A stretch of DNA of 37,744 bases. It comes from Candidatus Nanopelagicales bacterium (GTDB taxonomy: Bacteria; Actinomycetota; Actinomycetes; S36-B12). Position 1 is the first letter of the stretch; each line of letters begins with the position of its first letter. The DNA lies in NCBI GenBank assembly GCA_030728405.1, contig JANQZS010000093.1:91314-129057 (forward strand). Reading direction: 5' to 3'. Of this stretch, positions 1-37,744 are shown in pieces. Below the pieces are notes generated by a model. The model did not search any database, was not told the DNA's origin, and worked only from the letters and a program-made list of their open reading frames with translations. A program made the position numbers and the translations under genes.

Positions 1-993
1 TCCTCCTCCAAGGCGATCTTGAAAGAGGCCGGCTACGTCAACGCTGGCACCTGCGAGTTCTTGATCGGCGTCGATGGCACCATCTCTTTCCTCGAGGTCA
101 ACACCCGCCTGCAGGTGGAACACCCCGTATCTGAGGAAGTCACCGGTATCGACCTGGTGCGCGAGCAGTTCCGCATCGCCCGTGGTGGCACGATCGATTA
201 CGCCGACCCGGAAGTGCGCGGTCACTCCATCGAGTTCCGCATCAACGGTGAGGATCCCGGCCGCGGATTCCTCCCAGCACCTGGTGCCCTGAACGTGTTC
301 TCCCCACCCAGTGGTCCCGGCGTTCGCGTTGATGCTGGTTTTCAGGCTGGCGATGTGATCGGTGGCAACTTCGATTCACTCCTTGCCAAGTTGATCATCA
401 CCGGCAAGGACCGCACGGAGGCAATCGAGCGGGCCCGCCGCGCCCTCGATGAATTCCAGATCGACGGCATCGCGACCGCACTCACCTTCCACCAAGTTGT
501 GGTCCGCGACCCTGCCTTCGCCCCTGTCAACCCGGCTGCCCCATTCACGGTTCACACCCGCTGGATCGAGACCGAGTTCGAGAACAACATCCCCGCCTAC
601 TCCGGTAGTACCGATGCCGCCGCTGAACAGGCCGTGCGCGAGAGCGTTGTTGTTGAAGTTGGCGGAAAGCGCATCGAGGTGACTCTGCCCGCTGGGCTTG
701 GATCAGTGGGCACCTCAACCGCAACAGGTGCTGCGCCCAAGAAGCGCGCCCGCACCAAGGCAGCCAGCGGTGTTTCCGGGGATGCGGTAGCCGCTCCCAT
801 GCAGGGCACCATCGTCAAGGTCGAGGTCACCGAAGGCCAGCAGGTTGCTGCCGGTGATCTGATCGTCGTGCTTGAGGCCATGAAGATGGAACAGCCGCTC
901 ACCGCGCACAAAGCAGGCACCGTCACGGGCTTGAGCGCTGAGCAAGGCGCCATGGTCACCACCGGCATGGTGCTCTGCGAGATCAAAGACTGA
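1..993 (+). CDS. accA: Acetyl/propionyl-CoA carboxylase biotin carboxylase + BCCP subunit (5' truncated by window edge)
   Basis: Frame is open from base 1. Biotin carboxylase C-terminal motif [24 protein letters not shown] and biotinylation motif [11 protein letters not shown] near the C-terminus. Confidence 0.93.
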
Positions 994-1008
994 CCCCCAC
1001 CCGCCCGG

Positions 1009-1096
1009 CGCCCAATGCGCGGTTTCGAGGTCCAATTTGCGGTTCCGGTGGTGTTTTTTCGAGGTTGCACCGCAAATTCGACCTCCAACTTCCACG
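1009..1096. repeat. Imperfect palindromic repeat, copy 1 (3' side of the DUF559 gene)
   Basis: Arms GAGGTCCAATTTGCGGT (1027-1043) and ACCGCAAATTCGACCTC (1069-1085) pair 16/17. The segment matches the reverse complement of ~2278-2363, best at both ends. Confidence 0.8.
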
Positions 1097-1119
1097 GTCA
1101 CGGTCTATTCGGCCTCCAA

Positions 1120-2181
1120 CTAAGCAGCACCACGTTCCAACGCCTTGCGTATCCGAGCCTGCATCACCTTCGGATTCACAACTCCCTCGGCCCAGTTCCA
1201 CCTGATGACGGTCCAACCAGCATTGGCCAAAGCTTCCTGCCGGATCTTTTCCCTACGCAGATCATCAATGGATAGGTACTTGCTCATGCCATCTGCTTCG
1301 CCAATGACTCGCTGCCTGCGCCACAAGAAGTCACACCAATAGAGGTGGCCATCTGCACCACGAACCGGCTGACCGCACTCAGGTTCAGGAAGGCGCCCAC
1401 GCTTCATATTCACTCTGCTCATCGACTCCAGCACGGACTCAGATGCTGGATTGATCAGCGTCAATGCTTTCCGAAGAACTGCGGCACCATCGCGCCATTC
1501 ACTGCCCAAGGCAGCAATCTGTAGCGCGGCCAAGGCACTCGCCACACTCTTCGCATCGAGGACCGCACGGCGAATATCCCGATCAGTATCCATGGCGCCG
1601 ACCACTCGCCGTATGCAGGCATCGAGAACCGCAACCGCTTGGTCAAGTCGAAGTGTCAGCGAATAGTCGATTGCGGTTCGGGCCAATGCAGTGACGGGCA
1701 GCCCATTGAGTTCGATGCGTTGATGACTTGGGATTTCTTGTTTGTGGAGCTTGAGCCAGCCCGAATTCTCGCCATGATTGCACAGAGCAAAATGCACATG
1801 CGGTATTTGGTGACCGAGAACCTCCCGATCACCCAAACCGTTTCCCTTTCCGCTGCTATGCCCATCGCCGCGAGCATCAAAAGTAGGAATCTCTAACAGC
1901 AGCGCTGCGGTTGCCCCCATTGCAACTCCACCTGGCCGAGCCGCGTGGGCTGCTGCGACTGCTGTTTTCAGCCGAGCGATCTCGTCCGCATTACGCCATT
2001 GCTCAACATCGAGAAGTACCCCGAAACGAATGGGCACCAACGCTTCTGCCTTCACGGCCGCAGTCAATTGATGGCGGGTGAGCCCCGTGCTCATGAGTCG
2101 ATGTGCGGGAGCTGCTCCGTGCACCATCACAGCGCGAGCAATGGTGAGAGTCGTTGCGATCCGCTGTGGATGTGACATCAC
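1120..2181 (-). CDS. DUF559 / AbiEi-like protein with C-terminal Vsr-like endonuclease-fold domain
   Basis: 353 aa. C-terminal CDFLWRRQRVIGEADGMSKY...DDLRREKIRQEALANAGWTVIRWNW is typical of DUF559 (PD-(D/E)xK/Vsr-like). The N-terminal half resembles AbiEi-type winged-helix regions. Confidence 0.75.
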   Translation of the reverse strand: MMSHPQRIATTLTIARAVMVHGAAPAHRLMSTGLTRHQLTAAVKAEALVPIRFGVLLDVEQWRNADEIARLKTAVAAAHAARPGGVAMGATAALLLEIPTFDARGDGHSSGKGNGLGDREVLGHQIPHVHFALCNHGENSGWLKLHKQEIPSHQRIELNGLPVTALARTAIDYSLTLRLDQAVAVLDACIRRVVGAMDTDRDIRRAVLDAKSVASALAALQIAALGSEWRDGAAVLRKALTLINPASESVLESMSRVNMKRGRLPEPECGQPVRGADGHLYWCDFLWRRQRVIGEADGMSKYLSIDDLRREKIRQEALANAGWTVIRWNWAEGVVNPKVMQARIRKALERGAA

Positions 2182-2277
2182 CCGACTGTGTAGGGATGAG
2201 ACTGACGATGCAAATAGTCGTCCACAGGGGCAGCCCAGACGAATGGCCAGGCGAATAGTCAGTCAGTCGCCTAAGTC

Positions 2278-2363
2278 CTTGAAAGTTGGAGGCTCAAATT
2301 ACGGCGGAGAAGCAACTCAACAAGCCCGGAACCGCAATTTGGGCCTCGAACCACGCAGTGGGG
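2278..2363. repeat. Imperfect palindromic repeat, copy 2 (5' side of the DUF559 gene, inverted relative to copy 1)
   Basis: Arms GAGGCTCAAATTACGGC (2289-2305) and ACCGCAATTTGGGCCTC (2331-2347) pair 14/17. Inverted match to copy 1. Confidence 0.8.
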
Positions 2364-2369
2364 CAAAAA

Positions 2370-2813
2370 TCAGGGGTTGCTCGACATTGACCGCACGCGG
2401 ACTACGTAATCCTCCGGCGCCCCAGCTTCATGGGCTGCATCGGCAATCATGTCGACGTAGCGCCGAGACGGCAGACCACCCTCGTAATCATCGAGCACGT
2501 AAATCCAGGCAACGTGGGATCCATTCATCGTCTCAACGCGCACGCGGATCTTGCGCCAAAGCCCGAGGGCAACACCCTCCCACGCATCAAGGGTCAACTC
2601 ATCAAGGTGCGTCATGTCGTAGAGCATCACGAAGACGTCGTGTTCATAGTCCTCAACAACGGTTGCAAGGGCCCCGTCCCAACCGAGGTTCTCTCCTGCG
2701 AAGGTGAGCCGCCAGCCGCGCAACCAGCCAAATCCCTGTGATGGGGAGGACGGAGCCCGCTCGGCCATCAGCCGAGGATCGAGGTTCGATCCATACGCTG
2801 CATACAGGGCCAC
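2370..2813 (-). CDS. Gamma-glutamylcyclotransferase-family protein
   Basis: VALYAAYGSNLDPRLM start motif (GTG start at 2813 chosen over the longer ORF) and VVRVRSMSSNP C-terminus. Divergent from the lpdA-like gene. Confidence 0.8.
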   Translation of the reverse strand: MALYAAYGSNLDPRLMAERAPSSPSQGFGWLRGWRLTFAGENLGWDGALATVVEDYEHDVFVMLYDMTHLDELTLDAWEGVALGLWRKIRVRVETMNGSHVAWIYVLDDYEGGLPSRRYVDMIADAAHEAGAPEDYVVRVRSMSSNP

Positions 2814-2858
2814 GGGACCAGAGTAGGCACTGAAGGGCCGTTGCGAAAGAATGACGAC

Positions 2859-4271
2859 GTGACTGCTGTGGTGATCATCGGAGCCGGCCCTGGTGGGTAT
2901 GAGGCAGCGCTCGTGGCTCGCCAGCTCGGAGCAGAGGTCACCCTGATTGATAGGGATGGAATCGGCGGTTCCTGCGTCTTGACTGACTGTGTGCCGAGCA
3001 AGACTCTGATCGCAACCGCCGAGGCGATGACCCAGACCGCAGAGAGCGCCGGTCTCGGGGTGCTGATCGCGGGCCAATCCCCTACCGCGAACCTCATCGG
3101 CGTCGACTTGAACACGGTCAATGCCCGGATCAAGGCCCTTGCTAGCAAGCAGAGCGATGACATTCGCAATCAGCTGATCGAGCATGGCGTGCAGATCCTC
3201 GAGGGTGCCGGACGGTTCATCGACCAGCACCATATTGAAATCACCAGCCCAGGCGGATCGGTCACCACGATCAGCGCAGATGCCACCTTGATCGCAACCG
3301 GTGCTCGACCACGCGAACTTGAATCAGCAGCCCCTGATGGTGAACGCATCTTGACCTGGGAGCAGCTCTACAACCTGCCGGAACCACCTGCGCGGCTGAT
3401 CGTGGTGGGCTCGGGTGTGACAGGTGCAGAGTTCGCATCGGCGTATCGAGCACTGGGCAGTGAAGTTGTGTTGGTGTCATCGCGCGATCGCGTGCTGCCT
3501 AGTGAAGATCCTGATGCTGCAGCCGTGATCGAAAACGTGTTTGCTAGACGTGGCATCCAGGTACTGGCGAATTCTCGCGCGATTTCTGCCGAGCGCTCAA
3601 CCGATGGTGCCGACGGTGCAGCGGGGGTGGTGGTTACCCTCAAGGACGGTACGAAGATTCATGGCAGCCATGTACTCATGGCGGTTGGTTCGATCCCCAA
3701 CACTGATGCGCTCAACGTGGAAGCTGCTGGTGTTGATGTTGATCCGGCCGGCTTCATAACAGTGGATCGCGTATCGAGAACGACTGCTCGCAATATCTAT
3801 GCGGCTGGCGATTGCACGGGAGTGCTGATGCTCGCCTCAGTCGCGGCGATGCAGGGCCGGATTGCCATGTGGCACGCGCTCGGTGATGCAGTGCAGCCGC
3901 TTGATCGCAATGTGGTTTCCAGCACGGTCTTCACCGATCCTGAGATTGCTACAGTCGGCATGACCCAGTCCGATATCGATTCCGACGAAATCCGGGCCGA
4001 CGTGTACACGATGCCCCTTGCCACTAATGCACGGGCGAAGATGCAAGACACCCAAGAAGGCTTCGTCAAGATCTTCTGCCGCAAGGGAACCCGATTGATT
4101 GCCGGGGCTGTGGTGGTGGGCCCCCACGCGAGCGAGCTCATACATGTGCTCGCCCTTGCTATCCAACAGCGCCTCACCGCCGATGAGGTTGCGGCAACTT
4201 TCACTGTGTACCCGAGCCTTTCCGGATCCATCGCTGAAGCCGCACGCCGCCTCCACATCATCGAGGACTAG
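2859..4271 (+). CDS. lpdA: NAD(P)H-quinone dehydrogenase / dihydrolipoamide dehydrogenase-like flavoprotein (LpdA type)
   Basis: VVIIGAGPGGYEAALVARQLG FAD motif, GGSCVLTDCVPSKTLIAT, NAD-binding VVGSGVTGAEFASAY, and IYAAGDCTGVLMLASVAAMQGRIAMWHALG. ORF track start is 2841 (TTG); GTG at 2859 is more likely. Confidence 0.82.
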   Translation: MTAVVIIGAGPGGYEAALVARQLGAEVTLIDRDGIGGSCVLTDCVPSKTLIATAEAMTQTAESAGLGVLIAGQSPTANLIGVDLNTVNARIKALASKQSDDIRNQLIEHGVQILEGAGRFIDQHHIEITSPGGSVTTISADATLIATGARPRELESAAPDGERILTWEQLYNLPEPPARLIVVGSGVTGAEFASAYRALGSEVVLVSSRDRVLPSEDPDAAAVIENVFARRGIQVLANSRAISAERSTDGADGAAGVVVTLKDGTKIHGSHVLMAVGSIPNTDALNVEAAGVDVDPAGFITVDRVSRTTARNIYAAGDCTGVLMLASVAAMQGRIAMWHALGDAVQPLDRNVVSSTVFTDPEIATVGMTQSDIDSDEIRADVYTMPLATNARAKMQDTQEGFVKIFCRKGTRLIAGAVVVGPHASELIHVLALAIQQRLTADEVAATFTVYPSLSGSIAEAARRLHIIED

Positions 4272-4323
4272 CGAGTTCTTGCACGCGACAACCCAGACAA
4301 GCCACTCAGAGTAGGTTTGCCGA

Positions 4324-5136
4324 ATGACCGATAACGAGGCCACCAAGGTCGCAAATGATGCCGCCCGTGAATCCGCCAGCACACTGCGCGCCCTGACCAA
4401 CGTTGACCAGCACGACGTCTGCGTCATCCTTGGATCTGGCTGGGTGCCGGCAGCTGAGTTGCTCGGCACCACGGTGGCCGATTTCCCCGTGACCGAACTT
4501 CCGCACTTCTCCCCGCCGGCAGTAGCTGGCCATGCCGGCCGGGTTCGTTCGATCGACGCTGACGGCACCAAGGTGCTCGTGTTCCTTGGACGCACACATC
4601 TCTATGAAGAGCGCGGTGTTGATGCTGTGACGCACGCCGTACGCACCGCGCACTTCGCCGGCTGTAAGACGATCGTGTTGACCAACGGTTGCGGTGGCCT
4701 AGACCCACAATGGAGCCCGGGCACCCCGGTCCTGATTCGCGATCACATCAATCTCACCGGGGTATCACCGCTGCACGGCGCGCACTTTGTTGACCTCACC
4801 AATCTGTACTCACCGAGACTGCGGGCAATGTGTCAAGAGCTTGAACCGAGCCTTACCGAAGGCGTGTATTGCCAGTTTCGCGGGCCTATGTATGAAACAC
4901 CCGCAGAAATCGGCATGGTCGCAGCAATCGGAGGCACGTTGGTGGGCATGAGCACCGCACTTGAAGCCATCGTTGCGCGCTCGCTCGCGATGGAGATTCT
5001 CGGACTCTCACTCGTGACCAACCTCGCGGCCGGCATGACCGGCGAACCCCTCAATCACGAGGAAGTCCTTGAAGCGGGTAACGCCGCAGCCACCCGCATG
5101 GGCGATCTCCTTGCCCGCGTGATTCGAGGACTCTGA
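4324..5136 (+). CDS. deoD: Purine nucleoside phosphorylase
   Basis: VILGSGWVPAAE, FLGRTHLYE, GPMYETPAEI, GMSTALEAIVAR, LVTNLAAGM; PNP family II signature residues. Confidence 0.92.
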   Translation: MTDNEATKVANDAARESASTLRALTNVDQHDVCVILGSGWVPAAELLGTTVADFPVTELPHFSPPAVAGHAGRVRSIDADGTKVLVFLGRTHLYEERGVDAVTHAVRTAHFAGCKTIVLTNGCGGLDPQWSPGTPVLIRDHINLTGVSPLHGAHFVDLTNLYSPRLRAMCQELEPSLTEGVYCQFRGPMYETPAEIGMVAAIGGTLVGMSTALEAIVARSLAMEILGLSLVTNLAAGMTGEPLNHEEVLEAGNAAATRMGDLLARVIRGL

Positions 5137-5140
5137 TCAC

Positions 5141-6868
5141 ATGAACGCCATCCCCAGCGATGTGCAACTCCTGCGACATGCCCGGGCTTGGCTTGACCAA
5201 GACCCTGATCTGAGTACCGCTGAGCAGTTGCGCGCGCTGATCGAGCAAGCGCCAGAGAACCCCGAGGCAATGAGCGAACTGCACGATTGCTTCAACACCC
5301 GCCTCGCATTCGGCACCGCCGGTTTACGCGGGGCTCTTGGCCCTGGCCCCAACCGGATGAACCGCGTGTTGGTGATGCAAGCAGCTGCTGGACTTGCCGC
5401 GTACCTCAATGAGCGTGGCGGTGGGGCGGTAGTGATCGGCTACGACGCACGCCACAACTCCGATGTGTTCGCCCGCGATACGGCTGCCGTCATGACTGGC
5501 GCCGGCCTTTCCGCGATGGTGTTGCCCGAGCCACTGCCCACCCCAATTCTTGCGTTTGCCATTCTTGAGCTCGGCTGCGCAGCCGGCGTGATGGTCACTG
5601 CGAGCCACAATCCCCCGCAAGACAACGGCTACAAGGTTTACCTTGGTGATGGATCGCAAATCATTCCACCGGTGGATGCAGAAATCGCTGCGCACATCGA
5701 TCGCGTTGCCGCCTCGACGCTGATCAGTGACATCCCTGTGGGTGATGAGTGGGTAACGCTCAATGACGACGTCATCAATGCCTACATCACAAAGACGGCT
5801 GCGCTGATTACTAGCCCACCCACAACCCATGCCCGCGTTGTCTATTCGGCGATGCACGGTGTGGGCGGACGCATCATGAACAGGGTGTGCGCCAAGGCTG
5901 CTTTCCCCGTGCCCGCACCGGTTGATCTGCAATTCGACCCTGACCCTGATTTTCCCACGGTTGCGTTTCCCAATCCCGAAGAACCTGGAGCGATTGACCT
6001 CTCGCTCATCGCTGCCCGCGAGAACGACGCCGACATCGTGATTGCCAACGATCCTGATGCGGATCGCTGCGCCGTGGCGATTCCTACTGGTGAAACTGAC
6101 GATGAAGGCATGCCCGCTTGGCGAATGTTGCGCGGTGATGAAGTGGGCTCACTCCTTGCGTGGTGGATCATCCAACGCGCGAAGCAATCAGAACGCGCGC
6201 AGCAAGAAGGAGATAAACAGCACCAAGAACTCCCCCCGGTCATGGCGCAATCCCTTGTCTCGGGCCAGATGCTGCAATCAATCGCCGCAGCCGCCGGGAT
6301 CGAGTACCGCCAAACCCTCACCGGCTTTAAGTGGATCGGCCGGATCCCCGGGTTGGTCTACGGATACGAAGAAGCATTGGGTTACTGCGTTGACCCACAG
6401 ACGGTGAAGGACAAAGACGGCATCAGCGCCGCGCTGCTCGTGATCGAGATGGCCTCGCACCTCAAGTCCGAGGGCCGCACATTGCAGAGCGCACTCGACG
6501 ATTTAGCGATTGAGCACGGAGTTTTTGCGACCGATCAGGTGAGCGCGCGGGTCCAAGACCTCGCTGACATCCCCCGGATCATGAACCAGCTTCGCAGTCA
6601 CCCGCCCAGCACCATCGGCGGAATCGCTGTCGATGAGTTCATCGATCTCGAGCTCGGCTCTCCCGATCTGCCACCCACCGACGGCCTGCTGTTCCGCCTG
6701 GCCGGCGGTGCCCGGGTGATTGTGCGGCCGAGCGGCACTGAACCCAAGGTCAAGTGCTACCTGCAGGCGGTCGCTCCCGTCACGGGCACAGACCTCACTA
6801 GCGCTCGGGCATCAGCCCAAGGGGTCCTTTCGGCGCTCGCCTTCGAGGTTGGCGGCTGGCTACAGTAG
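5141..6868 (+). CDS. Phospho-sugar mutase (phosphomannomutase/phosphoglucomutase family; probable phosphopentomutase role)
   Basis: FGTAGLRGALGPGPNRMN, phosphoserine loop VTASHNPPQDNGYKVY, metal loop NDPDADRCAV, RPSGTEPKVKCY. Confidence 0.9.
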   Translation: MNAIPSDVQLLRHARAWLDQDPDLSTAEQLRALIEQAPENPEAMSELHDCFNTRLAFGTAGLRGALGPGPNRMNRVLVMQAAAGLAAYLNERGGGAVVIGYDARHNSDVFARDTAAVMTGAGLSAMVLPEPLPTPILAFAILELGCAAGVMVTASHNPPQDNGYKVYLGDGSQIIPPVDAEIAAHIDRVAASTLISDIPVGDEWVTLNDDVINAYITKTAALITSPPTTHARVVYSAMHGVGGRIMNRVCAKAAFPVPAPVDLQFDPDPDFPTVAFPNPEEPGAIDLSLIAARENDADIVIANDPDADRCAVAIPTGETDDEGMPAWRMLRGDEVGSLLAWWIIQRAKQSERAQQEGDKQHQELPPVMAQSLVSGQMLQSIAAAAGIEYRQTLTGFKWIGRIPGLVYGYEEALGYCVDPQTVKDKDGISAALLVIEMASHLKSEGRTLQSALDDLAIEHGVFATDQVSARVQDLADIPRIMNQLRSHPPSTIGGIAVDEFIDLELGSPDLPPTDGLLFRLAGGARVIVRPSGTEPKVKCYLQAVAPVTGTDLTSARASAQGVLSALAFEVGGWLQ

Positions 6869-6872
6869 GGCC

Positions 6873-7820
6873 GTGCCTTCCCCCTCAATCACCTCAAGCG
6901 GCCTGCCCGATGGCAGCGCCGCCTCCCTCACAGGCTTCCTGCACGGGTTGCCCGGAGTGGATCAGGTAGGGGCAGAGGCCAGAGCCGCAATGCTCGGCAC
7001 TCGTTCCATCAAAAACGACGCAAAATCCTGGGCCATAGATCTGGCGATCCGCATGATCGACCTGACCACCTTGGAAGGCATGGACACCCCGGGCAAGGTG
7101 CGGGCGATGTGCGCCAAGGCTCTGCGCCCCGATCCCACCGATTCCTCGTGCCCCAGTGTGGCGGCGGTGTGCGTCTACGGTGACATGGTCCAGACCGCTC
7201 GCCAGGCAGTCGGTGATCGGATTCATGTGGCTGCAGTGGCCACAGCCTTTCCCAGCGGTCGGGCCAGCCTCGAGGTAAAACTGCTCGACACGCGTGATGC
7301 GGTAAACGCTGGTGCGGATGAAATCGACATGGTGATCGACCGCGGAGCTTTCCTCTCGGGCAACTACGTCAAAGTTTTTGATGAGATCGTGGCGATCAAA
7401 GAAGCCTGCGGATCAGCGCACCTAAAAGTGATCCTGGAAACCGGTGAACTCAAGACCCTCGACAACGTGCGCCGCGCGAGTTGGCTCGCGATGGTCGCTG
7501 GAGCCGATGTAATCAAAACGAGCACCGGCAAAGTGGTACCTGCTGCAACGCTCCCGGTAACACTCGTGATGCTCGAGGCCGTTCGTGATTTTCATCGCAC
7601 CACCGGAACAAGAATTGGCGTCAAGGCCGCTGGAGGCATTCGCACCAGCAAAGACGCAATCAAATACCTGGTGCTGGTCAACGAAACCCTCGGCGAAGAC
7701 TGGCTCACTCCGGATCTCTTCCGATTCGGCGCGAGCACTCTGCTCAATGATCTACTCCTGCAACGTCAACGCATCTCCACCGGCCATTACTCCGGCCCCA
7801 ACTACGTCACGATCGACTGA
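6873..7820 (+). CDS. deoC: Deoxyribose-phosphate aldolase
   Basis: VCVYGDMVQTAR, DEIDMVIDRGAFLSGNY, LKVILETGEL, ADVIKTSTGK, VKAAGGIRT. GTG at 6873 preferred over the upstream ORF start, which lies inside the mutase gene. Confidence 0.92.
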   Translation: MPSPSITSSGLPDGSAASLTGFLHGLPGVDQVGAEARAAMLGTRSIKNDAKSWAIDLAIRMIDLTTLEGMDTPGKVRAMCAKALRPDPTDSSCPSVAAVCVYGDMVQTARQAVGDRIHVAAVATAFPSGRASLEVKLLDTRDAVNAGADEIDMVIDRGAFLSGNYVKVFDEIVAIKEACGSAHLKVILETGELKTLDNVRRASWLAMVAGADVIKTSTGKVVPAATLPVTLVMLEAVRDFHRTTGTRIGVKAAGGIRTSKDAIKYLVLVNETLGEDWLTPDLFRFGASTLLNDLLLQRQRISTGHYSGPNYVTID

Positions 7821-7837
7821 AGGCGAGGCCACCCAAT

Positions 7838-9283
7838 ATGAAGTTCGAATACGCAGCAGCGCCTGAATCACGCGCGGTGGTGAATATTGCCTCGAACTAC
7901 GGGCTGTTCATTAATGGTGAGTTCGTCGAGCCACACAGCGGTGCATTCTTTAAAACCGTTAACCCAGCCACAGAAGAGGTCCTCAGTGAGGTAGCCGAAG
8001 CCGGGCAGGCCGATGTTGATGCTGCCGTCAAGGCAGCCAGACGCGCTTATGACAAAACGTGGTCACGGATGTCTGGGAAGGATCGCGGCAAGTACCTCTT
8101 CCGGATCGCTCGACTGATCCAAGAGCGCAGCCGCGAACTCGCAGTCCTTGAATCCATTGATAACGGGAAGCCGATCCGGGAATCCCGCGACGTCGATCTC
8201 CCCCTCGTTGCCGCCCACTTCTTCTACTACGCCGGTTGGGCCGACAAACTCGAATTCGCTGGGCTAGGTGACAACCCGCAGCCGCTCGGGGTTGCGGCAC
8301 AAGTCATCCCATGGAACTTCCCGCTACTCATGCTCGCGTGGAAGATCGCGCCAGCGTTGGCCTGCGGTAACACCGTTGTCCTGAAGCCAGCTGAGACCAC
8401 TCCCCTGACCGCCCTGGCATTCGCCGATATTTGTCAGCAAGCGGATCTGCCACCGGGCGTGGTGAACATCATCACCGGCGCGGGTGAAACCGGGCGCATG
8501 CTCGTGGAGCACCCTGACGTGAACAAGGTGGCCTTCACGGGCCGCACCGAGGTGGGCAAGGCAATCCAGCGCGCGGTTGCCGGGACCGGCAAGGCGCTCA
8601 CCCTCGAACTCGGTGGCAAGGCCGCAAACATTGTCTTTGATGACGCACCCTTTGATGAGGCCATCGAGGGCGTGGTGAACGGCATCTTCTTCAACCAGGG
8701 GCACGTGTGCTGCGCGGGCAGCCGACTGCTGATTCAAGAGTCGGTGGCCGATCAGTTCATCGAAGCGTTGAAATCTCGTCTGGGCACCCTGCGCCTCGGG
8801 GATCCTCTCGATAAGAACACCGACATCGGGGCAATCAATTCCTATCAGCAACTCGCCAAGATCGAAGAACTCAGCAAATCAGGTGAGGACGAAGGCGCAG
8901 AGCGCTGGAGTGCACAGTGCGACATGCCGGATAAGGGTTGGTGGTTCCCACCCACTCTCTTCACGGGAGTTACCCAAGCCCATCGGATCGCCCGCGAAGA
9001 AATCTTTGGACCGGTGTTATCGGTGCTCACTTTCCGCACACCAGATGAAGCAATCGAGAAGGCAAACAACACTCCCTTCGGCCTCTCCGCCGGAATCTGG
9101 ACGGAGAAGGGCAGTCGCATCCTGCATATGGCGAACTCGCTGCGTGCTGGTGTGATCTGGGCAAACACCTTCAATCGGTTCGATCCGACCAGCCCCTTCG
9201 GTGGCTACAAGGAATCCGGATTTGGTCGCGAGGGCGGCGTGCATGGTCTTGCTGCTTACCTGAAAGTGGAGGACCCGTCATGA
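7838..9283 (+). CDS. Aldehyde dehydrogenase, catalytically complete
   Basis: PWNFPLLML, LKPAETTPLT, LELGGKAANIVF, FFNQGHVCCAGSRL (catalytic Cys), EEIFGPVLSV, FGGYKESGFGREGG. Confidence 0.95.
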   Translation: MKFEYAAAPESRAVVNIASNYGLFINGEFVEPHSGAFFKTVNPATEEVLSEVAEAGQADVDAAVKAARRAYDKTWSRMSGKDRGKYLFRIARLIQERSRELAVLESIDNGKPIRESRDVDLPLVAAHFFYYAGWADKLEFAGLGDNPQPLGVAAQVIPWNFPLLMLAWKIAPALACGNTVVLKPAETTPLTALAFADICQQADLPPGVVNIITGAGETGRMLVEHPDVNKVAFTGRTEVGKAIQRAVAGTGKALTLELGGKAANIVFDDAPFDEAIEGVVNGIFFNQGHVCCAGSRLLIQESVADQFIEALKSRLGTLRLGDPLDKNTDIGAINSYQQLAKIEELSKSGEDEGAERWSAQCDMPDKGWWFPPTLFTGVTQAHRIAREEIFGPVLSVLTFRTPDEAIEKANNTPFGLSAGIWTEKGSRILHMANSLRAGVIWANTFNRFDPTSPFGGYKESGFGREGGVHGLAAYLKVEDPS

Positions 9284-10164
9284 ACGCACTCATCGGCAAA
9301 GACGATCGCGTGGAGATTCGTAAAACCATCAAGCTCTACATCGGCGGCGCATTCCCGCGCAGCGAGTCCGGGCGTACCTACGAGGTGAATTCGGCCAAAG
9401 GCGATTTCTTGGCAAACGTGGCACAGGGCAGCCGTAAAGATGCTCGCGATGCCGTCCTCGCAGCCCGCAGCGCCTTCACTAAATGGTCTTCTGCCACCGC
9501 ATACAACCGCGGGCAGGTCCTCTACCGAATTGCTGAGGTGATGGAGGGTCGCCGCGAGCAGTTCATTGCTGAAGTGCAGCAAACAAGTGGCAGCACCACC
9601 AAGCAGGCGACAAAGCACGTTGACGCCGCAATTGACCGTTGGGTTTGGTACGCAGGCTGGGCCGACAAACTTAGCCAAGTGATCGGCACAAGCAACCCGG
9701 TTGCCGGATCATTCTTCAACTTCTCCATCCCGGAACCCACCGGAGTAGTTGTGGCGATCGCGCCGCACGATTCGGCGCTGCTCGGCCTTTCGAGTGTGAT
9801 CGCACCGATCATCGTCAGCGGCAACTCATGCGTGGTGATCGCGAGCCAAAATCAACCGATCCCGGCCATCACACTGGCAGAGGTCATGGCAACAAGCGAT
9901 GTGCCCGGCGGCGTGGTCAACATCCTCACCGGCGATGCTGCAGAGATAGCACCGTGGCTGGCCAGCCATGCTGATGTGAACGCCCTCGACCTCACCGGCA
10001 TCACAGATCAGCAATTGGCTCAGCAACTCGAGCAAGATGCTGCAGGCACCGTGAAATTCGTGCGTGGCCCAAGGACAGATGCCGACTGGATGGCCACTCC
10101 CACCCTGTCGCGCATTCGGGCGTTCACGGAAATCAAAACCGTGTGGCATCCGATGGGCGTTTAA
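9280..10164 (+). CDS. Truncated aldehyde dehydrogenase-like protein, predicted non-catalytic
   Basis: 294 aa with the ALDH N-terminal fold pattern, but PWNFP is replaced by APHDS, LKPAE by IASQN, and the whole Glu/Cys catalytic region is missing. 4-bp ATGA overlap with the upstream ALDH. Confidence 0.85.
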   Translation: MNALIGKDDRVEIRKTIKLYIGGAFPRSESGRTYEVNSAKGDFLANVAQGSRKDARDAVLAARSAFTKWSSATAYNRGQVLYRIAEVMEGRREQFIAEVQQTSGSTTKQATKHVDAAIDRWVWYAGWADKLSQVIGTSNPVAGSFFNFSIPEPTGVVVAIAPHDSALLGLSSVIAPIIVSGNSCVVIASQNQPIPAITLAEVMATSDVPGGVVNILTGDAAEIAPWLASHADVNALDLTGITDQQLAQQLEQDAAGTVKFVRGPRTDADWMATPTLSRIRAFTEIKTVWHPMGV

Positions 10165-10187
10165 CCGCGACCTGAAACGGAACGAAA

Positions 10188-10463
10188 TTACCCCTCCGCT
10201 ACCACCACTTCCCGAATGCGCCGGCGACGCATTTGCACTATTCGCACCATGGCAACGAGCCCAATCAACGACCAAATTCCATTGAGGGCAACCGAGGCCC
10301 AAGCGGCCAACACAACCGCGTAGTAGGCCAGAAGCGCAGCGCCCACCAAGTTGAGCCCTTGGAAAGCGGTGGAGGCCGAAGCGATCCTTCCGGCAGAGAC
10401 GAGGAAGTAAGCGGCCAACACCATAGTCGTGCCGATGCCACCGACAACGTGAATCAGATCCAT
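10188..10463 (-). CDS. Small membrane protein, CBU_0592-like
   Basis: 91 aa with three hydrophobic segments; ...TAFQGLNLVGAALLAYYAV...VALNGIWSLIGLVAM... pattern. Confidence 0.6.
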   Translation of the reverse strand: MDLIHVVGGIGTTMVLAAYFLVSAGRIASASTAFQGLNLVGAALLAYYAVVLAAWASVALNGIWSLIGLVAMVRIVQMRRRRIREVVVAEG

Positions 10464-10466
10464 TGA

Positions 10467-10748
10467 TCACTCACTCTCTTCAAGATTTACCTCAGGTTCA
10501 GCTCTATTTATCCGTGTTCGCCAAATAACGAACGCAATTCCCGACGCAACGACCAAGGCGAAGGCGCCGACAACATAAGGGGCAATACGCCTGGATTCTT
10601 CAATTGCATGCTCAGCTTGGGTGAGGGTCCGATCAGCAACAGTGAGCACCGCGTCGGTGCGATCGAGTGCTCCGCGTACGCGCGCAAGTTCACTTTGGAG
10701 CTCCACCACATGGGTGTGACCATCAACCACTGCTTCAAGAAGCGCCAT
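10467..10748 (-). CDS. Small single-pass membrane protein with N-terminal coiled-coil-like region
   Basis: 93 aa with C-terminal TM YVVGAFALVVASGIAFVIW. TAATG overlap with the add stop codon. Confidence 0.6.
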   Translation of the reverse strand: MALLEAVVDGHTHVVELQSELARVRGALDRTDAVLTVADRTLTQAEHAIEESRRIAPYVVGAFALVVASGIAFVIWRTRINRAEPEVNLEESE

Positions 10749-11893
10749 TACGCACCTTCCTTTGCTGCATCGATTCGCTCCGCAAGTTCGGTTCTCAAGG
10801 TCGCATAACCGGGCTTGATCTGTTCGTTGATAATCCTCAGCCTCTCGTCAAATGGGATGAACGCGCTTTTCATTGCATTGATGGTGAGCCACTGCAGATC
10901 ATCGAGGCCCCAGCCGAAGGCTTCTGAGGCAAGTTCCATTTCACGGGTCATGGATGTGCCTGACATCAAGCGGTTATCAGTGTTGATAGTCACCCGGAAT
11001 CCCAGATCTTTCAGCATGCCGATCGGGTGGGCAGCGATGGAACCAACGGCTCCGGTCTGCACGTTCGATGATGGGCACAACTCCAACGGAATACGTCGGT
11101 CTCGAACGTAGGCAGCGAGCTTGCCCAAAACGGGCTTGCCGTCCGGGCCGATCGTGATGTCATCAACGATCCGCACGCCGTGCCCGAGTCGGTCCGCACC
11201 ACACCACTGGATCGCTTCCCAGATCGAGGGCAGCCCGAAGGCCTCACCGGCATGGATCGTGAAATGGGCGTTCTCGCGGCGGAGATACTCAAAAGCGTCA
11301 AGGTGCCTGGTGGGCGGGAAGCCAGCTTCGGCACCGGCAATGTCGAAGCCGACCACTCCCCGGTCGTGGTAGGCAACGGAAAGCTCAGCGATCTCACGCG
11401 AATGGGTGGCTGTGCGCATCGCGGTAAGCAGAACGCCGATACGGATCGTGTGGCCCGAAGCCAGCGCGGCAGCAGTGCCAGTACCGAACCCCTCGATCAC
11501 AGCCTCCACCACCTCATTCAGCGAGAGTCCTTGCTGAACGTGCAGTTCAGGTGCGTACCGCACCTCGGCGTAGACGACGCCGTCAGCAGCAAGATCGACG
11601 GCGCACTCGTGCGCCACCCGGGCCAGCGCTGATGCGGTCTGGGTAACCCCCACGGTGTGTTTAAAGGTTTCCAGATAGCGCTCCAGGGAGCCAGAGTAGG
11701 CAGCCTCGGCAAACCAGCGGGCCAGGGAATCGGAGTCAGCGGCCGGGAGGTCCGTGTAATCGGATTCGGCGGCCAGTTCCAGCACCGTGGCTGGTCGCAG
11801 GCCGCCATCTAGATGATCGTGCAGCAACACCTTGGGGGCTCGGTGAACGAGGCCTGTGGGGATCGGGGTCATGCGGCCCGGGGGAAGATTCAT
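10748..11893 (-). CDS. add: Adenosine deaminase
   Basis: [62 protein letters not shown]. Confidence 0.95.
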
Positions 11894-11940
11894 GGCACCA
11901 ACCTAAGGGGCAGTGCTACAGCATCTTGCGCAGGTGATCG

Positions 11941-12045
11941 GGTCAGAGCCGTTGGCGCCTTCATCTCGACGGATGAGTGCCCCCCTGCCAGCCGTCATAC
12001 GTCGCCATTCACCCTGAGGTGATAGTGACACCAACGGCCCTGACC
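11941..12045. promoter_or_regulatory. Candidate structured element: long inverted repeat enclosing smaller hairpins, upstream of add
   Basis: GGTCAGAGCCGTTGG (11941-11955) and CCAACGGCCCTGACC (12031-12045) pair 14/15. Internal hairpins TCATC/GATGA (11961-11976) and TCACC-CTGA-GGTGA (12009-12022). Confidence 0.5.
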
Positions 12046-12272
12046 TCTGTGTTTATCGTTCCAATCCTGCCGAATGGCTGATCACATCGTGTTCAAGACA
12101 GCGTCACTCGCGGACATGGCCGGTGTCTAGCCTCAAGAAGCGTACATACGAAATTGTGTTTGTCCTTCAATAGACAACTCATTGCTTAACGGAGAAACCT
12201 CTGCGCGCCGACCAGAGTCCTAGTACGGTCGCGGAGCACTCACTCACTTTCAGCGGAATCGGGGAGACTGCG

Positions 12273-13043
12273 TTGTTAAAGGTCGGTTCGCTTGCACCGC
12301 TGGAAAAGTACATGGAGTTTCTCACAACGTTCCCTGAACCACATGCCGCCTGCACTGCGCTCATGCGTGGACCGCTATCACCCCTCGCGGTGAACATAGG
12401 CTCCCTCTGGGCGCAGTACGAATTCACGGAATTGCAGTTAATCGGCTCCTACCAAAGCTCCTCGACCATGGTGCGCCGCTACGGCTCAATTCCCATGAAC
12501 GTGGACGTGCCAGTTGTGCGCTGCGTGGCCACGGGTGAAATACGCATCGACGATTTACACACAATCACTGAAATATTCCCCGCGCTAGCAATCGACTCTT
12601 CGATCTGGGAGAGCCTGACCAGTCCGAACGAGGCCAAATACCTGGTCAGTGTCCCTCTTTACGCATCGGGCATCACCGTCGGATCATTTGGGTTTGTCAG
12701 TGCCCAATCACGCCCCTTTATCGAAAACTACGAACCCATCATTTCTTCACTCGCGTCTGCTCTTGCGCTCTGGATAACTCATCAACGGATACAGGCACAC
12801 GTTCAAACAACTGGATTCACCGGAGCCTTCACTGATTTTCTACATCTCACCCCGAGGCAAGTTCAAATCCTTCTTCTCGTCGAGGAAGGCAAGTCAAACG
12901 CAGCGATTGCGCATGCGTTGGACTATTCACTTTCTACGGTCAAACAGGAACTGCGACGCACCTTGCACGCCCTTCGAGTAGACGGGCGCCTAGAGGCCGT
13001 GGCATGCGCACGAAAATTGGGGCTACTGGTCGATCCCGATTGA
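12273..13043 (+). CDS. GAF-like sensor + LuxR-type HTH transcriptional regulator
   Basis: C-terminal LTPRQVQILLLVEEGKSNAAIAHALDYSLSTVKQELRRTLHAL is a LuxR-type HTH. The N-terminal ~170 aa is GAF-like. TTG start in the track. Confidence 0.75.
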   Translation: MLKVGSLAPLEKYMEFLTTFPEPHAACTALMRGPLSPLAVNIGSLWAQYEFTELQLIGSYQSSSTMVRRYGSIPMNVDVPVVRCVATGEIRIDDLHTITEIFPALAIDSSIWESLTSPNEAKYLVSVPLYASGITVGSFGFVSAQSRPFIENYEPIISSLASALALWITHQRIQAHVQTTGFTGAFTDFLHLTPRQVQILLLVEEGKSNAAIAHALDYSLSTVKQELRRTLHALRVDGRLEAVACARKLGLLVDPD

Positions 13044-13063
13044 ACCAACTGCTTGGATGACCT

Positions 13064-13915
13064 GTGACCAGCATCATCTTCGGACTAGGTACCGCTGTCT
13101 TCTTCGCCTGCAGCACGCTCCTCTCCGACCGAGCAGTTCGGCGCATTGATCCCTGGTCAGTGGTTGCCTGGGTTACGTTTTTTGGTCTTATCTGGACCAC
13201 TCCTTTTCTCCTTGCCAGCGGCATCCCGGAAACTTTGACAACTGACGTGGTGCGGTGGATGGCTGTCGCGGGGCTGGGGAACGTTGGTGGGCTGGTTCTC
13301 GCCGCGTTTGCCCTGCGCATCGGAAAAGTGGGCGTTGTCGCCCCCATCGTGGCAGCAGAGGGTGCGATCGCCGCAGTGGTTGCTGCCTCCCTCGGGGAGA
13401 GCATCGCCCCGATCATCGCTTTTTTTCTTTTTCTCATCGTGATCGGTGTGATCATCGCGGCCGCCGGACCAGACCCGGCGCCCATCGAGAATGAGCGTCC
13501 CGTGTTGGCGGCACTTCTGGCAACCGCAGCGGCCTTGAGCTTTGGTCTATCCCTGTTCGCCACCGGCTACATCAGCGGAGATCTCCCATCGGCCTGGGTG
13601 TTGTTGCCCGCCCGGCTCGTGGGCAGTGTGGCGATCTTCCTGCCGCTGCTACTGACCCGCCGCCTGCGGATCACCAGATTGGCGCTGCCTTTGGTGATCG
13701 GCATGAGCATCACCGAATTCCTTGGTTTTTGGTCGTTTTCATTAGGTGCACGAGATGCCGTAGGAGTGACGTCGGTGCTGTCCTCCCAGTTTGCGCCGAT
13801 CGCCGCAGTTGCGGCCTACTTCTTGTTCAAAGAGAAACTCGGCCGCATCCAGATTGCCGGCGTTGTGTTGCTCGTGTTTAGCGTGAGCGCGCTCACTTTC
13901 GTTACAGCCCAGTGA
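13064..13915 (+). CDS. EamA/DMT-family transporter
   Basis: About ten hydrophobic segments and internal EamA duplication (LGESIAPIIAFFLFLIVIGVIIA; FLFKEKLGRIQIAGVVLLVFSV). Confidence 0.8.
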   Translation: MTSIIFGLGTAVFFACSTLLSDRAVRRIDPWSVVAWVTFFGLIWTTPFLLASGIPETLTTDVVRWMAVAGLGNVGGLVLAAFALRIGKVGVVAPIVAAEGAIAAVVAASLGESIAPIIAFFLFLIVIGVIIAAAGPDPAPIENERPVLAALLATAAALSFGLSLFATGYISGDLPSAWVLLPARLVGSVAIFLPLLLTRRLRITRLALPLVIGMSITEFLGFWSFSLGARDAVGVTSVLSSQFAPIAAVAAYFLFKEKLGRIQIAGVVLLVFSVSALTFVTAQ

Positions 13916-14675
13916 TCTCAGCGATTGTCACGCCCCACGTGCGTATTGCATCACGCAGCTCACGAGTATGCGTAGCACCATCTGCATTCCCACTGTTCAC
14001 GATCACGGAGTAGCGCACCTCGGCTCGCGGCCCTTTCACGACCCCAACATCGACCAGCACTCCGCTATCGGTGCCCGTCTTATTCCATAGCGTCACTGGC
14101 GCAGATGGGTCAGCGTGGGCAAGTGGGTCAAGTCCAAAGGCACTGGCAACGAGTGACAGATCAGTGTTGAGCTGCAGCCATGAGGAAACCCGAGCACCCG
14201 GTGATCCGGGTGCGCTTTCGGCGATTGCCGTGACCAATGTGTGCAACTCGCGCGCGGTCCCTTCAGCTAACCTGGGCGCAGTGCTCTCATCGCGCACATC
14301 GCGCACCAGATCGAGCAGTTTCGTGTCGGAAAGACCCCATGCATTCGCTGCACCCCAGACTGATGGCAGGCCAATGTTTTCGATGAGGGCGTTTGTTGCC
14401 CAGTTATCACTGAGCGATGCGACAAGAACGACGAGATCATGAAGTGACAAGTTCACTGCATCGAGGTGTTGCCAGAGCCCGGAGTCCGCCACTGGCAGCG
14501 CTGTTGTCCGATCGATGTGGATTGTTTCCAGTTCGTCGTCGGAAAAGCGTTGCGCGATGGCGAGTAATAGCAAAATCTTGCCCACACTCGCAATGGAAAG
14601 CACCGCATCGGGGTTCTCTTCCATGAGAACCTCACCGCTGGAATCAGAAATAACGACCGACCACACCGCAGCCAT
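13902..14675 (-). CDS. Class A beta-lactamase-like serine hydrolase, no signal peptide
   Basis: SVGK (SxxK), SDN (SDNWATN) and KTG (NKTGTDSG) motifs in the right order. Confidence 0.82.
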   Translation of the reverse strand: MAAVWSVVISDSSGEVLMEENPDAVLSIASVGKILLLLAIAQRFSDDELETIHIDRTTALPVADSGLWQHLDAVNLSLHDLVVLVASLSDNWATNALIENIGLPSVWGAANAWGLSDTKLLDLVRDVRDESTAPRLAEGTARELHTLVTAIAESAPGSPGARVSSWLQLNTDLSLVASAFGLDPLAHADPSAPVTLWNKTGTDSGVLVDVGVVKGPRAEVRYSVIVNSGNADGATHTRELRDAIRTWGVTIAEITGL

Positions 14676-14698
14676 CGCAACTACCCCTTCAGTGTTAC

Positions 14699-15082
14699 TC
14701 AGTTGGGGTCGTGGTCTTCATCTTCGCGGTGTACCAGCTCAGAGTGAAAAGCCGGTTTGCAGACCGCGAGGTATCGCGCGCCATCAGGTGCGGTGTAGCG
14801 AACCCACTCCCCCGCGCGCGTATGAATTCCTTGCCCTGAGTTCACCAGAAGCGGACCATCTTCGGTCTCGACAAGGAGTGAACCCTCGAGCACCACGGTG
14901 TATTCATCAAACTCTGGGGTTTGCCCAGGCTCTTCCCATCCGGCAGGTGCATTCATGAGGGCGATCGAAATTGCATCCTCACCAGTGGTGGCGTTTCCGA
15001 AGTACTCCTCGATGCTCTTGCCACCGGGAACCGGAATGTGCACTGGACCTGGAATGAACTCAGCCACGGGACTCCTCATCAA
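14699..15082 (-). CDS. Cupin-domain protein
   Basis: 127 aa; EFDEYTVVLEGSLLVETEDGPLLVNSGQGIHTRAGEWVRYTAPDGARYLAVCKPAF cupin pattern. Overlaps the 3' end of deoA. Confidence 0.75.
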   Translation of the reverse strand: MMRSPVAEFIPGPVHIPVPGGKSIEEYFGNATTGEDAISIALMNAPAGWEEPGQTPEFDEYTVVLEGSLLVETEDGPLLVNSGQGIHTRAGEWVRYTAPDGARYLAVCKPAFHSELVHREDEDHDPN

Positions 15083-16373
15083 TGCGTTCGATAACTAACG
15101 GAAGACGATCAACTGCTGACCCTACGGGTCCGATGGCCACTGCATCGACCAGTGCCTCTTGAGCGAGGGCAAAGCGAGCACTCTCGTCTGTGAATAGAGT
15201 CATGATGGGAGCCCCGGCGGCGATTTCAACACCAGGCTTGGCGTGCAGAAGGATTCCAGCACCCGGACTCACCGGGTCTTCCTTACGCGCCCGACCAGCA
15301 CCAAGGCGCCACGCTGCGATTCCCACGGGCAGTGCATCGAGTCGGGTAATCACACCGGATTGCTCGGCTCGAATGACGAAATGTTCTTTGGCAACCGGCA
15401 GCGGTGCGAACGGGTCACCACCTTGGGCAGCGACCATTGCGTTCCATACATCCATGGCGCTGCCATCTCGCAGGGTGTCGGCCGGATCCTTGCCAGTGAT
15501 ACCAGCAAGATCGAGCATCTCTCGGGCGAGCGTGATGGTCAGTTCGATCACATCGGCCGGGCCGCCACCAGCGAGGACCTCTACGGACTCCGCGACCTCA
15601 AGTGCATTACCTACAGCAAAACCGAGTGGAACGTCCATGGCCGTGATCAACGCTCGTGTACGCACACCAGCATCGTTGCCCAGTCGCACCATGGTTTCCG
15701 CGAGGCGCCTAGCCATCGCCGGATCAGACATGAAAGCCCCGCCGCCGGTCTTCACGTCAAGAACTAATCCCCCAGCACCTTCAGCGATTTTCTTGCTCAT
15801 GATGGAACTGGCGATCAACGGGATCGCCTCGACCGTTCCGGTCACATCGCGCAGCGCGTATAACTTCTTATCGGCTGGGGCCAAGCCATCACCCGCCGCG
15901 CAGATCACACCACCGGTGGCGGTCAGCACAGCCAGCATCTCAGCGTTGGACAAACTCGCCCGCCAACCTGGAATGGATTCCATTTTGTCGAGGGTGCCCC
16001 CTGTATGCCCTAGGCCGCGTCCGCTCAACTGCGGAACCGCAGCGCCACAAGCAGCAACAACCGGCACCAAGGGCAGCGTGATTTTATCTCCGACACCACC
16101 GGTGGAGTGCTTATCAACAGTGGGGCGAGCCAGCATGGAGAAATCCATCCGCTCACCCGAATCGATCATCGCTGCGGTCCAACGGACGATCTCTGCATCG
16201 GTCATGCCATTGAGCAGGATGGCCATTGCGAGTGCAGCCATTTGCTCGTCGGCAACAACGCCGCGAACATAAGCATCGATCACCCAGTCGATCTGACCGT
16301 TGCTGAGTTCGTGCTTATCGCGCTTAGCCCGAATTACATCAACCGCTGAATACGGCTCCACCACGTTAGGCAT
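15060..16373 (-). CDS. deoA: Thymidine phosphorylase
   Basis: DKHSTGGVGDKITLPLVPVVAACG, SGRGLGHTGGTLDKMESIPG, DVKTGGGAFM. ATG at 16373 (8-bp overlap with the ABC gene) preferred over the track start at 16406. Confidence 0.95.
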   Translation of the reverse strand: MPNVVEPYSAVDVIRAKRDKHELSNGQIDWVIDAYVRGVVADEQMAALAMAILLNGMTDAEIVRWTAAMIDSGERMDFSMLARPTVDKHSTGGVGDKITLPLVPVVAACGAAVPQLSGRGLGHTGGTLDKMESIPGWRASLSNAEMLAVLTATGGVICAAGDGLAPADKKLYALRDVTGTVEAIPLIASSIMSKKIAEGAGGLVLDVKTGGGAFMSDPAMARRLAETMVRLGNDAGVRTRALITAMDVPLGFAVGNALEVAESVEVLAGGGPADVIELTITLAREMLDLAGITGKDPADTLRDGSAMDVWNAMVAAQGGDPFAPLPVAKEHFVIRAEQSGVITRLDALPVGIAAWRLGAGRARKEDPVSPGAGILLHAKPGVEIAAGAPIMTLFTDESARFALAQEALVDAVAIGPVGSAVDRLPLVIERIDEESRG

Positions 16374-17895
16374 CCCCGCCGGCCATGAGCCGGCCAATGC
16401 GATCACGATCAGCCTCTTCGCCGGGCAGCTCAGCTAGCAATCGACCGTCGTACATCACCTGAACTCGATCCGATAGGCCAAGAACCTCGTCGAGCTCTGC
16501 GGAGACGAGCAGCACCGCAGCTCCCCGATCTCGGGCGGCAACGATTTGCGAGTGGATAAATTCGATCGATCCCACGTCGACTCCTCGAGTGGGCTGTGAT
16601 GCGATCAGTAACTGCGGGTTCGCAGCAAGTTCCCGCGCGATCACCACTTTTTGCTTGTTACCACCCGACAACGATTCAACCGTGGTCTCAATGGATGGCG
16701 TGCGCACGTCGAACTGCTCGACAAGACCGCGGGCCAGAGTTGCGACGGCCGCGCGATTGCGCACACCTCGGTTCGCGAACTCAGCTTCGTCGAATCGGTT
16801 CAAGACAAGATTGTCGGCGATTGAGTAAGGGCCAACGAGGCCATCCTTCTCACGATCCTCAGGAACATGGCCCACTCCCATCTCGTGAATGTCGTGAGGG
16901 GACTTTCCGGCTGCATCCAGTCCGGCGATCGTAAATTTCTCTGAGGTACTCGGCCGAAGTCCGGTCAACGCCTCGACGAGCTCGCGCTGCCCATTACCTT
17001 CCACGCCTGCAATGCCGACGATTTCTCCGGCTCGCACCTGCAGGTTGATGCCGCGCAGAGCCTCGAGCCCGATGTTGTTCTCGGCGGTGAGACCGACCAC
17101 ATCGAGCACCACCTCGCCGGGCTTGCTCGGGCTGCGGTCGACGGTCAGCAGCACACTGCGACCGACCATCATCTGCGCAAGGCTTGCCTGATCAGACTCA
17201 CCGGGAGTCGTGGTGCCCACTGCTTTGCCACCTCGTAGCACCTCAATGGTGTCGGCAACGGTCAGCACCTCGCGGAGTTTGTGCGTGATGAAGATGACCG
17301 CCACACCGGAGTCGGCGAACCCCCGCATGACCTTGAGCAACTCATCGGTCTCTTGTGGGGTAAGTACAGCGGTGGGCTCATCCATGATCAGGATGTCGGC
17401 TTTACGGTATAGGGCTTTGAGGATTTCAACCCGCTGCTGCGCTCCAACGGGAATATCTTGCACTTTCGCATCCACGTCGACCTGTAGGCCGTATTGCTCG
17501 GCCAACAGTGCAACCTCGTCGCGGGCCTTTTTCATGTTGACGAATGGCCAGCGACGTGGCTCATCACCAAGAATGACGTTTTCGGCAACGGTAAAGACGG
17601 GGACCAGCTGGAAGTGCTGATGGACCATGCCAATCCCGGCCTTGATGGCATCGCGCGAACTGTGGAATTTCACGTGATCACCTTTGACGAAAATTTCGCC
17701 TTCATCGGGGGTGTAGAGGCCGTAGATCATCTTGACCAGCGTGCTTTTACCCGCTCCGTTTTCACCCAGAAGTGCGATGATTTCTCCGCTGCGAACCTTC
17801 AGTGAAACGTCTTCGTTGGCGATCACGCCAGGAAAGCGTTTGGTCAATCCTTGTGCCTCAAGAACTACTTCTCCAATTTTCGACATCGCCATCAA
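16366..17895 (-). CDS. ABC transporter ATP-binding protein, nucleoside/sugar type with two NBDs
   Basis: GENGAGKSTLVKMIYGL Walker A, LIMDEPTAVLTPQE, second-domain VESLSGGNKQKVVIARELAANPQLLIASQPTRGVD. Confidence 0.93.
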   Translation of the reverse strand: MMAMSKIGEVVLEAQGLTKRFPGVIANEDVSLKVRSGEIIALLGENGAGKSTLVKMIYGLYTPDEGEIFVKGDHVKFHSSRDAIKAGIGMVHQHFQLVPVFTVAENVILGDEPRRWPFVNMKKARDEVALLAEQYGLQVDVDAKVQDIPVGAQQRVEILKALYRKADILIMDEPTAVLTPQETDELLKVMRGFADSGVAVIFITHKLREVLTVADTIEVLRGGKAVGTTTPGESDQASLAQMMVGRSVLLTVDRSPSKPGEVVLDVVGLTAENNIGLEALRGINLQVRAGEIVGIAGVEGNGQRELVEALTGLRPSTSEKFTIAGLDAAGKSPHDIHEMGVGHVPEDREKDGLVGPYSIADNLVLNRFDEAEFANRGVRNRAAVATLARGLVEQFDVRTPSIETTVESLSGGNKQKVVIARELAANPQLLIASQPTRGVDVGSIEFIHSQIVAARDRGAAVLLVSAELDEVLGLSDRVQVMYDGRLLAELPGEEADRDRIGRLMAGGDA

Positions 17896-18875
17896 TCTTT
17901 CTCATATGGCTTACCGACTGCAGCTGGAGGTGAAACCCTCCCGGAGACAGCGGCCAGCAGAACGATGGTGAGGACGTAGGGAAGCATGTTGACGAACTGC
18001 GGCGGGATTTCAAACACCGCATCTGATTGCAACTGACTGGCAACTCCTTGAGTCAAGCCGAAGAAGATTGCCGCGAACATTGCGCCCAATGGATTCCATG
18101 CACCGAAGATCATGATCGCCAGGGCGGTAAAACCTCGGCCGGCGGTGAAACCGCGCTCGAAGGTACCCGCAGCCTCAATCGCGAGGTAGGCGCCCGCCAA
18201 CCCAGCGATTCCTCCTGCGAGAGTGACGTTGATGAATCGGGTGCGAGGAACGTTGATCCCTGAGGTGTCTGAGGCACTGGGCTTCTCACCGACCGATCTG
18301 GTGCGCAGACCCCAGATCGTCTTGAACAACAAGACCCACAAGATCACCGCAATCAAGATCGCCGCGTAGGTATACAGACCGTTGTTGAAAAGCACCGGTC
18401 CCAATAGCGGGATATCTTTCAAGAGTGGAACTGCAACGGTGGGCATAACTCCAGGAAGCACATATCCCTGGGCGTAGAAGAAACTAGTGAGACCGGTGGC
18501 AAGGATATTGATGATCGTGCCGGCGATGATTTGATCCATCTTCCAGGTGACTGATCCCACCGCGAGGAAAGCACCCATGATCATGCCGGTTCCCACACCG
18601 ATCATCGCGCCAGCGATCAAGTTGCCGGTGAGAGCTGCCCCGAAGAATCCGGCGAAGGCGCTCATCAACATCTGGCCTTCAATTCCAATGTTGATGACGC
18701 CAGAACGCTCACACACGATTCCCACCATGGCGGCCAGAATGAGCGGGACCGCATAACGCAATGAGAAAGAGAGCACGGATTCTGTGCGATTTGCATCCAT
18801 CACATAAGAAACGATGATGCCGGCGACGATGAAGCCACCAAGTATGTATGCCCAGCGCGCATTCATGATCCCCAC
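17892..18875 (-). CDS. ABC transporter permease (nucleoside uptake)
   Basis: Multiple TM segments; CERSGVINIGIEGQMLMSAFAGFF motif of BPD_transp_2 permeases. ATGA overlap with the ATPase gene. Confidence 0.9.
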   Translation of the reverse strand: MGIMNARWAYILGGFIVAGIIVSYVMDANRTESVLSFSLRYAVPLILAAMVGIVCERSGVINIGIEGQMLMSAFAGFFGAALTGNLIAGAMIGVGTGMIMGAFLAVGSVTWKMDQIIAGTIINILATGLTSFFYAQGYVLPGVMPTVAVPLLKDIPLLGPVLFNNGLYTYAAILIAVILWVLLFKTIWGLRTRSVGEKPSASDTSGINVPRTRFINVTLAGGIAGLAGAYLAIEAAGTFERGFTAGRGFTALAIMIFGAWNPLGAMFAAIFFGLTQGVASQLQSDAVFEIPPQFVNMLPYVLTIVLLAAVSGRVSPPAAVGKPYEKD

Positions 18876-19978
18876 CCCGATGTGACCCGAGTCGTCTTGA
18901 TATTCCGCTTGCGGAACAAGAAGCGACCAACAATGGGAGCGGCAACGAACAGAAGAGTCAAAGCCAAGATGACGTCGACAACTTCGGGTTCAATCCCAGT
19001 TTCGAATTGCAAAGCTGCCGCGCCAGAACGCAAAGTTCCGACCAGGATGGCGGCCGGGATCGCAGCGATCGGGTTAGCCCGAGCAAGAAGTGCGATTGTG
19101 ATGCCGTCAAAACCAAGGCCGGCATTGAAGGCCGGTTCGAATCGCCCTGTCACGCCCAGAGTTTCAATGGCGCCGCCGAGGCCAGCGAGGGCGCCACTCA
19201 CCGCCATCGCCAGAACGATGGTGCGTTTGACTGAAATACCCGCATAGCGAGCTGCGCTGGAGTTGAGCCCCACCGTGTTGAATCGAAATCCGCTGGTGGT
19301 GCGCATCAGGAACCAGCCGAAGAAGAGCGCCACCAGAATCGCAAGTACAAAACCCGTGGGGATCGCGCCAAAATTTGGAAGGGCAGCTGTCTCGGCGATC
19401 TCCGGAGTACGCGAAATCGGTTGATCAGGTTCCTTGAGCGGCCTGCTGGCCAAGTAATCGACCAATGCGATTGCGATGCTGTTCAGCATGATCGTGGTGA
19501 TGACCTCGGACACGTTTCGATAGGCGCGCAGCACACCGGCGATGGAGGCCCACGCGGCCCCGCACAGCATGCCAAAGGCCATCGCAAAGGGAATGTGAAA
19601 GGCCAGCGGCATGGTGAAGGCATAGCCAGCCCACGCAGCGCCGATCGCCCCGGCAAGTAACTGGCCTTGGGCGCCGATGTTGAACAGACCTGCACGCAAA
19701 CCGACGGTGACGGCAAGCCCGGTGAGGATGAGCGGAGTGGATTTCTCCATCACTCGGAGCAAACCCTCCGGGGTGCCGAGTGCGGTGCTGAACATGACCC
19801 AGTAGGCGTAGAACGGATTGACCCCTTGCAGCCAAATCAATAGCCCGCCCACCGCAAAAGCGATCAGCACTGATGCGATCGGCAGCACGATGCTGGGCAG
19901 GCGCCCTAATGGGCCTCCGCGTTGCGGATCGGGGTCAGAGAAACCGAGATCGGTTTTCGAGGGATCAGTCACAGACAT
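18863..19978 (-). CDS. ABC transporter permease (nucleoside uptake)
   Basis: VGLRAGLFNIGAQGQLLAGAIGAAW and GLGFDGITIALLARANPIAAIPAAILVGTLRSG; permease family BPD_transp_2. Start at MSVTDPS chosen. Confidence 0.9.
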   Translation of the reverse strand: MSVTDPSKTDLGFSDPDPQRGGPLGRLPSIVLPIASVLIAFAVGGLLIWLQGVNPFYAYWVMFSTALGTPEGLLRVMEKSTPLILTGLAVTVGLRAGLFNIGAQGQLLAGAIGAAWAGYAFTMPLAFHIPFAMAFGMLCGAAWASIAGVLRAYRNVSEVITTIMLNSIAIALVDYLASRPLKEPDQPISRTPEIAETAALPNFGAIPTGFVLAILVALFFGWFLMRTTSGFRFNTVGLNSSAARYAGISVKRTIVLAMAVSGALAGLGGAIETLGVTGRFEPAFNAGLGFDGITIALLARANPIAAIPAAILVGTLRSGAAALQFETGIEPEVVDVILALTLLFVAAPIVGRFLFRKRNIKTTRVTSGWGS

Positions 19979-20018
19979 GGCATCGCATCTTTGCACATCG
20001 GCATGGGATCGAGTTGGG

Positions 20019-20068
20019 CGTTTGAGAAACGTGAAGGCGGGAGCAGCATGAAGCCGCTCCCGCCTTCA
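20019..20068 (-). terminator. Tandem intercistronic hairpins between the BMP lipoprotein gene and the permease genes
   Basis: Perfect 13-bp stem TGAAGGCGGGAGC (20032-20044) / GCTCCCGCCTTCA (20056-20068), directly abutting CGTTT-GAG-AAACG (20019-20031). No clear U tract. Confidence 0.65.
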
Positions 20069-20093
20069 TCAGCAGGACAGAAGTCCTAACTCA

Positions 20094-21236
20094 CTAGTTG
20101 TCCAGGCAGGCTGGGCAACCAGTGTCAATCGTTCCTGCTTGCAAGCCTTCCAGAATCTCGACCATCTTTGCCTGCACGTCGGCGGGCACAGCAGCCTCGG
20201 TGTCGTGGTACGGGGCAATGCCGGTCTGTCCGAAGAAGTTACCTGCGGGCAGTGCGCCATCAGCTGAGAGGAGCACGAGCTCTTCTGTACCAGCAACGAG
20301 CTTCTTCTCGGCAGAGGTCAGCAAGCACTTCTGTGCCTGGGGCACCGTGAAGTACTGGTCGATATCAACGCCGATGCAGAACACTGTCGTTCCGGCACCT
20401 GGATCCTTGGCGATCTCGATGAGTCCACCGTTGCCCGTGTTTCCACCAGCAGCAAAAATGACGTCAGCGCCCTGATCGAGCTGCTTGCGGGATTCCGCTG
20501 CGCCCCACTCAGGATCGTTGAACGCATTGTTTGGCTCGTGGTAGACGAGGGTCACTTCAGCTTCAGGGTTTGCATCGAGCGCACCCTTCTTAAAGCCCTC
20601 ACCGAAGAGCTTGACCGGAGGAACTGTGTCGGTGCCAAGGGCGGAACCGATCTTGTTCGTCTTTGTCATCAAGCCAGCGAGGTAGCCAGCGGCGTAGCCG
20701 GCCTTGTCCTCAGCGAACACGAGGCCTGCAACGTTGGGGATGGGAGCGCCCTGGAACTGGTCGACGCCAATGAAGTTCACATTGGGGTACTCAGCAGCAG
20801 CGGCCGTGGTGGCCTCTGCCATGAGGAATCCGACCGTGACAATGGTGTCGTAGTCCTTAGATGCGAACTGAGCGATGTTGTTCGCATAGTCCTTGGGGTC
20901 GGTCGTCTCTACATACTTTGTGAAGGCGCCCAACTTCTCAGCGGCCAGGAGAGTGCCTTCCCAGGCTGCTTGGTTGAAGGACTTGTCATCAATCTTGCCG
21001 GTGTCTGTTACTAGACCGATGCAGTAGTTCTCCGGTGCAGCGCAATTGCTGTCGTCGGCGGTCACTGTGGCAGCCGCATCTTCGGCTACTACTGCTTCTT
21101 CTTCCACTGCTGTTTCTTCAGCAACCGTTTCGGTGGCGGTTTCGGTGGCGGCGTCGTCGGTCGAGCTGGAGCAGCCCGCCAACAAGAGCGCACCCGCGGC
21201 GATAGTCGCCACAAGGAGCTTGCGATGCATGTGCAT
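20094..21236 (-). CDS. BMP-family nucleoside-binding lipoprotein
   Basis: Lipobox signal MHMHRKLLVATIAAGALLLAGC, acidic linker, and CIGLVTDTGKIDDKSFNQAAWEG, VIFAAGGNTGNGGLIE, CIGVDIDQYFTVP. ATG at 21236 preferred over 21281. Confidence 0.93.
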   Translation of the reverse strand: MHMHRKLLVATIAAGALLLAGCSSSTDDAATETATETVAEETAVEEEAVVAEDAAATVTADDSNCAAPENYCIGLVTDTGKIDDKSFNQAAWEGTLLAAEKLGAFTKYVETTDPKDYANNIAQFASKDYDTIVTVGFLMAEATTAAAAEYPNVNFIGVDQFQGAPIPNVAGLVFAEDKAGYAAGYLAGLMTKTNKIGSALGTDTVPPVKLFGEGFKKGALDANPEAEVTLVYHEPNNAFNDPEWGAAESRKQLDQGADVIFAAGGNTGNGGLIEIAKDPGAGTTVFCIGVDIDQYFTVPQAQKCLLTSAEKKLVAGTEELVLLSADGALPAGNFFGQTGIAPYHDTEAAVPADVQAKMVEILEGLQAGTIDTGCPACLDN

Positions 21237-21383
21237 GCCTTTCTCGTAGGGAGTCTTTCTGATCAATCTGCGTGCGAACACTAACCGAGTTCATCGGATC
21301 ACCGCTATTCCCCTGCGCGGGTGCAATCAACTCGTTACGAAGCGTTCACATTCGGGGTCATTTCACGGCGCTGCACTGCGGAA

Positions 21384-22142
21384 TTACCAAGGCGCGCGCG
21401 CCGAGGAGCTCCAACCACCATCTACAACCAGTGAGGCTCCTGTGATTCCTGATGACTCATGTGATGCCAGGAATAGCACTGCTGCGGCCACTTCCTCGGC
21501 AAGGACCGGGCGACCAAGCGGCGCCGTTGCGCACCACCAATCCCAACCCGCAGGCCACATCGCAGCCAGCCCCTCCCGACCGATCAGCCCAGGCAGCACC
21601 GCGTTGATCCTCGCTGGTGCAAACTCCGTAGCTAGCGAGGCAGTAAGGCTTTGCACCGCAGCTTTCGATGCGGCGTATGCCGCATGGCCCGGGAACGGCG
21701 ATAGACCTTCAACTGAACCGATTAGCACCATGCGGGCCGAGCCATCTCCAGCGCTCGCCACAAGTCGACACAGCTCGGCGACGGCTACCACGTTGACCTC
21801 GAAAATGGCCTGCCACGCATCTGCCGCTTCTTGACGCAGCGGCGTGAGTGTTTGATCGGCAGCGTTATTCACTAACACGGATATCGGGCCCAATTCAGCC
21901 TCGACCGAGGCTATGAGATCGCCGCAGGCTTGTGCTCCCGCCGAGAGATCTGCGGCAAATCCCGACGCGACTAACCCTGCATGGCGAAAACGATCGACGG
22001 CCGAATCAATGGCAGCTCGATTACGCCCGTGGACCGCTACGACAGCGCCTTCGTGGGCGAGCCGTTCGGCAATCACTAAGCCGACACCTCCGTGTGCGCC
22101 GGTGACCAGCGCGACATCACCTGCCAACCGACCGCTAGCCAC
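21384..22142 (-). CDS. Short-chain dehydrogenase/reductase
   Basis: VTGAHGGVGLVIAERL, LVNNAADQ, GSVEG...YAASKAAV, LVVDGGWS. Confidence 0.92.
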   Translation of the reverse strand: MASGRLAGDVALVTGAHGGVGLVIAERLAHEGAVVAVHGRNRAAIDSAVDRFRHAGLVASGFAADLSAGAQACGDLIASVEAELGPISVLVNNAADQTLTPLRQEAADAWQAIFEVNVVAVAELCRLVASAGDGSARMVLIGSVEGLSPFPGHAAYAASKAAVQSLTASLATEFAPARINAVLPGLIGREGLAAMWPAGWDWWCATAPLGRPVLAEEVAAAVLFLASHESSGITGASLVVDGGWSSSARAPW

Positions 22143-22590
22143 GGATCAACTCAGCAATTCGCGATGCAGCGGTGGGCCAGGTGCTGAAATCAGTTGCGTG
22201 ATCGGCTAATTCGAACCCTGTAAAAGCTGGAGCGAGAGCGCAACTGACCAAAGCCCAGTTACCGTGCGTGCTGGACCCCTGCCACGCGCCGGCTGGCACA
22301 AGTGCAGTCACTGAGTCTTTGAGCCCATGACCAAGTCGCACCTGTTCCACTCGGCCATCCTCGTGCAGCAGCACCATGTCGATCGGCGCGCCAGCAATAT
22401 GCACCCACAACTCGTCTTCGACCAAGCGATGCATGGCGGAGAAATCTGTGGGAGTGAGTAGACCCAAGATTGCGTTTCCGCTGTCATTGCGCCACAGCAA
22501 CCGAATCCATACCCCCTCACCCTCGAGAAACTCCAGACCAAGGTGTTCTATGACCTGCTCGGCGCTGAGGTCTTCAAGAGTGGTGTTCAC
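22135..22590 (-). CDS. DUF985 / Cupin_5 family protein
   Basis: SAMHRLVEDELWVHIAGAPIDMVLLHEDGRVEQVRLG...ALVPAGAWQGS...WALVSCALAPAFTGFELAD pattern. Confidence 0.82.
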   Translation of the reverse strand: MNTTLEDLSAEQVIEHLGLEFLEGEGVWIRLLWRNDSGNAILGLLTPTDFSAMHRLVEDELWVHIAGAPIDMVLLHEDGRVEQVRLGHGLKDSVTALVPAGAWQGSSTHGNWALVSCALAPAFTGFELADHATDFSTWPTAASRIAELIRG

Positions 22591-23894
22591 GCGTTCACCC
22601 GCGCATCGGCTGCAGCAAGAAGTTCTGGCACATCAATGCGCACCGGAACTCGATCCACCACAACCTGATCCCCCGCAACCCATACGTGCCGCACGTCTGA
22701 CCGGCCAGCTGAAAAAACGACGGAGGTGTGCGGATCACGCAACGGTGTGAGATGAGGAACGCGGGTGTCAATAGCGATCAGGTCAGCTTCCTTGCCCACC
22801 TCAATCGAACCAATGCGATCACCCATGCCGATGGCTCGCGCGCCTTCTAGCGTTGCCATGCGCACCACGTCGGCAGCACTGATCGCGGCCGGGTCATTGC
22901 GCACCAATCGAGCGAGGTTTGCAGCCAAACGCATGACCGCAAACATGTCGAGGTCATTACTCGTTGAACAGCCATCTGTGCCAAGGCCCACCCGGATGCC
23001 ATCGGCCCGATAACCCACCACATCGGCCGCGCCACTCGCCAACTTCAAGTTTGATCCCGGGCAATGGGCAACTGCTGCACCGGCTTCTGAAACCTTGCGC
23101 CGGTCATTCGCATCCAACTTGACGCTGTGCGCGAGCACCGGTGCCATCGGAAGCACCTGCGCCGCCTCCAAACAATCCACCGGCCGCATGCCTCGGCTCG
23201 CAATCGTCTGGGCATTCTCTTCATCATTTTCACTGCAATGCGTGTTGATGATGCCGCCGTGTGCTCGGGCGATCTCGCCCAGCTCCAGCAGGTTCTCCAC
23301 TGAGACAGTGAGAGGGGCGTGTGGCATCAAGACGTAGGGCACAAACGGGCCACCGATCTCTTCCAGCGTTCTGGCCCAACTAGCAGCGAGTTCCCTGCGC
23401 TGCTCCCAACTAAGGCCATCTGGCCCGGGGAATGAGAAAAAGACCGGACCAATCACATGCCGAAGTCCGGCAGCTGCCGCACCACGGTGCGCAGCTTCGG
23501 GATGGAAATACATATCCAGGGCCGTGGTGGTGCCGGACAACAGCGCCTCGACTGCACCGAGTCGAGCACCTAATTCAACTCCCACCGGGTCCATGACCCG
23601 AGCCTCTTCAGCCCATACCAACTCGAGAAAGCCTTGCAGGTCGACGTTTTCCGCAACTCCCCGTAACAGGGACATCGGCAGATGGGTATGCAGGTTCACC
23701 AACCCCGGCATGAGAAGGTGACCATCAAGATTTACTACCTGATCGGCCACAACCTGCGCATCGAGTTCGGCAACGCTGCCGATGGCAACGATCACTCCGT
23801 CGGTAATCGCTACTGATGCATCGCTCAGTACCTGAGAATCGTCATCACACACCAGCACCGCACGCGCATTGCGCAGCAGCAAATCGACCTTCAT
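22587..23894 (-). CDS. mtaD: Amidohydrolase, MTA/SAH deaminase-like
   Basis: MPGLVNLHTHLPMSLLRG, INTHCSENDEEN, VLAHSVKL, AHCPGSNLKLASG, VGLGTDGCSTSNDLDMF. Confidence 0.82.
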   Translation of the reverse strand: MKVDLLLRNARAVLVCDDDSQVLSDASVAITDGVIVAIGSVAELDAQVVADQVVNLDGHLLMPGLVNLHTHLPMSLLRGVAENVDLQGFLELVWAEEARVMDPVGVELGARLGAVEALLSGTTTALDMYFHPEAAHRGAAAAGLRHVIGPVFFSFPGPDGLSWEQRRELAASWARTLEEIGGPFVPYVLMPHAPLTVSVENLLELGEIARAHGGIINTHCSENDEENAQTIASRGMRPVDCLEAAQVLPMAPVLAHSVKLDANDRRKVSEAGAAVAHCPGSNLKLASGAADVVGYRADGIRVGLGTDGCSTSNDLDMFAVMRLAANLARLVRNDPAAISAADVVRMATLEGARAIGMGDRIGSIEVGKEADLIAIDTRVPHLTPLRDPHTSVVFSAGRSDVRHVWVAGDQVVVDRVPVRIDVPELLAAADARVNA

Positions 23895-24637
23895 CGCGGA
23901 TCAACGGCCAGACGCTCGGCTGCTCTGTTGACGATGCTGGCTACTTTCTGTGCACCTGCAGCAACAACGGCCATCACTTCTTCAATGGTGATCTCTGGAC
24001 CAAGGCCAGCAGCTGGATTCGCCACAAGACACAGCGAGGCAAAGGGCAATCCCTTTTCTTTTGCGAGAACGACTTCGGGAACCCCGGTCATGCCCACCAC
24101 CGTGGCGCCCATGGCCTGGGCCATTCTGATTTCCGCGCGCGTTTCAAAGCGCGGCCCTTCGTAGGCTGCATAGATACCACTCTTCTCAACAGCAATTCCC
24201 AATGCGCCCGCAGCTTCGATGAGAACCGAACGCAAATGCGGGTCGTACGGCTCGGTCATGTCAGTGTGCACGACGCCTTCAACTGTGGAGCCGTCATAAA
24301 AAGTGACCGGCCGCGTTTTTGTGAAGTCCAAGAAGTCATCGACCACGGCAAGATCGCCGCAATCAAGTCCGATGCCACCGACCACGTTGACAGAGAGAAC
24401 CTCACTGACCCCTAGATCTGCGAGGGCTTGAATATTTGCCAAGTAATTGACCATGTGAGGTGGCACTGAGTGATCAGCGCCGTGGCGAGCCAGGAACACC
24501 GTGGTGCGGCCATGTAAACCGCCGATTACTGCTTTGGCATTGCCGAAGGAGGTATTGACTATGACTTCTTCAGGATTCTCGAGCGCGTCAAGGGCGTAAA
24601 AGCCCGTCCCGGCAATAACTCCAAGACTTCCGGTCAC
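23891..24637 (-). CDS. mtnP: MTA/MTI phosphorylase family; probable methylthioinosine phosphorylase
   Basis: LGVIAGTGFY, ARHGADHSVPPHMVNYLANIQAL, AYEGPRFETRAEIRM, VGMTGVPEVVLAKE, with Asn in CLVANPAAG at the purine-recognition position. Confidence 0.85.
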   Translation of the reverse strand: MTGSLGVIAGTGFYALDALENPEEVIVNTSFGNAKAVIGGLHGRTTVFLARHGADHSVPPHMVNYLANIQALADLGVSEVLSVNVVGGIGLDCGDLAVVDDFLDFTKTRPVTFYDGSTVEGVVHTDMTEPYDPHLRSVLIEAAGALGIAVEKSGIYAAYEGPRFETRAEIRMAQAMGATVVGMTGVPEVVLAKEKGLPFASLCLVANPAAGLGPEITIEEVMAVVAAGAQKVASIVNRAAERLAVDPR

Positions 24638-25065
24638 GGCAGATCATCCCCGGAGAAGGCATCGGGCAATAAGAAAGAAAGCGGCACGGGGCCACCATTG
24701 CGATCGATCAGCAGGTCAGGGCCACCATGTTCAAAGAGCAGCTGACGGCACCGCCCACAGGGCAGCAGCGCTCCAGGGTTTGGACCCACACACGCAAAAG
24801 CGACCAACTTGCCCCGCTCGCCAGGCTTGCCGGTACGCACTAAATCACCCACCATCGAGCACTCAGCGCACAATGTGACGCCGAGTGATGCGTTCTCCAC
24901 ATTGCTGCCGGTAACGATGCGCCCATCGTCGGTGAGAGCTGCCGCACCTACCGGGTGCCGTGAGTACGGCGCGTATGCGAGATCCCTTGCATTACGAGCG
25001 GCCTCGCGGAGTTGTTCCCACTGGGTCTCATCAAAATGAGCCCCTTCAGAAGTTTCCTCAGGCAC
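24634..25065 (-). CDS. cdd: Cytidine deaminase
   Basis: YSRHPVGAAALTDDGRIVTGSNVENASLGVTLCAECSM and LPCGRCRQLLFE. GTG at 25065 gives an 8-bp overlap with mtnD. Confidence 0.93.
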   Translation of the reverse strand: MPEETSEGAHFDETQWEQLREAARNARDLAYAPYSRHPVGAAALTDDGRIVTGSNVENASLGVTLCAECSMVGDLVRTGKPGERGKLVAFACVGPNPGALLPCGRCRQLLFEHGGPDLLIDRNGGPVPLSFLLPDAFSGDDLP

Positions 25066-25645
25066 GAGCCGCTGCAACTTCCCGGAGTTCGTCGTGCGTG
25101 GGGAATTTCGAAGCAATGTCGCTGCCAGTGAACGATCCGACCCAACCATCGTCTTCGCGGAAGAACCTGATCGCGGTGAAGTCTGGCTTAATGCCCATAT
25201 CGAACCAGTGGGTGGTGAGTTCTGGAACGCTGATCAGATCACCCTCGGTGCAGAGCATGGCGAGCACCTGACCATTCATGTGCAGGTAGAAAACGCCGCT
25301 ACCCCAGGAAAAGAATCGAATCTCCTCTTCATCATGGGTGTGCTCAGCCAAAAACTTTTGGCGGGCGGTGGCTGCGAGGGCCTGCGATTCTTCGTCATCG
25401 CCGGTGTGCAGTTGAGCGACGTCGATCAAGGTGTAACCGTGCTCGGCGATCAGCGCATCGACCATGGGCTGATAGGCAGCAATGACCTCATCCTGCGTTG
25501 CAGTTTCTGGCACGTCATGGCGCACCGGATGATTCGAGTAAGCCACCCCCAGTTCACCCAGTTCGGCCGCGATCACGTCGCGATCCGAAGTTTGGATGAG
25601 CGCGTTTAGCGGATCGGTATCTGCCCACACGGTCAGCATCGTCAT
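25058..25645 (-). CDS. mtnD: Acireductone dioxygenase
   Basis: HTHDEEEIRFFSWGSGVFYLH metal-binding motif. ATG at 25645 with ATGA overlap to mtnB preferred over the track start. Confidence 0.92.
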   Translation of the reverse strand: MTMLTVWADTDPLNALIQTSDRDVIAAELGELGVAYSNHPVRHDVPETATQDEVIAAYQPMVDALIAEHGYTLIDVAQLHTGDDEESQALAATARQKFLAEHTHDEEEIRFFSWGSGVFYLHMNGQVLAMLCTEGDLISVPELTTHWFDMGIKPDFTAIRFFREDDGWVGSFTGSDIASKFPTHDELREVAAARA

Positions 25646-26262
25646 GTCTTGATCCCTTTCTCCTTTGCACCTGATCCCATTATGGGATCCATGAGCGCCC
25701 ATTGCAGAAGCCAGTCGACGCTCTCGGTCCGATTGGCCGCATCCTCTAAGTCTGCTCCCCACACATACATCCCGTGCCCACCCACCAGAACCGCTGGGGT
25801 GCGCGGATCGAGCGCCCGCCGGATGTCATCACTGAGAACCGCCATATCTTGGCTATTCGCCACGACCGGGAAGCACACATCGTCGTTCTCAGCCGATCGG
25901 CCAAGACCTTTGAGCTGCTCGAGATCGCGGAGCACGACTCCATCTGGCCAGTGGGCAGCTGCCAGCACCGAGGCCAAAGCGTGCACGTGCACAACAGCAC
26001 CGGCACCGGTTTCAGCCATGATCGCTGCATGCACGGCCGCCTCGGCACTTGGCTTATGTGATTGACCGTCGATCGCAATGCCAAACTCATCCGTCATGAC
26101 CGCGTGCTCAACACCGGCCTGGTACTTAGAAAAACCGCTGGCACTGACAAGTAACTGGGGCGGGTCAAGCCGCGTTCTCACCGAAACATTGCCCGAGGTG
26201 CCCCGCATCCAGCCCAATTCATAAAGCCGGCGGGTGGTCGCCGCGAGTTCGACAGCCGTCAT
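25642..26262 (-). CDS. mtnB: Methylthioribulose-1-phosphate dehydratase
   Basis: LYELGWMRGTSGNVSVR, VVHVHALAS, GGHGMYVWG (MtnB-type class II aldolase fold). Operonic with mtnD. Confidence 0.9.
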   Translation of the reverse strand: MTAVELAATTRRLYELGWMRGTSGNVSVRTRLDPPQLLVSASGFSKYQAGVEHAVMTDEFGIAIDGQSHKPSAEAAVHAAIMAETGAGAVVHVHALASVLAAAHWPDGVVLRDLEQLKGLGRSAENDDVCFPVVANSQDMAVLSDDIRRALDPRTPAVLVGGHGMYVWGADLEDAANRTESVDWLLQWALMDPIMGSGAKEKGIKT

Positions 26263-26347
26263 GGCGCGACCCTAAGGTCAAGGGGCGATCAGCCCCTGAG
26301 CGGGGTCAGCGTCAATCAGGGTTGGCGTAGGGAGGTTGGATGGTCAT

Positions 26348-27073
26348 ATGAAGGTGCACGTAGAGCCGGTGAGCGCGATCGTCATGGACATCGAAGGAAC
26401 CACCAGTTCTGCCCGGCATGTGTATGAGGTCCTGTTCCCTTACGCGCGCGCGGCAATGGCCACTTGGGTCGAGCAACACGGCGATGAACCCGTTACCCGC
26501 AAGGCAATTGCCGAGGTGGCCGAGCAGCTCGGTGTCGAGTCGACCGACACCGCCGCGATCGTGGCCCAATTAGTTCAGTGGATTGATGACGACGTTAAAG
26601 CAGCGCCACTGAAGACCCTGCAAGGACTCATATGGCAGGAGGGTTACTCGCGCGGTGAACTCACCTCCCACATGTTCGACGACGTACCCCCGACATTGCG
26701 CACCTGGCACATCGCCGGCATTCCCTTGGTCATTTACTCATCGGGTTCGGTGGCCGCGCAGAAAGCACTCTTTGCGCATGCCCCCGATGGTGACCTGGAT
26801 TCTTTGATTGGTGCGAATTTCGATATCACCACCGCTGGACCTAAACGCGAACGAGATTCCTATACGCGCATCGCGCAGGCCTTGAACGCTAAGCCCGAAC
26901 AGTTGTTGTTCCTCTCAGATATTCAAGCCGAACTCGATGCTGCTCGTGCTGCGGGCTGGCAGGTAGTGGGGGTCTTGCGTGAGGGGGAAACCCAGGCCAC
27001 GGCCAGTGGGGCCCCGCTGATTTCCAGTTTTACCGAATTGGAAGTACTCCCCGCTAGCGAGCCGGATTGTTAA
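26348..27073 (+). CDS. mtnC: Enolase-phosphatase (2,3-diketo-5-methylthiopentyl-1-P)
   Basis: AIVMDIEGTTSSARHVYEVLFPYAR, IYSSGSVAAQKALF, LLFLSDIQAELDAARAAGW. Confidence 0.93.
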   Translation: MKVHVEPVSAIVMDIEGTTSSARHVYEVLFPYARAAMATWVEQHGDEPVTRKAIAEVAEQLGVESTDTAAIVAQLVQWIDDDVKAAPLKTLQGLIWQEGYSRGELTSHMFDDVPPTLRTWHIAGIPLVIYSSGSVAAQKALFAHAPDGDLDSLIGANFDITTAGPKRERDSYTRIAQALNAKPEQLLFLSDIQAELDAARAAGWQVVGVLREGETQATASGAPLISSFTELEVLPASEPDC

Positions 27074-27708
27074 CTGACAGGTTTGCCGTACTGCGCAAAC
27101 CTTTCGAGTACATCGTCCATTTGCTCTGCAGACAAGATGTAAGGCTGCCCAACCGAGCGGGCGATCAGGTATTGCTGGCACAAAGTCTCAACTTCTAGAG
27201 CCAACGCGAATGCTGCATCCAGAGTTGGCGCGTAGGCGATCATGCCGTGGTTTGCCATCAAACAGACGCGCCGATTCCCCAACGCGGTAATGACTGCATC
27301 GGATAGTTCTGGTGATCCAAATGGTGCGTACTGTGCACACGCGATGAGATGGCCACCTGCCTTGGCTACTTGATAATGAAAAGCGGGAAGGTCCTCGCGA
27401 AGGGATGCCAGCGCGGTGGCGTAGGTGGAATGCGTATGCACGACCGCACCGGCGGCTGGCAATGTGCCATAAATAGCCGCGTGAATTCGCCATTCAGATG
27501 TAGGAACACCTGCCGAGCGCAATTTTCCATCATCGGTGAGCTCGACCATCACCTCGGCGGTCATCAGCTCTGGTGGCACCGCACTTGGAGTTACCAGCAG
27601 ACCATCGGTTACTCGAATCGAGACATTGCCCGAGGTTCCAGCATTGAGTCCGCTTGACTGCAGTTGCGCGGCAATCCGGGCCAACTGAGCTGCAGGGCTC
27701 TCGCTCAC
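27070..27708 (-). CDS. Class II aldolase (fuculose-1-P aldolase-like; candidate Ald2)
   Basis: LNAGTSGNVSIR, VVHTHSTYATALASL, MANHGMIAYAPTLDAAFALALEVE. ATGA overlap with mtnA. Confidence 0.85.
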   Translation of the reverse strand: MSESPAAQLARIAAQLQSSGLNAGTSGNVSIRVTDGLLVTPSAVPPELMTAEVMVELTDDGKLRSAGVPTSEWRIHAAIYGTLPAAGAVVHTHSTYATALASLREDLPAFHYQVAKAGGHLIACAQYAPFGSPELSDAVITALGNRRVCLMANHGMIAYAPTLDAAFALALEVETLCQQYLIARSVGQPYILSAEQMDDVLERFAQYGKPVS

Positions 27709-28727
27709 TGCGCAACCAGCGCAGAAACGTCACTGCCATCGGGTTCCACGACGGCCTGCTCAGACACAATCGCTGAGATAAGACGATGGGGAGTCACATC
27801 GAAAGCCGGGTTGAAACCGCGCGCTCCATCCGGGGCGGTTCGCACACCACCGAGTGATGTCACTTCTTCACCTGCGCGCAATTCAATGTGGATGCTCTCC
27901 CCTGACACGGTGTCAAGATCCACTGTCGATGATGGCGCTGCCACCACAAACGGAATATCTGCATCGGCACAAGCGAGGGCAACGCCCACCGAACCGATTT
28001 TGTTTGCCGTATCGCCATTGCGAGCGATCCGATCAGCACCGATGATCGCCACATCGACGAGTCCCCGCATGATGGTCGAGGCTGCTGCGCCATCTGCTTG
28101 AACAAAATAGGGAATGCCTTCGCGGTCAAGTTCCCAAGCGGTCAGACGCGAACCTTGCAAAAGCGGCCGGGTCTCATCGGCATAAACAACTTCCACTTCA
28201 CCGCGTTCATGCAACTCGCGAACAATCCCTAAGGCAGTTCCCCACGCGGTTGTAGCGAGGAAGCCGGTATTGCAGTGCGTGAGCACCCGCACAGGTCGAT
28301 GGGTCACGTTGGCCAAGATCCAGTCAGCGCCAAGTCTGGAAAGTTCCCGATTTGCGGCTTCATCTTCAACCATGATCGCGTCAGATTCAGCGAGCACCGC
28401 TGCCACACCCTGCTGCATGAATGGCAGCACACGATCTGCGCCCCATGCGAGATTGACCGCGGTTGGACGAGCATCGCGCACCCGAAGAACTTCAGAGGCG
28501 AGGCGATCTGCCGACCAGTCCTCGCGTTGACCTTGCAACATCGCGACGGCAACGCCGTAACCACCCACAGCACCTAGTGCTGGTGCACCGCGCACCACGA
28601 GGCGCTCAATTGCATCGACCAGAGTGTCGACATCGCGACATTCCAGGTAGTCAAGCTCCGAAGGCAACTTGGTCTGATCGATCAGGACTAGCGCCGCACT
28701 CGGCGCGTTCCACTCCACTGCTCGCAC
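27705..28727 (-). CDS. mtnA: S-methyl-5-thioribose-1-phosphate isomerase
   Basis: AIERLVVRGAPALGAVGGYG, VLTHCNTGFLATTAWGTALG, VDVAIIGADRIARNGDTANKIGS, EVTSLGGVRTAPDGARGFNPAFDVTP. Confidence 0.95.
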   Translation of the reverse strand: MRAVEWNAPSAALVLIDQTKLPSELDYLECRDVDTLVDAIERLVVRGAPALGAVGGYGVAVAMLQGQREDWSADRLASEVLRVRDARPTAVNLAWGADRVLPFMQQGVAAVLAESDAIMVEDEAANRELSRLGADWILANVTHRPVRVLTHCNTGFLATTAWGTALGIVRELHERGEVEVVYADETRPLLQGSRLTAWELDREGIPYFVQADGAAASTIMRGLVDVAIIGADRIARNGDTANKIGSVGVALACADADIPFVVAAPSSTVDLDTVSGESIHIELRAGEEVTSLGGVRTAPDGARGFNPAFDVTPHRLISAIVSEQAVVEPDGSDVSALVAQ

Positions 28728-28760
28728 AGGTCGAGGTTAGTCCGTCGATACCGATCTCGT

Positions 28761-30341
28761 TCAGAAGGCATCGCGCGGGGTGTACTGCCCCCACACGTCG
28801 CGAAGTGCATCAGAGACTTCACCCACGGTGGCTCTGGCTTGTAGCGCCTTCTTCATCGGGTACAACAAATTCGCATCCCCCCGAGCTGCTGTGCGAATTT
28901 CCTCAAGGGCCTGTGCCACAACCTCGTTGTCACGACTGCTCTTCAGCGCCGCCAACCGAGCGATCTGCTCAGACTCGATCGCCGGGTTGACCTTGAGCGG
29001 CTCGTAGGTGCTGACCTCTTCGGTGGTGAAGCGGTTGACTCCCACCACAACGCGCTCGCCAGCATCGATTTCTTGGGTTACCTGATAGGCCGAACGCTCA
29101 ATCTCACCCTTCTGGAAACCCTCTTCGATGGCGGCGACCGCACCACCCATCTCTTCAATGCGTTCGATCAACGCCGTTGCGGCCTGCTCGATCTCATCGG
29201 TCATTGATTCGATGACGTAAGAACCCGCGAATGGATCAACGGTCTGGGTGACGTCTGTTTCATAAGCCAATACCTGCTGGGTGCGCAGTGCGAGTCGTGC
29301 AGCTTTTTCAGATGGCAGCGCTAATGCTTCGTCGAAAGAGTTGGTATGAAGCGATTGCGTGCCGCCAAGAACTGCAGCCAAGCCCTGCACAGCAACACGG
29401 ACCAAGTTCACCTCGGGCTGTTGCGCGGTGAGTTGCACACCTGCGGTCTGAGTATGGAAGCGCAGCATCCACGATTTTGGATCCTTGGCCCCGAAGCGAT
29501 CACGCATGATTTTCGCCCACATTCGGCGGGCGGCCCGGAACTTTGCCACCTCTTCTAGGAACGAGGTGCGCGAGACGAAGAAGAACGCGAGCCGCGGTGC
29601 GAACTCGTCAACATCTTGACCTGATTCAACTGCAGCGCGCACGTATTCAATGCCATCAGAAAGAGTGAACGCGATCTCCTGAACGGGAGTGGCCCCGGCC
29701 TCGGCCATGTGATACCCCGAGATCGAAATCGTGTTCCATTTCGGGATCTCATTGCGGCAGTACGTGAAAATGTCGGTGATCAACCGCAGTGATTGCGCGG
29801 GCGGGTAGATATAGGTGCCACGCGCGATGTATTCCTTAAGCACGTCATTTTGAATCGTCCCGTTGAGCGCAGTCGCGGGGATCCCTTGCTCCTCCGCCAC
29901 CAACTGGTAGAGCACCAACAAGATCGCGGCGGTGGAGTTGATCGTCATGGAGGTGGAAACCTCGTCGAGGGAAATCTGCTCAAAGAGCACCCTCATGTCT
30001 TCAATCGAGTCGATGGCCACCCCGACTTTGCCCACCTCGCCGTGCGCCAATGGGTGGTCAGAGTCATAGCCCATTTGGGTGGGCAGATCGAATGCGACGG
30101 ACAGGCCAGTGGTTCCTGCAGTGAGCAGTTGCCGGTAGCGCTCATTGGATTCAGCCGCGGTGCCAAAGCCCGCGTACTGCCGCATCGTCCAGGGCCGGCC
30201 GGTGTACATCGTCGAGTAGACCCCGCGGGTATACGGAAACTCCCCAGGCTGACCCAGCGCAACGGTCGGATCCCAATCCGCCAGCGCCTCTGGTCCATAG
30301 ACGGTCTCGAACGGGAATCCGGATTCAGTTTCGCCAGCCAT
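28761..30341 (-). CDS. Acyl-CoA mutase large (substrate-binding) subunit, methylmalonyl-CoA mutase family, no B12-binding domain
   Basis: [98 protein letters not shown] at 30341 chosen. Confidence 0.92.
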
Positions 30342-30536
30342 GGGCGCAACCCTAGAACCTTCGATCGACCTGCGGAGGGGCTGAACAAGCCTCCGGCATC
30401 CGTTGTGACCGATCCCACCTGTGCAGCTCACGCTTACCGCGAGCGCAATCGCCCTTAAAGGTCGATACTCTCCTCATAGCGCCATCAAGGGCGCGGCCCG
30501 CGTTTCGCGGCAAAGAACGTGGATCTGGAGGAGTCG

Positions 30537-30935
30537 GTGTCCGTCATAACCCCGATCGGCACGCTCTATCGAGGTGGCGAGGGCATGTGGACGTGGGTCC
30601 TGCACCGGATAACCGGTGTCTCGGTCTTCTTCTTCCTGCTCGTGCACGTCCTTGACACCGCCTTGGTGCGGGTGTCTCCAGAGGCCTACGACCTCATCAT
30701 CGCCACATACAAGACCCCCATCGTCAACCTCCTTGAGGTGGGCCTGGTCGGGGCGGTTCTCTACCACGCACTTAACGGCCTCCGGGTCATCCTGATCGAC
30801 TTCTGGCGGCGCGGACCGCGCTACCAGCGCCAAATGACCTGGGTCATCGCCGCGATCTGGTTCGCCCTGATGCTCCCCGGCACCTACTTCATGATGAAGC
30901 ACACCATCGAAGCAATGTTCGGGAGCACGTCATGA
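30537..30935 (+). CDS. sdhC: Succinate dehydrogenase cytochrome b556 subunit
   Basis: WTWVLHRITGVSVFFFLLVHVLDTALV, YHALNGLRVILIDF. GTG start preceded by GGAGGAG. Confidence 0.9.
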   Translation: MSVITPIGTLYRGGEGMWTWVLHRITGVSVFFFLLVHVLDTALVRVSPEAYDLIIATYKTPIVNLLEVGLVGAVLYHALNGLRVILIDFWRRGPRYQRQMTWVIAAIWFALMLPGTYFMMKHTIEAMFGSTS

Positions 30936-31339
30936 CAACTCTTGATATCTCCGCCCCACGCTCAGGCGCCAAGCGCTCGGGCCAGCGCAGCAACTTTGAG
31001 TTGTATTCATGGTTGTTCATGCGAATTTCCGGCATCATCCTGGTGGTTCTGGTCTTGAGCCACTTGGTGATCATGAACCTGCTTGATGGTGGCGTCCAGC
31101 GAATCAACTTTGCTTTCGTTGCCGGTCGCTGGTCCTCCCCCTTCTGGCAGATCTGGGACCTGACAATGTTGTGGTTGGCCATGCTGCATGGCACCAACGG
31201 CATGCGAACGATCATCAATGATTACGCGGAGCGCAACCAAACGCGCTTCTGGCTCAAGATGGCGCTGTACACGTCATCTGGCTTCATCATCCTTCTCGGG
31301 ACGCTAGTCATCTTCACCTTCGATCCAAATATCGGCTGA
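30932..31339 (+). CDS. sdhD: Succinate dehydrogenase membrane anchor subunit
   Basis: FELYSWLFMRISGIILVVLVLSHLVIMNLL, LHGTNGMRTIINDY. Overlaps sdhC. Confidence 0.88.
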   Translation: MTTLDISAPRSGAKRSGQRSNFELYSWLFMRISGIILVVLVLSHLVIMNLLDGGVQRINFAFVAGRWSSPFWQIWDLTMLWLAMLHGTNGMRTIINDYAERNQTRFWLKMALYTSSGFIILLGTLVIFTFDPNIG

Positions 31340-31382
31340 GACACAGCACTAATCACGTCCTATCGACACTGAGGGGTTAGCC

Positions 31383-33137
31383 ATGCAGACGCATATTTTC
31401 GACGTCATCATTGTCGGAGCGGGCGGCGCAGGAATGCGCGCGGCACTTGAATCCGGAACGCGTGCGCGCACCGCGGTACTCACCAAGCTCTACCCCACCC
31501 GCTCACACACTGGCGCAGCTCAGGGCGGCATGTGTGCTGCGTTGGCCAACGTCGAGGAAGACAACTGGGAGTGGCACACCTTCGACACCATCAAGGGTGG
31601 CGACTACCTCGTTGACCAAGATGCCGCCGAGGTTATGTGTAAAGAGGCCATCGATGCGGTTCTTGACCTTGAGAAGATGGGCCTGCCCTTCAACCGCACC
31701 CCTGAAGGCCGAATCGATCAGCGTCGCTTCGGTGGCCACACCCGCAATCACGGTGAAGCTGCAGTGCGCCGCTCCTGCTACGCAGCAGACCGCACCGGCC
31801 ACATGATTTTGCAGACCCTGTACCAGAGCTGCATCAAGGCTGGCATTGAGTTCTACAACGAGTTCTATGTTCTTGACCTGATTTTGAATGAGGAATCTGG
31901 TGAGCCCGTCACGGCCGGTGTGGTTGCCTACGAGCTGGCAACAGGTGAGATTCACATCTTCCGCGCAAAGTCGGTGATCTTCGCCTCCGGCGGGTTTGGC
32001 AAGGTGTTCAAGACCACCTCGAACGCCCACACGCTCACCGGTGACGGCGTTGGCATCGTGTGGCGCAAGGGCTTGCCCCTCGAAGACATGGAGTTCTACC
32101 AGTTCCATCCCACGGGCCTGGCTGGGCTTGGCGTTCTCCTCACCGAGGGAGCCCGCGGCGAAGGCGGCATTCTGCGCAACGCGAGCGGTGAACGCTTCAT
32201 GGAGCGCTACGCACCCACCATCAAGGATCTCGCCCCGCGCGACATGGTCGCACGGGCAATGGTGCAAGAGGTTCGCGAAGGACGCGGCGCTGGTCCGCAC
32301 AAGGACTACGTCTACCTCGACCTCACGCACCTTCCCAAGGAGCAGATCGAAGCCAAGCTTCCTGACATCACTGAGTTCTCCCGCACCTACCTGGGCGTGG
32401 ACCCTGTCACTGAACTAGTGCCCGTGTTCCCCACCGCGCACTACGCGATGGGCGGCATCCCCACCGACATCGACACCCGGGTGCTTCGCGACAACGATCA
32501 TGCGGTGCCTGGTCTCTTCGCGGCCGGTGAGTGCGCGTGCGTTTCCGTGCATGGCGCAAACCGCCTCGGTACCAACTCACTGCTCGACATCAACGTCTTC
32601 GGTAAGCGGGCTGGAATCGCAGCTGCTGCGTATGCGAACTCCGCCGAATTAGTGGACCTGCCTGCCGATCCGCAGTTGGCCACGATCTCACTCGTCGAGG
32701 GGCTTCGCTCAGGCACCGGCACCGAGCGGGCCATCAACATCCGTCGCGCCATGCAAGAAACCATGGACATGAACGCGCAGGTGTACCGCACCGAGGCCAC
32801 CTTGAAGGAAGCACTCGGTGATCTTCAAGAGCTCAAGCGCCGGTATCTGAACGTCTCGGTCCAAGACAAGGGTGTGCGCTACAACACCGATCTGCTCGAA
32901 GCGATCGAACTCGGCTTCCTCCTTGACCTTGCTGAGGTCCTGGTGGTCAGCGCCCTCGAACGCAAGGAGACCCGAGGCGGTCACGCCCGCGAGGACTACC
33001 CCGTGCGCGATGACGTGAACTTCATGCGGCACACCATGGCCTACCGCGAGGTCTCTGCTCATGGCGAAGAGATCGTGCGATTGGATTACAAGCCAGTGAA
33101 CGTCACCCGTTACCAGCCGATGGAGCGCAAGTACTGA
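31383..33137 (+). CDS. sdhA: Succinate dehydrogenase flavoprotein subunit
   Basis: [72 protein letters not shown]. Confidence 0.97.
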
Positions 33138-33886
33138 TGACTGCTGTAATCGAAGTTCCCGTCGTAGATATTCCGGTCGCGACCGACGTCACCTTTCGGG
33201 TTCGACGTTACCTTCCAGAAATCGATGAAGAGCCGCACTGGGAGGACTACACGGTCGCGCTATTTCCTACCGACCGCGTGCTCACCGCCCTTGAGAAGAT
33301 CAAGGGCGACCAAGACGGGACACTGACTTTTCGGCGCTCATGCGGTCACGGGATTTGCGGGTCAGATGCCATGCGCATCAATGGCCGCAATCGGTTGGCC
33401 TGCAAGACCCTGGTCAAGGATCTCGATATCAAGAAGCCAATCACTGTCGAGGCGATCAAGGGTCTGCCCCTTGAAAAGGACCTCGTAGTCGACATGGATC
33501 CGTTCTTCGCTGCCTACCGGGCAGTCATGCCCTTCCTGCTCCCCGAGGGCCACGAACCCACCAAAGAGCGCCTGCAGTCAGCCGAGGAGCGAGCTCGGTT
33601 CGACGACACCACCAAGTGCATTCTGTGCGCCTGCTGCACCACCTCGTGCCCGGTCTACTGGACCGACGGTGCCTACTTTGGCCCCGCAGCGATCGTGGCC
33701 GCGCACCGGTTCATCTTCGATTCCCGTGATGCCGGCGCCGAGCAGCGTCTGGAAATCCTGAATGAAAAAGAGGGCGTGTGGCGCTGCCGCACCACCTTCA
33801 ATTGCACCGATGCTTGCCCGCGTGGCATCGAGGTCACCAAGGCGATTCAAGAAGTGAAGCAGGCGCTGATTTTCCGTCGCGTGTGA
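33137..33886 (+). CDS. sdhB: Succinate dehydrogenase iron-sulfur subunit
   Basis: SCGHGICGSDAMRINGRNRLACKTL, CILCACCTTSCPVYW, CTDACPRGIEVTKAIQEVKQ. Confidence 0.96.
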   Translation: MTAVIEVPVVDIPVATDVTFRVRRYLPEIDEEPHWEDYTVALFPTDRVLTALEKIKGDQDGTLTFRRSCGHGICGSDAMRINGRNRLACKTLVKDLDIKKPITVEAIKGLPLEKDLVVDMDPFFAAYRAVMPFLLPEGHEPTKERLQSAEERARFDDTTKCILCACCTTSCPVYWTDGAYFGPAAIVAAHRFIFDSRDAGAEQRLEILNEKEGVWRCRTTFNCTDACPRGIEVTKAIQEVKQALIFRRV

Positions 33887-33910
33887 AGTTGATCTTCAAC
33901 TGACTTCGGA

Positions 33911-35356
33911 CTAGAGATCAACAGCAAAGTACTGCTTCTCCAAGAACTCGTGGATGCCAGAGAAGCCGCCCTCACGGCCCAGACCTGATTCCTTCATGCC
34001 ACCAAACGGTGCAGCCGGATCCGAGGCAATGCCACGGTTGATCGCGACCATGCCCGATTCCATTTGCCGGGCCACTTTGATGCCTTCGCCATTATCTTTG
34101 GCGAACACGTAGGAGATCAGGCCGTACTCGGTGTCGTTGGCCATCTTGATCGCGTCGTCTTGGTTGGAGAACGTGACGATCGGTGCAACGGGTCCGAAGA
34201 TTTCATTCTTGGTCAACGTAGAGCCATGCTTGACGTCGCGAACGATGTATGGAGCAATGAAGGCACCGTCAACGGGAGCGGTGGAGGCTGCAACCGCTGC
34301 AGCGCCTTCACTTTCAGCCTCACCGATGAGTTCGAGGATCTTGTCTCGTTCTTTGATGCTGACCATGGCGCCAAGATCATTCGACTGATTAATGCCAGGA
34401 CCGATCTTCAGCCCGGACAAAGCGGCGTGGAACTTGGTGGAGAACTCCTCCACCAAAGACTCATGGGCGTAGAAGCGGTTTGCCGCAGTGCACGCCGAGC
34501 CGCCATTGCGCATCTTCGCAACCATCGCGCCCTCTACTGCCTTGTCTACATCGGTGCCTTCGAGGACGAGGAACGGAGCGTTGCCGCCCAGTTCCATCGA
34601 CGAGACGAGCACACGCTCTGCGGTCTGCTTGAGCAGCAACTTGCCCACGTAGGTGGAGCCGGTGAAGGAGAGTGTGGCTACCCGAGGATCGGAAAGGATC
34701 GCTTCAGAAATCGGCCCTGACTTTGAGGTTGTGATGATGTTGACCACACCTGCGGGCACGCCTGCGCGCTCAAGCACTTGACCCACCCACAACGCGGTGA
34801 GGGGGGTTTCACCAGCCGGCTTCAAGATCGCGGTGCAACCGGCAGCTAGCGCCGGTGCCAGCTTGCGGGTGGCCATCGCTGCCGGGAAGTTCCAGGGGGT
34901 GATCATGTAGGCGACCCCGATGGGGCGGTGGTCGGTGATGATCGTTTTGTCGCGGTTCGGGGCGTATCGGAATCCGCCTTCAATCCGCGATGCCTCTTCG
35001 GAGAACCAACGGAAGAACTCTGCTGCGTAGACCGCCTCGCCCATCGCATCTCGCCACGCCTTGCCGTTTTCCAGGGCAATGAGTCTGGCGCAATCCTCGA
35101 TCTCAGACATCATGATGTCGAAGGCTCGACGCAAAATCTCGGCGCGCTGGCGGGCCGGGGTGACCGACCATGTGGTGAATGCGTCGTGGGCCGCTCCGAC
35201 TGCCTGCAGGGCCTCATCCACCGAGGCGTTTCCGATGGAGGCCAAGGTCCCCAACGAGGCCGGATCGATCACGTCAAGCTTGTCGGCGGTCTGGAGCCAG
35301 ACTCCACCAATGAGGAGACCATTGGGGGTGGTGGCGGGCAAAGTCGCAGCAGACAT
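33911..35356 (-). CDS. gabD: NAD(P)-dependent succinate-semialdehyde dehydrogenase-like
   Basis: PWNFPAAMATRKLAPALAAGCTAILKPAGETPLTA, MELGGNAPFLVLEGTDVDKAVEGAMVAKMRNGGSACTAANRF, GGMKESGLGREGG. Confidence 0.88.
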   Translation of the reverse strand: MSAATLPATTPNGLLIGGVWLQTADKLDVIDPASLGTLASIGNASVDEALQAVGAAHDAFTTWSVTPARQRAEILRRAFDIMMSEIEDCARLIALENGKAWRDAMGEAVYAAEFFRWFSEEASRIEGGFRYAPNRDKTIITDHRPIGVAYMITPWNFPAAMATRKLAPALAAGCTAILKPAGETPLTALWVGQVLERAGVPAGVVNIITTSKSGPISEAILSDPRVATLSFTGSTYVGKLLLKQTAERVLVSSMELGGNAPFLVLEGTDVDKAVEGAMVAKMRNGGSACTAANRFYAHESLVEEFSTKFHAALSGLKIGPGINQSNDLGAMVSIKERDKILELIGEAESEGAAAVAASTAPVDGAFIAPYIVRDVKHGSTLTKNEIFGPVAPIVTFSNQDDAIKMANDTEYGLISYVFAKDNGEGIKVARQMESGMVAINRGIASDPAAPFGGMKESGLGREGGFSGIHEFLEKQYFAVDL

Positions 35357-35488
35357 GGGGTGTCCCTTTCGCAGTGAGTGGACACAGGCTAGTGCTCATC
35401 TGCCCCTGAAGCAGCCAACGTGATGTGTCTCACGCAGGAGCGATTCGACCAGCCAGCCGCCCTGTCGGGCTAAACAGGTCGGGTTAGA

Positions 35489-36673
35489 GTGGAGATCACC
35501 ATGCGCCGAATCTTTATCACCGCAGCAGCGGTGATCACCATCTTCTCGTTGGTGGCCCCGAGTGCGGGCGCCGAAGAGGTTCTTGGCGGCCCATTGCTCG
35601 CCAAGAAGGCGCCGACCGTTCAATTGGGCCCTGGAGCTGATCCGCTGCCTAAGGTTTTCGCGAAAACGTGGGTTCTGGCCGACGCAACAACAGGGGCGGT
35701 CCTTGCCGCTAAGGGCGCTCATATTCAACGCGCCCCGGCGAGCACTTTGAAATCGCTCACTGCACTGACCCTGCTTCCGATCCTTGACCCAAATCAGGTG
35801 TATCGGCCAACTCGCAAAGTCACGTCCATTTACGGCAGCCGAGTGGGCCTTGTCCCCGGAAAGCCCTACACCGCCAATGAACTCTTCTACGGGCTCATGC
35901 TGCCCAGCGGAAACGATGCGGCGGTCGCTCTGGCCAAGATGAATGGCGGCGTCAAAACCACCGTTTCGCAAATGAATGGTGTGGCCGCCTCCCTCCAAGC
36001 ACTCAACACCAACGCGCGCAATACCAGCGGGCTCGACGCACCCGGTCAAGTCTCCTCCGCCTACGATCTTGCACTCATCGCCAGAGCCGGGTTGGAGCGC
36101 CCGGACTTTGTGAAGTACTCCAGCGCTAAATCAGCGCAGTTTCCGGCCAAGGGCCGTGGCAAAACCAAAACAATTTACAACCAGAATCGTCTGCTCACCG
36201 GCGGCTATAAGGGTGCGATTGGGGTCAAGACCGGTTTCACCACAAAGGCTGGCCGCACATTCGTTGCAGCGGCCGAGCGCAATGGAACCACGCTGATCGT
36301 CTCGCTCATGGGCGTCAAGGAGCAAAGCGCGGTTGCCGCCCAGAAGTTACTCGACTGGGGATTCGCGAACTCAGGGAAAGTCACCCCGATCGGGACTCTC
36401 GTGTCTCCCGTGGGCGACAACAACGCGGCTGGCGCAGTGCCGGTAACCGCAGTCGCTGCCCCAGAAACTGCTCCAGAAACTACCGAAGGAGATTCGGCCG
36501 CAAGCATGGCCAACCCGACCAGCACCAGCACCGCCGGCATTTCAGTGTGGTCGTGGGGCTGGCTCGCACTATTCCTTTTCGCGGTGGTCGCGGCCTTCAT
36601 GGGATTGCGCAACATTTCGCGCAACCGTCGTGGCCGCCATGCCCGCCCGGGGCGCGTACGACTCGAACGTTAA
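35489..36673 (+). CDS. D-alanyl-D-alanine carboxypeptidase (S11 serine peptidase), membrane anchored
   Basis: N-terminal signal segment, STLK (SxxK), SGN, GVKTGFT (KTG) motifs, C-terminal TM and basic tail. Confidence 0.9.
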   Translation: MEITMRRIFITAAAVITIFSLVAPSAGAEEVLGGPLLAKKAPTVQLGPGADPLPKVFAKTWVLADATTGAVLAAKGAHIQRAPASTLKSLTALTLLPILDPNQVYRPTRKVTSIYGSRVGLVPGKPYTANELFYGLMLPSGNDAAVALAKMNGGVKTTVSQMNGVAASLQALNTNARNTSGLDAPGQVSSAYDLALIARAGLERPDFVKYSSAKSAQFPAKGRGKTKTIYNQNRLLTGGYKGAIGVKTGFTTKAGRTFVAAAERNGTTLIVSLMGVKEQSAVAAQKLLDWGFANSGKVTPIGTLVSPVGDNNAAGAVPVTAVAAPETAPETTEGDSAASMANPTSTSTAGISVWSWGWLALFLFAVVAAFMGLRNISRNRRGRHARPGRVRLER

Positions 36674-36688
36674 AAAAATGCCGAGGAG

Positions 36689-37708
36689 CTATCGCGGCAG
36701 CGGCACAAAGCCAACAGCGTCGTAGACCTTCTCTAACGTCTCACCGGCGGTGACCCGGGCTTTGCCGGCACCGATTCCCATCAAGTTGATCAACTCGCCT
36801 TTGTCAGACATCAATTCCACAACTCGACGACGAATCGGCGCGATGAGGTCCACCGCGATTTGGGCGGTTTCGGTTTTGAGATCGCCGTAACCTCGATCGG
36901 CGTAGCTCGCTTCCAGTTCAGCCATCGACGTGCCCGTGATCGCCTGCTGCATCGTCAACAGGTTGGCAACACCGGGCTTATTTACCGGGTCAAAGCGAAT
37001 ATCACGATCAGAGTCGGTGACCGCGGACTTGATCTTCTTCGTGAGCACCGCATCTTCATCGAGTAAGAACACGCATCCGGGGGCACTCGACTTGCTCATT
37101 TTCGCCGTGGGATCTTGCAGATCAACAATCTTGGCTGTCTCTTTCACGATCATGGCTTCAGGCACGGTCAAGGTCGGGCCAAATTTTGCGTTGAACCGCT
37201 GGGCTAGGTCTCGGGTGAGTTCAAGGTGCTGGCGCTGGTCCTCGCCCACCGGCACGGCATTGGCTTGGTAAATAAGAATGTCGGCCGCTTGCAAGATGGG
37301 ATAGGTGAACAGGCCCACACTTGACCGGTCCGCGCCACCCTTTTGCGACTTGTCTTTGAACTGGGTCATGCGACTGGCTTCCCCAAAGCCCGTTTGGCAT
37401 TCCATGATCCAGGCCAGCTGACTGTGCTCGGGTACGTGGCTCTGCACGAAGATCGTCGACTCGGCAGGGTCTAGGCCCACGGCCAGTAATTGCGCAAAGG
37501 ACACCAACGTGCGCTCGCGCAGCACCGCCGGATCATGGTCGACGGTGATCGCATGCTGGTCCACGACGCAGTAGTAGGCGTCGTGGGTGGCCTGCATGCG
37601 CACCCACTCGCGCAGCGCGCCCAGATAGTTACCGATATGGAAGGAGTCAGCGGTCGGCTGGATTCCAGAAAGCACTCGGTGACGCGACGCAGCAGACATG
37701 CGCGTCAT
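36689..37708 (-). CDS. trpS: Tryptophanyl-tRNA synthetase
   Basis: [19 protein letters not shown] (HIGN) and KMSKSSAPG (KMSKS). Confidence 0.96.
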
Positions 37709-37744
37709 TCTGTCAGTTCGGGGATCTCATCCTGCGTCACCGTG

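Follow-up and report, generated by a model that had tools for sequence, protein, structure and literature searches.

Several described systems approach the locus considered here. In the REP/RAYT systems two REPs enclose the gene and others are dispersed elsewhere (PMC2817692, PMC3116915), while the CGTC-tagged REPs form a class that "apparently lacks a dedicated transposase" (PMC3733652). The target on which the homing endonuclease I-Bth0305I forms its dimer is almost 60 bp long (PMC3943268), and the AbiEi antitoxin binds two 23-bp inverted repeats placed 3 bp apart (PMC7319586). In the present analysis of a 37,744-nucleotide stretch of DNA (the window) from Candidatus Nanopelagicales, a nuclease gene and the two palindromes at its sides are probably one locus of a REP/RAYT-like system, the enzyme of which combines an AbiEi-type winged helix-turn-helix (wHTH) with an EDxHD nuclease. 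No published description of this nuclease/palindrome association was found in the literature searched, most subscription papers being beyond reach.

The locus and its protein

The window gene and its palindromes sit in a convergent junction between the genes of biotin carboxylase and gamma-glutamylcyclotransferase (GGCT), with the following features.

1-993, plus strand: biotin carboxylase gene (neighbour; name from translation)
About 1021-1097: palindrome copy 1, lying 3' of the gene, with arms at 1024-1043 and at 1069-1088, 18 of 20 positions paired
1120-2181, minus strand: window gene, 353 aa; AbiEi-like N-terminal wHTH, middle domain and DUF559/EDxHD (Vsr-fold) nuclease (from ORF, Pfam/PADLOC, AF2 and Foldseek)
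1123-1452, minus strand: nuclease domain, aa 244-353, with invariant E252, D284, E295-x-D297, K301 and R314
1486-2181, minus strand: N-terminal and middle domains, aa 1-232, which change in step with the palindromes; identity with the corresponding domains of the relative G033 is 60% and 50%
2218-2229, minus strand: DnaA-box-like CTGTGGAC motif, upstream of the gene start by about 45-48 bp
About 2277-2352: palindrome copy 2, lying 5' of the gene, with arms at 2285-2304 and at 2332-2351, 17 of 20 positions paired
2370-2813, minus strand: GGCT gene (neighbour; name from translation)

An earlier note on this DNA had described two inverted copies of one repeat around a DUF559 gene, and alignment of copy 1 with the reverse complement of copy 2 bears this out (74 nt aligned, 70% overall; local alignment score 23, matched by none of 2000 shuffles). 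The same note found the ends identical and the middle diverged, which is explained by the fact that each copy is itself an imperfect palindrome, with arms around a centre of about 25-27 nt that is unrelated between the copies. As single strands the window copies fold only modestly (z -1.5 and -2.6), and therefore the case for the palindromes rests on comparative evidence. The DnaA-box-like motif is enriched throughout the family, TGTGGA being present upstream of the gene in 62 of 82 members and in 30 of 336 controls.

The window protein was assigned by Pfam/PADLOC an AbiEi-like N-terminal part and a DUF559 nuclease at the C-terminus, and E252, D284 and E295-x-D297 are invariant among 30 aligned homologs. 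Its AlphaFold2 model (pLDDT 92.8) gave no whole-chain Foldseek match reaching E 0.001; the separate domains matched AbiEi (6y8q) and the catalytic domain of I-Bth0305I (3r3p; target TM 0.80), so that the Vsr-like catalytic fold and residues of EDxHD homing endonucleases are present. An HUH/Y1 domain of the IS200/IS605-family transposases is absent by both Pfam and fold, and no AbiEii nucleotidyltransferase lies beside the gene, the neighbours being the biotin carboxylase and GGCT genes.

Bracketing palindromes in the nuclease family

Bracketing palindromes are typical of this nuclease family. In a homolog set gathered by similarity and not by random sampling, the same palindrome was present on both sides of the gene in 67 of 81 homologs from the window's order (Candidatus Nanopelagicales) and in 12 of 40 from other actinobacteria, the backgrounds being 12/991 for control genes and 6/400 for mispaired flanks. 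A strict test that accepted inverted pairs only gave 58/81 for the order, 9/40 for the others, 0/352 for control genes and 2/200 for mispaired flanks. The bracket was not detectable in 14 of the 81 order homologs and is mostly absent in one Propionibacteriaceae clade. Within the order the bracketing palindrome measures about 65 bp and its sequence varies from gene to gene. The opposite orientation of the repeats, to which attention had been drawn earlier, proved inessential: over 79 bracketed loci 40 pairs were inverted, 32, nearly as many, direct and 7 undecided, and orientation need not matter because the site itself is palindromic.

Ordinary terminators or chance repeats would suit the window copies, which fold with modest energy and lie between convergent genes, but the identity of the pair and the private dispersal described below argue against them, and the rarity of bracketing among control genes is already contrary to them for the family; this explanation is hardly credible.

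Dispersed copies and their privacy

The palindrome is scattered in 8 of the 10 order genomes searched, from a handful to at least 40 copies. At least 40 scored candidates were present in each of G047, G072 and G004, fewer than 40 in each of G012, G013, G136, G115 and G049, and the bracketing pair only, among the matches listed, in G046 and G003. As to whether the palindrome recurs in its genome, it does so in most of the relatives searched, and in the window genome a search found no third copy besides the bracketing pair. Scattered copies also occur outside the order in several actinobacteria, including cultured Haloechinothrix, Leifsonia and Propionicicella. At locus L243 (1879-2099) an inverted doublet of the G072 palindrome was observed with no gene between its halves.

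Two palindrome arms were scanned across 166 genomes, and both turned up solely where a cognate gene is present, which bears on the question raised earlier of co-occurrence with DUF559 genes. With up to 3 mismatches allowed, the G012 arm matched G012 alone (18 forward and 19 reverse), and the G047 arm matched G047 (45 per strand) and its congener G045 (6 per strand), whose own gene carries a bracket related to the G047 palindrome; the reversed control patterns gave 0 matches for the G012 arm and 1 for the G047 arm. This privacy bears on the proposal that a free-standing homing-type nuclease gene entered an already existing REP family, the spread of which is due to another agent. The I-Bth0305I fold is in keeping with such an event, and some IS elements do insert in this way (ISPpu9, PMC8450116); however, insertion would split one copy, while most members have two full copies, and neither the restriction of both scanned palindromes to genomes with the cognate gene nor the joint switch of bracket and N-terminal domain (see below) is expected from it, which makes this origin improbable.

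The solo copies of the relatives have near-constant arms, a centre variable in sequence and a spacer of fixed length, as in G012 (60 bp, 23-nt arms, 14-nt spacer) and G047 (63 bp, 29-nt arms, 5-nt spacer); the copies of Haloechinothrix and Propionicicella follow a similar plan, judged by eye. In the G047 solos 99.5% of cells are paired and 3 pairs have changed on both sides, the arm covariation score being equalled by 1 of 500 shuffles, and as single strands these copies fold far beyond shuffles (z below -13). Neither the G012 and G047 consensus nor the two window copies have a GTAG head, and the G047 and G045 palindromes start with CGTC.

Solo copies are mostly extragenic, 10 of 32 overlapping a predicted ORF against 94% of random positions, and the genes around them are convergent in 8 cases, co-directional in 11 and divergent in 5. 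At all three well-aligned orthologous sites of congeners the G012 palindrome is missing; one of them is occupied in G010 by a palindrome family of that genome's own. Inspection of 20 G047 and 12 G012 copies revealed no target-site duplication; exact boundaries are blocked by the divergence of the flanks. Another palindrome, CATGAATGTGCCCC..GGGGCACATTCATG, was noticed at one shared site in G013 and G015 (loci L321 and L306).

These data can be set against an AbiEi-like transcription regulator with a regulon, for which the palindromes would be operators and the bracketing pair would serve autoregulation. AbiEi antitoxins do autoregulate via 23-bp inverted repeats (PMC7319586) and one palindrome copy lies upstream of the gene, but the solos are long with near-identical arms, are found among convergent, co-directional and divergent genes alike and are missing from congener orthologous sites, and the nuclease residues are invariant. 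A regulator is accordingly unlikely.

Exchange of the N-terminal domain and the palindromes

Comparison of the window genome (G000) with G033 of the same genus gave 96% identity for the flanks, 98% for the nuclease domain and 60% for the N-terminal domain, and the palindromes of the two genomes, at the same site, are unrelated. Thus the N-terminal domain and both palindromes have been replaced together while the nuclease was conserved. In 22 of 25 same-site pairs the N-terminal domain has diverged further than the nuclease (medians 44% and 65%), and it is on same-site pairs that the co-switch of domain and bracket rests. Over all bracketed pairs, most of which are too diverged, a Mantel comparison of N-terminal domain identity with palindrome similarity gave a weak correlation, which did not reach significance over and above the other domains, and a GTTTGTCCC-type palindrome is common to proteins with N-terminal domains about 33% identical; both points count against the interpretation favoured here.

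The difference of same-site homologs in the specificity module recalls conflict systems and, together with the AbiEi homology, would fit a defence or toxin-antitoxin-like gene with the palindromes as self-recognition or regulatory sites. The partner toxin gene is absent and the scattered palindromes are left unexplained by this proposal, to which absence from phage and viral records is neutral; it is very unlikely.

The earlier note asked for empty sites at the accA/GGCT junction, and a near-empty one exists in G072, where the junction measures 46 bp and the gene is absent; G033 has the different palindrome and N-terminal version there, and other relatives have other genes or other palindrome versions. 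With respect to homing, in which the gene invades and destroys its cleavage site, this G072 junction is the one near-empty site, and whole palindromes remain beside the gene. Translations indicate for this junction a RHH+PIN-like pair in G100 (L129), and in G081 and G076 (L106, L120) a TPM-like gene.

Mobility of the gene-bearing unit

The spreading entity appears to be the palindrome and not the gene-bearing unit, which keeps the same sites across genera. The earlier suggestion that gene and flanks form a candidate mobile or selfish unit thus seems in need of correction, the unit being also rare on plasmids and not found in phages, while its appeal to REP/RAYT or homing-endonuclease logic fared well in view of the typical bracketing, the palindromes dispersed through many relatives and the I-Bth0305I-type fold of the nuclease. 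A phage origin was rejected, as no relatives were present in the viral contigs or phage records searched, and so was plasmid spread (2 weak matches among 72,556 records).

Two loci in different genera, L011 and L024 (G000:C23 and G046:C4), are 99.8% identical over 3585 bp, by either recent transfer or a contaminant contig. Loci L135, L138-L141 and L199, in MAGs titled Bifidobacterium breve, match genomes of this order, and the titles look wrong.

Proposed mechanism and significance

Since, in the relatives checked, the palindrome is confined to genomes that have its gene and is frequently scattered there, the partnership looks like a second, independently evolved one of the REP/RAYT kind on an unrelated enzyme. 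We infer that the protein binds, cuts and mobilises the palindromes. The two 23-bp repeats of AbiEi and the I-Bth0305I dimer on about 60 bp suggest that two protomers would bind the two palindrome arms of about 20-29 bp, as AbiEi does its repeats, and that the nuclease domains would sit over the variable central spacer, by analogy with I-Bth0305I. Cutting in the spacer may then lead to palindromes being copied or moved to extragenic sites via break repair, while the gene would stay in place between two copies and solos accumulate, a state seen in several relatives and not in the window genome. Exchange of the N-terminal domain would change the bracket too, as between G000 and G033, and may start a new private palindrome family.

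A broader proposal, put forward tentatively, is a non-HUH nuclease route by which an EDxHD enzyme, once domesticated, would spread the palindrome belonging to it around the genome by break and repair, its specificity being replaced wholesale by exchange of the recognition domain with both palindromes; this would be a category beside REP/RAYT. A function is thereby offered for the widespread AbiEi/DUF559 fusion family, at least one member of which is annotated as an antitoxin, as well as a type of enzyme that is a candidate for those REP classes without one, and the data suggest that the alliance of REP with dedicated enzyme evolved more than once. Cultured isolates for testing palindrome movement are Propionicicella superfundia, Haloechinothrix halophila and Leifsonia virtsii.

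Comparison with known systems

The CGTC-tagged REPs (PMC3733652) have the CGTC start in common with the G047 and G045 palindromes. The AbiEi antitoxin (PDB 6y8q; PMC7319586) shares the N-terminal two-domain fold, which is here fused to a nuclease with no AbiEii partner seen. With the EDxHD homing endonuclease I-Bth0305I (PDB 3r3p; PMC3943268) the protein has in common the catalytic fold (target TM 0.80) and the Vsr-like residues; in contrast, its gene is not intron-borne, the recognition domain is AbiEi-like and the gene does not travel with the putative sites when these spread. Compared with REP/REPIN and RAYT (TnpA-REP), the "REPtron" (PMC2817692, PMC3116915, PMC8266576), the present system differs in its wHTH and EDxHD nuclease enzyme without an HUH/Y1 domain, in palindromes of 60-83 bp with a variable spacer and no GTAG head, and in a bracket that may be direct or inverted, but it is alike in the gene placed between two palindromes, in the dispersed extragenic copies that many of the relatives, if not the window genome, possess and in the tie of the repeat to the gene.
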